Notes under the pieces: model-generated
Databases searched by the model: none
What the model was told of the DNA's origin: nothing
Seen by the model: only the letters and a program-made list of their open reading frames with translations
Assembly: GCA_029392475.1 (NCBI GenBank)
Contig: CP113940.1
Location: 868,001 to 932,000, forward strand
Direction: 5' to 3'
DNA from: Streptococcaceae bacterium ESL0687
GTDB taxonomy: Bacteria > Bacillota > Bacilli > Lactobacillales > Streptococcaceae
Length of the DNA: 64,000 bases
Shown here: piece by piece, positions 1 through 64,000 of the stretch
Layout: every line of letters begins with the position of its first letter
Numbering within the stretch: position 1 is the stretch's first letter
Program-made: the position numbers and the translations under genes

Positions 1-192
1 ATATTTATTTGCTAGAAAATCAAATATCTCCTGGCTACTTGCTGAAAAATCAATAGTTTCATAAGTATAAGATTCATCAATATCCCAGTTATCCAAAGAA
101 TATATAAAAATTGGTTGGTAATTTAAGTCCATAACTTCTTTAGCGATAAAGGGAACGCTTGTACTTTCTGTTAGAATCAAAACCTCCTTCAT
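1..192 (-). CDS. N-terminus of putative ATP-grasp-type ligase (partial, runs off the left edge)
   Basis: An open frame of 64 codons begins with ATG at 192 and continues off the window. Its first residues read MKEVLILTESTSVPFIAKEV, a beta-strand/turn/helix start followed by a second strand (PIFIYSLDNW). This resembles the preATP-grasp N-domain of amino-acid ligases, but the nucleotide-binding part is outside the window, so the call is inference. The ATG overlaps the stop of the upstream carrier-protein gene in an ATGA arrangement, which implies translational coupling. In butirosin biosynthesis an ATP-grasp enzyme (BtrJ) loads an amino acid onto the free carrier BtrI; the neighbourhood here is consistent with that scheme. 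Another Rossmann-like enzyme is possible. Confidence 0.5.
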   Translation of the reverse strand, partial: MKEVLILTESTSVPFIAKEVMDLNYQPIFIYSLDNWDIDESYTYETIDFSASSQEIFDFLANKY

Positions 193-440
193 TTTTGATC
201 CCCCTTAAAATCTTCATAAAGTTTGATGACCCTACCTACAGTAGAAACGTCATCAATATCAAAGATATCATAATCAAATTCCCTACCTACAAGATCTTCA
301 ATCCGTAACACAAGATCCATGGTAGCTAGACTATCAATTCCCAGATTTTTTATGGGAGTTTGTTCATAAGTTTCTTGGTTTTCCTTTATATCTTCAATAG
401 TAGCCTCACTTAAAAAACCCCTAAAAATTTCCTTAACCAT
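189..440 (-). CDS. Stand-alone acyl/peptidyl carrier protein
   Basis: This 83-residue protein has the size and helical pattern of a phosphopantetheine carrier. The signature NLGIDSLATMDLV places the modifiable serine at residue 37, inside the canonical DSL motif. It would carry an acyl or aminoacyl group as a thioester after priming by a phosphopantetheinyl transferase encoded elsewhere. It overlaps the upstream BtrH-like gene by 8 bp and the downstream ligase-like gene by 4 bp, so the three form one tightly coupled operon. It is unlikely to be the fatty-acid ACP, since no fab genes are near and it sits in an accessory cluster. It resembles BtrI-type carriers in size and setting. The carrier assignment is secure; the cargo is unknown. 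Confidence 0.85.
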   Translation of the reverse strand: MVKEIFRGFLSEATIEDIKENQETYEQTPIKNLGIDSLATMDLVLRIEDLVGREFDYDIFDIDDVSTVGRVIKLYEDFKGDQK

Positions 441-1416
441 TCTTTTCTCCTTCTTTTAAAACAAAAGCATGAATTGACTTCTGTAAAAGTGCGTAACTAT
501 TCCCAAGATTTTTCAAGCTGACTAAATATTTATCATATATGGAAGGTGACTGCCTAGCATTTAAAAAACTAAACCACTTAAAAAGTTCTTTTAAGTCATT
601 TCTCACATGATTGATTTGTTTAGTACTTTCAATTTCTGCCCCATAAAAAGAAAATACCTCCTCCCAACAGTTCAAAATAGGTTCAATTTTATTGGCTATG
701 TGTTTATACATCCTAAGTTGATCACTCTTTGCCAGACCTTCATCAAATATTTTTGACCGTCTATCCCTATAGTATTCATAAAGTCCATCTAAGGCTAGTC
801 TACTTGGCTCAACTATTTGCCCATTTTGGTACAAATTTCCATTTTTACAAGTATAAGCATATTTCCCAAACATAATTTTTTCGAAAATATTAGCCCAAGT
901 GATTCTTTCTAAAAAGAGATTAATCTTCGAAGCATTAAGGAAAACGAGATTAAAATCCTTTAACTCTTCAGGTCCGAATTTCAATTTAAAATCCTCCAAG
1001 GTAAAAGGGACTTTTAAATTCCGATTAGTTTCATTTGTCTTAGTCAAAAATACTTGATTTCCTTTAATATCTTCAATCAAAGTGCTAGTAAAATAGATTG
1101 ACCCATCCTTATGATTATTAGCAAGCATGGCATAGGCCGTACAACCTTCACGAAACTTATTCTTCAAGGTATTTTCCAAAGTTATTTCTGAACAAGTAAT
1201 TTCTTCTTCAAACTCTTTTTTTAATCTATCAAAACCATTTGAATTTAAAGGAATGATAGGCTCATTTCCGCTTAAAAGATCAAAACCTAGATATCTATCC
1301 ATAAAAAGAATTTTAAACAAAGAAAATTTTTGGATTCTCTCCAGATAATGAAACATTGTTCGGTCATAACAAACATAAGCAAGACTATCCTCGTGTTCTA
1401 AATCAGTAAGTTCCAT
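433..1416 (-). CDS. BtrH-like (C39-like fold) putative acyltransferase
   Basis: This soluble 327-residue protein has no signal peptide. Residues 10-20 read DSLAYVCYDRT, with a cysteine at 16 in the place where BtrH_N/papain-like enzymes keep theirs. Residues 90-147 (from GCTAYAML to LEDFKLKFG) have the strand-rich pattern seen in such domains just before the second half. I cannot find a clear catalytic histidine, so activity is uncertain. In butirosin synthesis BtrH moves an acyl chain from the carrier protein onto an amine acceptor; the next gene here is a carrier protein overlapping by 8 bp, which supports a similar job. The start ATG has an AAGGGG ribosome site about 8 bp upstream. The C-terminal half is helical and unrecognised. 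Function is inferred. Confidence 0.45.
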   Translation of the reverse strand: MELTDLEHEDSLAYVCYDRTMFHYLERIQKFSLFKILFMDRYLGFDLLSGNEPIIPLNSNGFDRLKKEFEEEITCSEITLENTLKNKFREGCTAYAMLANNHKDGSIYFTSTLIEDIKGNQVFLTKTNETNRNLKVPFTLEDFKLKFGPEELKDFNLVFLNASKINLFLERITWANIFEKIMFGKYAYTCKNGNLYQNGQIVEPSRLALDGLYEYYRDRRSKIFDEGLAKSDQLRMYKHIANKIEPILNCWEEVFSFYGAEIESTKQINHVRNDLKELFKWFSFLNARQSPSIYDKYLVSLKNLGNSYALLQKSIHAFVLKEGEKNG

Positions 1417-1497
1417 TTTTCAACCCCTTAATTCCCTAAACTTTTCCATATTTTCAAAATATTTTATGATAATTTTTCCTTTCTCTAGTTAATATTG

Positions 1498-1503
1498 TAT
1501 AAT
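1498..1503 (+). promoter_or_regulatory. Candidate -10 box for the Rgg-type regulator gene
   Basis: A perfect TATAAT lies 45 bp before the regulator ATG. No good -35 hexamer is visible 16-18 bp upstream, which would fit an activator-dependent or weak promoter. The divergent operon must be read from the same 131-bp gap. Confidence 0.5.
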
Positions 1504-1547
1504 AATTATCAAGTTAGACTTTAATTTGTTGTGAAAGTGGGAATTTT

Positions 1548-2405
1548 ATGAAATCAGATTTTGGAAGAACCCTCAGAAAAATAAGAAGAGGAAAAAATGT
1601 AAGTATTTGTCAGCTTGAGGTTTGTGGACTTTCAAAGTCCCAGATATCAAGATTTGAACGCGGGGAATCAGAAATTTCTTGCTCGAGATTTATTAAAATT
1701 CTGGATGTTTTAAATATCGGATTAGATGAATTTATAGGCTTTCACAATCTACAAAAATCAAATAAATTACCTTCAACAGTTAATCTTCAAAGAATCCATA
1801 TTAATAAGGACTTAAAGCAACTTGAGGGCATCCTCCAAACACTAGAAGACACCCATTCCAATCAACTAGAGAAAGTAATGATTAAGGTCATGATTTACTC
1901 CTTAAACCAAAGCTCAAAACCCTCGCAAAAAGAGATTAATCTTTTGACAGATTATCTATTTGACATTGATTTATGGGGTAATTTCGAAATCAACCTCCTT
2001 AACGACTCTGCTTCTATCATCAACTACAACACCCTGTATTTATTGACCAAGGAGCTGATAACAGATTCTTCTGATTTTACTTCCAATCAAGCAAACAAAC
2101 TCCTGATTATTCAATTGGCTATTAATACTTTAATGATAAGTATTGATCTTGGCTTTTTTGGCAATTCAAAGTTTTTAATCAGAAATTTAAGAGAGCTCTT
2201 AAAAAGCGAAAACTACCTGTATGAAGATACGATTTTTATGTATGCAAGAGGTTATTTAAACTTTAAAACAGGATCCTTATCCGGTAAGAAAAATATGGTT
2301 CGTTCCCTAAAAATCCTTAGATACCTCAACAAGGATTCCCTCCTCAAGGTTTATTTAAAACACTATTTAAAGAATGTTGAAAATAGGATTGAACTAACCC
2401 ATTAA
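1548..2405 (+). CDS. Rgg/GadR/MutR-family transcriptional regulator
   Basis: The 285-residue length matches Rgg regulators. Residues 1-65 form an XRE-type helix-turn-helix (FGRTLRKIRRGKNVSICQLE, then GLSKSQISRFERGES), and the remainder is all-helical, as in the TPR-like peptide-sensing domain of this family. Rgg proteins usually bind short secreted peptides or act on an adjacent operon. The gene is divergent from the carrier-protein/BtrH-like operon and separated by 131 bp, so that operon is the most likely target. I looked in both flanks for a short hydrophobic peptide gene and found none. The ribosome site (AGTGGGA) is weak. The gene ends in a strong hairpin terminator. Confidence 0.8.
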   Translation: MKSDFGRTLRKIRRGKNVSICQLEVCGLSKSQISRFERGESEISCSRFIKILDVLNIGLDEFIGFHNLQKSNKLPSTVNLQRIHINKDLKQLEGILQTLEDTHSNQLEKVMIKVMIYSLNQSSKPSQKEINLLTDYLFDIDLWGNFEINLLNDSASIINYNTLYLLTKELITDSSDFTSNQANKLLIIQLAINTLMISIDLGFFGNSKFLIRNLRELLKSENYLYEDTIFMYARGYLNFKTGSLSGKKNMVRSLKILRYLNKDSLLKVYLKHYLKNVENRIELTH

Positions 2406-2412
2406 AAATAAG

Positions 2413-2451
2413 AAAAACACAGCTCAATGGGCTGTGTTTTTCTTTATTTAT
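2413..2451 (+). terminator. Rho-independent terminator of the Rgg-type gene; copy 1 of a 39-bp repeat
   Basis: The arms AAAAACACAGCTC and GGGCTGTGTTTTT form a 13-bp stem (one G-T wobble) with a three-base loop, followed by a T-rich tail. The whole 39-bp stretch recurs at 4930-4968 with only two differences. Confidence 0.9.
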
Positions 2452-2506
2452 TTTTTTAAATTATACAATTCATCAAACTAAACCATAGTGGTAGTATTAT
2501 CAACTA

Positions 2507-4486
2507 TCAGACATCAGACAATCTAATACCATCATACTCCCAATATCGACTACCCTGATTAGAGGGGGCTGGTATTCCAAGTCTTTCATTAAGAATTTTT
2601 GTTAGTGGAAGTAATCTATATTTTTTACCTTCAAATTCCACTTCTTTGTCACTTGTTACTTTTGCCTTTAATGTTTTATCTGAAATAAAATTAATAACTT
2701 CCCCAATTAAATCTAACTCAACAAAAGAAAATTTTCCTCTTTTAGCCACATAATTATTCCTCCTTTTAAAATCTACTGGAATTGGAAGTACATTATCAAC
2801 AATGTAATGAGATAATTTACTACTTCTCTCTTTAATAGCTACTCCATTCCAGATATTCTTATCTGTAATATAAGATTTTGCGATTTGAAGTCCTGAATTA
2901 TTTTCATAAATCTCTCTTTTAAATTCAAAAGATTTATTACCAAGTTCTTGGTTATGCCGTATTAAAGTCAAATTTCCAATATTATTTAACCACCTTTGAT
3001 GAATTTCTTCGTAATTACTACCTAGCTCTTTTTTCCAAGATTCATTTAAAACTTGAGGCATAATGTGCTCTATTTGAAGTTTTTTATCTTCTTTAGAAGG
3101 ACGTGATTTGGTCATCCTTTCTTCAACAAGTGATAGAATAAATTTGCAATATCCGAAATCACCGAAATTCATCACTTCAAGACCTGATAACAGTTCATAA
3201 TCATTCGGTAATCGAAGAGTATTTTCTTGATTAGCTAGTATTTTAAACATGCCTAATCTTTTATCATCTTCATTAACCAAGGTCTTTACCTTCTTTATAA
3301 GAAGAGGAAAGGCTTTGTTTTCAGCTTGAGTAAGCTTAATAATACGCCTACGTAAGAAATAAATAAATAGCACATCTAATATTTCAATAATTTCCATATC
3401 AGTCAAAAATTCATTATCCCATTCAGAAAATATACTGAGTAGAAAAGAATAAAGTATTGTTACATTTATTGATCGAAGATCAATCAATTTAGAATCAATA
3501 TACTCATTTCCTGTACTTTTTCCCATAACTATGTACGCATAATATTTTGAATATACCTTCAATTCTTTTAAAAAATTTTCAGTAGAGTATCCATCAAATA
3601 AAACTTTGAATTCAGCATATAATTCTTTAAAATTTGTTGGTGTAGCTTTTTTAAAATTCTTTTCATCTTTCAATTGCATGAAATCACGGATGAAATTTGA
3701 AACCTCACCAGATAAGTGTTTTTCAATATAGAGCCAATATTTTTCATAAAGATAAATTTGTCGTTCAGTACTCTCCCCTAAAAGAAGATAATTTCTCACT
3801 AAATCTGCAAGAGAGAGGGGTTTCCCTAAAGAATTCATTGATTCAAATACTTCTTGAGGATTTTCCCAATTATTTTTCACAGGTTCAAGCTGAATCATTA
3901 CAATACTAAATTTTTCAAGCCCCTTTTCAATCAAATTTTCAAGAATAAATTCTGGTTTTTTTGATTTTAAATCTTTTAGTCTCCTTACAAAATATTCATA
4001 ATTTATAAAAACAGCTGAATTCCTATCATCATCGGTCAGTTCCTCATTAGTAATAATATTTTTATAAGCTGACCAGTCACTCTCAACCTGTTTTAATTTG
4101 ATCTTATACTCAGAATCCACATTATTAGATATGTCTTGATTCATTAAAAATTTATTATCTATAATTTGTTTAAAATTATCATTGTCAATTATATCCCTAA
4201 GAGCAACAAGAAAAATCATAGTAGTGGTAATACGCTGCTGACCATCTGTTAAAATAAGTTTATCTGGTTCTCCATATGGCGTATCTTCTTGTACATATAC
4301 TATACTTCCAAAAAGATGCTCAGCTGTGATCCCTAATATATTTGACTCTGCCGTTTTTAAAATGTCATCAAAAAAGACCGAACACTGTTCATAGTCCCAT
4401 TCATAATTTCGCTGGTAAGGCGGAATAAAAAAGGTTACATTTCCACTTTTTAAATATTTTAAAAGATATCCTTTAGAAACTTCCAT
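2507..4486 (-). CDS. DUF262/DUF1524 GmrSD-type restriction endonuclease
   Basis: From the chosen start the protein has 659 residues. The DUF262 domain has its two hallmarks: PPYQRNYEWD near residues 22-31 and DGQQRITT at 81-88, a ParB-like nucleotide-binding site. The DUF1524 part carries the HNH-type nuclease motif (KLQIEHIMPQ, then NNIGNLTLIRHNQELGNKSF). Fused DUF262-DUF1524 proteins are type IV, modification-dependent restriction enzymes related to GmrSD and defend against phages with modified DNA. A further C-terminal domain of about 90 residues contains KVTSDKEVEFEGKKYRL and YWEYDGIRL, resembling RAMA-like reader domains; that is inference. The ATG at 4486 has a GGGGGG-rich ribosome site, so an upstream 17-codon extension is not counted. 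It stands alone with no methylase and is very AT-rich. Confidence 0.88.
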   Translation of the reverse strand: MEVSKGYLLKYLKSGNVTFFIPPYQRNYEWDYEQCSVFFDDILKTAESNILGITAEHLFGSIVYVQEDTPYGEPDKLILTDGQQRITTTMIFLVALRDIIDNDNFKQIIDNKFLMNQDISNNVDSEYKIKLKQVESDWSAYKNIITNEELTDDDRNSAVFINYEYFVRRLKDLKSKKPEFILENLIEKGLEKFSIVMIQLEPVKNNWENPQEVFESMNSLGKPLSLADLVRNYLLLGESTERQIYLYEKYWLYIEKHLSGEVSNFIRDFMQLKDEKNFKKATPTNFKELYAEFKVLFDGYSTENFLKELKVYSKYYAYIVMGKSTGNEYIDSKLIDLRSINVTILYSFLLSIFSEWDNEFLTDMEIIEILDVLFIYFLRRRIIKLTQAENKAFPLLIKKVKTLVNEDDKRLGMFKILANQENTLRLPNDYELLSGLEVMNFGDFGYCKFILSLVEERMTKSRPSKEDKKLQIEHIMPQVLNESWKKELGSNYEEIHQRWLNNIGNLTLIRHNQELGNKSFEFKREIYENNSGLQIAKSYITDKNIWNGVAIKERSSKLSHYIVDNVLPIPVDFKRRNNYVAKRGKFSFVELDLIGEVINFISDKTLKAKVTSDKEVEFEGKKYRLLPLTKILNERLGIPAPSNQGSRYWEYDGIRLSDV

Positions 4487-4638
4487 TAGCTTACACCCCC
4501 CCATAATCTTTCTTGTTTTAATATATATTGAAACCATAATTTTATTACCAACTTATTGTAACAAAAATAGAAAATTTAATAAAATTATAATCAACAATCC
4601 TTTACATCTAATAATTATTCATTATCAATCTCTTTATT

Positions 4639-4808
4639 TTGTTTATTAATTTGCTAAATGCTAGCGGTGAAGATGCTGGCCAATCTATTCCTCATCTTCA
4701 TATTCACTTAATACCAAGAAAAAGAATGACAATATTAATGCATGGCCTAATTTTGATGGTTCTTTCGTTTCTACTGAGGAAGCTTATAATTTATTAAAAA
4801 TAAACTAA
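4639..4808 (+). pseudogene. Remnant of a HIT-family hydrolase gene (frameshifted fragment)
   Basis: The plus strand encodes LFINLLNASGEDAGQSIPHL followed by HIHLIPRK, which contains the histidine-triad signature (HLHIHL) and the typical NASGEDAGQ lead-in. After a run of A bases near 4719-4725 the frame shifts by one, and the following frame (from KND to AYNLLKIN, stop at 4806-4808) completes a plausible C-terminus. No start codon or N-terminal half is present. This is a decayed 3' part of a HIT hydrolase gene. It lies in the 436-bp stretch between the restriction gene and the CrtC-like gene, which otherwise holds only AT-rich sequence and the terminator at 4930-4968. Confidence 0.75.
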
Positions 4809-4929
4809 CTATGGCCATTTATGTATATTAAAAATAAGTACACTAAATTGTTGGAAAAGAAATAGTCAGTAATCCATTTTTTTGCTTTGAAAAGGAAAAC
4901 GATGAGTGACGATTATTTTAGTGGCAGAA

Positions 4930-4968
4930 AAAAACACAGCTCGATGAGCTGTGTTTTTCTTTATTTAT
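4930..4968 (-). terminator. Terminator of the CrtC-like gene; copy 2 of the 39-bp repeat
   Basis: A perfect 13-bp stem (AAAAACACAGCTC / GAGCTGTGTTTTT) with loop GAT sits just after the stop of the CrtC-like gene. It can work on both strands because of flanking A and T runs. It matches the terminator at 2413-2451 at 37 of 39 bases. Confidence 0.85.
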
Positions 4969-4973
4969 ATATT

Positions 4974-6122
4974 TTATACACCGGCTTTTTCGTCTTCTGT
5001 TCCAGGATAATTGTATTCATAAATCATATCACCTGAACTTTCAGTTTGTTTGCCGTTTAAAGTTAATTTAATATCACCTTCAGCAAAGAATCTCATGTAT
5101 GAAGGCATGATTCCAAGTTGATCAAAGGCTTCTTTAGTTCCTCCCATAACTCGTTCGATATTTGTTAGGCCAGCTTTTTTAGCTCTAGCTACAGCTTCTT
5201 CAGCATCCTTAGGTGCCGCACCGTAAATATCACGTGTTTCTAGTATTTGCTCCCAAGTGACAGTAAATTCTGCCTTGTCAGATCCATTATCAAATTTATA
5301 TCTGCTGGTTTTAGGATATTTTTTACCAACACTCATTTCTTCAAGGTCAGTCTCAAGTTCGACATTTCCATTGGTTTCAAATACCAATTCTCCTGTTTCA
5401 TTATCTGCGACCATAAAATAAGTAATTCTCTTATAATCATATTTAGGAGATGCCACAAAATCATAGATATAGACTACATATTTTTCAGTGTACATACGTC
5501 CCCAGAACCAGTGATGAAAGGCATTAAGCGGAGTAATATTCATCCATTGATGGTCATGATAGCCTTGGCCTTCAACCTCAACTTCTTTACCATCATAGGT
5601 AAGACTTCCAGTAACTTGACATTTAGGCACTGATAAGTCTGTATAGAAGTACTCATCCTCATCTCCTAAGGCAATGGCTGAAGTTCCGTGACGGAAGGGT
5701 ACAGTTAAAGCCTTGTAGTGAAGGTCACAAGCTAGGGTCTCTGTTTTTATATGAATGGTGTAATTTTTAAAGTCCCCGGTACAGTAGCTATCTCCAAAGT
5801 GAACGTCACATTTTTCCTTGCTCATAGAGCTCTCTTCGATGGTCGCAAAACCGAATTCTTGAGTAGTTCGTCCGTCAGGCCTTGTTATATCCAAATTGAA
5901 GTTAGGAGTAAATCCTTTTTTATACATCCCATCAACAGTCTTAGTCCTAAAGGCAACAACAACCTTACTTCCATCATCTAAGTTAGCATCAAAGTACCAA
6001 ACTTCATTATTACCAATATCATCAGAATTTCTAATACCATCTTCCCAAGGTTCAACCTTCTCTGGATTAATTCCAAAACGTTTAAAGTCTTCAGGGCGAT
6101 TCATTAGTCTTGCGTTAGTCAT
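4974..6122 (-). CDS. CrtC/AttH-like lipocalin-fold protein (putative hydratase or hydrolase)
   Basis: The 382-residue protein is rich in beta strands and has GQGYHDHQWMN at about residues 185-195, the signature of the CrtC (hydroxyneurosporene synthase)/AttH family with two lipocalin-like barrels. Members hydrate or hydrolyse hydrophobic substrates, but no carotenoid genes are near, so the substrate is unknown. There is no signal peptide or lipobox, unlike many AttH relatives, so it is probably cytoplasmic. The long N-terminus (PEDFKRFGINPEKVEPWEDG) is typical of bacterial members. It is divergent from a TetR repressor across 213 bp, the usual layout for a repressor and its target. Confidence 0.7.
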   Translation of the reverse strand: MTNARLMNRPEDFKRFGINPEKVEPWEDGIRNSDDIGNNEVWYFDANLDDGSKVVVAFRTKTVDGMYKKGFTPNFNLDITRPDGRTTQEFGFATIEESSMSKEKCDVHFGDSYCTGDFKNYTIHIKTETLACDLHYKALTVPFRHGTSAIALGDEDEYFYTDLSVPKCQVTGSLTYDGKEVEVEGQGYHDHQWMNITPLNAFHHWFWGRMYTEKYVVYIYDFVASPKYDYKRITYFMVADNETGELVFETNGNVELETDLEEMSVGKKYPKTSRYKFDNGSDKAEFTVTWEQILETRDIYGAAPKDAEEAVARAKKAGLTNIERVMGGTKEAFDQLGIMPSYMRFFAEGDIKLTLNGKQTESSGDMIYEYNYPGTEDEKAGV

Positions 6123-6335
6123 AGTATTTCTCCTTTTTACTTTTTGTTAGTGATATAAAATTAAATCATTTATTGTCTGACTCACTTGCACCCGCCTATA
6201 ATAAAACAAGAGACAACCTCATTCAAGATACTAACTAGGGACAGGTATTAATTAATTGACATATGACCCTATTTTGTTACGCTTTATCTACAAGATTAGC
6301 CTAATTTTTAAAAATTAATAAAGGAAACTAACACA

Positions 6336-6911
6336 ATGATCACTAATAAATCTACTGATTTAAGAATTCAAAAAACCAAGACTGCAATTTTTCAGGCTTT
6401 TGAAGAAATGCTTGAAGAGCTAGATTTTGAAAAAATAACAGTTACTGCCCTATGCAAGAGGGCACAAACTCGGCCTGCTACCTTTTATAACCATTTTTCT
6501 GATAAATATGATTGTTTTGATCAAATGATAGCTGAACTTCGTTTTGAAAGACTAGATCAGGCTGCAGCAAATGATTTAAGTAACAGCCCAGATGAATTTT
6601 TTAAAATTATTTTTACCGGTGGCTTTACCTTCCTTGAGGAGCATGCCTCTTTGGTTGAAAAAGTAGAGTCAAATAGCCTCCTAACAACAATTATGCATAC
6701 AAGTTCAAAGGAATTAGAAGATAATATTCGAAGAAAAATCAGCCAAGACTTCTCCAATCAAAATACTTCCACCCTCCAAAAAGAAATTATCACCCAATCA
6801 ATCCTTGGAGCAAGTGTTCAAGTTTCCCGCTGGTGGTTTGAAAACCGCCAAAAGATTGACAAAAATGAAGCTGTAGACCAATTGGTAAAAATAATCATCA
6901 AGATGTACTAA
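6336..6911 (+). CDS. TetR/AcrR-family repressor
   Basis: The 191-residue protein has an N-terminal TetR helix-turn-helix: IQKTKTAIFQAFEEMLEELD, then ITVTALCKRAQTRPATFYNHF (recognition helix ending in the usual TFYNHF), then a helical ligand-binding domain. It starts at an ATG preceded by AAGGAAA. It is divergent from the CrtC-like gene, which is its probable target, with a TTGACA-like element at about 6258 in the shared gap. Its 3' end converges on a second TetR gene with only 23 bp between stop codons. The ligand is unknown. Confidence 0.85.
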   Translation: MITNKSTDLRIQKTKTAIFQAFEEMLEELDFEKITVTALCKRAQTRPATFYNHFSDKYDCFDQMIAELRFERLDQAAANDLSNSPDEFFKIIFTGGFTFLEEHASLVEKVESNSLLTTIMHTSSKELEDNIRRKISQDFSNQNTSTLQKEIITQSILGASVQVSRWWFENRQKIDKNEAVDQLVKIIIKMY

Positions 6912-6934
6912 ATATTATTAATTAGAAAAATTTC

Positions 6935-7480
6935 CTATTTTAAAGAATCTGTGATTACAAGAAGACTTTTTTTCAACTCATCCCTAGTTGGAGGAGTTCG
7001 TCCATCAAGGATAAAATCAACATTACTAAAGGCAATATTAGTCAGTAAGAAAGTTGCAAAGTCATCATCTTCTAAGGAAAAGGTTTTAGTATAAATTTGA
7101 CTAAAGAGGCTGCGCAACTTACTATCAAAACCATCCTGGCCAAGATTTAAATTTCTTAAAAGATTTATCTCCCTCCTATTATCCTGAAAGTAGCTGATTA
7201 GTTCATTTGTAAAAAAGGAATAGCTGTCAAAGGTTTTCTGCTTCTGCTTGTTTTTAAAATTTTCTTCAAAAACCTCTTCTAAATGATCAAGGTACTGATT
7301 GATTAAAGATTGGGCTAATTCTGAAATATTTTCATAGTGGGCATAAAAAGTAGTTCGGTTGATTAAACTTTTCCTGGCAAGTCTTGCTACGGTTATATCA
7401 TTAAAATCACTTGTTTCAAGGAGCTCCAAGAAGCTCAAATGAAGTAATTTTTCAGTTCTTTCAAAACGTAAATCGGACAT
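6935..7480 (-). CDS. TetR/AcrR-family repressor
   Basis: The 181-residue protein has a TetR DNA-binding domain at residues 5-50 (RTEKLLHLSFLELLETSDF; ITVARLARKSLINRTTFYAHY) and a C-terminal helical domain of TetR_C type. A GGAGG ribosome site precedes the ATG. It converges on the other TetR gene and diverges from the unrecognised 281-aa gene, which is therefore its likely target. The gap between them contains two dyads and an iterated repeat that could be operators. It is not closely similar to the neighbouring TetR outside the DNA-binding domain, so a recent tandem duplication is unlikely. Confidence 0.85.
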   Translation of the reverse strand: MSDLRFERTEKLLHLSFLELLETSDFNDITVARLARKSLINRTTFYAHYENISELAQSLINQYLDHLEEVFEENFKNKQKQKTFDSYSFFTNELISYFQDNRREINLLRNLNLGQDGFDSKLRSLFSQIYTKTFSLEDDDFATFLLTNIAFSNVDFILDGRTPPTRDELKKSLLVITDSLK

Positions 7481-7497
7481 ATTAGCCTCCTCAAATT

Positions 7498-7543
7498 TTA
7501 TTAGATTTTATTGAACTTATTAGACTTATTAAACTTTATTAGA
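7498..7543. repeat. Five iterated TTATTRRA units at 9-10 bp spacing
   Basis: Copies of TTATTAGA, TTATTGAA, TTATTAGA, TTATTAAA and TTATTAGA start at 7498, 7508, 7517, 7526 and 7536. The spacing is near one helical turn. The array lies just upstream of the TetR start codon at 7480, so it could be an iterated protein-binding site or a bent-DNA tract. Confidence 0.6.
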
Positions 7544-7576
7544 CCACATTATACAACATGTCGTTTTAATTAACAA

Positions 7577-7619
7577 AAGTTGGAAACTTGAACTTATCAT
7601 TATATAGGTTTAACCTATA
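7577..7619. promoter_or_regulatory. Candidate TetR operator region with two dyads overlapping the promoter of the 281-aa gene
   Basis: TATAGGTTTAACCTATA (7603-7619) is a perfect 17-bp palindrome, the usual size of a TetR operator. Its right edge overlaps a TATAAT (7616-7621), so a bound repressor would block that promoter. A smaller dyad, AAGTT-GGA-AACTT, sits at 7577-7589. Confidence 0.5.
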
Positions 7620-7652
7620 ATAAAGCTATAAATAACACCGGGGGAATATAAA

Positions 7653-8498
7653 ATGCAAGACTACAAAATAAAATTTACAGTTGATGGAAAAGTCATTAGC
7701 CAAGAAGAAATCCTTGAAATGGAACTTTCAAGATACCACCATGTTTTCAAAATTTTTGCGGAAAAAGGAATTCCAATTTCCCTAGATGGTAAACAACTCA
7801 GTCAAAATGAACTTTTCAATTTAACCCTTGAAAAGGCTAAAATCGCCCTTGCCCAAACAAGAGAAAAGATGGGAAAGAAAAAAACACTTCAAGTTTTTGC
7901 GCATGAAATAAATCAAGGAGATTTCATGTGGGAGGAAATAGCTGAACAAGCTCCAGAAAATGCTGGCTACCAGGAAGCTTATGTTGAGGTTGAAACTGAA
8001 AATATCTCCTTGATTCAATTTTTAATGTTCAATCAAAAATTAATGAAGGAAAATAATCTGTACCTACCTTCTACCATCCATCCTGAGCATTACTACTTTG
8101 ATGCAGATAGAAAAAGCGGCCGCCAGGTGATAGTTGAAACCTTTGGAATGTACAAGGACCCTTCCTACCTTGATCTTAGACCTGGAAATAAGGAAGACAG
8201 ACCTGCTCCTGTTAATAAGGATGTCGACTTTGTCATGACCGGTAAAACTTTCCTTATGAACACTGGAGAGGATACTAAAATGCTTGGCATGCACCAAATG
8301 ACTGCAGATTCAAAGGGAATGAAGGTCAAACTTGGAGTCTTTCTCCCAGCAAATGCCCCCAAAGAAATTGCCGAAGGTCACAAGTGGCACCTTTTAGTTG
8401 AATTTAACAACGGCCTCCACATAGCAGCTCAAGAAAAACCCAACTTCATCCAAAAGGCCATACTTGGAGCAGCCATTAAAAGAATGAAAAAGAAATAA
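7653..8498 (+). CDS. Unrecognised 281-residue protein under a divergent TetR repressor
   Basis: I do not recognise a family. The protein is soluble, has no signal peptide and ends in a basic tail (AIKRMKKK). The first 95 residues are mostly helical. Residues 100-260 look strand-rich, with YLPSTIHPEHYYFDADRKSG and later GHKWHLLVEFNNG, which might be a ligand-binding barrel, though this is a guess. A good GGGGGA ribosome site precedes the start. It is divergent from a TetR gene with a palindrome over its promoter, so it is probably induced by a small molecule. Its layout mirrors the CrtC-like/TetR pair next door. It ends in a terminator. Confidence 0.7.
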   Translation: MQDYKIKFTVDGKVISQEEILEMELSRYHHVFKIFAEKGIPISLDGKQLSQNELFNLTLEKAKIALAQTREKMGKKKTLQVFAHEINQGDFMWEEIAEQAPENAGYQEAYVEVETENISLIQFLMFNQKLMKENNLYLPSTIHPEHYYFDADRKSGRQVIVETFGMYKDPSYLDLRPGNKEDRPAPVNKDVDFVMTGKTFLMNTGEDTKMLGMHQMTADSKGMKVKLGVFLPANAPKEIAEGHKWHLLVEFNNGLHIAAQEKPNFIQKAILGAAIKRMKKK

Positions 8499-8500
8499 AT

Positions 8501-8527
8501 AAAAACCTTTCATAACGAAAGGTTTTT
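8501..8527. terminator. Bidirectional terminator between convergent genes
   Basis: AAAAACCTTTC and GAAAGGTTTTT form an 11-bp stem with a five-base loop, flanked by A and T runs. It lies just after the stop of the 281-aa gene and downstream of the minus-strand XRE gene. Confidence 0.85.
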
Positions 8528-8570
8528 TATTTATGTTCTTTTAAAGGCTTATCATTTACCTGCACGATAA

Positions 8571-8927
8571 TTATTTACTACCAATTTCTTTACTTTGTTC
8601 ATAAATTTGATAATCAATAAAATTCATAACTTGTATTTTTCGATTATCTTCAAGTTTATTGTACATGGAAAGAAGCTGCTCTATTTTATTGATTGGATCT
8701 TTATCGTCCACAGATTTATAAGATTCTATTAAATCTGATTTATCAACTTCAAAAAAATCTGCCATTAATTCTATTTTATCTATACGGGGATAAGTTTTAG
8801 CATTTATCCAATCTAAGACTGTTGAGTATTTCAAACCCAATTTATCAGAAAGCTGCTTTACATTTTTTAATCCCTTATTATCCATGTATCTCTTTATGTT
8901 CGAAGATATTATTTCCTTATTATTCAT
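8571..8927 (-). CDS. XRE/Cro-type helix-turn-helix regulator
   Basis: The start is placed at ATG 8927 (MNNKEIISSNIKRYMDNKGL), giving 118 residues; the frame is open 14 codons further but that part overlaps the upstream gene and is not protein-like. Residues 3-60 form a Cro-like helix-turn-helix (QLSDKLGLKYSTVLDWINAK, with YPRIDKIELMADFF following). The C-terminal 50 residues are helical and probably mediate dimerisation. It lies 13 bp after a DUF488 gene and may be co-transcribed with it, although the ribosome site is weak. Its target is unknown. Confidence 0.75.
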   Translation of the reverse strand: MNNKEIISSNIKRYMDNKGLKNVKQLSDKLGLKYSTVLDWINAKTYPRIDKIELMADFFEVDKSDLIESYKSVDDKDPINKIEQLLSMYNKLEDNRKIQVMNFIDYQIYEQSKEIGSK

Positions 8928-8940
8928 ATCACTGTTTATT

Positions 8941-9321
8941 TTAATTCTCCCCCAACTTCCCCACCACATAATCCTTCAAGACTACTGCTTCGTTGTGCTC
9001 GGTGTCACGTGCGCCGTATAGAAACACCGCATTGCCTTCCTTGAGTTTTTCGTCAATCAAACTTAGGAGTTCTGGAGTTTTGGGATTTGCATCCAGCTCC
9101 TTTTGGTAGCGACTTTTAAAGTCAGGATAGCGGTCAGCTATGTGATTAAACCACCTTCTTAAATCATTTGTTGGGGCAAAGTCCTTGGCCCACAGATCAA
9201 GATCTGCCCTTTCCTTGGAAACTCCTCTGGGCCATAAACGGTCAACAAGTATCCGAAAACCGTCTTTTACTTCCTGGCTCTCATCCTTATCGTAAATTCT
9301 TTCTAAAATAATTTTTCCCAT
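8941..9321 (-). CDS. DUF488 family protein
   Basis: The family signature is clear: RILVDRLWPRGVSKERADLD near the N-terminus, WAKDFAPTNDLRRWFNH, then a C-terminal strand-helix (AVFLYGARDTEHNEAVVLKD). The molecular role of DUF488 proteins is not established. I start at ATG 9321 (MGKIILERIYDKDESQE) because it has a GGAAG ribosome site; a TTG four codons upstream is also possible. The length of 126 residues is usual. It follows the ABC exporter gene by only about 20 bp, so it may be a read-through member of the synthetase operon. Confidence 0.85.
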   Translation of the reverse strand: MGKIILERIYDKDESQEVKDGFRILVDRLWPRGVSKERADLDLWAKDFAPTNDLRRWFNHIADRYPDFKSRYQKELDANPKTPELLSLIDEKLKEGNAVFLYGARDTEHNEAVVLKDYVVGKLGEN

Positions 9322-9342
9322 AATAACTTCCAACCTTTCTTT

Positions 9343-10983
9343 TTAACCAACATACAAGATATTAGTAGCAGTATCCGTTAACTTATCATGAGAAATAATA
9401 AGTATAATCTTGTCTTTGGCACATTCTTGAATGATTTTTAATAAATCTGGATATAACTTATTTGATATGTTTGAAAATGGTTCATCCAGGATAATCAGCT
9501 GAGCTTGTGGCTTGGTCAAGGTAACCAGTAAATTAATAAGCTGCCTTTCACCCCCTGACAGGTTTTCAAATTTTTTATGACGGTAGGAGTCAAAATCTTG
9601 GTTTAAATCCATCAGGCTGGGTAAAAAATTGCTAAACTTGTCAAATGGGCTGGTCCTCAAAATTTTCTTCAAGTCATCTTCTGGTAAATAGGTCTCAAGA
9701 ACATCGGCCACTGAAATAGTCTGGCAAACATTATTTTGAACCATAAAGGAAATTGATTTTTTCCTAAGGGATCTTAGATCTAAGGCGCTGATATCTTGAG
9801 TATTAATCTTAATCGAGCCCTCGTAGTTATTTTTAAGGAGTCCGACGAGAGTTTTCATGAGGGTAGTTTTTCCACTACCATTTTTCCCTTTAATGAAATA
9901 GATTTGACCTCTTTTAAAGTTTGCGGTCAAGCTACTTGTATAAAGATGGTCCTCTATATCTCCAGCTGACCTAGAAAGATTAAGATCTGTCACTGAAAGA
10001 TTATTGATCTCTTGGGGGCAAATATCCCCTTCTATGTCTTGGGGCAGGTCTAGAAGTTCATTTAATCTGGCTACAGCACCCCTATACTCTTCCAGGTCAA
10101 CAGCCAGGTAAAAGAAATTGTCAACTGATGAAATAAAGGTGCTAAAATACTGAATAACTGCGGTAAAACTACCAATTGTCATTTTCTTTTGAACAACTGA
10201 CACACCACCCATCCAGAAGAAAAGAGCCTGTGCTAGGAAGGTTGTGACAATTTGGATAGTTGAAATCGTATATCTTAGGCCAAAATTTGCCTTAACGGAT
10301 TCCATAAAGGGGGTCCATTTTTTGTTAAGCCTTGCTCCTTCAAGCTCCTCCGTCCTTTGAATAAAAATCTCAGATAATCTTTGGAAAATACTGCTTTTAC
10401 CGGCCGCAAAATGATTATCTCTTTCCCTGATTATATTAAAGGACGAGTACATTTTTTGGCGGAAGTACAGGTAAATTCCAATATAAACTAGTACAATCAG
10501 ATAAAAGTAAAGAAAGACCTGCCTCTGCAAATAAAAGAGGATAAGGGAGATTACTACAAGGGTCAAGACATCCTTGATAAATTTAGGTAGTCTGACAAAG
10601 AGAAAATGGACAACAATTTCAAGGTCAGAGTTTATTCTTGAATTTAAGTACTGCCCCTCATAGTTTTCAAGGCTGGAATAATCCTTTTGAAAAATCTTAT
10701 TCACCAAAAACTGATACAATTTGTAGTTTACTTCAACAAGACTCACATATTCAATCCGGCTTGAGAAATAAGAAACCATAAGTCTAGCCACAAAGATGGC
10801 TACTCCTCCCAGGCAAAGATAGATATATGTTTTAGAAAGAGTACCTGCAACCAGATTATTAATCAGCATTCCTTCCAAAAGAGGGGTTGAAATTTCAATA
10901 GCTGTAAGAATAAGAACCAAGATAACTTGAAAAATACCGTAGCTTGTAAATTTACCAAGCTCCTTTTTTAATAACCTACTCAT
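9343..10983 (-). CDS. Half-size ABC exporter (membrane plus ATPase domains)
   Basis: The 546-residue protein has about six N-terminal membrane segments (residues 10-300) and a C-terminal ATPase domain with Walker A (GKNGSGKTT), the signature LSGGERQ, Walker B (LIILDEP) and the switch histidine (ISHD). This is the layout of ABC-B/cyclic-peptide-type exporters that work as dimers. It overlaps the MFS gene by 8 bp and follows the synthetase gene, so it probably exports or gives resistance to the synthetase product. There is no peptidase domain, so it is not a bacteriocin leader-cleaving transporter. The ribosome site GGGGGAAGGG is strong. Confidence 0.88.
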   Translation of the reverse strand: MSRLLKKELGKFTSYGIFQVILVLILTAIEISTPLLEGMLINNLVAGTLSKTYIYLCLGGVAIFVARLMVSYFSSRIEYVSLVEVNYKLYQFLVNKIFQKDYSSLENYEGQYLNSRINSDLEIVVHFLFVRLPKFIKDVLTLVVISLILFYLQRQVFLYFYLIVLVYIGIYLYFRQKMYSSFNIIRERDNHFAAGKSSIFQRLSEIFIQRTEELEGARLNKKWTPFMESVKANFGLRYTISTIQIVTTFLAQALFFWMGGVSVVQKKMTIGSFTAVIQYFSTFISSVDNFFYLAVDLEEYRGAVARLNELLDLPQDIEGDICPQEINNLSVTDLNLSRSAGDIEDHLYTSSLTANFKRGQIYFIKGKNGSGKTTLMKTLVGLLKNNYEGSIKINTQDISALDLRSLRKKSISFMVQNNVCQTISVADVLETYLPEDDLKKILRTSPFDKFSNFLPSLMDLNQDFDSYRHKKFENLSGGERQLINLLVTLTKPQAQLIILDEPFSNISNKLYPDLLKIIQECAKDKIILIISHDKLTDTATNILYVG

Positions 10984-12223
10984 TTTCCCTTCCCCCTAGA
11001 AGAATCGAAACTACAGCTAGTAAGAAAATAGCAAGCCCCACTAAAATAAAGGTCAGGCTATGTACAGCTTGGGGAATTAGGGTAATCAGGGCTGTTCCAA
11101 ATGGCATAAAAAGAATGGCAATGGTAAAGACTGTCGAAAAAACACGTCCCAAATAATCATCAGCTACCTTAGACTGAATGCTACTTACAAAATGAATATT
11201 ATAGATGGTCAAAAAGAACATAAAAATCAGATTACCTAAATAAGAAATTAAAGATCCAGAAGAAATAAAACTTGGAGCTGCAATAATGGCTATCCCCAGG
11301 CCACTAAGTCCTAGAGAACTCAAAAGGGCAAACCTTGTATTGGGCAAGAACTTGGCACAAATGGCCCCTAAAATTGAACCTATGGCCCCAAAGGTCAAAA
11401 GTTTAGAATAAAATTCCTGGTCACCAAAAATTTGATTGGAAAAGGGCATCAAATAGTTATAAAAGGAAATAAAAAAGTTAACAAAGGCTGAGGTCACAAG
11501 AAGCTCAAAGAGCCTTTTATCCGATTTAATATATTTTAGACCGTCTTTTATATCCTCTAAAAGCTCTGCAAAATTCCTTTTAATGCTTGCTTTTTCCTGA
11601 TTAGATTGATGGGATGGATGAGATTGAAGGGAACTTGATACCTCCTCTTCTTTCTCGCAGCCTGTATTCTCAAAAACAGTCAGCATAACCAAGTAGCAGG
11701 CTAGAAAACTTAAAGCAGTCACAAGTAGGGTCGCCCGAATCCCAAAGCTATTATAAATATAAAAGGACATGAGAGGGGACAGAACGCTAAAAACTTGCAT
11801 GATTGTCTCTAAAACTGAATTAAAAGAAAGAATTTTACTTTTTTCAATGGCATTAGGAATTAGGGACTTGAAGGCCGTACTGGCAAAGGAGTACATGATG
11901 GCAAGGATAATGTTTGCGACCACTATCCCGTAAAGCATCAATCTGTCATCTCCGATTAAAGAAATTAAGAGGCAGGCAAAAAAACTTACAAGGTCCGTAA
12001 ATAGGATTATCTTCTTTCTCTTAAAGCGGTCCGCCACAGCTCCTGCAATGGGATTAAAAAAGATGGAAATCAGAGTTTCTGACATCTGATAAATTCCTAG
12101 ATACTTTTGACCCAAGGAACCCATGGAGGCAATCCAAACACTGTTGGCATAGTCATAGGTAACACTTCCTACCTGGTATAAAATTCGGTTAACTAATAGC
12201 TTAAAATAATTGTCTTTCTTCAA
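10976..12223 (-). CDS. Major facilitator superfamily exporter
   Basis: The 415-residue protein has about twelve hydrophobic segments and the MFS loop 2-3 motif (GAVADRFKRKKII). It resembles the enterobactin-exporter/MFS_3 group found beside nonribosomal peptide genes. The central loop (residues about 195-225) is a charged, serine- and histidine-rich cytoplasmic linker. Translation begins at a TTG with an AAGGAG ribosome site seven bases upstream, and no nearby ATG competes. It lies 20 bp after the synthetase and overlaps the ABC exporter, so the three are one operon. Two different exporters in one small cluster is unusual. Confidence 0.88.
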   Translation of the reverse strand: MKKDNYFKLLVNRILYQVGSVTYDYANSVWIASMGSLGQKYLGIYQMSETLISIFFNPIAGAVADRFKRKKIILFTDLVSFFACLLISLIGDDRLMLYGIVVANIILAIMYSFASTAFKSLIPNAIEKSKILSFNSVLETIMQVFSVLSPLMSFYIYNSFGIRATLLVTALSFLACYLVMLTVFENTGCEKEEEVSSSLQSHPSHQSNQEKASIKRNFAELLEDIKDGLKYIKSDKRLFELLVTSAFVNFFISFYNYLMPFSNQIFGDQEFYSKLLTFGAIGSILGAICAKFLPNTRFALLSSLGLSGLGIAIIAAPSFISSGSLISYLGNLIFMFFLTIYNIHFVSSIQSKVADDYLGRVFSTVFTIAILFMPFGTALITLIPQAVHSLTFILVGLAIFLLAVVSILLGGRENE

Positions 12224-12243
12224 ATTCTTCTCCTTGACTCCTC

Positions 12244-15186
12244 TTAAATGTTAATAAGTCCTTGGGTGATTGGTAGGAAAATTAAATCCTCACCGCAAGA
12301 AAAGTAGGTTATGTAAAGTTTGGCCCTTGAAAAATTCTCAAGTGAGTACTGCTGCTTGCATAGCTCTTCAATGGTCTCTTCCAAGTCTTTTTCTCTAATG
12401 GCTCCTAAAAAATTACTGCTAAATTTTAAATTATCATCCAAGTAAAATTCATACTTTTTCAGATCTTCTGGAATATAAGGGTAGGCCTTATAAATGCTAT
12501 TGTTTAAGTTGTCTCCCCTTAAAAAGTAAGAGTAGATGAGGTCATAAGACTTCCTAAAGCTCTCTTCACTGTCTTCTTTGCGGTAAACAAAGGGCAGGGT
12601 TGTGTGAACATCACCAAAGACCTGGCTAAAATCGTACCCGTCAAACTGACGCAGGTTAATGATGGTTGATCCTGCGACAATGTTTTGATCCTGGGACTGG
12701 CACAGAAGTCTTGCCAGAATAAAGTTTCCGTAAAAAATGTTGTCATAGTGATTCTTGTAGGGTGTTTTCACCCTCAGATAGTTCTTAGTTTCCCCGTAAG
12801 ATTTGCTATAAAAATCAGCTCCTGCTACTAGCTCAAAGCCTTGACTACAGACAGCTTCAAGACTTTCTGGCCTAGAATTTTCATCGATAAAACGAATAAA
12901 ATCACTGTAAGTTGGGTTACTTTCTAAGGTTCCTCCTTCAAGGGACGTCAAAATATCTCTTTCAAGGATACTTAAAGACGACTTGTCAGTAATCAAATGA
13001 TTGATGAAAAAGTGGAGTTCTGAGGTGTCTTCTACAAAGTAAACCTCCCACAAAAGACGATCAAAAACCACATCCTCCAGGTCTTTAATGATTAAGTCCC
13101 TAAGATTTTCTAAGGTATTTCGGGAGATAACAGGAATTTTATGCCTGTAAGGTTCATAGACTGCTAACTTTTGCCCTTCATCTTGTCTAATGAAAGAACG
13201 CAAGAGTTCAGATTTTTCAATGACCTTATCCACAAGCCCCTCAATTTGCTCAATTTCTCTAACTTCTTTAGGTAGTACAAGCTTTAATTCTAAAACTTGA
13301 CGGAAGTCATCGGCCAAATAAGCCTTCTGCAGGTAGTAAGAATCCTTAAGCTCACGCGCGCCCCTCTTAAGAATAATCTTATTTAACTCTCTAATATTTT
13401 TAAGGTTGGCATAGTAGTTAGCCTTCTGGAAATCCGTCAGCTGGTCCTTGTCATAACTTTCAGTTCTATAATTGCCCGTAAGACTCGATTTTATGTCCTT
13501 TATGGTCTGGTTTTGCTTTAAGAAATCCTCAGATAAATTAAGACCATAGTAGTCTTCAAGGGCCATAATTACCTCAATTTCTGTTAGAGAATCCATCTGG
13601 GACAAAAGCCTCAAATTCTTATCATCGTCTAATGAAGGAAGATTCAAAATGCCTGCAATGAGAGAGTTTAAACTTTCAGTCCGTGGCCTCTTTTCTTCTA
13701 GCTTATCTGATCCTTGCCAATCTACTTGGTAATTCTGCTTGAATTCTTCCTCCAGGAAGGCAAGGTCAAGCTTATTACTAGCCGTTAATTTAAATTCCTT
13801 GACTAGAATATGATAAGAGGGAATCATATAGCTAGGTAAATGATTTTCTAGGCAGTTTTTTAGATAAGAAAAATCAAGCCATCTATCAGAAAAAAGCACT
13901 AAATTATTATCAATTTTTAAGACATTGAAACTAGTAAAATCATCAATGTAAGAATGAATGGCCTGCTCAATTTCTGCCAGCTCAATCCTAATTCCGTTTA
14001 TCTTGACCTGCTTGTCCTCCCGACCCTGGTAATAAATTAGGCCATCTTCCTTATAGCCCAAATCTCCAGTTCGGTAGTAGGTTTTCCCATCAAGATTTAT
14101 AAAACGCTCAGCAGTAAATTTAGGATTACCGAAATAACCTCGACTTACCCCGCAACCTCCAATCAAAATCTCGCCCTGATTTGGATTCGTCAACTGGTCT
14201 TGATAAAATTTAATATCTGCTCCCTTTAAAGGCTGACCGATTGGAACACTTGAAGTCTCAACTTGATTTTTAATCTGATAGTAGCTAGCATAAATGGTTG
14301 TTTCTGTTGGACCATAGCAGTTAAAAAGGTTAAGCTCAGGCATTAAGGTTAAGAGCTGGTTGGCTAAATTAACAGGCAGGGCTTCACCTGCTAGGATAAT
14401 GTTTTTAAGTCCTGTATCCCTAAAGTCGCTGCGGGTCATGGCAAGAAGAGTTTTTAAGGAAGTAGGAGAAAGGGCAATGTGGCTTATAGAACCATCCAAT
14501 AGGATTTTTTTAAGGTTTTTAAACTGCTGAATGGGGGTGCCTGGCTCCATAAACTGCAAGCTACCTGTGCCAAAAATAAAGGACAGACTTTCATGGAAGG
14601 AAACATCAAACTGAGGCGGAGTTGAGATGATAAAGGTGTCACCTTCTGTAAAGGGCACAAGTTCATTCATTTGATCTAAGAGCCAGTAAAGGTTGTCAAA
14701 AGTCACCTGAACCATCTTAGGATTTCCTGTAGTGCCTGAAGTTGATAGGATATAGGCAGTATCACTCCCGCTTTGGCTGGCTACCTGGTTAATACCTAAA
14801 GCATATTTCCCTGACTGTGAAGACTCAAAGGAAAGCTCTTTTATATTGTCTAAAGTTCCTTCATAATTTCTCGTCAAAATTAACTTACTTTTAATGGCTT
14901 CAAGCATGTTCTCCACCTTCTTGGGCGGAGTATTGCTGTTGATGGGCATATAAATCTTTCCCACCTTCCAAGCCGCAAGCATGGCCGTCAAATAGTCTAA
15001 GTTATCATTTGAAAGAATAGGTACAATGTCTAAACCCTCAAACTCTTTTTCTATAAATGCTGCTAGTAGATCTACCTTTTGATCAAAATCCTTATAGGTC
15101 AAAGAACTGCCGTTAGACAATTTCAACATAATTTTCTGTGCTCTTTTTTCAACCACTTTTTCATATTTTTTCAATAATCTATTCAT
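12244..15186 (-). CDS. Single-module nonribosomal-peptide-type synthetase (adenylation-carrier-condensation)
   Basis: The protein has about 980 residues and three domains. The adenylation domain (about 5-490) has YILSTSGTTGNPKMVQVT (A3), FDVSFHE (A4, with the amino-acid-binding aspartate), NCYGPTETT (A5), YRTGDLGYKEDG (A7) and QVKINGIRIELAEIE (A8); the A10 lysine motif is ASNKLD. The carrier domain has its serine at about 535 (QMDSLTEIEV). The C-terminal part (about 590-980) is condensation-like with NHLITDK at about 731-737 in place of HHxxxDG. It should activate one amino acid, hold it as a thioester and transfer it to an acceptor. No thioesterase or reductase domain is present. ATG 15186 has an AAGGGG ribosome site; a TTG two codons upstream is less likely. 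Product unknown. Confidence 0.9.
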   Translation of the reverse strand: MNRLLKKYEKVVEKRAQKIMLKLSNGSSLTYKDFDQKVDLLAAFIEKEFEGLDIVPILSNDNLDYLTAMLAAWKVGKIYMPINSNTPPKKVENMLEAIKSKLILTRNYEGTLDNIKELSFESSQSGKYALGINQVASQSGSDTAYILSTSGTTGNPKMVQVTFDNLYWLLDQMNELVPFTEGDTFIISTPPQFDVSFHESLSFIFGTGSLQFMEPGTPIQQFKNLKKILLDGSISHIALSPTSLKTLLAMTRSDFRDTGLKNIILAGEALPVNLANQLLTLMPELNLFNCYGPTETTIYASYYQIKNQVETSSVPIGQPLKGADIKFYQDQLTNPNQGEILIGGCGVSRGYFGNPKFTAERFINLDGKTYYRTGDLGYKEDGLIYYQGREDKQVKINGIRIELAEIEQAIHSYIDDFTSFNVLKIDNNLVLFSDRWLDFSYLKNCLENHLPSYMIPSYHILVKEFKLTASNKLDLAFLEEEFKQNYQVDWQGSDKLEEKRPRTESLNSLIAGILNLPSLDDDKNLRLLSQMDSLTEIEVIMALEDYYGLNLSEDFLKQNQTIKDIKSSLTGNYRTESYDKDQLTDFQKANYYANLKNIRELNKIILKRGARELKDSYYLQKAYLADDFRQVLELKLVLPKEVREIEQIEGLVDKVIEKSELLRSFIRQDEGQKLAVYEPYRHKIPVISRNTLENLRDLIIKDLEDVVFDRLLWEVYFVEDTSELHFFINHLITDKSSLSILERDILTSLEGGTLESNPTYSDFIRFIDENSRPESLEAVCSQGFELVAGADFYSKSYGETKNYLRVKTPYKNHYDNIFYGNFILARLLCQSQDQNIVAGSTIINLRQFDGYDFSQVFGDVHTTLPFVYRKEDSEESFRKSYDLIYSYFLRGDNLNNSIYKAYPYIPEDLKKYEFYLDDNLKFSSNFLGAIREKDLEETIEELCKQQYSLENFSRAKLYITYFSCGEDLIFLPITQGLINI

Positions 15187-15192
15187 TTTCAA

Positions 15193-15420
15193 ACCCCTTC
15201 TTTCAATATGTTAAAATTAAACCCTTTTTTTAATTTTTAAAGCCTATTTTTTAAAATAGAAAAACCTTACTTACCTTAGTTAATTACTACTGTTACCCTC
15301 TATTAAAGCATAAATTTTTATCAATCCATAAAATTTATAGTGATTCTTTCTTTTTATGAAAAAAATTAAAACTTATTGCATTTTTTACTGAAAATATCCA
15401 TTTAAAAACCTTATTTCTTG
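15193..15420. other. AT-rich leader/promoter region of the synthetase operon
   Basis: This gap is very AT-rich and must hold the promoter of the minus-strand synthetase operon. No hexamer pair with proper spacing stood out, and I see no operator-like dyad or coding potential. The adjoining terminator at 15421-15456 belongs to the upstream lipoprotein gene. Confidence 0.5.
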
Positions 15421-15456
15421 GAAACAAAAAAAGACTGTGGGAGTCTTTTTTGTTTC
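15421..15456 (-). terminator. Terminator of the DUF6287-like lipoprotein gene
   Basis: GAAAC, an A run and GACT pair with AGTC, a T run and GTTTC around a five-base loop. It isolates the lipoprotein gene from the synthetase operon downstream. Confidence 0.85.
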
Positions 15457-15484
15457 TGCCTAATCTAATAGATTATTCAAACTT

Positions 15485-16300
15485 TTACTGACGGTAATAA
15501 TAAGTATCAGCTGGGTAATTTCCACCTTGTTGGGTAATTATTAAACGTGGTCTTCTTGTGTTAGATTGGTCTCCATCTGGATTTTCAAAACCTATTTGAT
15601 AAAGACCAAGGGCAGCCCCTGCTATACCACTCCTTAAGCCAACAAAGGGTACCTTACTATTTGCTCCTCCTGAACCTGTTTCAATAATAGAGTTAATGCT
15701 TGTTGTCCCATCTGGATTAATTACAAGAACCTCACCTTTCCCATTGACCCAAGCACCTATAAGGGTTGTTAAATCGCCACTCATAATGGCTTGGGAATTT
15801 AGATCAACCTCTCCACCCTCAAAATTACCTGGCTTATGATTTGCAAAAACTAAATTATGGCTGGTATTTTTATCCAAAAGACTTATGGTTAAATCCTGGA
15901 TACTTTTTACAATATTAACTGTAAATCCCTGATAACCATCTGATTTTATCATAGGTGATTTGGAATAAAACTCCCCATTTGTCCACGTCAAATCAGTTGT
16001 AAAAGTTCCATAAACATCACCGTAATCAATCCTCCATTGGGACGGCCCGATTTTTTTAACAAGAGCCTGGGTGCCATCTTTTGCATAATAATATCCGGTA
16101 AGATCTTCTTCGTCTTCAGCTGCTGTAGCTTGGGACGTTGCAGATGAACTTTCAGCATTTCCACTACTTTTACTACTTTCGTCCTGCACGCTGGCTACAC
16201 TGCTTTCTGAATCACTACTTGTATTCTCCGTTTGCTTACTGCAAGCAGTGAGCATCAAGCAAGCTACTAAAATTAGAACTTGAAAAATTTTTCCTTCCAT
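15485..16300 (-). CDS. Surface lipoprotein, DUF6287-like
   Basis: The 271-residue protein has a lipoprotein signal peptide (LILVACLMLTAC), with the lipidated cysteine at residue 20. Residues 21-65 are a serine/glutamate-rich flexible linker. Residues about 65-145 form a strand-rich domain, and GDLTTLIGAWVNGKGEVLVI with following strands resembles the streptococcal DUF6287 module. It would be anchored outside the membrane; the role is unknown. A GGAGGG ribosome site supports the start. It is flanked by terminators and is probably transcribed alone. Confidence 0.75.
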   Translation of the reverse strand: MEGKIFQVLILVACLMLTACSKQTENTSSDSESSVASVQDESSKSSGNAESSSATSQATAAEDEEDLTGYYYAKDGTQALVKKIGPSQWRIDYGDVYGTFTTDLTWTNGEFYSKSPMIKSDGYQGFTVNIVKSIQDLTISLLDKNTSHNLVFANHKPGNFEGGEVDLNSQAIMSGDLTTLIGAWVNGKGEVLVINPDGTTSINSIIETGSGGANSKVPFVGLRSGIAGAALGLYQIGFENPDGDQSNTRRPRLIITQQGGNYPADTYYYRQ

Positions 16301-16372
16301 ATTCTACCCTCCCCTTAATAACCGCACCATTATAGCTTAATTTTATTTATATTTTAAAAAAATGTCAAAAAA

Positions 16373-16402
16373 GAAAATACCTTGTAAAGGATGTATTTTT
16401 CT
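16373..16402 (-). terminator. Possible terminator after the small ORF
   Basis: On the minus strand AAATAC...CCTT-tac-AAGG..GTATTT forms an imperfect hairpin followed by a T run. It lies about 10 bp after the stop of the 31-codon ORF and upstream of the lipoprotein promoter region. Confidence 0.5.
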
Positions 16403-16411
16403 TAATATGCA

Positions 16412-16507
16412 TTAATCTTCACTCAAAATTTTAAACATCTCTTTTTGATGATTATATGCCAAATCCTGGGTCCAGTCGTTATTGTTTTGTCTCATCATTT
16501 GAGCCAT
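16412..16507 (-). CDS. Possible 31-residue small protein or gene remnant
   Basis: A short frame starting at ATG 16507 encodes MAQMMRQNNNDWTQDLAYNH and ends EMFKILSED. The same frame stays open upstream into the terminator of rlmCD, so it may be the 3' remnant of a longer gene. Its composition is protein-like (amphipathic, with Trp and charged residues), and a hairpin terminator follows. The ribosome site is poor. No family is recognised. It occupies part of the 312-bp gap 16301-16612, which otherwise holds two terminators. Confidence 0.3.
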   Translation of the reverse strand: MAQMMRQNNNDWTQDLAYNHQKEMFKILSED

Positions 16508-16561
16508 AATTTTAAGCTTCAAGCTTTGGTTAATGATAACTAGATTTTGAGTCTGATACAA

Positions 16562-16595
16562 AAAAACAACCCAAGGAAATTCTTGGATTGTTTTT
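16562..16595 (-). terminator. Terminator of rlmCD
   Basis: AAAAACAAcCCAAG pairs with CTTGGaTTGTTTTT (one mismatch) around a six-base loop, and a T run follows on the minus strand. Confidence 0.85.
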
Positions 16596-16612
16596 CACTT
16601 TATCAATATTGA

Positions 16613-18004
<1,392 letters not shown>

Positions 18005-18022
18005 TTATTGCGATTGTCCTAT

Positions 18023-18073
18023 AAATAATTAAAGCAAGGTCAATCGTAAGATTTAACCTTGCTTTAATTATTT
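18023..18073. terminator. Long bidirectional hairpin after the LCP gene
   Basis: An 18-bp perfect stem (AAATAATTAAAGCAAGGT and its complement at 18056-18073) encloses a 15-base loop. It starts at the stop codon of the LCP gene, and A/T runs lie within the arms rather than after them. Confidence 0.7.
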
Positions 18074-19343
18074 AATTTCCTAGAGTATCTTGTAGTTTAA
18101 GTTTATACTTGTCAAAATCAACTGCAATGGCTGCACCACCATATTTATCCATCACATCAACCCAGTCCCCAAGTTCAGGTACTGTAAAGCTTTCAATCCC
18201 ATTTCTTGCATGTAGGAGGGTCGGAAGGGCCTTGGTTAAAATTAAGGAATCAGGAACATCTGTTGATGTTAGGGCCTTAATGGTTCCAATGGCACTTGCT
18301 CCAGTGAAGAGGGTCATTGGATTTTTTGCTTGTGACAAGATGGCTGAAAGAACTTGCTGCTGGCGTTTGGTACGACCGTAATCGCCCTCATCGTCCTTTC
18401 TAAACCTAGCATAATTAAGCAGGGTACGACCGTCCATCTTTTGGCTACCCACCTTAATAATTTGGACAGGATCTTGATGTTCAGGAGTCCAGTTCAAGTC
18501 ATCTGGAACGCTAACCTCACTAACCTGTTCTCCACCCACAGTTGAAAATTGAGCATCAATCTTAACCCCGCCAGGGAAAAGGGAGTTAATAACCTCAGCA
18601 AAGCTTGTAAAGTTAACCATAGCATAGTACTGGATGTCTAAGCCGTAATTTTCTTTAAGGGTAGCTCTGACCAATTCTGCCCCCTTATTACCTTCCTGCT
18701 CTCCCAGATTAAAGGCCAGATTGAGTTTACTATCTTCCCAACCTTCGGGACTGTAACCAGGAATATTAACCAGGGTATCCCGCATGAAACTCACCAGCTT
18801 CACCTTCTTATCAGAAGCACCGATTTGAAGGACCATCATGCTATCACTTCTGGCATCTCCCGTTGACTGATAGTCCCTTTGATCAGTTCCTAAAATCAGG
18901 ATATTTATAGCACCACTTTGAGTCTTAGTTCCGTTAAATTCCTCTACCTCAAAATTGCCAGCTGGACTACTTTTTACTTTAAAGTAACCAAAGGCAAAGA
19001 AGGCTAACATTAAAAGAACAATCACAAGAAATAAATTACGGATAATTTTACCCAAAGATCTCTTTTTCCTGGCCTTAACCTTCTTAGGTCGCTTGACTTT
19101 TTTTACAGGCTCGAAATCAGCTGCTTCCTCATCTTCTTCCTCTGAGTAAAAGCCTTGGTCCCTCTCTTCTTCTAATAAGGGTAAAGACTCCTCAGAAAAA
19201 TCTTCAAAATCTTCCTCTTGAAGGTAGTCCCTTTCATTTTGCTCGATTCTTTTTAATCGTTCTAATTCAATTTTTTCATTTCGATTCAAGTACTTGTAGT
19301 TTCTTTCCAAATACTCTCTTCTTCTTTTAAATTTTTTATCCAT
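18072..19343 (-). CDS. LytR-CpsA-Psr family cell-wall polymer ligase
   Basis: The 423-residue protein has a long, very acidic cytoplasmic N-terminus (residues 1-90, many Glu and Asp), a basic stretch (KKVKRPKKVKARKKR), one membrane segment (about residues 100-122) and an extracellular LCP domain. The domain has ILGTDQRDYQSTGDARSDSM, the arginine-containing substrate-binding start, and ARFRKDDEGDYGRTKRQQQV. LCP proteins attach teichoic acids or polysaccharides to peptidoglycan from lipid-linked precursors. The arrangement resembles LytR/BrpA of streptococci. The MORN-repeat membrane protein gene lies 42 bp upstream on the same strand, so they are probably co-transcribed. Confidence 0.9.
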   Translation of the reverse strand: MDKKFKRRREYLERNYKYLNRNEKIELERLKRIEQNERDYLQEEDFEDFSEESLPLLEEERDQGFYSEEEDEEAADFEPVKKVKRPKKVKARKKRSLGKIIRNLFLVIVLLMLAFFAFGYFKVKSSPAGNFEVEEFNGTKTQSGAINILILGTDQRDYQSTGDARSDSMMVLQIGASDKKVKLVSFMRDTLVNIPGYSPEGWEDSKLNLAFNLGEQEGNKGAELVRATLKENYGLDIQYYAMVNFTSFAEVINSLFPGGVKIDAQFSTVGGEQVSEVSVPDDLNWTPEHQDPVQIIKVGSQKMDGRTLLNYARFRKDDEGDYGRTKRQQQVLSAILSQAKNPMTLFTGASAIGTIKALTSTDVPDSLILTKALPTLLHARNGIESFTVPELGDWVDVMDKYGGAAIAVDFDKYKLKLQDTLGN

Positions 19344-19385
19344 TATTTAAACCTTACTAAGGAAAACCAAGAAAGAAAACTTAGA

Positions 19386-20162
19386 TTATTCCTCCCCGTT
19401 AGTTAATACACCATTAACAAAATTTCCCTTTAAAACTTGACCATCAGTAGCCTTATATTGGCCTTGACCGTTAGGTACACCCAGAGAAAATTCACCATCA
19501 TATTCAGCCTGGTTAGCAAACTTAATATTACCCTTGTAAACCAAGCCATGTGTGTCCCAAGCACCAACATAAGAAAATTCATTAGTTGTTTCCTCAAAGG
19601 TTCCCTTTGAATAATCTAATTTGTTACCGTTAGCTAAGACAACATTAGCAGATATTTGGCTACTTACACTACCAGTTACCTGATTTTTATCAGCATCAGT
19701 ATACTCAAATTTGCCCACGAGCTTACCACTTTTGAAATTACCCTTTAAAACACTGCCATTTGAGAAGGTGAGAGTTGCAGGCCCATCATAACTTCCTCTT
19801 TTAACTTTACCTTCATAGGTGTAATCATCAGTTTTAATGGTTTCTTTTTTGCTAGAAAGGGAAAAAATGTCCAAAGAAAGGCTCGCAAAAACCAGCATCA
19901 TCACAAGACTTGCAAGAATAAACTTGTTCATGTAGGATTTATTCTTTTCTGCTTCGACCTGTTTTTTCTCTTCCTCAGCTGAAAAGAATTGCTTTATCTC
20001 AAGATCATCTAACTCTTGTTCATCCAGATAGGTTTCTCTGAGCTCAGCTTGAACAAGGTCATCAAGTGATTCATCTGCTTCCTTCTCATCCATTTGGTTT
20101 TTTCTATTATTTAAGGCTGCTTCCCTTGCCTGTGAAAGCTTTTTTCTGATATCTTCTGTCAT
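19386..20162 (-). CDS. MORN-repeat membrane protein
   Basis: The 258-residue protein has a charged cytoplasmic N-terminus (residues 1-78, coiled-coil-like), one membrane segment (about 79-98) and an extracellular part with MORN-type repeats: YEGKVKRGSYDGPATLTFSN, GSVLKGNFKSGKLVG, YKGNIKFANQAEYDGEF and GQVLKGNFVNGVL. MORN repeats form a twisted beta sheet that binds lipids or proteins. It is directly upstream of an LCP cell-wall ligase gene, which suggests a role at the cell envelope; that is inference from context. The acidic N-terminus resembles that of the LCP protein in composition. Confidence 0.8.
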   Translation of the reverse strand: MTEDIRKKLSQAREAALNNRKNQMDEKEADESLDDLVQAELRETYLDEQELDDLEIKQFFSAEEEKKQVEAEKNKSYMNKFILASLVMMLVFASLSLDIFSLSSKKETIKTDDYTYEGKVKRGSYDGPATLTFSNGSVLKGNFKSGKLVGKFEYTDADKNQVTGSVSSQISANVVLANGNKLDYSKGTFEETTNEFSYVGAWDTHGLVYKGNIKFANQAEYDGEFSLGVPNGQGQYKATDGQVLKGNFVNGVLTNGEE

Positions 20163-20295
20163 TTTTTATCTCGTATATTTATTTTTGATTCAATAGCTAG
20201 TATTTTATATAACAAGCACAATTATATCATAGTCTGCCTAAAAAACGAAAGACCTTTAGTAATCAGCTCTCTTTTCAAAGATCTCATCTCATCTT

Positions 20296-22212
20296 TTAAG
20301 CTAGTTGATCCAAATCTTCCATCAAATCTGTCCAAGATTCCATGAGGTCTTCCTGTTCAAGTGCTAGTTGATCTAAAGATGCTTGAAGTTCAATAAGAAC
20401 TAGATGATCTTTTTCAACCAGCATGGATTCATTAATGCTTTCAATTTCAGAATCATTTGAAGCCATTTTTTCTTCACAACTTGCTATATCTCGTTCAAGT
20501 TTTCTTCTATATCTTTGGGCTTCCTTTTGAAGCTTGTAATCATCTTCTTCTAAGATCTGGGTTTTAACCTGGGTATTTTCCTGGTCATAAATTTCCTTTA
20601 GGGCTGCCTCTTCAGCTTTCTTCTCAAGGTAGTAGTCATAGTCTCCTAGATAAATCTTACTTCCATCAGGAGTTAGCTCAAGGACTTTAGTGGCCAGCTT
20701 GTTGATGAAGTATCTATCATGGCTCACAAAAAGCAGGGTCCCTTCAAAATCAACTAGGGCACTCTCTAGAACTTCACGGCTATCAATATCCAGGTGGTTG
20801 GTCGGCTCATCTAGAACTAAAAAGTTATCGTTTTTCATTGATAATTTCGCTAGAAGCAGTCTCGCCTTCTCCCCACCAGATAGCATACCGACTGTCTTTT
20901 CAACATCATTTCCTGAGAATAAGAAGGAACCAAGTCTAGTTCTAATGTCAGCTTCAGGAACCAAGCGATTTTCATTCCACAATTCCTCAAGAACTGTGTT
21001 TGTCTTTGTTAAGTCCTTCTGCTCCTGGTCATAGTAACCAAGCATTACATTAGCCCCTAAACTTGCCTGACCCTTGATAAAAGGAACTTGACCAATAATC
21101 GATCTAATTAAGGTTGTTTTCCCAACCCCATTTTCACCAACAATAGCGATTGAATCAAACTTTCTTTCCTCAAAATCCACAGGTTCACTCATGATTTCAC
21201 CGTCATAGCCAATGGCAGCATCATCTACCTTTAGAACCACATTCCCACTTTCTTTTTCAGGAATAAAGGCAAAGTTTACAGACTTATCCTGACTAACAGG
21301 CTTATCAAGAACTGACATTTTCTCCAGCTGTTTTCTTCTTGACTGGGCTCTCTTGGTGGTACTTGCTCTAGCAATGTTTCTATTTACAAAATCTTCTAGA
21401 TTAGCAATTTCTTTCTGCTGTTTTTCAAATTCCTTGAGTTCTCTGGCTAATTTTTCCGCCCTAAGTTCAACATACTTAGAGTAGTTACCGGCATATCTAG
21501 TTAACTCGCCTCTTGATAGTTCAAAGGTCTCATTAACCACCTTATCTAAGAAGTAACGGTCGTGACTGACAATTAAAAGGGCACCCCGGTAGTTTTTTAA
21601 GTAATTTTCAAGCCATGAGAGGGTATCAATGTCCAGGTGGTTGGTCGGCTCATCAAGGATTAGAAGATCAGGATATTCAACCAGCATCTTGGCAAGGGCC
21701 AAACGTGTTTTTTGACCACCAGAAAGACTGGTAATTTTCATATCCCACATGTCTTCTGGAAACTTGAATCCATTTAGGACACTTCTAATCTCAGAATCAT
21801 AGGTAAAACCGTTCTTAGCCCTAAATTCCTCGGTTAGACTATCATACCTACCCATGAGGGATTCAAGCTCACTTCCTAGTAGTTCAGACATCTGAACTTC
21901 CATTCGGCGCAGCTCTTTTTCCATACCGATGACCTGACTAAAAGAGGTAAGCATCTCTTCATAGATTGTCTTATCTGACGAGAAATTACTGTCTTGGGCC
22001 AAATAACTCATTGAAAGATTCTTAATTTTTGAAATTTCTCCCTTATTTGGAGCCTCAACACCTGCAATTATTTTTAAGAGAGTTGACTTTCCAGCTCCAT
22101 TTTTCCCAACAAGAGCAATTTTACTAGTATCACTTATTGAAAAATTAATATTTTCAAAAAGAACATCTCCCCCAAAATTTCGCTCCAGCTTATTTCCCTG
22201 TAGTAAGATCAC
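20296..22212 (-). CDS. ABC-F family ATPase
   Basis: The 638-residue protein contains two ATPase domains and no membrane segments. Domain 1 has GKNGAGKSTLL, LSGGQKTRLALAK and LLILDEPTNHLD; domain 2 has GENGVGKTTLI, LSGGEKARLLLAK and FLVLDEPTNHLD. The linker between them (about residues 240-320) is the charged helical pair that reaches into the ribosome, and a coiled coil of about 90 residues closes the protein, as in YdiF/Uup-type members. ABC-F proteins act on the translating ribosome, and some give antibiotic resistance. Nothing here marks it as a resistance protein, so a housekeeping role is more likely. Confidence 0.9.
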   Translation of the reverse strand: MILLQGNKLERNFGGDVLFENINFSISDTSKIALVGKNGAGKSTLLKIIAGVEAPNKGEISKIKNLSMSYLAQDSNFSSDKTIYEEMLTSFSQVIGMEKELRRMEVQMSELLGSELESLMGRYDSLTEEFRAKNGFTYDSEIRSVLNGFKFPEDMWDMKITSLSGGQKTRLALAKMLVEYPDLLILDEPTNHLDIDTLSWLENYLKNYRGALLIVSHDRYFLDKVVNETFELSRGELTRYAGNYSKYVELRAEKLARELKEFEKQQKEIANLEDFVNRNIARASTTKRAQSRRKQLEKMSVLDKPVSQDKSVNFAFIPEKESGNVVLKVDDAAIGYDGEIMSEPVDFEERKFDSIAIVGENGVGKTTLIRSIIGQVPFIKGQASLGANVMLGYYDQEQKDLTKTNTVLEELWNENRLVPEADIRTRLGSFLFSGNDVEKTVGMLSGGEKARLLLAKLSMKNDNFLVLDEPTNHLDIDSREVLESALVDFEGTLLFVSHDRYFINKLATKVLELTPDGSKIYLGDYDYYLEKKAEEAALKEIYDQENTQVKTQILEEDDYKLQKEAQRYRRKLERDIASCEEKMASNDSEIESINESMLVEKDHLVLIELQASLDQLALEQEDLMESWTDLMEDLDQLA

Positions 22213-22646
22213 TTTATACCTCCCACATCACACTTTATCAAGTAGATGTTCACTTTTAATTTTCTAAGATCTGTTTAATATTCCATAATTATATAAAAAG
22301 ACAAACAAAAAAACAAATGTAGCTTTAGAAGATTGAAGGAAAAAGTTCATTTATCAATCGTTCGGTTTTTACTGTAATTTTATTAGTAAATGGATATTGC
22401 TTTTTCTTCCATAATAAGTTATAGTAGACAACGTATTAATTTTAGATGATTGTTTAATTAACTATCTTATTATTAGTATTGTGAATTATTTTAAATATTA
22501 AAAACCTATTTTAACAATCACCTATCAAAAACCACCTTATGAAATGTAAACGAAGCCTTATTTTAAGAGGGTTTCAGAAATTTACTTGAAAATATTCATG
22601 AAAGTGAAGTCAAGTAATTTAGAACACCTTTTAAACTTATAATTTC
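22213..22646. other. Long AT-rich gap before rex without a supported gene
   Basis: This part of the 538-bp gap between ABC-F and rex shows no credible reading frame on either strand. It contains the promoter side of the ABC-F gene and a partial Rex-like half-site (TTGTGAATTATTTTAAAT at 22479). I see no tRNA, riboswitch or terminator. Confidence 0.5.
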
Positions 22647-22704
22647 TTGCATTCATTTTTTTTTTAGGATATAATTGAAAGTCCGATTTTAACATTTGTA
22701 TAAT
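22647..22704 (+). promoter_or_regulatory. Promoter region of rex
   Basis: TTGCAT (22647) and a perfect TATAAT (22670-22675) are 17 bp apart. A second possible promoter has TTGAAA (22675) and TATAAT (22699-22704) with an 18-bp spacer. Both precede the GGAGG ribosome site of rex. Confidence 0.6.
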
Positions 22705-22750
22705 GCACAAACTTTTGTTATTATGGTTATGAGAATCACAGGAGGATATT

Positions 22751-23407
22751 ATGCAAACAAAAACTAAAAACAATGAAACTTTGCCTAAAGCAACTGCTAA
22801 ACGTTTGCCAGCTTACTACCGTTTATTTAAAAAATTATATAATGGTAATATCGAACGTACCAACTCTCGTCAAATCGCAGATAGCTTAGGAGTTGACTCA
22901 GCTACTGTCCGCAGGGACTTTTCTTATTTTGGTGAACTAGGACGCCGTGGTTATGGTTATGAAACTAAGGCCTTACGTGACTTTTTTGCTGAACTTTTAA
23001 ATGACGGACAGGAAACAAACATTGCCCTTGTCGGTGTAGGAAATCTAGGTCGCGCCCTTATCCACTACCGCTTCCATGATAGAAATAAGATGAGAATTAC
23101 TCAGGCTTATGATATCGCTGGAAACCCACTTGTAGGTACTACAACTGATGACGGTATCCCAATTTACAATATTTCAGACATTAAAAAGAACTTAGAAAAA
23201 GACGGAATTGAAACAGCCATCTTATCAGTCCAAAGTGAAAAATCACAAGAAGCTGCTAATCTTTTAGTTGACGCTGGAATTAAAGGGATTTTAAACTTTG
23301 CCCCGAGGCGCCTAGAAGTGCCAGATGATGTTATTGTTCAATCAGTTGATTTAACTAGTGAGCTACAAACTCTTCTCTTCTTCATGAGAAACAAAGATGC
23401 CCAATAA
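22751..23407 (+). CDS. rex: Redox-sensing transcriptional repressor Rex
   Basis: The 218-residue protein is full length for Rex. Residues 10-85 form the winged helix ([12 protein letters not shown], then [20 protein letters not shown]), and residues 86-210 form the Rossmann domain with [12 protein letters not shown] binding NADH. Rex senses the NADH/NAD+ ratio and represses fermentation and anaerobic genes when NAD+ dominates. The ATG has an AGGAGG ribosome site. It is one of few plus-strand genes here and converges on radC with a shared terminator. Confidence 0.95.
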
Positions 23408-23412
23408 GATTT

Positions 23413-23440
23413 AAAAAGATCATCCTCGGATGGTCTTTTT
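23413..23440. terminator. Bidirectional terminator between rex and radC
   Basis: AAAAAGATCATCC and GGATGGTCTTTTT form a 13-bp stem with one wobble and a TC turn. It lies between the convergent stops and touches the radC stop. Confidence 0.85.
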
Positions 23441-24120
23441 TATGGAAGCATGTTGTTTTCCTTATAACTATAGTATCCTGTATGTCCAACTACAATATGA
23501 TCTAAAAGATTAATCCCAACCAAATCACAGGATTGATTTATTTTTTCAGTGAAGGCATGATCCTGACCGCTGGGAGTTGAATCTCCTGAGGGATGATTGT
23601 GGGAAATTATGATACTTGTAGCCATAAATTTGCAGGCATAATAAAGGATTTCCCTGGGATTGGCAGTTGATGAATTAACAGTTCCTATAAAGATAACCTT
23701 TTTCCGGATGATATTATTTTTGGTATCCAGATAAAGAGTTACTAGGTGTTCTTGATCCAAATCACTTAGCTCTTCAATTAAAAGATTACCCAGCTCCCTA
23801 CTATTAAGAATACGACCATATTTTTTAGTCTCAGATAGTTGAATCCTTTTTCCAAGTTCAATCATGGCTAAAATTTCAATGGCCTTGGCAGGCCCAACTC
23901 CTTTTATCTTTTGGAGCTCTTCTATCGTAGCCTTCTTTAAGCTAGCAAGGTTTTCAAAGTGCTTAAGTATCTGGTCAGCAAGCTGAGTAGCAGACAATTC
24001 CCTTGTCCCTGTCCTTAAAATTATAGCTAAGAGCTCCTGCTCACTTAATTTTTCAGCTCCCATAGAAGTCAATCTCTCCCTTGGTCTCAGCAGTCTGGGC
24101 TTTTTTATTATTTCATACAT
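23440..24120 (-). CDS. radC: RadC family JAB-domain protein
   Basis: The 226-residue protein has an N-terminal helix-hairpin-helix region (KIKGVGPAKAIEILAMIELG at about 70-90) and a C-terminal JAB/MPN domain with the metal motif HNHPSGDSTPSGQD. RadC was named for DNA repair, but that role is not supported in pneumococcus, where the gene belongs to the late competence regulon. I found no competence (cin) box in the right orientation upstream. The genomic position, convergent with rex, matches other Streptococcaceae. Confidence 0.93.
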   Translation of the reverse strand: MYEIIKKPRLLRPRERLTSMGAEKLSEQELLAIILRTGTRELSATQLADQILKHFENLASLKKATIEELQKIKGVGPAKAIEILAMIELGKRIQLSETKKYGRILNSRELGNLLIEELSDLDQEHLVTLYLDTKNNIIRKKVIFIGTVNSSTANPREILYYACKFMATSIIISHNHPSGDSTPSGQDHAFTEKINQSCDLVGINLLDHIVVGHTGYYSYKENNMLP

Positions 24121-24191
24121 AACTATCTTCCTTTCAGCTAATCTACTATGTCCTTATACGAAATTTATTCTCATAAATAACCCAAACAACC

Positions 24192-24222
24192 AAAAAAAGC
24201 TGGCCTACTGGCTAGCTTTTTT
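24192..24222 (-). terminator. Terminator of the DUF1461 gene
   Basis: AAAAAAGCTaGCC and GGCcAGCTTTTTT pair with one internal mismatch around a four-base loop. The stop codon of the DUF1461 gene lies inside the hairpin. Confidence 0.8.
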
Positions 24223-24834
24223 TATTGACCTCATCCTTCGTTCAGCTAACTTATAAAGCCAATAAAAGATAAGCAAATAAATCAAGATAAAAATAATAAA
24301 GCAGTGCATGAAATATGCCTCTGGAAGGATTGTGATTACTGGGTCAGTATAGGGATTAAAAATCCAAGTATCGTCAGAAAACACTAGTTTATGAAAGGCA
24401 ATAAAAATTGAATCAAATCCATTAAAAAGGGTAAAGATTCCTAAGAAGAAAGGGAGATAGAAGAACATCTTCAGCACATTTCGGTAAATCAAACTAAGTT
24501 TACATTTAATGAAGGAAAGAAAGAAGGGTAAACTCACAAGCATAACTATAAAGGTTAGCTGGAAAAGGTTTTTCACATCCTTAAAGTGCTTAAGTCCCTC
24601 CCTTGAACTCTTAAAATCCGGCATGTTAAGTCTGGTAATGTTCGGATTTAGCAGGTATTTCATCAGGACTGTAAAGTTATCCATTAGCGTCTTCTTGGTC
24701 TGATAGGCATATTCTGTGATTTTTAAATGGTTAATATCAAATCTATAAAGGGGGATTGCTAGAATAATCGTCAAGCAAACTGAAAATGAAATTACAAATA
24801 ATACCGTAAAAATTAACTTAATACTATTTTTCAA
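24205..24834 (-). CDS. DUF1461 (TIGR01906-type) integral membrane protein
   Basis: The 209-residue protein has membrane segments at about residues 8-28, 90-110, 120-143 and 175-195, and the conserved FNPYTDPVITILPEAYF near the C-terminus, which marks the DUF1461 family. The function of the family is not established. Translation appears to start at TTG 24834 with AGGAAGGGGG upstream; no ATG is available before the upstream stop. The start lies inside the last codons of a 34-codon ORF, so coupling is likely. Confidence 0.85.
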   Translation of the reverse strand: MKNSIKLIFTVLFVISFSVCLTIILAIPLYRFDINHLKITEYAYQTKKTLMDNFTVLMKYLLNPNITRLNMPDFKSSREGLKHFKDVKNLFQLTFIVMLVSLPFFLSFIKCKLSLIYRNVLKMFFYLPFFLGIFTLFNGFDSIFIAFHKLVFSDDTWIFNPYTDPVITILPEAYFMHCFIIFILIYLLIFYWLYKLAERRMRSIKKASQ

Positions 24835-24928
24835 AAAAACATTCCCCCTTCCTAGTCCAACAACTTAATCTATCTATATCTTCGTCATCGTCATCTGTCT
24901 TGGAAATAGGTTCTTGATAAACTCTCAT
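24824..24928 (-). CDS. 34-residue small protein or leader peptide with a strong ribosome site
   Basis: ATG 24928 is preceded by GGAGG five bases upstream, one of the best ribosome sites in the window. The frame encodes MRVYQEPISKTDDDDEDIDR followed by LSCWTRKGECFFEK and a TAG stop. The middle is strongly acidic, and two cysteines six residues apart lie near the end. The last 11 bases overlap the start of the DUF1461 gene, so translation of this ORF may feed ribosomes to it. It could be an independent small protein or a coupling leader; I do not recognise a family. Confidence 0.6.
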   Translation of the reverse strand: MRVYQEPISKTDDDDEDIDRLSCWTRKGECFFEK

Positions 24929-24952
24929 AAACTCCTCCTAAATCATTAAATC

Positions 24953-25717
24953 CTAAAAACTCCACTCATCCAAACTGTTTAAAACATGGCTAGGGGTCAC
25001 AGGTAATTCACCTAAGTCCTCCCTTTTTGTAAATCCAGTTAGAACAAGCATGGTATCCATTTGAGCATTGATTCCTGCCCTGATATCAGTCAGATAATTA
25101 TCTCCTACCATAATTAAATCCTCCTTAGGCAGACCAATTCTTTCAATGGCCTTATCCATAATAATTGCTTGGGGTTTTCCAATAATTGTTGGTTCAACCC
25201 TTGTCGCTGCTTCAAGCAGTTTAAGCAGGCTACCTGCACCAGGTAAAAGCCCTCTTTCAGTTGGGATATTAAGGTCTGGGTTTGTCCCGATAAAGACCGC
25301 ACCATTTTCAATAGCAAGGGTAGCAAGAGTTAGCTTTTCATAAGTAATCTCTGTATCAAGTCCTACTACAACATAGGCTGGATTTTCCGTATCTTCCACA
25401 TAACCTCTACTATAAATAGCCTCCTTAAGACCTTTTTCACCAATCACATAAACAGTCTTAGCAAGATCTAACTCGTCCATATAATCAACTGTCGCAAGAC
25501 TTGCTGTATAGATAGTTTCAAGGTCTGTTTTTATATCAAATAATTGATCCAAACGACCTTTAACTTCCTCAGGTGTCTTGGTTGTGTTATTAGTTACAAA
25601 AAGGTGGGGGATATTATTTTCTTGCAGGCTGTGAACAAAGGCTGTTCCAGCTTCAATTTTTTCATTTCCTAGGTAGATAGTCCCGTCTAAATCCAGGAGG
25701 TAACCTTTATACTTCAT
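24953..25717 (-). CDS. HAD-superfamily sugar/nucleotide phosphatase (TIGR01457, NagD-like)
   Basis: The 254-residue protein has the HAD motifs: nucleophile DLDGTIYLG at residues 9-17, motif [11 protein letters not shown], motif III lysine (GKPQ) and motif [12 protein letters not shown]. The C2-type cap identifies the NagD/AraL/PGP group, which dephosphorylates small sugar phosphates or nucleotides; the TIGR01457 subgroup is typical of Gram-positive cocci. The exact substrate is not predictable. It overlaps the acyl-ACP thioesterase gene by 11 bp, so the two are translated together. Confidence 0.9.
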
Positions 25718-26456
25718 TATTTCTTCTTCTCCAAATTATTTCTGCCTGGGCGTTTTTCTCGTCACTTGAACAAATTTCATGGTAACTTACTAGATCATCT
25801 TCTTCAAGCAAGACCTTACTTGTAACCTTACTGCCGTAATGAATCTCCTTAAGGTATTTAAAATGCAGGGTCTTAGGTTCAAAAATTGTTAAAAAGTCAC
25901 GGTCCAGTACATCAAGCATCCAATCAAAGTAGATTGTATTATTGACGTGACCATTGATATCAAGATCATAGAAGCGAACATTGTACTCTTGTTCTAAACT
26001 TACCTCAGATAATTTCTTATATTTATTTCCTCTGATAATCGTATTTATCTTCTCAGTTTGATAAGGTTCGACAATTTCATCGGTAATGTTAACAATTTTT
26101 CTGCTTGCAAGATCCATTAATGACCAGGTTGAATAAATTTTAATTAATTCCTGCCCATCTGCATCATAGTAGGTAAAATCCCTATAGGTAAAAAATTTAT
26201 TGAATTTTGTTGCTTCAGTTTCAATCCTAACAATTTCATCATGCTTGGGCAAACGGTTAATCTCAAAACGATATTCAAGAACAATCCAGCCGCAGCCATA
26301 TTCCTCAAGCATGTAGCTATCACTTCTACCCAACATTCTACCATGCTCACCTGATACTTCAAGAGCTACACTCATAATATGAGGCAATTTCATATTGCCA
26401 TTCACATCTGTATCAAAATAAGAAACTTGGTAATCTTTAGAATACTTTAATCCCAT
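25707..26456 (-). CDS. Acyl-ACP thioesterase (FatA/FatB-like, double hotdog)
   Basis: The 249-residue protein has two hotdog domains. The first has [20 protein letters not shown] and the second [20 protein letters not shown], the catalytic-type stretch of bacterial acyl-ACP thioesterases. It hydrolyses acyl-ACP and releases free fatty acids in the cytoplasm. The pair with a HAD phosphatase is conserved in Streptococcaceae. The 185-bp region upstream contains a threefold 10-bp repeat that could be regulatory. Confidence 0.9.
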
Positions 26457-26540
26457 TTAAACTCTCACTTTCTAGTGTTAATTCTAACATAAAAGACTCA
26501 AACTGTCCTCGGACGGAGGAATTTTTCCCAAATACTAAGA

Positions 26541-26570
26541 TTTTGTAAGCTTTTGTAAGGTTTTATCAGT
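26541..26570. repeat. Three tandem 10-bp units upstream of the thioesterase gene
   Basis: TTTTGTAAGC, TTTTGTAAGG and TTTTATCAGT follow each other without gaps; the first two differ at one base and the third at three. They lie about 85-115 bp upstream of the thioesterase start and directly after the GH25 gene. Confidence 0.5.
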
Positions 26571-26641
26571 AAAAAAATAGAAAAAGACGAAAAATAAATC
26601 CATCTCTATCTATTTGATAATTATTAAATCATTTATTCAAC

Positions 26642-27445
26642 TCACTTGCTTGAAAATATTTGTTGGTAGTCTTCCATGCTGCTGGCCTGATTTAAGTCCA
26701 AATCATTTGAAAAACCAAGGAGACGTCCTTTAGAAGTATATTGATGAAGGGCATAATCTCTAAGGGTATCTGGTTTTGAATCCACCTGGCCTGTATCAGC
26801 CCCGTAATGGGCAAACCAGAGGGCCTTAAAATTATCCACCTCAATATCTAGATTTTCTAAAAACCAGTCCTGACTATAAATACCAATATTACTAACTCCA
26901 AGGCTTGCAAGTTCTGACCTGAAAGCTTCGATACCAGCATTCATATCATCCATAGTTTCCTCTTCAACATCAAGCCACCAAAAGCTAGGTGAAAAAGCAG
27001 AGGCTCGTTCATAAAAATCGCGAGCCTCCTGCCTCATATCTTCCAGGCTGGTTCCACTGACATAGGCATAAACAGCAACCGGAACATTACGCCTTTGAAG
27101 CTCTACAATATGAGTCTGATAAGACTTATCCTCCCCATTAGTATAGGCCGCCGCATTAACCAGCTGATTGTCTCCGCCGTGCTGAACACGTACAATGGCT
27201 CCTGATATCTGCTGGCTTAAGAGATCATAATCAATCTGCCCAGGAAGTTGCCAACCTGACAAATCAATAATTGGCTTTGAAGGAGCTGGATTCTTAGCAA
27301 TCTGACTTCCACTTGTTAAGGAAGATAAAAAATTTTCACCCCCAAAAAGATTAGAGCTTGGCCTGATAAATTTATTAAAGGCAAAAATTAATAAAATGAT
27401 GACGACAAATATTTTAAAAATTTTATTGAAAAAGGATTTAATCAT
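26642..27445 (-). CDS. Membrane-anchored GH25 family lysozyme-like protein
   Basis: From ATG 27445 the protein has 267 residues. An N-terminal membrane segment (IFVVIILLIFAFNKF) precedes a GH25 domain that starts IDLSGWQLPGQIDYDLL and carries the catalytic pair in FWWLDVEEETMDD. GH25 enzymes are muramidases that cut peptidoglycan glycan strands. No cell-wall-binding repeats are present, so the membrane anchor probably sets its location. A TTG five codons upstream is an alternative start; neither has a strong ribosome site. Confidence 0.88.
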   Translation of the reverse strand: MIKSFFNKIFKIFVVIILLIFAFNKFIRPSSNLFGGENFLSSLTSGSQIAKNPAPSKPIIDLSGWQLPGQIDYDLLSQQISGAIVRVQHGGDNQLVNAAAYTNGEDKSYQTHIVELQRRNVPVAVYAYVSGTSLEDMRQEARDFYERASAFSPSFWWLDVEEETMDDMNAGIEAFRSELASLGVSNIGIYSQDWFLENLDIEVDNFKALWFAHYGADTGQVDSKPDTLRDYALHQYTSKGRLLGFSNDLDLNQASSMEDYQQIFSSK

Positions 27446-27565
27446 AATTTTAACAACCAATCTTGAATTTACACATTTTGCGTATTAAGAATAAGCTTAC
27501 CATTAATAGCAAGAAGCTTCCATATCAAAACAATTGATTAAATATGTCAAAATATTACAGGCTAA

Positions 27566-28684
27566 TCAATCCAGCAAGAAGCTTTCAAAAACTTCATTTC
27601 CTAAAAGAAATCCCTTCTTGGTCATAAAAATCCTACCCTCTTCTAAATCAAGAAGTCCTTCTCGCCTTAGCCTTTTGACCTCTTGACCAAAAAGCTGATC
27701 AAAGTTGGTATCAAATTTACTTTCAAAACTTTCAATCTTAACCCCTGATTTTTTTCTTAGGCCAAGGAACATTTCCTCTTCCATTTGGGCCTTTTTATCA
27801 AGGGGCTCTTCTGTAACAATTTTCTTATCATGGGACAAGTAATGATGGACTGGGCCAAAGTTTTTATATCTGATATTATTCAAAAAGCCGCTGGCTCCAG
27901 CACCAATTCCGTAATACTCTTCATTATTCCAGTAAACCAAATTATGCTTACTCTCAAAACCTGCCTTAGAAAAATTAGAAACCTCATAATGGTCATAACC
28001 TGCAAGCTCAAGTTGATCAATAATGTACTGGTACATCTCAGCATCAGCATCCTCAGTAGGAAGATTAAGCCTCCCCCTTCTCATTCGATTCATAAAAATA
28101 GTATGGTTTTCCAAAATCAAACTATAAAGGGCCACATGAGGTAAATCAAGCTCTAAAAGCTTGATTAAATCATCTTTAACCTGATCAAAAGTTTGACCAG
28201 GCAGAGCGTAAATCAAATCAATTGAAATATTTTCAAATCCATTTTCCCTAAGTAAGGCAATATTTTGATAAACATCACGCGCTGTATGACTGCGACCAAT
28301 TTTTTTAAGAAGTTTATCATTAAAGGTTTGAACTCCAAGAGAAATTCTATTAACTGGACTTTGGGCTAAAACAGCTATTTTTTCATCATCCAAGTCTCCA
28401 GGATTTGCCTCAACCGTAAATTCTTCAAGCTTACTTAAATCCAGATTTTTAGTAAGACCCTTGATTAGCCTATCAAGTTGATCTGCATTTAAGGCCGTTG
28501 GAGTCCCTCCCCCAATATAAAGGGTCCTTAAATCCTTAATTTTATAGGAGTCAAATTCTTCAATCAAGGAATCTAGGTACTGATCAACCGGCTGATTTTT
28601 AATAAAAACCTTCGAAAAATCACAGTAATAGCAAATTTGGGTACAGAATGGGATATGAACATAGGCACTTTTTACTGGTCCCAT
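27566..28684 (-). CDS. hemW: HemW-like radical SAM protein
   Basis: The 372-residue protein has the radical SAM cluster motif CTQICYYCDF with the HemW-type CxxxCxxC, then LYIGGGTPTALN, the SAM-binding glycines, and a HemN C-terminal domain (about 290-372). Members were once called oxygen-independent coproporphyrinogen III oxidase but act as heme-insertion chaperones. The gene overlaps ribF by 13 bp, giving a ribF-hemW pair. Streptococcaceae depend on outside heme, so a chaperone role fits better than synthesis. Confidence 0.92.
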   Translation of the reverse strand: MGPVKSAYVHIPFCTQICYYCDFSKVFIKNQPVDQYLDSLIEEFDSYKIKDLRTLYIGGGTPTALNADQLDRLIKGLTKNLDLSKLEEFTVEANPGDLDDEKIAVLAQSPVNRISLGVQTFNDKLLKKIGRSHTARDVYQNIALLRENGFENISIDLIYALPGQTFDQVKDDLIKLLELDLPHVALYSLILENHTIFMNRMRRGRLNLPTEDADAEMYQYIIDQLELAGYDHYEVSNFSKAGFESKHNLVYWNNEEYYGIGAGASGFLNNIRYKNFGPVHHYLSHDKKIVTEEPLDKKAQMEEEMFLGLRKKSGVKIESFESKFDTNFDQLFGQEVKRLRREGLLDLEEGRIFMTKKGFLLGNEVFESFLLD

Positions 28685-29619
28685 AATCTAGCTCTCTTTT
28701 CATCATCTTCTAACTGGGCAACAAGAGAATCAATCCCGTCAAATTTAACCATATCTCGGATTCTATCCAGCCAAATAATTTCAATTCTCTCCCCGTAAAG
28801 GTCACCTGAAAAATCAAAAATATTAACCTCAAGCCTCAGTTCATGACCATCAAAGGTTGAGTTTTTCCCAACACTTGTCATTGAACGATAGGTCTCTCCC
28901 TGATAAATGACGTCAGTAATGTAAACTCCGTCAGCAGGTAGTCTTATAGCTTCAGTTAGGGCGATATTGGCTGTTGGATAGCCTAAGGTCCGTCCCCTGG
29001 CATCTCCGTGGACAACAAGACCCTCATTCTTAAAATGATAGCCTAAGAGCTTGTTAGCAAGCCTGATATTTCCTCGGTCAAGAGCATCTCTAATTCTTGA
29101 TGATGATACCTTAGAGGTTAATTCCTTATTTTCACCTGCTTCAAGTTCTTCTTTAACAGGAGAAACTGTAAGTGTTTTTCCAGTAAAGATTTTACCTAGT
29201 TCGTCAACCCCTAATTTTTCATGGCCAAAACTATAGTCAAATCCTGCTACTAAAACCTTGGCTCCCAGTCCTTCAAGATAGTCTTTAACAAAATCCTCAC
29301 CCTTAATATTTGCAAAATTTGAGGTGAAGTCAGTTAAATAAAGGTAGTCCACCCCGTAATCCTCAAACTTTTCAAGGCGGTCCTTGCGGCTTGAAAGGTG
29401 GAGTAATAAATCCGGACTAAAACGGCTAAAAGCTAATTTGGGACTTTCTGGAAAGGTTAAAACTGCAATTTTTAAATTTAAAATCTGGGCTAGTTTTTTA
29501 GCCTCCTCAAAAAGCTTCTTATGTCCCTTATGTAGGCCATCAAAATAACCCAAAACTAGGATTAGACCATCCTTATTTTTTTTTATGTCATAGATTGACT
29601 TTAATTCGATTATTTCCAT
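28672..29619 (-). CDS. ribF: Bifunctional riboflavin kinase/FAD synthetase
   Basis: The 315-residue length is typical. The N-terminal FAD synthetase half (1-160) has LGYFDGLHKGHKKLF with the nucleotidyl-transferase GHK motif, and the C-terminal riboflavin kinase half has GDARGRTLGYPTANI and a terminal strand domain. It converts riboflavin to FMN and then to FAD. It lies 11 bp downstream of truB, a pairing common in Firmicutes, and overlaps hemW. No FMN riboswitch is present. Confidence 0.95.
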   Translation of the reverse strand: MEIIELKSIYDIKKNKDGLILVLGYFDGLHKGHKKLFEEAKKLAQILNLKIAVLTFPESPKLAFSRFSPDLLLHLSSRKDRLEKFEDYGVDYLYLTDFTSNFANIKGEDFVKDYLEGLGAKVLVAGFDYSFGHEKLGVDELGKIFTGKTLTVSPVKEELEAGENKELTSKVSSSRIRDALDRGNIRLANKLLGYHFKNEGLVVHGDARGRTLGYPTANIALTEAIRLPADGVYITDVIYQGETYRSMTSVGKNSTFDGHELRLEVNIFDFSGDLYGERIEIIWLDRIRDMVKFDGIDSLVAQLEDDEKRARLWDQ

Positions 29620-29630
29620 AACTATTACAC

Positions 29631-30548
29631 CTAATTTTCTATCAGAACCTTCTTGGGCTTATAAAATTCCTTCTTGTTAGGATGCGGCATGTAGATGGCC
29701 ACAAGTTTTCCTTCATAGAAGACTGCCAAAAGTTGCTGCTCCAGTCGAACTTCCTCTGGAATCTCTTCAAGGTCTAAAAATTTTCCAACCTTAACCTTCT
29801 GATACTGCTCATCATTAATTTCAAGGGCTGGTAAGTCCCTAACTCCATCTTCCATAGGCATTAATAGGTTAGCGATTGTTCCCTCTGCCATAAATTCTTC
29901 AATTTCTTGTAGTTTATGGGCATTTTCAAGTTCAAGGCCAGCACTTGCCGTTCTAACCAAGCGTGACATATGTCCTGGATAACCTAGTTTATCAGCCAAA
30001 TCAACTGCAAGGGTCCTGACATAAGTTCCCTTGCTGCAGGCAACCCTAAAGCTAAAACGAGCTAAGCCTTTTTCATAGGTAACTGGGCTTGTCCTTTTGA
30101 AATCATAGATAGTTACCTGCCTAATTGGACGTTCTACCTCTTGACCAGCACGAGCATACTCATATAGCCTTCTACCATTCACCTTTACTGCAGAATACAT
30201 GGGGGGAATTTGTTCTATCTGACCAAGAAATTCCTCCATAGTTTGATCAATTATGGCTTCATCAAGGGGGGCATCAAGATATTTTTCTTCAACAAGGGCT
30301 CCTGAAGCATCTTCCGTTTCTGTTGAAAAGCCCAGGGTAACCTCACCCTCATAAACCTTGCCTGATTCAGTCATAAATTCAAGCACCTTGGTCGACTTAC
30401 CAACAGCAATCGGTAAAACACCTGCAACATCAGGATCAAGTGTTCCCCCGTGACCAATTTTTTTTGTAGCTAAAATCCTTCTTAGTTTAAAGACACAGTC
30501 ATGGGAGGTCATTCCTGCTTCCTTATAAAGATTTATTATTCCGTTCAT
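29631..30548 (-). CDS. truB: tRNA pseudouridine(55) synthase TruB
   Basis: The 305-residue protein begins [20 protein letters not shown] and has the catalytic aspartate in [21 protein letters not shown] later motif, [11 protein letters not shown], and a C-terminal PUA-like part follow. It isomerises U55 in the T loop of tRNAs. It heads the truB-ribF-hemW operon. The sequence has no anomalies. Confidence 0.95.
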
Positions 30549-30629
30549 TACTTCTTCCTTTATAACTAAAAGATATTAAAGTTGTTTGTAGTAGATTTTA
30601 TAGTAACTTCTATAATAACTTCTATCTTC

Positions 30630-32927
30630 TTAGTCTTCTTTTTGTTTTTCAATTGGAGCCATTTGAGCTAGCAGTCTTTTAAGACCAACCTCAGGAAATG
30701 ATATTTTAAGCTCCATACTTCTTCCCTCGCCTTTTACATCTAGAACAGTTCCCACACCCCATTTTTTATGGACGGCCTTGTCGCCAATGGCCCAAGATTC
30801 AAGTTGGCCTGCTGGGGAAATGTTTTTATTAGAGCTTGCTGAACCAGTAGCTCCCGGTCTTTTCGAAGCTCCTTTTCCTGCCATCATCTGATAAAGGCTT
30901 AAACCTCGTCCATTTACAAATTGATCTTTTGATCTATTTTGATAGCTAGCATTAAAGGAATTACTTCCATTACTTGCTCTGGCCTGACCGACATAACTTA
31001 AGAGGTCTGGATTAATTTCATTTAAGAAGCGGCTAGGTCTATTATAGCTTGAGCGACCATACATAAGCCTACTTGAAGCATTGGTCAAGTAAAGAACCTC
31101 CTCAGCCCTCGTGATTCCAACATAGGCCAGACGCCTTTCTTCTTCAAGTTCATCAGGATCCTCACTTGCCCTACTCAAAGGAAAGACTCCTTCTTCTAAA
31201 CCAATAATGAAGACGACTGGAAATTCGAGTCCCTTGGCCGCATGTAGGGTCATAAGGGTAACCTGACTCTGTTCTTCTTCGTAGCTATCTGTATCAGCAA
31301 TTAAGGATAAATCGTTTAGGAAGCGGCTAAGGCGTTCCAAACCACTCTCATCTTCTGTACCTTCTGCCTTATCATCAAAGCTTTTAGTAACTGTAAAGAA
31401 TTCTTCCAAGTTTTCAATCCTTGCCTGACTTTCCAAATTATTCTGATTGACAAGGAAGGTCATATAGCCTGTCTTGTCCAAAACTTCTTCAGTCAATTGA
31501 CTGATTGAGTAGCCATCCATTTTTTCCCTAAAGCCTGTAATCAGTTCAGAAAAATCATAAATCCCTTGGGCCGCCTTACCTTTAAGACCACTTAAGGTAA
31601 CATTTAAGCCTGCTTCAAGTAGAGAATAATCATAAGTTCTTGCGAAATCTCGTAATTTTTCAATGGTTCCAGGACCAATTCCCCTCTTAGGCTCATTTAT
31701 TACCCGCTCAAAACTCATATCATCTCGGTCATTGGCAATAATATTAAGATAGGCAATTAAATCCCTAATCTCCTTACGGCTATAGAATTTTGTTCCACCC
31801 ACCATGGTATAAGGGATATTTGACTTGAGGAGAGCCTCTTCAATGGTCCTACTTTGGGCATTGGTCCTATAAAGGACTGCAAAATCACTATAATCTCTGC
31901 CTTCCTTTTTCCTAAGTTCACGAGTAATCATGTCAGCCACGAAGTTTGACTCATCCCGTTCATCACTTGCCCGGTTGTAGACAATTTTCTCACCTTGGTC
32001 CCTGCTGGTCCAAAGCTTCTTATCCCTACGATTGCTGTTATTTTCGATAACTCCGTTAGCTGCCTCAAGAATTGTCTTTGATGACCGGTAGTTTTCCTCA
32101 AGAAGGACGACCTTAGCATCTGGATAGTCCTTTTCAAAATCAAGGATATTTTGCATGTCAGCCCCGCGCCAACCATAAATTGACTGGTCAGCATCCCCCA
32201 CCACACAGATATTTCTAAAACGCTCTGATAGAACTTTTACAAGCTGATACTGGGCATGGTTGGTATCTTGATACTCATCAACATGGATGTACTGGTAACG
32301 TCCCTGATAATAATTTAAGACTTCTTGGTTATCAAATAATCTCAAAGTATTCATAATTAAATCATCAAAGTCCATGGTCTCACTTCGTTTAAGCTCACGG
32401 TCATATTCCAGGTAACATTTGGCAACAATTTCCTGATAAAGGTTATTAGCCTTATCCCTATAAGCTTCTGCTGTCAGTAAATCATTTTTAGCATTTGAGA
32501 TTGTCGCAAGAATACTCTTAGGATCCCATTTTTTAGGATCCAGATTAAGATTTTTTAAAATTCTTTTCATCAAGGTTCTCTGCTCACCTGGATCAATGAT
32601 TGTAAAATTCCTATTATAACCAATGTGATTAGCATCTCGCCTTAAAATTCTAACACACATGCTGTGGAAGGTCGCAATCAATGACTCTTCTGCTCTTGGT
32701 GTAAGAGCTATTGTCCTCTCTTTCATTTCACGAGCTGCCTTATTGGTAAAGGTTATAGCCAAAATATTCCAGGGATTTACAAGTTTTTCTTCAATCAGGT
32801 AGGCAATCCTGTGGGTCAAAACACGGGTCTTTCCAGAACCTGCTCCAGCCATTATTAAAAGGGGGCCTTCGGTTGTTCGAACAGCTTCAGCCTGCCGGTC
32901 ATTCATACTCTCAAGTAAGGGATTCAT
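30630..32927 (-). CDS. pcrA: UvrD/Rep-family DNA helicase PcrA
   Basis: The 765-residue protein has the superfamily 1 motifs: GPLLIMAGAGSGKTRVLTHR (Walker A), VDEYQDTNHAQY (Walker B), GDADQSIYGWRGAD (motif III) and TLHAAKGLEFPVVF (motif V). The C-terminal tail has the PcrA-type RNA-polymerase-binding domain (GDKAVHKKWGVGTVLDV). PcrA unwinds DNA 3' to 5' in repair, rolling-circle replication and removal of RecA or stalled polymerase. Its extended -10 (TGATATAAT, 32958-32966) abuts the trxB terminator. Confidence 0.95.
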   Translation of the reverse strand: MNPLLESMNDRQAEAVRTTEGPLLIMAGAGSGKTRVLTHRIAYLIEEKLVNPWNILAITFTNKAAREMKERTIALTPRAEESLIATFHSMCVRILRRDANHIGYNRNFTIIDPGEQRTLMKRILKNLNLDPKKWDPKSILATISNAKNDLLTAEAYRDKANNLYQEIVAKCYLEYDRELKRSETMDFDDLIMNTLRLFDNQEVLNYYQGRYQYIHVDEYQDTNHAQYQLVKVLSERFRNICVVGDADQSIYGWRGADMQNILDFEKDYPDAKVVLLEENYRSSKTILEAANGVIENNSNRRDKKLWTSRDQGEKIVYNRASDERDESNFVADMITRELRKKEGRDYSDFAVLYRTNAQSRTIEEALLKSNIPYTMVGGTKFYSRKEIRDLIAYLNIIANDRDDMSFERVINEPKRGIGPGTIEKLRDFARTYDYSLLEAGLNVTLSGLKGKAAQGIYDFSELITGFREKMDGYSISQLTEEVLDKTGYMTFLVNQNNLESQARIENLEEFFTVTKSFDDKAEGTEDESGLERLSRFLNDLSLIADTDSYEEEQSQVTLMTLHAAKGLEFPVVFIIGLEEGVFPLSRASEDPDELEEERRLAYVGITRAEEVLYLTNASSRLMYGRSSYNRPSRFLNEINPDLLSYVGQARASNGSNSFNASYQNRSKDQFVNGRGLSLYQMMAGKGASKRPGATGSASSNKNISPAGQLESWAIGDKAVHKKWGVGTVLDVKGEGRSMELKISFPEVGLKRLLAQMAPIEKQKED

Positions 32928-32965
32928 TTTTTTCTCCTTGTCAAAAAATCTTTCTCCATTATATC

Positions 32966-32999
32966 AAAAGATACCCAATATTCCCATTGAGTATCTTTT
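32966..32999 (-). terminator. Terminator of trxB
   Basis: AAAAGATAC and GTATCTTTT, plus an inner CAAT/ATTG pair, form a long stem around TTCC. On the minus strand it is immediately followed by the -10 box of pcrA. Confidence 0.8.
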
Positions 33000-33028
33000 G
33001 CTCGCTTTTAGATTTCCTTGATAAAAAC

Positions 33029-33940
33029 TTATAAGTTACTAATATAGTGGTAGGCTTGTTGACCGGCTACAGCTCCGTCTCCTACAGCTGTTGTGATTTG
33101 ACGAAGGTCCTTAGCGCGGACATCTCCAATGGCATAAATTCCAGGAATCGATGTTTCCATCTTGTCATTAGTGATAATCCAACCTGCATCATCAGTAATC
33201 CCTAGATTTTCAACTGCCTTAGTCATTGGATCCAAACCGACATAGATAAAGAGACCACCTACATCCTTTTGACTAAGCTCACCTGTCTTAAGGTTTTTAA
33301 GTTCAACGTGAGTAATTTTATTGTCGTCACCTTCAATTTTTTCAATTACGCTATCCCAGATAAATGATATTTTTTCATTTGAAAAGGCGCGTTCTTGAAT
33401 AATTTTTTGAGCACGAAGTTCATCACGGCGGTGAACGATTGTTACTGATTTACCGAAACGAGTTAGGAAGATTGCTTCTTCAATAGCTGAGTCCCCTCCA
33501 CCTACAACCATGATATCTTGGTTTCTAAAGAAGGCACCATCACATACCGCACAGTAAGATACACCGCGCGCACCGTATTCTTCTTCACCAGGAACATTTA
33601 AATGTCTGTGGTTGGCACCTGTTGCAATAACTACTGTACGGCCCTCGTATTCGCTGTCTTCAGTCACAACTTTTTTGTAATCAGTCATGTCTTCAACCGC
33701 TTTTACAATACCGTAAGCATTTTTAACACCTAAACCTTCAAGAGGTTCATGCATTTTCATTGATAATTCTGGTCCCATGATGTTTTCAAAACCTGGATAA
33801 TTTTCAATCTCAGCAGTGTTATTCATCTGTCCACCAGGAGCTCCTTGTTCTAATAAAAGAACACTCATATTACTTCTTGCAGCATATAGGGCTGCAGTCA
33901 TTCCAGCAGGTCCTGCTCCAATTACAATTGTATCGTACAT
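33029..33940 (-). CDS. trxB: Thioredoxin-disulfide reductase
   Basis: The 303-residue protein has the FAD-binding start VIGAGPAGMTAALYA, the redox pair CAVC at residues 130-133, the NADPH-binding GGGDSAIEEA and the C-terminal FAD motif YAIGDVRAKDLRQ. It transfers electrons from NADPH to thioredoxin. Terminators on both sides suggest a single-gene unit. The DUF4059 gene just upstream is a conserved Streptococcaceae neighbour. Confidence 0.96.
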   Translation of the reverse strand: MYDTIVIGAGPAGMTAALYAARSNMSVLLLEQGAPGGQMNNTAEIENYPGFENIMGPELSMKMHEPLEGLGVKNAYGIVKAVEDMTDYKKVVTEDSEYEGRTVVIATGANHRHLNVPGEEEYGARGVSYCAVCDGAFFRNQDIMVVGGGDSAIEEAIFLTRFGKSVTIVHRRDELRAQKIIQERAFSNEKISFIWDSVIEKIEGDDNKITHVELKNLKTGELSQKDVGGLFIYVGLDPMTKAVENLGITDDAGWIITNDKMETSIPGIYAIGDVRAKDLRQITTAVGDGAVAGQQAYHYISNL

Positions 33941-34002
33941 TATTTCTCCTTAATTCTTATTATTAATCTACCTATATTCTAATATGTCTCGCCTTAAAAA
34001 CC

Positions 34003-34033
34003 AAAGAAAAAGCTCACAGCGAGCTTTTTCTTT
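34003..34033 (-). terminator. Terminator of the DUF4059/amino-acid transporter unit
   Basis: AAAGAAAAAGCTC and GAGCTTTTTCTTT form a perfect 13-bp stem with a five-base loop, separating DUF4059 from trxB. Confidence 0.9.
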
Positions 34034-34035
34034 AT

Positions 34036-34266
34036 CTAACGTGATTTAAGGGTAACAATTAATGCCAAGATGGCAAAAGATACCACTGGAATTGTTAAGA
34101 CATCCACCAAAAGAACATCTAGTATTTTATTTTGCCTCTGCATGAGGGTCTTTTTTTGGCCGCCTCGAGCCATATACCCTAAAAGATACAAAACACTAGC
34201 GACTAAGGCAAGAACCGCTGTTATAAAGAAGGCTTCCACATATAATGTTAGGGTTGTATAAAACAT
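34036..34266 (-). CDS. DUF4059 small membrane protein
   Basis: The 76-residue protein has two membrane segments (about residues 8-30 and 52-72) joined by a short basic loop (ARGGQKKTLMQRQNK). Size and sequence fit the DUF4059 family, known from streptococci and relatives, whose role is not established. It follows the amino-acid ABC ATPase gene by only 14 bp and ends in a terminator, so it is the last gene of that transporter operon. This suggests a link to the importer, but that is inference. Confidence 0.85.
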   Translation of the reverse strand: MFYTTLTLYVEAFFITAVLALVASVLYLLGYMARGGQKKTLMQRQNKILDVLLVDVLTIPVVSFAILALIVTLKSR

Positions 34267-34280
34267 TTAAAATCCTTTTA

Positions 34281-35042
34281 TTAATTTTCAATTACCTCAA
34301 GTATACCACTATTTATGTTTTTATTCAAAAACTCTTTGGTTCTTGGGTTTTTCGGATTATTAAATACTTCCTCAGGGGTTCCTTCCTCGATAATTTTCCC
34401 GTGCTCAAGGAAAAGAACCCTAGTTGCCACATTATAGACAAAGTCCATTTCATGGCTTACAAGAATCATCGTCTGACCCTCTTCTGCAGCCCTTAAAATT
34501 GAAGCCTGAACCTCACCAACAAGCTCTGGATCTAGGGCGCTAGTCGGTTCATCAAGTAAGAGTAATTTGGGTTTCATAGCTAGGGCACGTGCGATACCTA
34601 CCCTTTGCTTTTGGCCCCCTGATAGAAATTGAGGATAAGAATCCTTCTTTTCAATCATACTCACCTTAACAAGTTCTTCTTCAGCAATCTTTTGAGCTTC
34701 AAGCTTAGACATTTTTTTTACAATCACTAAACCTTCCATGACATTTTCAAGGGCTGTTCTTCTTTTAAAAAGATTGAACTGCTGAAAGACCATGGCTGTT
34801 TTTCTTCTCAAGGTTAGAATATCTTCCTTGCTGATTTTTTTAAAATTTACCTTGAACTCATTAATTTCAATTTCTCCAGAATCAGGTTTTTCCAAGTAGT
34901 TGATACTTCTTAGAAAGGTCGACTTACCAGCCCCACTAGCACCAATGATTGCAATAACATCCCCTTGATTCACATCAAGAGAAATTCCATCTAGAACTTT
35001 AACATTTGAAAATTTCTTACTCAAATTTTTTATTTTAATCAC
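34281..35042 (-). CDS. Polar amino-acid ABC transporter, ATP-binding protein
   Basis: The 253-residue protein has Walker A (GASGAGKSTFL), the signature LSGGQKQRVGIARAL, Walker B ([12 protein letters not shown]) and the switch histidine (SHEMDF), all of GlnQ/TcyC type. It overlaps the permease gene by 8 bp. With the permease and lipoprotein it forms an importer of the PAAT family. In streptococci the copy beside trxB-DUF4059 has been linked to cystine or other polar amino acids; the substrate here is not certain. Confidence 0.92.
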   Translation of the reverse strand: MIKIKNLSKKFSNVKVLDGISLDVNQGDVIAIIGASGAGKSTFLRSINYLEKPDSGEIEINEFKVNFKKISKEDILTLRRKTAMVFQQFNLFKRRTALENVMEGLVIVKKMSKLEAQKIAEEELVKVSMIEKKDSYPQFLSGGQKQRVGIARALAMKPKLLLLDEPTSALDPELVGEVQASILRAAEEGQTMILVSHEMDFVYNVATRVLFLEHGKIIEEGTPEEVFNNPKNPRTKEFLNKNINSGILEVIEN

Positions 35043-35844
35043 TTACTCTACCTCCATGATCAAAGGGGTTAGCAAAGAGCCCTTTTTTTCTAGGAACTTC
35101 TGGATCTTTAATTTCAAGTTTTTTTTCAATGAAGGAAATAACCTTCTCAAAAACAATATTAATAACCCAGTAGACTAAGGCTAGGGCAAAGTAGGTTTCA
35201 AAAATCCTATAGTTACTTCCCCCTAAAATTTTTGCCTCAGCGGTCATTTCAATAACCCCTGCAACAAAGGCTAAAGAGGTACCTTTAAATAAACCAATCA
35301 ATGAATTTCCAAGGGGAGCTAGAGCTACGGTTGCAGCTTCAGGTAAAGTCACCCTTCTAAATACTTGAAAATTGGTCATCCCAAGTGATTTTGCAGCCTC
35401 AATCTGACCACTGTCAACTGATTGGATGGCTGAACGAATTGTTTCACTGTTAAATGCCGCCTCATTAAGGGTAAAGGTTAAGATGACAAATAATAAGGGA
35501 CTAATATTATTTATATTATAAGTGGTCCCGTAGTTCATATTAATGGCCCTTAAAATCAAGGGAATTCCATTATAGGTTAACAGCAACTGAACATAGATGG
35601 GAGTTCCCCGCATAAAGCTTACAAAAAGTCCCCTCAATTGGTTTAAAACTGGTATCTTATTAATGCTTACAAGGGCTAAAAGTAAAGCAATAATTAGCCC
35701 GAAAAACATTGATATGAGGGTTATTTCCAAGGATACTGGAATACGACTGATAACATTTGGAAAGGCCTCAACAAAGGCATTCCAGTTAAATATCTTATCA
35801 AAGAACATGCTCCAAAATTCTTGGAAGGTATATTTACCTTGCAT
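35035..35844 (-). CDS. Polar amino-acid ABC transporter, permease
   Basis: The 269-residue protein has about five membrane segments and the permease EAA-type loop (EAAKSLGMTNFQVFRRVTLPEA), which contacts the ATPase. It has the HisM/TcyB form and ends in a charged cytoplasmic tail. It sits 15 bp after the binding-protein gene and overlaps the ATPase gene. Confidence 0.92.
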   Translation of the reverse strand: MQGKYTFQEFWSMFFDKIFNWNAFVEAFPNVISRIPVSLEITLISMFFGLIIALLLALVSINKIPVLNQLRGLFVSFMRGTPIYVQLLLTYNGIPLILRAINMNYGTTYNINNISPLLFVILTFTLNEAAFNSETIRSAIQSVDSGQIEAAKSLGMTNFQVFRRVTLPEAATVALAPLGNSLIGLFKGTSLAFVAGVIEMTAEAKILGGSNYRIFETYFALALVYWVINIVFEKVISFIEKKLEIKDPEVPRKKGLFANPFDHGGRVSD

Positions 35845-35859
35845 AAATTACCTCCTTGG

Positions 35860-36708
35860 CTACTTGAATTCACTTGCGTCTGGAACAAAATCTCCTGCAA
35901 AGAATTCTTTTGATAACTTCTCAAGTGTGCCATCTTCTCTAAATTCAGCCAGAACCTTGTTTACCTTTTCTTGAAGTACGCGTCCATCATCTGTCTTGGC
36001 AAAGATAAAATACTCCTTACCAGAATGAATCCCCAAATCTTGATTCAAATCAATTGGTTGAACTTCCAAATTAAAACCTTGTTCCTTAATGACGGTATTT
36101 AGAGATATGGTGTCATAAAGCATAAAATCAATTTTCTTACTTTCAATATCCCCAAGCCTTGTAGCTAGTGGAATATTATCTATATAATTAAGTTTAATTT
36201 CTTTAGAGGGATTGGCCTTATTCCAATCAAGAAGAATTTCCGTGTAATTGACTCCAGTCGAAACCTCAGTCGACTTACCAGCCAAGTCAGAGATATCTGC
36301 TACCTTGTCACCTGGTCTTGTAGCTACAGAGCTATCCGTTTTTGAAACAGGATATGAAAAATAATACTTTTCATCACGTTTTTCATTCCAGGCAAAATCA
36401 TTTGCTCCCATTTGATAACGACCAGAGTCAATTCCTACAGAAATGGCTTCAAAATCTGTAACCTCAACCTTTAAATCATATTCAGGTAATTTTTCAAAAA
36501 CCTTACGAGCAAGCTCAACATCATAACCTGTTGCCTTGCCATCTACCGTATAAGTGAAGGGCTTGGTATTTCCGTCAGTTGCTACAACAACTGTTGTCTT
36601 CTTATCTTCGTCTTGCTTTTGGCTACTCTTATTAGAACAAGCAGCTAGCCCAAGTCCTAGTGTAAGAAAAACAAGTCCAAGACTCAGTCCCTTAAATTTT
36701 TTATTCAT
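35860..36708 (-). CDS. Polar amino-acid ABC transporter, substrate-binding lipoprotein
   Basis: The 282-residue protein has a lipoprotein signal (LGLVFLTLGLGLAAC) and the SBP_bac_3 fold: KPFTYTVDGKATGYDVELAR, then the substrate-site stretch YQMGANDFAWNEKRDEKYYF. It delivers an amino acid to the permease encoded downstream. It heads the operon. A second, related binding protein is encoded at 38880-39722 without a transporter; both share KPFTY/RPYSY and GANNF-type motifs. Confidence 0.92.
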   Translation of the reverse strand: MNKKFKGLSLGLVFLTLGLGLAACSNKSSQKQDEDKKTTVVVATDGNTKPFTYTVDGKATGYDVELARKVFEKLPEYDLKVEVTDFEAISVGIDSGRYQMGANDFAWNEKRDEKYYFSYPVSKTDSSVATRPGDKVADISDLAGKSTEVSTGVNYTEILLDWNKANPSKEIKLNYIDNIPLATRLGDIESKKIDFMLYDTISLNTVIKEQGFNLEVQPIDLNQDLGIHSGKEYFIFAKTDDGRVLQEKVNKVLAEFREDGTLEKLSKEFFAGDFVPDASEFK

Positions 36709-36740
36709 AAAAACTTCCCTATTTCTAGCTGAAAGTCTCC

Positions 36741-38081
36741 TTAGAAGCTTTGCTTCTTAGCCTTACGTTCAGCACGTCCACGGGCACGTTGTTCTTGACG
36801 GCGTTGTTTTTTATTACGCTCATCAATGGCCCAGCCAATTTTTTTCTTATATCCTGGTTTAACTTTTTTCTTTTTCTTCTTAACAAGACCAATCATTGTA
36901 ATATCTAAGTCTTGTTTAGATTTTTCACGTTTTTCACGACGATCACGGTCATAAGTATCAACAATCTCACCATTTTTAATTACCTTAGGTTGGAATTTAA
37001 TTCCCATTTTTTCAAGGTCACGAATTGCTGAGTCATCCATTGGTGAATAAAGGGTTATAGCAGTCCCAGAAAGACCATTACGCCCTGTACGACCTACACG
37101 GTGGATGAAGAATTCAAGATCACGCGGAATGGCGTCGTTTATAACATGACTCACCCCTTCAATATCAATCCCACGAGCCGCAAGATCTGTTGCTACCACA
37201 TATTGATAGTCTAGATTCTGAACTGATTTCATGATACGTTTACGCTCACGCGGTGGAATTCCTCCGTGAATTTTTGCAACTTTCAAGCCGTTATTTACTA
37301 AAAAGGCATGGATTTCATCAGCGCGTTCCTTGGTATTGGCAAAAATCATTGCCAGATAAGGATTGATAGTCTTAACAACTTCAAGAAGTTGGCTGTTATT
37401 ATTTTTACCCTTGGTCGAAATAAGCCAGTTATCAATGGTATCGCTTATGATTGTTTTACTTGCAATTTTTTCAACAACTGGATTGTTAAGGTATTTCTTT
37501 AAGAATGGTTGTAATTTTTGAGGGATTGTCGCTGAAAAGACAAGCATTTGAACTTTTTTATCAAAGGTACTTGCAATTCTATCTACATCTGTTAAAAATC
37601 CCATATCAAGTGTCATATCTGCCTCATCGACAACATAAGTACTTGCTGTATAAGTTTTTAAAGCCTGTGAATTTACTAAATCAAGTACACGACCAGGTGT
37701 CCCAATAACTAAATGAGGTTGGTTATTAGCTAATTTTTCAATCTGGCGGTTCTTGTCTGTTCCACCAACATAGTTAACAACTCTAATACGTTCATCATTT
37801 TCCACAAATTTCATGGCTGCATTATAAATTTGAGTAGCAAGCTCACGACTTGGGGCAGTTATTACTGCTTGAACTGTGTCAGATTCTGGATTAATCTTTT
37901 GGAAGATTGGGATTAAAAAGGTATGGGTTTTTCCACTTCCTGTTTTAGATTCTCCAACAACATCCCTTCCCTGTAAAATTAAAGGAATAATTTTCTCCTG
38001 AACAGGAGTAGCCTCTTTAAAGTTAATATCCTCTAAAGTCTTGTTAATAAATGGTTTTAATTTAAAATCTGTAAATTTCAT
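36741..38081 (-). CDS. cshB: DEAD-box RNA helicase, CshB-like
   Basis: From ATG 38081, with a GAGGA ribosome site, the protein has 446 residues; an eleven-codon upstream extension is discarded. The helicase motifs are present: ATPVQEKIIP (Q motif), SKTGSGKTHTF (I), VVDEADMTLD (II, DEAD), FSATIP (III) and HRVGRTGRNG (VI). The basic C-terminus (KKKKKVKPGYKKKIGWAIDE, then an Arg/Lys tail) binds RNA. CshB-type enzymes assist ribosome assembly and cold adaptation. Confidence 0.9.
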   Translation of the reverse strand: MKFTDFKLKPFINKTLEDINFKEATPVQEKIIPLILQGRDVVGESKTGSGKTHTFLIPIFQKINPESDTVQAVITAPSRELATQIYNAAMKFVENDERIRVVNYVGGTDKNRQIEKLANNQPHLVIGTPGRVLDLVNSQALKTYTASTYVVDEADMTLDMGFLTDVDRIASTFDKKVQMLVFSATIPQKLQPFLKKYLNNPVVEKIASKTIISDTIDNWLISTKGKNNNSQLLEVVKTINPYLAMIFANTKERADEIHAFLVNNGLKVAKIHGGIPPRERKRIMKSVQNLDYQYVVATDLAARGIDIEGVSHVINDAIPRDLEFFIHRVGRTGRNGLSGTAITLYSPMDDSAIRDLEKMGIKFQPKVIKNGEIVDTYDRDRREKREKSKQDLDITMIGLVKKKKKKVKPGYKKKIGWAIDERNKKQRRQEQRARGRAERKAKKQSF

Positions 38082-38201
38082 AGTGTCCTCTCTCATTTTC
38101 CGGTTAACAAACACTTGTCAGTGAATTTTGGAAATAATCAAGCTAATTTACAGATATTTTTGTCTGAAAATTGCTCATTAGAACATTATAACATATATCA
38201 A

Positions 38202-38228
38202 AAAAACACGCCTTATGACGTGCTTTTT
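38202..38228 (-). terminator. Terminator of sodA
   Basis: On the minus strand AAAAgCACG and CGTGtTTTT pair around an eight-base loop, with a T run following. Confidence 0.75.
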
Positions 38229-38238
38229 ACAGAAAATA

Positions 38239-38850
38239 CTATTTTGCTGCTGCGTAAAGCTCGTTAACCTTATCCCAATTTACTAGATCAAAGAAAGCTG
38301 CAATATAGTCAGGACGTACATTGTGATATTTTAGGTAGTAAGCATGTTCCCAAACATCAAGTCCTAAAACTGGTGTTAATCCATCAGTAATTGGTGAATC
38401 TTGGTTAGCTGTTGAAACGATTTTTAAATTACCGTCTTCATCGACAACTAGCCAAGCCCAACCAGAACCAAAACGACTAACAGCTGCTTGTTTGAATGCT
38501 TCTTTAAAGTCTTCAAATGATCCAAATGTTTCAGCAATAGCATCCCCAATTTCACCATTTGCAGGTCCACCTGCTTTTGGAGCTAGGATTTCCCAGAAGA
38601 ATGAGTGATTTAGGTGACCACCACCATTATTACGAACAGCTCCGCGAATATCTTCAGGAACCATATCAAGATCTTCAATAAGCGCTTCTAGACTTTCAAC
38701 CTTTAAATCTTGGTGTTTTTCTAAGGCTGCATTCAAGTTATCTACATAAGCTTGATGGTGTTTGTCGTGATGGAGTCTCATTGTAGCTTCATCGAAGTAA
38801 GGTTCTAAAGCGTCGTATGCGTAAGGTAATTCTGGTAATGTAAATGCCAT
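38239..38850 (-). CDS. sodA: Manganese superoxide dismutase
   Basis: The 203-residue protein is a complete Fe/Mn superoxide dismutase: [20 protein letters not shown] with the first metal histidine, NHSFFWEIL, and the C-terminal [11 protein letters not shown] with the last aspartate and histidine ligands. It converts superoxide to oxygen and hydrogen peroxide in the cytoplasm. A GAGGA ribosome site precedes ATG. Only 29 bp and no terminator separate it from the upstream amino-acid-binding lipoprotein gene, so read-through transcription is likely. Confidence 0.96.
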
Positions 38851-38879
38851 GGTAGTATCCTCTTTTCTTCTATTTTGTA

Positions 38880-39722
38880 TTATTTATATTGGTCAGCACC
38901 TGGAACATAGTCATCCCCATAAAACTCTTCTGAAAGTTTTTTAAGGGTACCATCTTCAGCAAGTTTCTTAACCTCTGTGTTAACGGCTTTTTGTAAATCT
39001 GTATCATCTTGACCTAGAATAAAGTATTCATAGGTTTGGAAAACTGGATAATCTGCTAGATCTGGAACATTGTTAACCAAGTCAAGTCCATTATTTTTAA
39101 GGAGGATTTCTCCGTTAGACTTACTTGCAAACATAAAGTCAATTTTCCCTGATTCAACAGCTTCCATCCTAACCTTAAGTGGATCTTCTGAATAAGAAAA
39201 ATCAATCTTTTGGTCTGGATGCTCCTTGTTCCACTGCTCATAGATAGCACCGTAGTTTGATCCGGTAGGAACTAATGTTTTCTTACCAACCAAATCAGCG
39301 ATACTTGTGAAATTATCTTCTTTTCTTGAGAAAATAGCATTCACATTCTGTGAAATAGGATAAGAGAAAAGGTATTTTTTCTCACGCTCAGGAGTTTTCC
39401 CAAAGTTATTGGCTCCAATCTGAGCACGTCCAGTATCGATATCTGTCAAAATAGTCTCATCAGGAACTTTTTTGTAGTCAAACTCGTACTGGGGTAGGGC
39501 TTCATCAATGGCTTTCAATACTTCAATGTCAAAACCTGTAAGCTTGTCACCATCCATATATGAATAAGGCCTTGAATCAGCTGTCTGTGCGACAGTTATC
39601 TTGGTCACCTTGTCATCAGAACTACTAGTCTCAGTTTTAGAGCTCTTCGTTGAACATGCTGCAAGAACCGCCGTACTTGTTAAAAGGATTGCTCCTACTG
39701 CTAAAAACTTCTTAAATCTCAC
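38880..39722 (-). CDS. Orphan polar amino-acid-binding lipoprotein
   Basis: The 280-residue protein has a lipoprotein signal ([13 protein letters not shown]) and the SBP_bac_3 fold ([40 protein letters not shown]). It is a paralogue of the binding protein at 35860-36708, with similar order of motifs and a similar end ([17 protein letters not shown]). No permease or ATPase gene lies next to it, so it may feed the transporter encoded nearby or another one. A good cre site upstream suggests control by CcpA. It is probably co-transcribed with sodA. Confidence 0.9.
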
Positions 39723-39814
39723 TAAAACCTCCTACTATTTCTTAATCACTTATAGGAAACCTATAAACTGTTAGCATAAATAAACCCCACATGGATAGCA
39801 GGAATTTTCAAACG

Positions 39815-39828
39815 TATAAACGTTTACA
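39815..39828. promoter_or_regulatory. Candidate cre site upstream of the orphan binding protein
   Basis: On the minus strand TGTAAACGTTTATA matches the consensus TGWAANCGNTNWCA at all fixed positions but one. It lies about 95 bp upstream of the gene start. The ccpA gene is in the same window. Confidence 0.6.
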
Positions 39829-39910
39829 AAGATATTGTCTAATAATTCAGTCATATCGTCAAATAATAAGCTCACAAGTTGCCTAAAGGCTTTGAAATTA
39901 CTTTTACAAA

Positions 39911-39931
39911 AAAAGAGACCTAAGTCTCCTT
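39911..39931 (-). terminator. Terminator of holA
   Basis: GAGAC and GTCTC around a four-base loop, followed by a run of seven T on the minus strand. The stem is short but well placed right after the stop. Confidence 0.7.
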
Positions 39932-40951
39932 TTAATTATATCTGAGGGCTATTTTAATAAGCTGGGTATCAAAAAGATAATCCTTATCACCGTAACCTGA
40001 TTTAATTTGGTAGTCAAGTTCAATTAAATTTTTTAAAGTATGTGCTAAAAAATCTACCGAAAATGACTTAATTGTCTTAAGGGCAAGCTTAATCCGGTAG
40101 GGATGAATCTTCATAAACTCAGTAATCTGAGCTTGATTATATCCTTTAGTTTGAAGAAGTTTAACCTGGTAAAAAATTCTAAAATTTCCAGTCAAGATAG
40201 CCAAAAGTTTTATGGTATCTTCCCCTTGTATCTGGAGGTCTGATACTAGAGCTCTGGCCCCGTTAATATTTTGACCTAAGATCATATCAGTTAGGCTAAA
40301 GATATTATCCTGGAGGGTTTTAGGAAGGATTGAATCCAAATCTTCAAGGGTTACTGGCTTATCATCCTTATAGAGCTTTAGTAGCTCCAAATTTTTCTTA
40401 ATCAAGGAAAAATTATAAGATGACCTTTCAAACACATAGGTAAGATTTTGCCCCTCTATTCTTAGATTTAGATAATTAGCATAGGCCATAAAATAATTTT
40501 TTAATTCAAATTCCGTCAAAGCTTTGGCCTCTAAAAGAACTGCCTTTTGCTTTAATTTTTTTACAATCCTTCTTTTACTGTCAAGTTTTCCGTGAACAAA
40601 AATCAATAAAACAGTTGTGTCGACTGGATTATCAATATATGACTCCAGACGCAAAAGTTCAGAATCTTTAAAAACGGATTTTTTGGTCGTTGAAATATCC
40701 CATAAATTTTCATAGATTACAAGCCTTTGATCCTCAAAAAAGGGAAGACTTTCTAACTCTTCTAAGGCAAAATTAGTATCTGCTTCAACCAAATCAAGGT
40801 AAACCTGACTTAAATTATCAGCCTGGTAACCTACCTTTTTTAACAACTGGGTCTTGGCCTCTGATAAGAGACTCTCATCCTCCCCAAAGATCAAGTAGAG
40901 GGGTGCCAAATGCCTGGCATCAATTTTATTTATCTGATCAAAAATAGTCAT
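39932..40951 (-). CDS. holA: DNA polymerase III subunit delta
   Basis: The 339-residue protein matches HolA: N-terminal APLYLIFGEDESLLSEAK, a degenerate AAA+ domain, then a C-terminal helical collar domain (LTGNFRIFYQVKLLQTKGYN). It is the clamp-loader subunit that opens the beta clamp. It lies one base after ciaH, so it could be co-transcribed with ciaRH; a terminator follows. Confidence 0.92.
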   Translation of the reverse strand: MTIFDQINKIDARHLAPLYLIFGEDESLLSEAKTQLLKKVGYQADNLSQVYLDLVEADTNFALEELESLPFFEDQRLVIYENLWDISTTKKSVFKDSELLRLESYIDNPVDTTVLLIFVHGKLDSKRRIVKKLKQKAVLLEAKALTEFELKNYFMAYANYLNLRIEGQNLTYVFERSSYNFSLIKKNLELLKLYKDDKPVTLEDLDSILPKTLQDNIFSLTDMILGQNINGARALVSDLQIQGEDTIKLLAILTGNFRIFYQVKLLQTKGYNQAQITEFMKIHPYRIKLALKTIKSFSVDFLAHTLKNLIELDYQIKSGYGDKDYLFDTQLIKIALRYN

Positions 40952-40952
40952 C

Positions 40953-42254
40953 TTATACCTTTAACTTAACTGTAAATACTGAACCCTTGGGGTGATTTTC
41001 TGCAACCTGAATTCTACCATGCAAGTGGTCAACAATCTGCTTGGCAAGGGAAAGACCCAAACCAAAGCCACCTGTTGCCCTAGTCCTTGCCTTATCCACC
41101 CTGTAAAAGCGGTCAAATATTTTCTCCCTATTTTCAGGACTAATACCTTCACCATTGTCAGAAATCGCCATGGTCAAATAATTATTTTTTTCAGTGATTT
41201 TAATGTCAATTTTGCCATCTTCACCCGTATATTTAAGGGCATTATCAAATAAGATTGTTAAAACCTGCTTAATTAAGCTTTCATCGATTTCAATGTGCCC
41301 AGGCAGGGAAACTGAACTAGTAAGAACCTTGCCCTTGTCCTCAGCAAGAATTTCATAACCAGAAAAAAGATTTTCAAAAAAACTTGCATCAACTGTCGTT
41401 AATTGAACCTTCAAACCCTCATCTCTTTTGGCCAGATTAAGGAGGTTACTGGTTAGAATCCTCATATTTCTAACCTCATTAAGACTTTCAGAAATATTTT
41501 CTGATTCATCAATAATGGTTGCATTAGGATGCTGGAAAAGAAGCTCCAAGCGGTTTTGTAAAATGGCTAAAGGCGTTCTTAACTCATGACTGGCATTCTC
41601 GACAAAGCTCTTCTGTCTTTCGTAGGCATCCACAAGTACCCTATTACTCCACTGGGAAAGGTAAATTGAAGCCCCAAGTGATAGGAGCCAAAAGGCAATC
41701 ATAACCCAGATAATAACCATCCTACTTCGACTCAAACTCTCAGTCAACTGATTGGTTGAGGAAAGAATTTGGATGTAGGCAATATTTTTAAAGCCTGTAA
41801 CTGGTATGGTTTCTGTCCTAAACTGCATCTCAGGCCCATAGGGATTAGGAATGGAGATGGATTTAATGGTATTTAGACTGGACTTATCAAGGCCAATTGA
41901 ATCAAAAATTACCGTATCCGTAAGGCTCATTCTAGAGGGATTCAAGATATTACCCTTAGAATCATAGACAATAATAGTCTCATTGGTCCCAAAATTCCCC
42001 GTAGGCTTCATACTACTTGTCCGGCCGCTATAACCTTCACTATAGCTATCGCTGTCACTGTCGCTACTGCTATTTGATTGGAGGGCAATTGACACCAGTA
42101 AAGAAGGGTTTGATGAAAGCTTACCAATATTTTCATCCGTTGAATTATAAACCCCACTAGAAAGAACCTGAAGAATTATCGCTGTTAGAAAGGCAAAGAT
42201 TACCGTAAAAGCGATAAAGAAATTGAGAAAGGATCTAAAATCAATTTTTTTCAT
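40953..42254 (-). CDS. ciaH: Sensor histidine kinase CiaH
   Basis: The 433-residue protein has two membrane segments (about 12-32 and 178-200) that frame an extracellular sensor loop, then a dimerisation domain with the phosphorylated histidine in [13 protein letters not shown] and an ATPase domain with N box ([13 protein letters not shown]), G1 (ISDNGEGIS) and G2 ([14 protein letters not shown]). The loop contains a run of Ser/Asp ([16 protein letters not shown]), which is unusual. CiaH with CiaR controls competence, cell-wall stress and small RNAs in streptococci. It overlaps ciaR by 14 bp. Confidence 0.9.
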
Positions 42255-42921
42255 ATTCTCTTAAAATATACCCAACATTTCTTAGGGTATTTAAATTTTT
42301 AGCAAATTCACTGTCCTTAAGTTTCTTCCGGAGCTTACTGATATAAACCTCAACAACTGTAACAGTTGTATCACTATCAAAGCCCCAAATTCGGTCAAAA
42401 ATTTGCTCCTTGGGTAAAATAACATTTTGATTTTGAAGGAGGTATAAAAGAAGATCAAACTCCTTACCTAAAACCTCAACTGGCTTATCGCCAAGTTTGA
42501 CTGTATTATTGTTGGGGTTAACATGTAAGTCCCCGTAAGTTAGATTGGTATCCTCAAGCTTACCTGCTCTTTTTAAAAGAGCCTGAATCCTGGCCTTAAG
42601 CTCCTCCAAATAAAAAGGTTTTGTCAGGTAATCGTCAGCACCAATTTCAAAACCATGCATCTTATCATCCAGACTTTCCTTTGCCGTCATGATAAGAACA
42701 GGCGTATCCACTCCCTTCGCTCTTAATTCTTTTAATACATCAAACCCATTTTTTTCAGGAAGCATTAGATCGAGAAGAATCAAATCGTAAATTCTTGACT
42801 CAGCTTCATACAAGCCCTCTTCTCCGTCAAATACTTGAGTAACATCAACAAAGTTATCTAAATAGTCAAAGACAGAATTAGATAGACTTAAATCATCTTC
42901 TACTAATAATATTTTAAACAT
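42241..42921 (-). CDS. ciaR: Response regulator CiaR
   Basis: The start is placed at the ATG at 42921 ([13 protein letters not shown], 226 residues) because GGAAG lies seven bases before it; the ATG two codons upstream is too close to that site. The receiver domain has DD at 9-10 and the phosphorylated aspartate at 51 ([13 protein letters not shown]), and an OmpR-type winged helix follows ([20 protein letters not shown]). A CiaR box upstream points to autoregulation. Overlap with ciaH couples the two. Confidence 0.92.
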
Positions 42922-42953
42922 TTTCATACTTCCATTCTATCATATTTTTACCT

Positions 42954-42986
42954 ATCCTAGTATTTTGACCTTAAAGTAACTTTAAC
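42954..42986 (-). promoter_or_regulatory. Candidate CiaR box and promoter of ciaRH
   Basis: On the minus strand GTTAAA-GTTAC-TTTAAG (42970-42986) matches the CiaR repeat NTTAAG-N5-WTTAAG with one mismatch. A TAGGAT (-10-like) follows exactly ten bases later (42954-42959), the spacing seen in CiaR-activated promoters. A second extended -10 (TGATAGAAT) lies nearer the gene at 42934-42942. Confidence 0.6.
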
Positions 42987-43015
42987 AGGCTGCTCTTAAA
43001 AAAATAAACTAAAAA

Positions 43016-43047
43016 AGCCAAGACAGGGACTTTTGCCTCTCTTAGCT
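43016..43047 (-). terminator. Terminator of ccpA
   Basis: AGCTAAGAGAGG pairs with CCTGTCTTGGCT (one mismatch, one wobble) around an eight-base loop; six T follow on the minus strand. Confidence 0.85.
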
Positions 43048-43057
43048 CATTCTTAAC

Positions 43058-44053
43058 TTATTTTGTTGTTTTTTTACTAGCAATTCCGTGAGGTAGAATT
43101 ACAGTTTTCTCATCAATCTCTTCTTTACCCATTAATTTAGTTAATAGGCGCATTGAAACGGCACCAATATCATAAAGGGGCTGCTCGATACTAGAAATTG
43201 CTGGACGAGTATAGTTAGTTACTGGTGAATTATTGCTAGTTATGATTTCAAAATCACCAGGAATGTTTACCCCAAGGTCTAGTAGGGCATCTAAAAGACC
43301 TACAGCTAACTCATCATTTGCTAGATAGGCTGCACTTGCCCCGCTGGCCATAATTCTCTTAGCAATATCAATACCAGCATCATAGCTGTAATTACTTTCA
43401 AAGACTAGTCCTTCAGTAAATTTAAGGTTATTGTCTGCTAGAGCCTTCTTATAACCATTTAAACGGCCTGTATTGATCTCATCAAGAAGTGATCCTGTAA
43501 TGAAGGCAATCTTTTCATTGTTTTCAGCCAGTTTCTCTACAGCATCATAAGCTGCCATTTCATAGTCAATGTTAACAGAAGCAAATTGCGCTTCCCCGTC
43601 AACAGTTCCCGCTAAAACAACTGGCGTTCTGCTGCGAGAGAATTCAGCCCTAACTCTTTCTGAGATATGATTTCCCATAAAGATGATTCCATCAACCTGT
43701 TTGGCCAAAAGGGTGTTTACAACATAAACTTCTTTGTTATCTTCTCCGTCACTATTAACAATAATGGCATTGTAGTTATACATGGTTGCAATATCATCGA
43801 TACCACGCGCTAGAGTTGCAAAATAAGTATCTGCAATATTAGGAATAACTACTCCAACAGTTGTTGTTTTTTTACTGGCAAGACCACGGGCTACGGCATT
43901 AGGTCTGTAGTCCAAGCGGTCAATTACCTCCAAAACCTTTTTACGGGTCGTTTCTCTAACATTTGGATTACCATTAACAACACGACTAACCGTTGCCATG
44001 GAAACATTTGCTTCACGAGCAACGTCATAAATTGTAATTGCTGTATCTTCCAT
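43058..44053 (-). CDS. ccpA: Catabolite control protein A
   Basis: The 331-residue protein is a LacI-family regulator. The helix-turn-helix is TIYDVAREANVSMATVSRVV with the hinge NAVARGLASKKTTTVGVVIP, and the periplasmic-binding-like core has the CcpA-typical IADTYFATLARGIDD. With HPr-Ser46-P it binds cre sites and controls carbon metabolism. It is divergent from pepQ across 221 bp, a conserved order in lactic acid bacteria. Two cre-like sequences in that gap suggest autoregulation. Confidence 0.95.
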   Translation of the reverse strand: MEDTAITIYDVAREANVSMATVSRVVNGNPNVRETTRKKVLEVIDRLDYRPNAVARGLASKKTTTVGVVIPNIADTYFATLARGIDDIATMYNYNAIIVNSDGEDNKEVYVVNTLLAKQVDGIIFMGNHISERVRAEFSRSRTPVVLAGTVDGEAQFASVNIDYEMAAYDAVEKLAENNEKIAFITGSLLDEINTGRLNGYKKALADNNLKFTEGLVFESNYSYDAGIDIAKRIMASGASAAYLANDELAVGLLDALLDLGVNIPGDFEIITSNNSPVTNYTRPAISSIEQPLYDIGAVSMRLLTKLMGKEEIDEKTVILPHGIASKKTTK

Positions 44054-44082
44054 TTTTTATTTTCCCTTTCTTCAAATGAATA

Positions 44083-44120
44083 TGTATTCGTTTACTGAAA
44101 ATACTGTGAAAACGATTTGT
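44083..44120. promoter_or_regulatory. Two cre-like sites between ccpA and pepQ
   Basis: TGTATTCGTTTACT (44083-44096) and TGAAAACGATTTGT (44107-44120) each match the cre consensus apart from two positions. They lie just upstream of ccpA, consistent with autoregulation. Confidence 0.5.
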
Positions 44121-44227
44121 ATAACCAAGTATAACAATTTATGTAAGCATTTTCAAGTTAATTTATTTAGAAATTATCCAATTTAAAATATCCAACCTTT
44201 TACCAGGATACAAAATATTTTTTTAAA

Positions 44228-44236
44228 TGTTATAAT
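44228..44236 (+). promoter_or_regulatory. Extended -10 promoter of pepQ
   Basis: TGTTATAAT fits the extended -10 consensus. It lies about 38 bp before the ATG, which has an AAAGGAGA ribosome site. Confidence 0.65.
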
Positions 44237-44274
44237 AGTAGCTAATCAAAAATAAAATTTAAAAGGAGACTTAC

Positions 44275-45363
44275 ATGAAAGAAAAATTTGCAAAGATTCA
44301 GGAATTTCTTAAGGCTAACGATAGCGATATGACCTTTCTTACAAATCCCACAACAATCAATTATCTAACAGGATTTGAATCAGATCCCCATGAACGTATT
44401 ATGGGTCTTATGATCTTTAAAGACAAGGAACCTATCCTCTTTACCCCTGCCCTTGAAGTTGAACCTGCTAAAAATACAGTTGATTTTGAAGTATTTGGCT
44501 ATACTGATAACGAAAATCCTTGGCAGGTTATTAAAAACCATTTGGTAGATGCTGATATCAAAAATATCGCTGTTGAGTATGATGATATTGTTCTTAGAAA
44601 GTCTGAAGGACTGCAATCAGTTTTCCAAAATAACTTTGTAAATATTACTCCTTTGATTCAAAAACTACGTCTGATTAAATCACCTGAAGAAATCGAAATC
44701 ATGAAGGAGTCTGGAGCCTTTGCTGACAAGGCCTTTGAAATTGGCTTTAATTTTGTTGCTGAAAATCCTGATGCCACTGAGATGGATGTTATTGCCAAAA
44801 TTGAATATGAATTAAAACGCCTAGGAATTTCAAAAATGAGCTTTGACACTATGGTTTTAACTGGAGATAATGCAGCAAATCCACACGGTGAACCTGGAGT
44901 TAACAAAATTGAGCGCGACCGCTTGCTCCTATTTGACCTAGGTACCATGTACAAGGGCTACGCAAGTGATGCGACAAGAACTATCGCTGTTGGAACTCCT
45001 TCTGACTTTGACAAGGAAATCTACAATATTGTTCTTGAAGCTCAACTAGCTGCCATGGACTTTGTAAAACCAGGTGTTACTGCTAACGAAATCGACAAGG
45101 TAGCCCGTGACGTGATTACAAAAGCTGGCTACGGGGAGTACTTCAACCACAGAACAGGACATGGAATTGGAATGGATGTTCACGAGTTTCCATCAATCGG
45201 GGGAGTCGATGACATTACCATTGAAGAGGGCATGTGCTTTTCAATTGAACCTGGGATCTACATTCCAGGAAAAGTTGGTGTTCGTATTGAAGACTGTGTC
45301 TATGTTACAAAAGACGGTTGCAAGTCCCTTACAAATACCAGCAAAAAATTACTTAGCTATTAG
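44275..45363 (+). CDS. pepQ: Xaa-Pro dipeptidase PepQ
   Basis: The 362-residue protein has an N-terminal creatinase-like domain ([20 protein letters not shown]) and a C-terminal pita-bread metallopeptidase domain with the two-metal ligands: [19 protein letters not shown] (Asp, Asp), [13 protein letters not shown] (His), CFSIEPGIY (Glu) and RIEDCVYVT (Glu). It cleaves X-Pro dipeptides in the cytoplasm. It is divergent from ccpA as in other lactic acid bacteria. Confidence 0.95.
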
Positions 45364-45418
45364 TCACTAACTACCAGTTAGTCCAGCAATAAGAAGGCAA
45401 CAATAAAATAGTAAAATC

Positions 45419-45449
45419 AAAAAAACCGAAGAACTTCTTCGGTTTTTTT
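45419..45449. terminator. Bidirectional terminator between pepQ and glsA
   Basis: A run of A, CCGAAGAA, one base, TTCTTCGG and a run of T form a near-perfect stem between the two convergent genes. Confidence 0.9.
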
Positions 45450-47309
45450 CTATTCCTTGTCCTTTAATTCCTGATCAATCCGAGCTGACAGTTGGTACAT
45501 GGTTCGGTCAAAAAGTTCATAACCTCCCCTAGCAACTGCCTGCCACAAGGCGATTGAAAGACCTAGGTCTTCCTGCCTCATTTTTTCAATGGCTTCATGC
45601 GAAAGGTAAAAAAGATTACTATCTGTTTGGCTTTTTACCGTAAAATCACCACTATTTTCATGAATTAGGGTATATTCACCGATTGTCATTCCTGGCATTA
45701 AGACAGCAACAACCCTTCTTTCAAGATTATCCCTATCACCAGAAAGCTCAACGGAAATTCGTCCCTTCATTATGAAATAAATGCCTGATTTTGATGTATG
45801 AGGTTCAAAAATAGGCGTTTTGGCCGGATAAAAAATCGGTTCGAGATAAGCCACAAATCTATCTTTTTCCTGATCTGAAAAATAATCAAAAAACTCAAAA
45901 TCCTTTAAGGGTGTTGTCTCCACATCCTCTAAGGGTAAATCATCTGAATACTTATCAAGGATTTGATTTTCTGCCCACTGGAGAGCTGATTCACTAAGTT
46001 TAAATAATTTTAAACCCTCAGGAATATTACTTAAGTTTTCTGACTTAAACTTGGGATCGATAATGGCAATTGATTTTCCGTCCTCAATTTGGTCCTTGGC
46101 AATTTTATAGAGCATGGATCTGACAATATCACTATTACTTCCATCTGCAACAGAATCAACAAAGGTTATATCATAAATAAAAGTATCAACTCCCTCAGAT
46201 TCTTGGAGGGATTCTCTAATTAATTTTTCCGCACCAGAAAAAAGGATGTCTCCCTGGGCTTCAATTACCTTAGCTCTTGGTCCATATTGAATTAAGATAT
46301 CTTCTTCTTCCTTGGTCCGTCTTAAAATAGAGGGTCTTTCATCAATCGTGTAGATTGCCTTGATGGCTGATGAGGCAGCTCGGGCAATGTTCATGATATG
46401 AAGGTGAAGCTCCCTACTCATGGCTTCAAAGGCTTTAACCCCTCTAATAGAATTTCCGTGGCTATCAAGTCTTGGTGAAAAGACAGCTATGGCTAACTGC
46501 CCTGGTAGAACTCCAATAATTCCACCTCCAACACCTGACTTAGCTGGAAGACCAACAGAGGTCATCCAGTCACCAGCCCCATCATACATACCTGCTGTCA
46601 TCATAACTGAAAGCACACGTTCGACAATTTCTGGACTAACAATTCTTTTTTTACTCAGGGGATGGATTCCATCATTTGCAAGGGTTACGGCCATAAGGGC
46701 CAAGTCTTCAGCATTAACCAAGGTTGAACATTGTTCAAAGTAAGCAGCCAGCACTTCTTCTGGATTACCCTCAATAATGCCAAAATTTTTAAGCATCCAG
46801 GCAATGGCCCGGTTCCTATGCCCAGTTTCAGACTCTGATTGAAAGACACCAAAATCAGGATGGAGTTCCCGCCCTGCAAAATCTGAATAAAATTTTCTTA
46901 TTCTCTCATAACGTTCTTCAGAAGATCTTCCCTTAACAAGGGATGTACTGGTTATGGCACCTGAATTAATCATCCCATTTTTAGGACGATTGGACCTAGC
47001 ATCTAAAGATATTTCATTAAAGGCATCTCCTGATGGTTCTACATCAATTTTTTTATCAACCGTTTCAAAACCATTGTCTGAAATGGCCAAGGCATAGGTG
47101 AAAGGTTTTGAGATTGATTGGATGGTAAAAAGTTGATCGGTATCGCCGTACTTGTAGACCTGTCCATCAGCTGTGGCTAAAACTATCGCAAATTTATCAG
47201 GATCCACCTTAGCTAGTTCTGGGATATAATTTGCAACCTTCCCTTCCCTATCGTTTTTAAAGCGATTATAAATATCCTTTAGGTATTTTTCTATTGGTGA
47301 TTTAGTCAT
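45450..47309 (-). CDS. glsA: Glutaminase with STAS and cyclic-nucleotide-binding-like domains
   Basis: The 619-residue protein is twice the size of a plain glutaminase. Residues about 20-305 are the serine-type glutaminase (FTIQSISKPFTYALAIS with the SxxK nucleophile motif; PKNGMINSGAIT; GVGGGIIGVLPGQLAI), which turns glutamine into glutamate and ammonia. Residues about 330-445 look like a STAS domain (VDTFIYDITFVDSVADGSN). Residues about 480-600 form a cNMP-binding fold (IFEPHTSKSGIYFIMKGRIS; VLMPGMTIGEYTLI). Such fusions exist in other bacteria and suggest regulation or membrane docking. A GGGGG-rich ribosome site supports the start. Confidence 0.9.
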   Translation of the reverse strand: MTKSPIEKYLKDIYNRFKNDREGKVANYIPELAKVDPDKFAIVLATADGQVYKYGDTDQLFTIQSISKPFTYALAISDNGFETVDKKIDVEPSGDAFNEISLDARSNRPKNGMINSGAITSTSLVKGRSSEERYERIRKFYSDFAGRELHPDFGVFQSESETGHRNRAIAWMLKNFGIIEGNPEEVLAAYFEQCSTLVNAEDLALMAVTLANDGIHPLSKKRIVSPEIVERVLSVMMTAGMYDGAGDWMTSVGLPAKSGVGGGIIGVLPGQLAIAVFSPRLDSHGNSIRGVKAFEAMSRELHLHIMNIARAASSAIKAIYTIDERPSILRRTKEEEDILIQYGPRAKVIEAQGDILFSGAEKLIRESLQESEGVDTFIYDITFVDSVADGSNSDIVRSMLYKIAKDQIEDGKSIAIIDPKFKSENLSNIPEGLKLFKLSESALQWAENQILDKYSDDLPLEDVETTPLKDFEFFDYFSDQEKDRFVAYLEPIFYPAKTPIFEPHTSKSGIYFIMKGRISVELSGDRDNLERRVVAVLMPGMTIGEYTLIHENSGDFTVKSQTDSNLFYLSHEAIEKMRQEDLGLSIALWQAVARGGYELFDRTMYQLSARIDQELKDKE

Positions 47310-47342
47310 CTGCCTGCCCCCTTTTCCCTAAAATGATTAAAA

Positions 47343-47364
47343 ATAACTCTCCTAGGAAAGTTAT
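47343..47364 (-). terminator. Terminator of the rnr-smpB unit
   Basis: ATAACTTTC and GAGAGTTAT pair around CTAG on the minus strand, followed by TTTTTAA. The hairpin includes the smpB stop codon. Confidence 0.7.
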
Positions 47365-47825
47365 CTGTTATAGTTTTTTAATTGTCGGGCAATTTCCCTG
47401 TTCTGTTCCTTACGTTTGATAGTTTCTCGTTTGTCATAGTTTTTCTTACCTCGCGCAAGGCCCATTAAAACTTTGGCAAAACCATCTTTAAGGTAAACTT
47501 TTAAGGGAACAAAGGTCATCCCATTTGTTGAAAGTTCACCTGCAATTTTTGCAATTTGTTTTTTATGAAGGAGGAGCTTTCTAGATCTAACAGGATCAAC
47601 ATTTGTAATATTTCCTTGTTCATAAGGGGAGATATGGACATTAGACAGCCAAACCTCTCCATTTCTAACCCGGGCAAAACCATCCTTGAGGGTAATCCTA
47701 GCTGCACGAATACTTTTTATCTCCGTACCAGTTAGGACAATCCCTGCCTCAAAGGTTTCGACGATTTCATAATCGTGGCTTGCTTTTTTATTTTGTGCGA
47801 CTACGTTTCCCTGACCCTTTGGCAT
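47361..47825 (-). CDS. smpB: SsrA-binding protein SmpB
   Basis: The 154-residue protein has the SmpB core ([40 protein letters not shown]) and the C-terminal tail [20 protein letters not shown], which enters the mRNA channel. It brings tmRNA to stalled ribosomes. It overlaps the 3' end of rnr by 38 bp, and the two act in the same trans-translation and RNA decay pathway. Confidence 0.95.
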
Positions 47826-50169
47826 TGTTTCTCCCCTTCTTGTTAGATTTTACTACTTGCTTGTAAAAAGGTTTTTTATCTTTACTTCCAGAAGATTTTC
47901 TCTTGTTTCTTGAATCTCTTCTAGGCTGGTTGGACTTATCCCTGTCATTACCTTTAGATTTATCCCTTGATCTACCAGCCTTCTTGCTTCTTTTTTCATG
48001 AACGTCTAGATCGCTTGGAAGGTGTTCAAAGTCAATATCTCCCGTATTACGATCAGCCTTAGTAAGCCCAACTTTAACCTCTTGACCTACCTTGAAGATA
48101 AGACCTGATTTTTCCCCCTCAAGGGTCATGGTGCGTTCATGATAGCGGAAGTATTCCTTGCCTAAAGACTTGATATGAACCAGGCCTTCAATGGTATTTG
48201 GTAGTTCAACAAAGAAACCGAAGGTCGTAACTGATGAAATAACACCTGTAAATTCTTGGCCAACATATTGCTCCATGTATTCGGCTTTTTTCATCTTTTC
48301 AACTTCACGCTCAGCATCAACAGCCCTACGCTCCATTTGACTAGAATGTTTGGCAATCTCAGGAATCTTCTCTGTCCAGTATTCAATTACTTGCTCACTT
48401 GGAGAAGTCATCTCTCTAATTAAGCGGTGAACAATTAGGTCTGGGTACCTTCTGATTGGACTTGTAAAATGAGTATAATTTTCTGCAGCTAGACCATAGT
48501 GACCTTCATTATTTTCATCGTATCTGGCCTGTTGCATTGATCTTAACAGCATGGTTGCAAGGACTTCCTCACCTGGTTTACCCTTAATTTTCTCCATAAA
48601 CTGCTGTAAATCTTTTTGTCCCATCTTTTGGGCTGTTCCCTTAATTGGTATTCCAAAGGCTGAAGCAAAATCAATAAACCTGGTAAGTTTGTCAGCCTTA
48701 GGATGCTCATGGATACGGTAAATGAAAGGAAGATTTAGACTTGAAAAATGACCAGCTACAGTTTCGTTAGCAACCAGCATGAAGCTTTCAATTAATCTTT
48801 CAGCAACTCCCCTATTACGTTTAATAATATCAATTGGGTTTCCGGCCTCATCGACAATAATTTTAGCTTCTTCGGTATCAAAGTCAATTGCTCCGCGCCT
48901 TTTACGCATGGCTTCTAAAATTTTGTGCAAGTCAGCCATGAGTTTAATGCTTTCAAGAAGGACTTCATATCTCTCTGTCAGCTCATCATCGCCTGCAATT
49001 ATCTTATTAACATCACTATAGGTCATCCGTTCTGTTGTCTTAATGATTGATTGAGAAATCTGATAGTCAACAACACGACCCTCATGATTAATCTCCATAA
49101 CACATGACTGTGTCAGACGATTAACCTTAGGGTTTAAAGAACAAATCCCGTTTGACAGGCGTTCTGGTAGCATAGGAACCACACGGTCTGTAACATAGAC
49201 ACTGGTTCCTCTTTCATAGGCCTCCTTGTCTAGTGGTGACTCATTGGTCACATAGTGGGATACGTCTGCAATATGAACACCCAACTCATAATTTCCATTT
49301 GGTAAAAGGTTAATATGAACCGCATCGTCAAGGTCCTTGGCGTCTGCTCCGTCAATGGTAAAAATAATCTGATCCCTGTAGTCAACACGACCCATAAGGT
49401 CATCTTCTGAAACTATTTCAGGAACCGCATTCGCCTGATCAATAACCTCTTCAGGAAATTCACTTCTAATATCCATTCCTTCAAGAACTTCAAGAACATC
49501 AATCCCCTTGTCTGTTGGGTTTCCGATAATTTCTGTTACCAGTCCCTGCATGGAAGTTGGAAACTCTTCATCAAGATAGTGGGTGATTTCAACTTTAACA
49601 ATCTGTCCATCTTCTGGTCTTAGTCCTTTAGGGCTTAGGTAGGTATTGAAGGGTACCTTTTTATTTTTACTTTTGATGTAACCGATCAAGTCACTTTCTT
49701 CTTCCTCTTCCTTAGAAAAGGCAAAAAATTGACCTACCATTTGCTTAAGGTCATGGCTAACAATTCCTACAACCTTCCCTTCAGCTGAAGTTCCTTGCAG
49801 ATCATTGGCAGGTTTTGTTATTTCAATCTGAACCGTATCTCGGTCAAGGGCAAGAAGGGTATTTCCCCGCGGAATAAAGACGTCTGGCTCATCTGAGGCA
49901 ATAGTTACAAAACCAAATCCATTAGCATTGGCATGAAAAATTCCTTCAATTCCTACAGGAGCTTGTTTTGCTGCCTTATCAACCCCATAAATCTCCCCCA
50001 AATCAGTAAAGGCTAAGTCACCTTCTGCTTCCATCTGGGCAATAACTTTTAAGTACTGTTTAAAGTCTTGGGCCTGATCAAGCCCCAAACTTCCTGCTAA
50101 TTCTTGAATGTTTACAGGATTTCCATCAGCCAAGCATTCTTTAATTTTATCTTTTATTTTAATATTCAT
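47788..50169 (-). CDS. rnr: Ribonuclease R
   Basis: The 793-residue protein has an N-terminal winged helix (1-60), two cold-shock domains, the RNB catalytic domain with [40 protein letters not shown] and [20 protein letters not shown], and a C-terminal S1 domain ([20 protein letters not shown]). A Lys/Arg/Ser-rich tail of about 60 residues follows. It degrades structured RNA from the 3' end and cooperates with SmpB/tmRNA. Confidence 0.95.
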
Positions 50170-50191
50170 TCTCTTCTCTTATTTTTCTTTC

Positions 50192-50217
50192 AAAAAAAGT
50201 TGGGAATCCCCCAACTT
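50192..50217 (-). terminator. Terminator between secG and rnr
   Basis: AAGTTGGG and CCCAACTT form a perfect 8-bp stem with a five-base loop and a T run on the minus strand. It would separate or attenuate rnr transcription. Confidence 0.85.
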
Positions 50218-50228
50218 AGCTTTTTTAT

Positions 50229-50486
50229 TTACTTACTTGATAATATTACTAACACAAAACCAATAATCAACCAAACAGTAACCATAAGGGCAGTAAATCT
50301 TTGCATTACGGCCTCAAATCCACGCGCCTTTCGCCTTTCAAACAACTGCTCACCACCACCTGATAAAGCACTGGCTGCTGAATCCTGTTTAGATGGTTGC
50401 ATGATAATTGAAATGATGATAATCACTGATAAAATAAGTAAAATTGTTACAAGTGCGTTATACATAGCTTCTCCTGAGTTTTTCAA
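50229..50486 (-). CDS. secG: Protein translocase subunit SecG
   Basis: The 85-residue protein has two membrane segments (about 5-25 and 65-83) and the SecG loop KQDSAASALSGGGEQLF. It is the small helper subunit of the SecYEG channel. The secG-rnr-smpB order is conserved in Streptococcaceae. A terminator follows before rnr. Confidence 0.92.
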   Translation of the reverse strand: MKNSGEAMYNALVTILLILSVIIIISIIMQPSKQDSAASALSGGGEQLFERRKARGFEAVMQRFTALMVTVWLIIGFVLVILSSK

Positions 50487-50543
50487 TATGCATATTATAG
50501 CATAAATTTATTTTTTTATCAGCATTAAGTCTTAAACTTATGC

Positions 50544-52286
50544 CTAATCCTGCTTATCTTCTACCTTAGCCTTGGCTGGTTTTTTCTTCTTAGGTTTCTT
50601 ACGGGTGCTCTTATTAAGATTTTCTTCAGATCTAACTTCCATCACCACCGGTAAAATAACTGGGCGACGTTTAGTTTGATCATAAAGGTATTTACCAAGA
50701 GCATCACGAATATCTTGTTTGATTTCAGTCCAGTCAAAATCACCCTTTTCAAGATAATTAATAACTGTTTGGTTGACTAAGTCTGAACTATCTTTGATTA
50801 AATCACGACTTTGTTTAACATAAACAAAACCTCTAGTGTGAACTTTAGCCTTACTGATAATTTTCTTTTCTTTTTTGCTGATTGTAATCACAGCAATGAA
50901 AATTCCATCCTCTGATAAAATCTTACGGTCACGTAGTACAATACTTCCGATATCACCAACACCGCTTCCGTCAATCATGATATTTTCAGCAGTTACAACT
51001 CCTGCCGGTACAAAAACACCATCCTCGTAAGAGATAACATCCCCACGTTTTAGGATAAAGATATCCTCAGGCTTGATTCCAACCTCCATGGCATGCTCAG
51101 CATGGGCTTCAAGTTCCCTATATTCCCCTTGGACTGGGATAAGGTTTTGAGGTTTCATGATATCAATCATTGTTTGCAAATCGCGAGAATTTGCATGTCC
51201 TGATACAGTTATCTCACTAGTAAGGAGTTTCATCACTCCACCAGCCCTGTAAACAATATTTTCTGTTTTAGCAACAAAGGTTTCCATTGAGACAGTTGGA
51301 CTTGTAACAGCAAAGACCAAATCACCCTCTTTAATTTTTACCTGCCTGTTACGACCAGTGGCCATATCAGCAACCGATCTAATAGGCTCACCCATACGAC
51401 CAGCTTCAAGAATTAAGACCTCATCGTCTGGATACTTTTTAAGTTCTTTTAAGGGGATAATCATGGCATCATCAACATTTAATTTACCTAAACGACGGGC
51501 AGTTTTTACTATTTGATCCATGTCATGGCCTGTAAAAGATACGACCCTTCCAGCTCTTGCTGCAGCATCAATTGTTTGTTGAATTCGGGCCAAGTTTCCA
51601 GCAACACTTGCTACAATTACACGACCTTCCCAGTCTGAAATTACGTCAAATATTTTTTCAGCAACTTCATTTTCACCAGATGACGGCGCACTTGCTAGGG
51701 CATTAGCCGAATCACTTAGAAGGGCTAAAACTCCCTGGCTACCAATTTCAGCTAGTCGTCCTAGATTAGTCTTATAACCTGCTGGAACTGCTGGATCAAA
51801 TTTAAAGTCACCTGTATAGACGATGTTCCCTTCCTCGGTTCCAATTACAATACCCAGGCTATCTGGAATTGTATGGGTTGTACTAAAGAAAGAAATATTA
51901 GCTGTTCCAAAGTCAATTTCAGTCTTTTCATTAACAATATGAAAATCATTGAATTTTTTAGTTAAGTCATAAGCCTTAACATTGATTTTAGCTAGCTCAA
52001 TTGTAAGTTCACTTCCAAAAACTGGTGCTTCAACCTGGGCAAGTAAATAAGGTAAGCCACCAATTGAATCCGGATGACCGTGAGTCAAGAAAATACCCGC
52101 AACACGGTCAGCATTTTCTTCTAAAAAAGTTGTGTCTGGAATTACAAAGTCAACCCCAAGCATCTCACTTTCAGGATATTTTAAACCGGCATCAAGGACA
52201 AAGATTGATTCATCTACCTCGACAGCATACATATTTTTTCCGAATTCACGAACCCCACCTAAGGGAATTATTTTTATATCACTCAT
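50544..52286 (-). CDS. rnjB: Ribonuclease J2
   Basis: The 580-residue protein is a metallo-beta-lactamase/beta-CASP nuclease (KIIPLGGVREFGKNMYAVEV; YTGDFKFDP; SGHANSRDLQTMIDIM). The metal motif HxHxDH is altered: residues 69-74 read HGHPDS, so the last histidine is serine. This loss marks the RNase J2 paralogue, which has little catalytic activity and works in a complex with RNase J1, so J1 should be encoded elsewhere. The basic C-terminus (STRKKPKKKKPAKAKVED) is typical. No J1 gene is in the window. Confidence 0.88.
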   Translation of the reverse strand: MSDIKIIPLGGVREFGKNMYAVEVDESIFVLDAGLKYPESEMLGVDFVIPDTTFLEENADRVAGIFLTHGHPDSIGGLPYLLAQVEAPVFGSELTIELAKINVKAYDLTKKFNDFHIVNEKTEIDFGTANISFFSTTHTIPDSLGIVIGTEEGNIVYTGDFKFDPAVPAGYKTNLGRLAEIGSQGVLALLSDSANALASAPSSGENEVAEKIFDVISDWEGRVIVASVAGNLARIQQTIDAAARAGRVVSFTGHDMDQIVKTARRLGKLNVDDAMIIPLKELKKYPDDEVLILEAGRMGEPIRSVADMATGRNRQVKIKEGDLVFAVTSPTVSMETFVAKTENIVYRAGGVMKLLTSEITVSGHANSRDLQTMIDIMKPQNLIPVQGEYRELEAHAEHAMEVGIKPEDIFILKRGDVISYEDGVFVPAGVVTAENIMIDGSGVGDIGSIVLRDRKILSEDGIFIAVITISKKEKKIISKAKVHTRGFVYVKQSRDLIKDSSDLVNQTVINYLEKGDFDWTEIKQDIRDALGKYLYDQTKRRPVILPVVMEVRSEENLNKSTRKKPKKKKPAKAKVEDKQD

Positions 52287-52429
52287 TTATTTTTCTCCAA
52301 TATATTTTAAAATCTTTTTTTCAAGCAACTACTATTAGTTACTACTGTCTAATACACTTTTTCAAGTATAGCATTTTTTGAAAAAATTTTCAATTTTGAT
52401 AGATTTGTTTGGTAGATATAATGTACTGG

Positions 52430-52438
52430 TGATATAAT
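52430..52438 (+). promoter_or_regulatory. Extended -10 promoter of the Nudix gene
   Basis: TGATATAAT fits TGnTATAAT and lies about 38 bp before the ATG. A second TATAAT (52417-52422) precedes it, with TTGATA 15 bp upstream. Confidence 0.5.
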
Positions 52439-52475
52439 AAAATACATTAACTGAGAAAATATTTAAGGAGAAGTT

Positions 52476-52919
52476 ATGACCGAAGATTTAACTCTTGACA
52501 GTAAAAGCGGCAGGCTCAATCTTCGAGTGGCTGCTTGGATTGAAGCTCATGATAAATTTTTAGTAGCCGAATTTCCAAATGGCAACATGTCCCTCATGGG
52601 AGGTCGAATCAAATTTGGCGAAAGTAGCCAAGAAGCCTTACAAAGAGAGGTTTTAGAAGAAAGCGGACAGGTGCTTAAGAACTTTCAGCTCATGGCCCTT
52701 GTGGAAAACTTTTATCAAAATGCTAGTAATTACCATGAACTCTTGTTTATTTATAGCTGTCAAATTGAAATCTTAGATAACTATGAATCTGAAGAAGAAT
52801 TTATGAAACTTAAATGGATAAGTAAAGAAGAGATGGCCCAAGTAAAACCTAAAATTCTTTTAAATTTGATTGATTTAAAGCCTAAAGATTATCCCCTACA
52901 CCTAGTCAACAGGGATTAG
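52476..52919 (+). CDS. Nudix hydrolase
   Basis: The 147-residue protein has a complete Nudix box, GGRIKFGESSQEALQREVLE followed by ESGQV, at about residues 46-70, which binds the divalent metal and cuts a nucleoside diphosphate linked to another group. The substrate is not predictable; the gene is not an obvious MutT. An AAGGAG ribosome site precedes ATG. It is an isolated plus-strand gene between minus-strand operons. Confidence 0.88.
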   Translation: MTEDLTLDSKSGRLNLRVAAWIEAHDKFLVAEFPNGNMSLMGGRIKFGESSQEALQREVLEESGQVLKNFQLMALVENFYQNASNYHELLFIYSCQIEILDNYESEEEFMKLKWISKEEMAQVKPKILLNLIDLKPKDYPLHLVNRD

Positions 52920-52954
52920 ATTTTACTCGTCTACCAATCTAGCTAGGGATTTTT

Positions 52955-53152
52955 TTATTCTTGCTTTTGGGAATCCTTAGAATCTTCCACCTGGTTAACA
53001 TAAGTGGCCATGATATAAAGGCCGTATACCTTAAAGGCCAACCAAGCCAGGATAAAGAAGATAACAAAGAAAATGTTTTTTGTAAAATAACTTAGACCAA
53101 AGAAAACAACTACTAAAACAACTAAAAGTAAAGTATGATCATTTTTTTTCAT
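52955..53152 (-). CDS. Small two-segment membrane protein of unknown function
   Basis: The 65-residue protein has hydrophobic segments at about residues 8-22 and 26-50 and a charged C-terminus (VNQVEDSKDSQKQE). No family is recognised. It lies 41 bp after the pyruvate carboxylase gene with no terminator between them, so it may be co-transcribed with it. A GGAGA ribosome site is present. Confidence 0.6.
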   Translation of the reverse strand: MKKNDHTLLLVVLVVVFFGLSYFTKNIFFVIFFILAWLAFKVYGLYIMATYVNQVEDSKDSQKQE

Positions 53153-53193
53153 AAAATATGGCTCTCCTTATTTCCTTGCTTTTCTTATTTTTC

Positions 53194-56100
53194 CTAATTT
53201 TTTTCTAGTTCAACTAGAAGGTCTCCTGTTTCAATCCTATCACCGTCTTGAACAAGAACCCTTTTAACAGTTCCTGCAAAAGGTGCTTGAATTGATGTTT
53301 CCATCTTCATGGCTTCTGTGATGAAAAGCCCGTCTCCCTTTTGTACCTTATCACCTGCTTTGACAAGAACCTTCAAGACAGAACCTGTCATCGTAGCACC
53401 GATTTCTTGATCATTACTTGAATCAGCCTTCGGATTTTTAATGGTTGATGTCTTAGCTGAAGCGTCATTGACGACAATCTCCCTTCTTTGACCATTAAGG
53501 TTAAAGTAAAGGGTTCTATCTCCTCTGTCATCAACATCCCCTACCTGATCCAAACGGATTAAAAGGCTTTTACCCTTTTCAAGTTCAAAGGTTATAGCCT
53601 CACCAACTTCCATACCCTGGAAGAAGGTTGGTGTATCAAGGAGATTGATGTCAGCATACTGATCATAGTTTTTTCTATAATCAAGGAAGACCTTAGGATA
53701 CATAATATAGCTTAACAGCTCTTCCTGCTTAGGTTTATAACCAATCAGCCCTTCAAGCTCTTGACTAAGAGCCTCAAAATCGACTTCCTTGGCTAAACTT
53801 CCTGGTCTTACTGTGTAAGCTTCTTGGTCCTTAAGGACTAATTTTTGAAGCTCCTTAGGGAAACCAAAGGCCGGTTGACCAAGGTCACCCCTAAAGAAGG
53901 AAATTACAGAATCTGGGAAGCTTAAATCACGCCCTTTTTCGTAGATATTTTCCTCATTTAGTCCATTTTCTACCATGAACAAGGCCATATCACCTACAAC
54001 CTTTGATGAAGGAGTAACTTTTACAATATCACCAAAAAGCATGTTAACAGTTTGGTACATCTTAGTTACCTCATCCCAACGATCTCCAAGACCTACACCC
54101 TTGGCCTGCTGCTGGAGGTTAGAATATTGTCCCCCTGGCATCTCATGCATATAAACAGAAGGATTAGGACCTGTCATGCCGTTTTCAAAGGCCTTGTAGT
54201 CAGCACGAACTCCCTGCCAGTACTGGTTAATCTTATCAGCATTTTCCACATCAAAGTCTGGTTTTCTATCAGAACCTTCAAGGGCATAATAAAGACTAGT
54301 CATACTTGGTTGACTTGTAGCACTACTCATAGCTGGGATGGCAAGGTCAACGATATCGACACCCGCACGGACAGCCTCTGCATAGGTAAAGATTCCATTA
54401 CCACTTGTATCATGAGTGTGAAGGTGGATTGGAAGACTTGTTACATCCTTAAGTTCAGAAATAAGCTCATAGGCAGCTTGCGGTTTCAAAAGACCAGCCA
54501 TGTCCTTGATGGCAATAATATGAGCTCCTAGGGCTTCAAGTTCACGTGCCAATTCCTTATAGTATTTAAGAGAATATTTTTGCCTGTTAGGATTATTGAT
54601 ATCTCCAGTGTAACAAATTGTTGCCTCAGCAATCTTACCAGCATCCCTAACGGCTTGGATTGATTTATCCATCTGCTCGACCCAGTTTAAGCTGTCAAAA
54701 ATTCTAAAGACGTCAATACCTTGGCTAGCTGCTTCCTTAATGAATTCAACTAGGACATTATCAGGATAGTTTGAATAACCTACAGCATTTGACCCCCTAA
54801 AGAGCATTTGCATTAAGGTATTAGGCATGGCAGCCCTAAATTTTCTAAGTCTTTCCCACGGATCTTCAGTTAGGAAACGGTAGCTCACATCAAAAGTTGC
54901 TCCCCCCCACATTTCAGCTGAAAAGAGGTTAGGAAAGGCTTTTTCTGTCAGGGAAGCTACTTCGAGTAAATCCTTGGTTCTTAGGCGGGTTGCTAGAAGA
55001 CTTTGGTGGGCATCCCTAAAGGTTGTATCTGTTAGTAAAATTTTCTTCTCTTCTTTAACCCAGTTAGAAACAGCATCAGCCCCTTCAAGATCTAAGACAT
55101 TTTTTGCAGTAATAATTTTTTTATCAGGAAGATTTAAATCCTTTGGTAGATACCTATCTGAGATAAATTTTTTCGATTTTTCAACTCCTGGAAAACCATT
55201 AACTGTGATTTGACTAATGTATTTCAAAGTTTTATTCCCGCGGTCACGAGTGGCTGAGAACTTAAATAGGTCAGGCTCATTGTCAATAAATGTTGTAAGG
55301 GCAGTACCTGATCTAAAGGCTTCATGATTGATTACGTTTTGCATGAAGGGAATATTTGTCTTAACTCCGCGAATCCTAAATTCCCTTAGACAGCGCTCCA
55401 TTTTTTGGATGGCCTGTTCAAGACTACTTGCATGGGTACAAACTTTTACCAGAAGGGAGTCAAAGTAAGGTGTTACTACTGCCCCTGCGTAGGCGTTCCC
55501 AACGTCAAGACGGACTCCGAACCCACCTGGAGAGCGGTAGGTATCGATTTTACCAGTATCTGGCATAAAATCATTGAGGGGATCTTCTGTGGTAATCCTA
55601 CATTGAATAGCAACTCCCTTGTGGGTAATCTCTTCCTGCTTAGGAATACCACACTCTTCAAGGGTTAGACCTTGGGCAATTAGGATTTGACTTTGGACAA
55701 TATCGATGTCTGTAATCATCTCAGTTATAGTATGCTCAACTTGGACACGAGGATTTACCTCGATAAAGTAAAAATCATCATCTTCAACTAAGAATTCGAC
55801 AGTACCTGCATTAACATAGCCCACATGCTTCATAATCTGAACGGCTGCCTGACAAATTTTGTCTCGCATCTCATCTGTAAGAGAAATACAGGGTGCAACT
55901 TCTACAACCTTTTGGTGTCTTCTTTGAACAGAACAGTCCCTTTCAAAAAGATGAACCACATTACCGTGCTCGTCCCCTAAAATTTGAACCTCAATGTGCT
56001 TAGGTTGACCAATATATCTTTCAGCGTAAACTTCATCACTTCCAAAGGCTGATTTGGCCTCACTTCTTGCCCTTTCATAACCCTCTCTAGCCTCTTTTTC

Positions 56101-56619
56101 GTTACGGGCAATACGCATACCGCGTCCTCCCCCACCAAGGGCTGCCTTGATCATGATTGGATAGCCGTACTTGTCGGCAAATTCAAGAATATCTTCAACT
56201 CCTGCAACAGATCCTTTGGTTCCAGGAATTGGGCTAATTCCTGCATCCAAGGCTGCTTGTTTGGCCTTAATCTTGTCCCCAAAAATATCCAGGTGGTGAA
56301 TACTTGGACCAATGAAGATTATTCCTTCTTCCTCACATCTTTTAGCAAGATCAATATTTTCAGAAAGAAAACCGTAACCTGGGTGAATGGCACTGGCATT
56401 AGTATCTTTTGCAATCCTAATGATATCTTCAATATCTAGATAGGCTTCGATTGGTTTTTTTCCTGCACCAACCAAGTAAGCCTCATCAGCCTTAAAGCGG
56501 TGAACTGAATACTCATCTTCGGCTGCATAGATGGCAACTGTTGAGATATTTAATTCAGTACAAGCTCTAAATACACGTGTGGCAATCTCGCCCCTATTGG
56601 CAACTAAAACTTTCTGCAT
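53194..56619 (-). CDS. pyc: Pyruvate carboxylase
   Basis: The 1141-residue protein is a full single-chain enzyme. The biotin carboxylase domain (1-450) has VANRGEIATRVFRA and the ATP-binding ALGGGGRGMRIARN; the carboxyltransferase domain (about 530-800) has TDTTFRDAHQSLLATRLRTK; the biotin carrier at the C-terminus has TEAMKMETS with the biotinylated lysine. It makes oxaloacetate from pyruvate, bicarbonate and ATP. Lactococcus has this enzyme for aspartate supply; most streptococci use phosphoenolpyruvate carboxylase instead. Confidence 0.96.
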   Translation of the reverse strand: MQKVLVANRGEIATRVFRACTELNISTVAIYAAEDEYSVHRFKADEAYLVGAGKKPIEAYLDIEDIIRIAKDTNASAIHPGYGFLSENIDLAKRCEEEGIIFIGPSIHHLDIFGDKIKAKQAALDAGISPIPGTKGSVAGVEDILEFADKYGYPIMIKAALGGGGRGMRIARNEKEAREGYERARSEAKSAFGSDEVYAERYIGQPKHIEVQILGDEHGNVVHLFERDCSVQRRHQKVVEVAPCISLTDEMRDKICQAAVQIMKHVGYVNAGTVEFLVEDDDFYFIEVNPRVQVEHTITEMITDIDIVQSQILIAQGLTLEECGIPKQEEITHKGVAIQCRITTEDPLNDFMPDTGKIDTYRSPGGFGVRLDVGNAYAGAVVTPYFDSLLVKVCTHASSLEQAIQKMERCLREFRIRGVKTNIPFMQNVINHEAFRSGTALTTFIDNEPDLFKFSATRDRGNKTLKYISQITVNGFPGVEKSKKFISDRYLPKDLNLPDKKIITAKNVLDLEGADAVSNWVKEEKKILLTDTTFRDAHQSLLATRLRTKDLLEVASLTEKAFPNLFSAEMWGGATFDVSYRFLTEDPWERLRKFRAAMPNTLMQMLFRGSNAVGYSNYPDNVLVEFIKEAASQGIDVFRIFDSLNWVEQMDKSIQAVRDAGKIAEATICYTGDINNPNRQKYSLKYYKELARELEALGAHIIAIKDMAGLLKPQAAYELISELKDVTSLPIHLHTHDTSGNGIFTYAEAVRAGVDIVDLAIPAMSSATSQPSMTSLYYALEGSDRKPDFDVENADKINQYWQGVRADYKAFENGMTGPNPSVYMHEMPGGQYSNLQQQAKGVGLGDRWDEVTKMYQTVNMLFGDIVKVTPSSKVVGDMALFMVENGLNEENIYEKGRDLSFPDSVISFFRGDLGQPAFGFPKELQKLVLKDQEAYTVRPGSLAKEVDFEALSQELEGLIGYKPKQEELLSYIMYPKVFLDYRKNYDQYADINLLDTPTFFQGMEVGEAITFELEKGKSLLIRLDQVGDVDDRGDRTLYFNLNGQRREIVVNDASAKTSTIKNPKADSSNDQEIGATMTGSVLKVLVKAGDKVQKGDGLFITEAMKMETSIQAPFAGTVKRVLVQDGDRIETGDLLVELEKN

Positions 56620-56765
56620 GTATTGTCTCTCCTTAACTCGACTATTATAATGAAATAACTACTTCATCAGTATAGCACGAATCTTGTGCATTGTTTTGTT
56701 TAATTTAAAGAAAGTGCTTTCTTGATATTAAAATAACTTTGATAATCAAAATATTTTGTGCAAAT

Positions 56766-56794
56766 AAAAAAAGAAGGATAAATCCTTCTTTTTT
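56766..56794 (-). terminator. Terminator of the pst-phoU operon
   Basis: AAAGAAGGAT and ATCCTTCTTT form a stem with a two-base loop and a T run on the minus strand, immediately after phoU. Confidence 0.85.
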
Positions 56795-56798
56795 ATGA

Positions 56799-57452
56799 TT
56801 AAAGTTCGACAATCTTACCTGTCTTAAGGTAGACAATCCACTCACACAAGTTTTTCGCATAATCACCAATACGTTCAAGATACATAAGGGTCATTATGTA
56901 TTCCTTACCAGTATGGATGGTTTCAGTATTGCTTTTCATGCCTTCTAAAACCTTGTTTTGAATTTCAGAGAACATTTCATCAACATCATTATCCCAGGTA
57001 GCAATCTCACGCGCACGCTCTTCATCTCCCTGCATGTAAGCATTAAGAGCTGCATCAACGATATTTTTTACCTTTTCACCCATGATTGTAATGTCTTCTT
57101 CAACCGATTCAATTCGTTCTTCCCCTTCAAGGTTGATGATTGAGCGGGCAATAGAGGTTACATGGTCCCCCATTCTCTCAAGGTCACTACTTGCCTTTAA
57201 AACAGTGATAATCGTTCTTAGGTCATTTGAAACTGGCTGCTGGAGGGCAATCATTTCAAGAGATTTTTTCTCAAGTTTTGTTTCAAGATAATTTATAGCC
57301 TCATCATCAAGAATAACCTCATCAGCTAACTCCTGATCATGACTTACAAAGGCACGAACTGCCTTATTAAGCTGGGCACTAACTTGCGTTCCCATTGAGT
57401 AAAATTGATTGTGGAGTTTGTTTAACTCTCCCTCAAATTGTGTTCTTAACAT
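56799..57452 (-). CDS. phoU: Phosphate signalling protein PhoU
   Basis: The 217-residue protein is built of two repeats of a three-helix bundle, with ERMGDHVTSIARS and ERIGDYAKNLCEW as the two metal-binding repeat motifs. PhoU links the Pst transporter to the PhoR-type kinase and limits phosphate uptake. It closes the pst operon, 33 bp after the second pstB. Confidence 0.95.
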   Translation of the reverse strand: MLRTQFEGELNKLHNQFYSMGTQVSAQLNKAVRAFVSHDQELADEVILDDEAINYLETKLEKKSLEMIALQQPVSNDLRTIITVLKASSDLERMGDHVTSIARSIINLEGEERIESVEEDITIMGEKVKNIVDAALNAYMQGDEERAREIATWDNDVDEMFSEIQNKVLEGMKSNTETIHTGKEYIMTLMYLERIGDYAKNLCEWIVYLKTGKIVEL

Positions 57453-57484
57453 ATCTACCCTCTTTCTACTAAACCTACCTAGAT

Positions 57485-58243
57485 TTAACCAAATTTTCCA
57501 GTAACGTAGTCTTCTGTCCTTTGATCCTTTGGATTTAGGAAAATTTCTTTTGTCCTATCATATTCAATTAAGTCACCGTCCAAGAAGAAGGCTGTCTTAT
57601 CTGAAATACGACTTGCCTGTTGCATGCTGTGTGTAACTATTAATATTGTATACTTTTCCTTAAGTTCAAGCAACATTGACTCAATCTTATCTGCAGAGAT
57701 TGGATCAAGGGCACTTGTTGGTTCGTCTAAAAGCAAGATATCAGGGTCAACAGCAAGAACACGGGCAATACAAACCCTCTGTTGCTGTCCACCTGAAAGA
57801 CCAAGAGCTGACTTGTGCAACTTGTCCTTGACCTCATCCCAAATATTTGCAGCCTTCAGACTGTTTTCAACTGCTTCATCTAAAATAGCCTTGTCCTTAA
57901 CACCTTTTAGGCGGAGACCATAGACCACATTTTCATAGATTGAAAAAGGGAAGGGATTTGGTTGTTGGAAAACCATCCCAATATTTTTCCTAAGCTCAAC
58001 TGTATCCATTCTTGGCCCGTAAATATTATGGTCATCATAGGTGATTGTTCCAGTTGTTGTAACACCTGGAACCAGATCATTCATCCTATTAATCGATCTT
58101 AAAAGGGTTGATTTACCTGATCCTGAAGGTCCGATTAAGGAAGTTATTTCATTCGGATAAAAATCCATTGTAATTTCTTTAAGGGTTTTCTTTTTACCGT
58201 AGTAAAGTGAAAAATCCTTTACATTTAAAATTGGCTCACTCAT
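57485..58243 (-). CDS. pstB: Phosphate ABC transporter ATPase PstB (copy 2)
   Basis: The 252-residue protein has [20 protein letters not shown] (Walker A and the PstB-typical N-M motif), [16 protein letters not shown] and [11 protein letters not shown]. Lactic acid bacteria typically carry two PstB proteins that may pair in the transporter (pstA and pstB in L. lactis naming). It follows the first copy by 10 bp. Confidence 0.95.
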
Positions 58244-58252
58244 TGCTTTCTC

Positions 58253-59056
58253 CTATCCAAAATGTCCTGATACATAGTCAGCTGTTGAGTTTAATTTAGG
58301 ATTAGTAAAGATTTTACTTGTCTTGTCATACTCAATTAAATCACCTGAATACATGAATCCAGTATAATCACTAGCACGAGCTGCCTGCTGCATGTTGTGG
58401 GTTACGATGATAATTGTATAATCCTTTTTAAGCTCAGCCATGGTTTCTTCAATCTGCATGGTTGAGATTGGATCAAGGGCACTGGCTGGCTCATCCATAA
58501 GAAGAATATCAGGTTTGACAGCAATGGCACGGGCGATACATAGACGCTGCTGCTGACCACCTGAAAGGGCTAAAGCCGACTTATTGAGGTCATCTTTAAC
58601 CTGCTCCCAAAGGGCTGCTTGCTTAAGTGATGTTTCAACAACCTCATCAAGGATTTTTTTATCTTTAATTCCTTGGCGTTCAAGGGCAAAAGTTATATTT
58701 TGATAGATTGATTTTGAGAAAGGATTTGGTCTTTGGAAAACCATCCCGATGCATTTTCTAGCCTCATAAACATTAACATTTTTATCATTAATGTTTACAC
58801 CCTCATAATTGATTTCACCAGTAACACGGGCGATATCAATGGTATCATTCATTCGGTTAAGACTTCTTAGATAGGTTGATTTACCTGATCCTGATGGTCC
58901 GATTAAGGCTGTTATCTTATTTTTTTCAAACTGCATATCAATTCCGTGGATTGATTCAAAATCTCCATAAAAGACTCTCAAATCCTTAGTTGATAAGGCT
59001 ATATTTTTTTCGTCAAAGGTTATGATGTGACGATCATCCCAATTATATTTAGACAT
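58253..59056 (-). CDS. pstB: Phosphate ABC transporter ATPase PstB (copy 1)
   Basis: The 267-residue protein has the same ATPase motifs as copy 2 ([48 protein letters not shown]) plus an N-terminal extension of about 20 residues ([18 protein letters not shown]). It starts two bases after pstA, so translation is coupled. Confidence 0.95.
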
Positions 59057-59058
59057 GT

Positions 59059-59949
59059 TTACCCCGCAGATGTAAGTTTACTGTGTAATTTCTTACCGAT
59101 GAAACGAGCTGAGAAATTAAATAGTAGAACAAATAATACTAAGACAGCACTTGCTCCAGCTGAAACGGCTGCTCCGTCTGGAACTGTTCCCTCGCTGTTA
59201 ACCTTCCAAATGTGAACGGCAAGAGTTTCTGCCTGACGGAAGATACTGATTGGACTTGCTACTGAAAGTGGATTCCAGTTTGACCAGTCAAGGGCTGGTG
59301 CTGATTGACCTGCTGTATAGATAAGGGCTGCTGCCTCACCAAAGATACGTCCACTGGCTAGAACCACCCCTGTAATAATTCCTGGAAGAGCTTCCGGTAC
59401 AATTACATGGATAACTGTTTCCCAGCGTGATAAACCAAGGGCAAGACCTGCTTCCCTTTGAGTATGGTGGATAGCCTTTAAACTTTCCTCGACATTTCTT
59501 GTCATAAGAGGAAGGTTGAAGACGGTAAGAGCCAAGGCACCTGAAATGATTGAAAATCCGTAACCAAATTGAACAACAAAGATTAGGAATCCAAAAAGTC
59601 CAACTACAACTGATGGTAGAGAGCTTAGGATTTCAATTGATGTTCTAACAAGACCTGTTAGTTTGCTCTTTTGATTGGCATACTCTGAAAGGTAAATTCC
59701 TGCTCCAAGTGAAAGAGGAAAACTAATTAACATTGTGATAATCAGAAGGAAGATACTATTGAAGAGCTGAATTCCAATCCCTCCTCCGACTTCATAGGCT
59801 TTAGCAGGACTTGTTAAGAACTTCCAGCTAATATGGGGTAACCCTCTAACCAAAATATATAGTAATAGGGCTGATAAAATCAAGACGATTATTCCTGAGA
59901 TTGCGTACAAGACATGTGTCGCAATCCTATCTGCTTTTTTAGGACTCAC
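59059..59949 (-). CDS. pstA: Phosphate ABC transporter permease PstA
   Basis: The 296-residue protein has about six membrane segments and the permease loop [21 protein letters not shown] long periplasmic-side loop contains [20 protein letters not shown], typical of PstA. It pairs with PstC to form the membrane channel. Confidence 0.94.
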
Positions 59950-59973
59950 TTTTTAATCTCCTACTAATTCCTT

Positions 59974-60897
59974 CTAAAATTTACCACGATTGGCAATCAG
60001 TCTCATAATAATATTAAAGACGAGTGACATGGCAAGTAATATGAGCGCAAGTGACCAAAGGACATTATTTTGAACAGTACCCATGATGGTATTTCCAATT
60101 CCTTGAGTAAGGACACTTGTTAGGGTACTTGCTGGCTTAATCAAGCTAGTTGGCATGATAGCAGCATTTCCCACAACCATTTGAATGGCTAGAGCTTCAC
60201 CAAAGGCACGGGCCATCCCAAAAACAATGGCCGTTAAAATCCCAGGAGTTGCAGCTCTTAAAAGAACCTTCGAGATGGTTTGCCATCTGGTTGCTCCAAG
60301 ACCAAGAGATGCTTCCTTGTAGTGTCTAGGTACTGCCTTCATGGCATCAACAGTCATACTTGTTACTGTTGGTAGGATCATAACAAAGAGGACAAAAACC
60401 CCCGCTAGGATACCAAACCCTGTTCCTCCAAAAGTTTTACGAACAGCAGGCACGACAACAGCAAGACCTACGAATCCGTAAACTACTGATGGAATACCAA
60501 CTAGAAGCTCAATTACTGGTTGTAAAATCTTAGCTCCTCTTTTTGGTGAGATCTCTGTCATAAAGATAGCTGCACCAATGGCAAAGGGAGTTGCTAGAAG
60601 GGCTGATAAAATCGTTACAATCAAACTCCCCATAATCATAGGAAGGGCACCGACCATCGGTTTACCGTCAGGCCCTAATTCACTTGGATTCCAAGTGGTC
60701 CCAAAGAGGAAGTTAAAGGGATTAATTTTATCAACAAAGAAAGTTGAAAGTCCTTTTTGTGCAACAAACAAGAAAATCATTGCAACAACAAAGACGATTA
60801 AAGCCATACAGATAAAAGTAATACTTTTACCAAACTTTTCCAGTCTAGAATTTTTTGACTTTGATAATAATTTTTCTTTAATTTTTACGTTTTCCAT
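59974..60897 (-). CDS. pstC: Phosphate ABC transporter permease PstC
   Basis: The 307-residue protein has about six membrane segments, the PstC-typical loop PFNFLFGTTWNPSELGPDGK and the ATPase-contact loop KEASLGLGATRWQTISKVLL. It pairs with PstA. The gene follows a pstS by 30 bp. Confidence 0.94.
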   Translation of the reverse strand: MENVKIKEKLLSKSKNSRLEKFGKSITFICMALIVFVVAMIFLFVAQKGLSTFFVDKINPFNFLFGTTWNPSELGPDGKPMVGALPMIMGSLIVTILSALLATPFAIGAAIFMTEISPKRGAKILQPVIELLVGIPSVVYGFVGLAVVVPAVRKTFGGTGFGILAGVFVLFVMILPTVTSMTVDAMKAVPRHYKEASLGLGATRWQTISKVLLRAATPGILTAIVFGMARAFGEALAIQMVVGNAAIMPTSLIKPASTLTSVLTQGIGNTIMGTVQNNVLWSLALILLAMSLVFNIIMRLIANRGKF

Positions 60898-60927
60898 ATT
60901 ATTCCTTAATACTTAAAAAATTAAGTC

Positions 60928-61788
60928 CTACTTTTTAGTTACATTTCCGTCAACATCACGTTCAATGGTCATGGCTGTGATTGGGATATAGCCCATTTTT
61001 TCAACGACTGAACCCTGAATTTCATCACTTAAAATATAATCTAAAAACTCCTTGGTAAGACTTTCAGGCTCACCCTTGGTATACATATGTTCATATGCCC
61101 AAATTGGCCATTTATTTATAGTTATATTTTCGTCAGTTGCCTCTGCACCATCAAGGCTGATTTTTTTGACAGAATCGTCAATATTTGAAAAGGCAAGGTA
61201 GCTTATAGCTCCAGGAGTTTGGGCAACAATCTGTTTGGTCATTCCAGAAGAATCTTGTTCCTGGCTGGCTTTTGCAGCCTTCCCGTCCATAATCCATTTT
61301 TCAAAGGTTGCACGAGTTCCGCTTCCTGCAGCACGGTTGATTAGGACAATCTTTTCATCCTGACCGCCAACTTCCTTCCAGTTGGTATATTCGCCGGTAA
61401 AGATTTTGCGGAGTTGTTCAACACTTAGGTTATCAACTTGAATGTCCTTGTTAAGAATTGGGGCGATTCCAACAACTGCCACACGGTGGTCAACAAGTTT
61501 TGAAGCGTCTACTCCTTTTTTCTCTTCCGCAAATAAATCTGAATTTCCGATTTCAACAGCACCTGCTTGAACCTGTGAAAGACCAGTACCTGATCCACCA
61601 CCTTGGACATTAATAAAACGTCCTGGATTCTTTTGTGAATATGATTCTGCTGCTGTTTCAACTAAGGGTTGGAGGGCACTAGACCCTACTGCTGTGATTG
61701 ATTCACCTTTATCAATCCATTTGGCACAACCTGTCATTAGGAACAAGGCTCCTAATAAACTCACTAAACTTATAATTTTTTTATCCAT
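60928..61788 (-). CDS. pstS: Phosphate-binding lipoprotein PstS (copy 2)
   Basis: The 286-residue lipoprotein (signal [11 protein letters not shown]) has the phosphate-binding motifs [40 protein letters not shown] and [15 protein letters not shown]. It is closely related to the upstream copy through its whole length. A hairpin in the 139-bp gap before it may modulate expression between the two copies. L. lactis calls the corresponding gene pstE. Confidence 0.94.
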
Positions 61789-61857
61789 AGTATCTCCATA
61801 TTTTAGACTTCATTTCTATTTTACCAAAAAATACTAAATATCATATATATTTTATGG

Positions 61858-61881
61858 AAAAAAGGACAATAAATGTCCTTT
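61858..61881 (-). terminator. Hairpin between the two pstS genes (terminator or attenuator)
   Basis: AAAGGACA and TGTCCTTT form a perfect 8-bp stem with a five-base loop and a T run on the minus strand. It lies inside the pst operon, so partial termination would raise the first binding protein over the rest. Confidence 0.7.
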
Positions 61882-61927
61882 GTAGTCTAGTATTGGAGAT
61901 AATATTTATTCTACCTTGGATTAGGTA

Positions 61928-62806
61928 TTACTTATCTGTTACTTTTCCTTCTGCATCACGAACGACTTTCATTCCATCAACTGGAAGATAACCTAGTTTT
62001 TCAATGGCATCATGACTATCAGCTACATATTGGATAAATTTCTTTTCGCCATCAGTTTCTTTGGCTTTTAAAGTATACATGTGTTCATAGGCCCAAATTT
62101 TCCATTCATTTTTCTCAATGTTTTCTTCATTTGCTTGAACCTTATCGATTGAAAGCGGAGTAACACTTGAGTTTTTAATGTTTGAAAGAGCTACATAACT
62201 AATTGCTCCTGGAATTTGTTCAACCATCTTAACAGCAGCACCTGATGAATCCTGCTCTTGAGATTTGATAACTTTAACCCCTTCACCAAGACCGTATTTT
62301 TCAAAGTTGAAACGCGTTCCTGATCCTTCAGCACGGTTGATAACAGTAATTGCCTGATCAGCTCCTCCAACTTCCTTCCAATTGGTAATTTTACCTGTGA
62401 AAATATCTTTAAGTTGGGCACTTGTTAGGTTTTCAACTCCACTATCCTTGTGAGCAATTGGAACAATTCCTACAACAGCAACCTTGTAATCAACTAAAGA
62501 AGAGGCATCAATTCCATCTTTTTCTTCAGCAAAAAGGTCTGAATTTCCGATTTGAACAGCTCCATTTTGGACATTAGAAAGACCAAAACCAGATCCGCCC
62601 CCTTGAACGGTAATTTGTGAACCAGAATTTTTTTCCATAAATCCTTCACTGGCACTTTCAACTAAAGGTTGAAGGGCAGTTGATCCAGCTGCTGTAATTT
62701 TTATTTGTTCATCATTTGCTGTCTGCCCACTAGTTTTTGATCCGCATGCCGCAAGACCCATAAGTGAGATTGTAAGTAGACCAGCAAGTTTTATACTCTT
62801 TTTCAT
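61928..62806 (-). CDS. pstS: Phosphate-binding lipoprotein PstS (copy 1)
   Basis: The 292-residue lipoprotein (signal LLTISLMGLAAC) has the same phosphate-binding motifs as the downstream copy (ITAAGSTALQPLVESASEGF; QGGGSGFGLSNVQNGAVQIG; NRAEGSGTRFNFEKY). It is the first gene of the operon, and L. lactis has the same doublet (pstF, pstE). Differences between the copies, such as GLGEGVKVIKS here, lie outside the binding site. The shared 181-bp gap with the divergent regulator holds the probable Pho boxes. Confidence 0.94.
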   Translation of the reverse strand: MKKSIKLAGLLTISLMGLAACGSKTSGQTANDEQIKITAAGSTALQPLVESASEGFMEKNSGSQITVQGGGSGFGLSNVQNGAVQIGNSDLFAEEKDGIDASSLVDYKVAVVGIVPIAHKDSGVENLTSAQLKDIFTGKITNWKEVGGADQAITVINRAEGSGTRFNFEKYGLGEGVKVIKSQEQDSSGAAVKMVEQIPGAISYVALSNIKNSSVTPLSIDKVQANEENIEKNEWKIWAYEHMYTLKAKETDGEKKFIQYVADSHDAIEKLGYLPVDGMKVVRDAEGKVTDK

Positions 62807-62874
62807 TTTTTCCCCCGAAAATTTTGTTTTAATTTTTACTACCCTTATATTCTAACCCATAAGAGGCCTTTCGT

Positions 62875-62914
62875 GTGTAAAGTCTATATAAAGTAAATGT
62901 AAATTTTATGTAAA
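62875..62914. promoter_or_regulatory. Four PhoB-type direct repeats between pstS and the regulator gene
   Basis: GTGTAAA (62875), ATATAAA (62886), ATGTAAA (62897) and ATGTAAA (62908) repeat with an exact 11-bp period; on the pst strand they read TTTACAT. PhoB-family regulators bind such 11-bp repeats. They lie about 70-110 bp upstream of pstS. Confidence 0.7.
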
Positions 62915-62972
62915 TCAAGGGGAAAATCCTGAAATAAATTTTCTTAATCGAATTTATTTTTATGTGCTTATT

Positions 62973-62981
62973 TGATAGAAT
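62973..62981 (+). promoter_or_regulatory. Extended -10 promoter of the PhoB-like regulator, probably leaderless
   Basis: TGATAGAAT (starting at 62973-62974) matches the extended -10 pattern. Only six bases (AAAAAT) separate it from the ATG, and no ribosome site is present. Confidence 0.55.
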
Positions 62982-62987
62982 AAAAAT

Positions 62988-63683
62988 ATGAAAAAAATAT
63001 TAATTGCTGATGACGATAAATCAATCCGCTTCCTACTTGAATTTACCTTCAATCAAGAAAATTTTGAAGTTATAACGGTTGAGGACGGACTAATGGCCTA
63101 CGAACTTGCCCAGACTGGAGTTTTTGATGCTCTGGTTCTTGACCTCATGATGCCAGGACTCTCAGGAATTGAGGTCAGTCAAAAATTAAGGAAAAATAAT
63201 ATCTACACCCCTATCTTGATTTTAACTGCCAAGGATGATTCAACAACCATGCTCAAAGGTTTTGATTCTGGTGTTGACGATTACATGTACAAGCCGTTTT
63301 CAACACCTGAGCTTCTTGCACGGACTAAATCTCTAATTAGAAGGAGCCTTAACTACCAGAAAAAAGATGAGAAATTTGTTCAAATTGATGATCTTAAGGT
63401 CGATTTAATAAAAAAACAAGTCTATTTGGCTGACCAAGAGATTAATCTGACCAAAAGAGAATTTGACCTCCTTTCCTATTTAATTGAAAACCAAAATATC
63501 CCCCTATCAAGGTCTGAAATCTTAGACCGTTTTTGGGGTCAATCAAATGATATAGCCTATACGAGGATTGTCGAAGTCCACATTTCAAAATTAAGGGAAA
63601 AAATTGAAAAGGATCCTAAAAATCCCCAGTATATTAAAACAAAAAGAGGATTTGGTTACATCTTCAAGGAAGCTGACAAATAA
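62988..63683 (+). CDS. PhoB/PnpR-type response regulator
   Basis: The 231-residue protein has a receiver domain (IADDDKSIRFLLE; phosphorylated aspartate at 52 in ALVLDLMMPGLSG) and an OmpR/PhoB winged helix (INLTKREFDLLSYLIENQN, ending GFGYIFKEADK). It is divergent from the pst operon and followed by a sensor kinase, the layout of PnpRS in pneumococcus and PhoPR elsewhere, so phosphate control is the likely job. The ATG lacks a ribosome site and sits six bases after a -10 box. Confidence 0.9.
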   Translation: MKKILIADDDKSIRFLLEFTFNQENFEVITVEDGLMAYELAQTGVFDALVLDLMMPGLSGIEVSQKLRKNNIYTPILILTAKDDSTTMLKGFDSGVDDYMYKPFSTPELLARTKSLIRRSLNYQKKDEKFVQIDDLKVDLIKKQVYLADQEINLTKREFDLLSYLIENQNIPLSRSEILDRFWGQSNDIAYTRIVEVHISKLREKIEKDPKNPQYIKTKRGFGYIFKEADK

Positions 63684-63686
63684 AGT

Positions 63687-64000
63687 ATGAAAAATAAAAG
63701 TAAATTTACCTCCTACTCCCTAATTTATCTTTTAACTTCCTTTCTTTTAGTATATGCAAGCTACCAGGCCCTTCTTAATTCAGATTTAAATAGGCTAGAA
63801 GGGGAGTTAAATCAGGTTAGTTCAGATATTACTAGCAACAGTGATTTTATCCTACCTGCCAATGTTAAAATCTATAGTTCAACTGAAAAGCTGCCTTCTG
63901 ATGTCGAAAATGTCTTTAAGGGCAGTAAGCGTTCAAATCTACTTTCCGGAAACAAACTTTACCTGTCTGTTCCTCTTAAAGCCAGCCAAAATCAGTTTGA
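63687..64000 (+). CDS. Sensor histidine kinase of the Pho system, N-terminal part (runs off the right edge)
   Basis: The frame opens with ATG 63687, three bases after the regulator stop, and continues for 104 codons to the window end. It begins MKNKSKFTSYSLIYLLTSFL, giving a membrane segment at about 9-29, followed by an extracellular-type region (LNSDLNRLEGELNQVSSD). The kinase core is outside the window. Position after a PhoB-like regulator supports a PhoR/PnpS role. Confidence 0.8.
   Translation, partial: MKNKSKFTSYSLIYLLTSFLLVYASYQALLNSDLNRLEGELNQVSSDITSNSDFILPANVKIYSSTEKLPSDVENVFKGSKRSNLLSGNKLYLSVPLKASQNQF

Follow-up and report, generated by a model that had tools for sequence, protein, structure and literature searches.

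Nonribosomal synthesis is usually pictured as the work of large assembly lines. In the Pseudomonas AMB pathway, the condensation (C) domain of AmbB takes a carrier-bound acceptor, passing alanine to glutamate held on AmbE, a second NRPS. Gut Clostridia make fatty-acid amides with the separate proteins OaaA, OaaACP and OaaC; there the C domain uses free amines with no acceptor carrier, and such domains carry a (D/H)HxxxD(S/A)-type motif whose second histidine is over 99% conserved (PMC13142362).

Here, we analysed a 64,000-nucleotide window of the genome of Streptococcaceae bacterium ESL0687 (CP113940.1), which contains an operon led by a synthetase gene with adenylation (A), carrier (T) and C domains. 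We favour, at a probability of roughly 0.55, a stand-alone amide (or ester) synthase of one module, accompanied by its exporter, in which the C domain would release the product onto a free acceptor, the ABC half-exporter would be a lineage-specific addition and the genes would form a mobile block.

Operon layout and the conserved block

The synthetase, MFS and ABC half-exporter genes had been described in a first-pass annotation as one operon, and this holds: all three genes are intact and spaced by 20 bp and −8 bp (Table 1). The sequence AAGGGG lies seven bases 5′ of the synthetase ATG, the DUF488 gene starts 9 bp past the ABC gene, and a terminator-like hairpin (8501–8527) is found 3′ of the HTH gene. 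A promoter scan upstream of the synthetase returned sites no more numerous than in shuffles. Against 94% identity of the coding block, the A+T-rich upstream region is almost unconserved, which suggests that the promoter may differ between strains. A search of the same upstream side for a hidden precursor peptide yielded just meaningless ORFs of 21–31 aa.

Table 1. Features of the operon, the synthetase and their surroundings (window positions)
Feature	Position	Strand	Details
A-T-C synthetase	12244..15186	-	980 aa, ATG start; full-length homologues at about 24 loci
Adenylation domain, residues about 9-485	13732..15162	-	A3 motif STSGTTGNPK 148-157; pocket code DVHAIACIYK (D194, K472)
Carrier (T) domain, residues 508-565	13492..13665	-	phosphopantetheine serine S533 in MDSL
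Divergent condensation domain, residues about 571-980	12247..13476	-	profile, structure model, dN/dS 0.089
Catalytic motif NHLITDKSS	12976..13002	-	H730, D734; in place of HHxxxDG
Family signature GDVHTT	12598..12615	-	D859, H861; at usual FVNT motif position
MFS exporter	10976..12223	-	415 aa; MFS_1 8e-26 (Pfam)
ABC half-exporter	9343..10983	-	546 aa; Pfam ABC_tran (PF00005) and ABC_membrane (PF00664)
DUF488 protein, inactive N3 subclade	8941..9333	-	PF22752 4e-32; last gene of conserved block
HTH_3 regulator	8571..8969	-	overlaps DUF488 gene; outside conserved block, not counted in module
A+T-rich upstream region	15192..15420	-	presumed promoter site; no conservation between two strains save a 47-bp stretch
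Discrete 6.2-kb conserved block	8946..15191	.	94.3% identical with sister species G002; flanks non-homologous
Second small cluster, left window edge	192-2405 and further left (L082:8281-13417)		Rgg 1548-2405 (+); 327-aa protein 433-1416 (-); 83-aa carrier about 192-440 (-)

The host genome is a single contig of 1.4655 Mb. The genus to which GTDB assigns it is represented here by four species, two with one-contig genomes of about 1.4 Mb and two with genomes of 2.0–2.2 Mb in about 30 contigs. Two Streptococcaceae isolates with 1.4-Mb genomes, ESL0687 and ESL0729, have been described from Neotropical stingless bees; they represent separate species, and Floricoccus is their sister group (PMC10128065). 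The two small genomes carrying the operon (G000 and G002) are very probably these two stingless-bee gut isolates. The two larger genomes would then be Floricoccus, and the host would group with Floricoccus, not with Streptococcus proper.

The conserved block runs from the beginning of the synthetase gene to the end of the DUF488 gene, and the adjoining collinear core is 83% identical between the two species. Synonymous divergence is 0.16–0.24 in the four block genes versus 0.5–1.5 in three neighbouring genes, and GC3 is 0.37–0.44 in the block versus 0.28–0.37 in the three neighbouring genes. The DUF488 gene occupies the same place in G002 and is 97.7% identical. Floricoccus has a 54% DUF488 homologue elsewhere in its genome; leaving DUF488 out of the block on this ground was considered and dropped, since the shared block ends at the DUF488 end. 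The synthetase is absent from both Floricoccus genomes, where other genes occupy the site. Because the block is conserved above the core and absent from this site in both Floricoccus genomes, the synthetase, MFS, ABC and DUF488 genes behave as a single cassette whose exchange postdates that of the core.

Domains of the synthetase

The A domain matches AMP-binding (PF00501) over residues 9–352 (174.7 bits, 3e-51; Pfam) and has the features of an NRPS-type domain, including the A3 motif and the amino-acid-binding pocket residues D194 and K472. We know of no standard code that matches its pocket code. Across the family, the code reads D-V-[HTSA]-..-Y-K in nearly all homologues and stays close to D-V-[T/H/S]-x-x-A-x-[I/V]-Y-K throughout; that it stays similar while the tailoring genes change suggests that one kind of amino acid is activated family-wide. 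In the PDB, the closest sequence comes from LgrA (219 bits), namely its second A domain, which we take to be a glycine domain, and on the basis of this similarity the substrate may be a small amino acid. The carrier domain scores 29.9 bits against PP-binding (PF00550; cut-off 20.8, 7e-7) and qualifies as an NRPS carrier, with a serine that is kept in every synthetase homologue. In the host genome, one PPTase domain was detected, in a protein of AcpS size.

Compared with curated models, the A domain matches a general amino-acid adenylation model best and DltA models next. This ranking, together with weak matches of both the synthetase and the MFS protein to an LplT-Aas-type fusion model (NF006386), would fit a role in envelope modification, in which a lipid or wall precursor would receive the amino acid from the synthetase and be flipped by the MFS protein, loosely as in Dlt or LplT-Aas, with no free metabolite secreted. 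However, the DltA scores are far below their cut-offs (239 versus 560 bits and 255 versus 476 bits), dltA/dltC-like genes exist elsewhere in the genome, and a carrier-fused C domain is no Dlt feature. In addition, homologous loci carry radical SAM, cysteine-synthase-like and ATP-grasp tailoring enzymes, and we regard a role in the envelope as quite improbable.

The C domain falls under the Pfam cut-off by sequence (PF00668, 16.8 bits versus 30.6), and the Exiguobacterium homologue is above it (39.3 bits). A phmmer search of the PDB with the C part alone gave no match, so a profile was used instead. Built from 12 relatives, the profile reaches Bacillota proteins of 3618 and 4001 residues (E near 1e-9), presumably assembly-line synthetases, and also matches solved NRPS C and Cy domains (E 0.001–0.005), aligned at the active-site motif. 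An AlphaFold model of the C domain was obtained from a 17-sequence alignment (pLDDT 83, pTM 0.82); a model of the whole synthetase from the single sequence (pLDDT 34) was not usable. All 50 PDB matches listed by Foldseek for the C-domain model carry NRPS C, E or Cy domains, with E down to 6e-15. The TM-scores of about 0.5 indicate that the lobes are arranged differently or that the model is imperfect. The C part is thus predicted to have the CAT-like, two-lobed fold of NRPS C domains.

Within the catalytic motif, the second histidine and the aspartate of HHxxxDG are retained, while the first histidine and the glycine are replaced, giving NHxxxDK; some homologues carry DHxxxDS or SHxxxDA at this position. 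The aspartate D734 is invariant in 19 of 19 aligned homologues. The histidine is shifted in one subgroup (L031–L033 and L050), in which the canonical residue is absent and the motif reads Y-H-S-I-D, so the chemistry may vary there. Loci of this subgroup carry a fused NUDIX/S-adenosylhomocysteine-hydrolase-like protein beside the synthetase. A second signature, GDxH, stands where canonical NRPS C domains have FVNT, and its residues D859 and H861 (D298 and H300 of alignment A2) are likewise invariant in all 19 homologues.

The first-pass annotation had raised the prospect that the condensation part is a non-functional remnant, in which case the protein would simply be an aminoacyl-carrier ligase. 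The PF00668 score below cut-off and the two replaced motif residues could be read in this way, but those positions are also variable in active fatty-acid-amide C domains, and a full-length C domain, with D734, D859 and H861 invariant, is present even in homologues of about 27% identity. Furthermore, dN/dS between the two operon-bearing species is lower in the C part (0.089) than in the A part (0.165); the MFS and ABC genes give 0.183 and 0.077, respectively. Because the C part is under purifying selection and has a confident C-domain fold, with H730 and D734 kept, we do not take it for a remnant; decay is very improbable, and the hypothesis was dropped.

No second C domain was found in the host genome, which argues that there is no partner assembly line, and the synthetase has no thioesterase or reductase domain. 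These results bear on whether the acceptor is itself carrier-bound, sitting on another molecule of the synthetase, which would give a homo-dipeptide or diketopiperazine, or on the 83-aa carrier of the second cluster. A second carrier, an adenylation enzyme and an ATP-grasp gene do lie within about 8–14 kb of the operon, and AmbB, which is also A-T-C and uses a carrier-bound acceptor, has its TC structures among the Foldseek matches listed. The second cluster, however, is missing from the pyrD–DUF488 interval of G002 although G002 has the operon, and it is not near the Lactobacillus homologue; a second C domain, or a thioesterase that would release a dipeptide, is lacking as described. A carrier-bound acceptor is therefore unlikely in our judgement, and release onto a free acceptor is the reading that we carry forward.

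Beyond the window edge, the second cluster, which looks biosynthetic, continues with ATP-grasp ligase, MFS and stand-alone adenylation enzyme genes. A GmrSD-type restriction protein (window 2507–4537) lies beside it, in a region whose gene content varies among the four genomes of the genus.

Related loci and exporters

Full-length synthetase homologues are found in G002 (94%), in a Lactobacillus MAG (57%, with an in-frame stop codon) and on plasmids of Exiguobacterium (36%) and Enterococcus (27%). A further 12 Streptococcaceae genomes carry one at 26–31% identity, making 14 of 337 genomes in all, and others are scattered in Lactobacillales and Bacillota. A scan of viral contigs with the synthetase found no relatives. 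The MFS gene lies within about 4 kb of the synthetase in 21 of the 24 loci (that of L046 is of another MFS type), and the pair occurs in streptococci, Lactobacillus, Enterococcus, Exiguobacterium and others. Apart from the MFS gene, the neighbours change completely between loci. Little beyond the pair is present in the Lactobacillus MAG and at L044, cysteine-synthase-like and PP-loop proteins occur at the Exiguobacterium locus, and NUDIX or NUDIX-AdoHcyase proteins, or an ATP-grasp ligase, occur at other loci. Tailoring genes that vary by locus, as they do in biosynthetic clusters, count in favour of a synthase acting with an exporter. An Rgg regulator gene adjoins the synthetase in four loci, L020 (where it is divergent), L029, L033 and L048, and another lies nearby in L031.

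Several loci are of interest in their own right. The conjugative Enterococcus plasmid NZ_CP040462.1 (L007:4613-12046) encodes the synthetase, the MFS protein, a B12-binding radical SAM protein, a SPASM radical SAM protein and a small pyrophosphatase. In streptococcal L022–L028, a conserved seven-gene cassette lies upstream of the synthetase, encoding shikimate-dehydrogenase-like, TIM-barrel, F420-ligase-like and oxidoreductase-like proteins, an archaeal-type AdoMet synthetase, a P-loop protein and a glycosyltransferase, with a UDP-glucose-dehydrogenase-like gene downstream; no described pathway matching this cassette was found. In L020, L028 and L048, the synthetase frame is broken or shortened by a stop codon, through decay or sequencing error. 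A relative of the window MFS protein occurs on the Apilactobacillus kunkeei (honeybee) plasmid OX335149.1 (L062:8912-19310), in a cluster that contains ATP-grasp ligases, a methyltransferase, an aminotransferase, transketolase halves and the MFS protein.

The ABC half-exporter has fused membrane and ATPase domains, as expected of a half-transporter, and intact Walker A, LSGGE, Walker B and H-switch motifs at residues 366, 475, 496 and 530. Its N-terminus has no C39 peptidase domain; the match to NF045998 begins at profile position 147, past the N-terminal region. The nearest relative in the plasmid set sits in a McbB/YcaO/SagB peptide-modification cluster, and a relative adjoins the synthetase only in the two bee-type genomes (G000 and G002), that is, in 2 of the 24 loci. 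The two different exporters that the first-pass annotation took as a hallmark are accordingly not one: what recurs is the synthetase with the MFS protein. The whole three-gene set was found again in the sister species, and the other loci mostly hold the pair.

With so few adjacent copies, and with its nearest relatives beside peptide-modification genes or away from any synthetase, the ABC half-exporter might be a passenger serving peptide export or immunity, the real operon being synthetase plus MFS; this would be compatible with an amide synthase. Against this, the ABC and MFS genes share 8 bp, dN/dS of the ABC gene is low, its transfer accompanied that of the synthetase, and no precursor peptide gene was seen upstream; we hold a passenger to be somewhat unlikely.

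No characterised matching cluster was found in the open-access literature with the few terms tried. The first-pass annotation likewise knew of no described streptococcal system of this form; related synthetase–MFS pairs nonetheless exist in streptococci and other Bacillota, which makes the window operon a member of a recurring and apparently undescribed family, not a single curiosity. More tentatively, this A-T-C family, with its HxxxD motif and invariant GDxH, together with one MFS protein and often near Rgg quorum-sensing regulators, might serve lactic acid bacteria and their relatives as a scaffold for making aminoacyl amides or esters for secretion, the mobile block here putting such a molecule into the stingless-bee gut.

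Proposed mechanism and comparison with known systems

In the proposed mechanism, the A domain would activate one α-amino acid, probably a small one that differs little or not at all between family members, and load it onto the neighbouring carrier domain in cis; the sole detected PPTase would have primed this carrier. The divergent C domain would then join the aminoacyl group to a small, freely diffusing acceptor, an amine or a hydroxyl compound, and this transfer would also release the product as an amide or ester. Family resemblance suggests that the MFS protein exports the product, with the ABC half-exporter as a lineage-specific second exporter or self-protection pump, and the whole operon would travel as a small mobile block. 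The earlier proposal that the operon makes and exports a very small modified amino acid or amide thus fits the single A-T-C module, the conserved C domain, the lack of a second C domain and the exporters, except that the ABC protein does not define the system.

Our analysis suggests a minimal NRPS with self-release, within a synthetase–MFS family apparently new to the literature. If this is true, a single-module self-releasing enzyme with one exporter, shuffled among small-genome bacteria, would amount to a minimal module for chemical signalling or antagonism that is easy to test. The conserved pocket code and the changing tailoring genes suggest one building block in many products, and the bee gut would offer a simple host system for finding the product.

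Among known systems, the MFS protein resembles TIGR00900/Mef-like exporters (E 8.5e-42), although its 143.8 bits are below the curated cut-off of 319.6. Unlike DltA, of which the genome has a separate counterpart, the synthetase has fused T and C domains. LgrA, the linear gramicidin synthetase, provides both the closest PDB sequence for the A domain and the best C-domain fold among the matches listed, but it is a multi-module assembly line with canonical motifs, and its C domain is only about 18% identical to that of the window protein. AmbB shares the A-T-C order in one protein; it differs in having AmbE as a partner, whereas the window genome encodes no partner C domain and so lacks the two-protein arrangement, and in carrying HHxxxDG, not NHxxxDK. 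The OaaA–OaaACP–OaaC systems likewise combine adenylation, a carrier and a C domain with a non-canonical HxxxD motif. The relaxation of NHxxxDK is comparable to that of their (D/H)HxxxDS, with the second histidine and the aspartate in common but other residues at the first and last positions, a partial likeness that would fit a free acceptor. Those systems, however, consist of separate proteins and use a fatty-acid donor, whereas in the window synthetase A, T and C are fused and the pocket keeps the amino-acid-binding D194.
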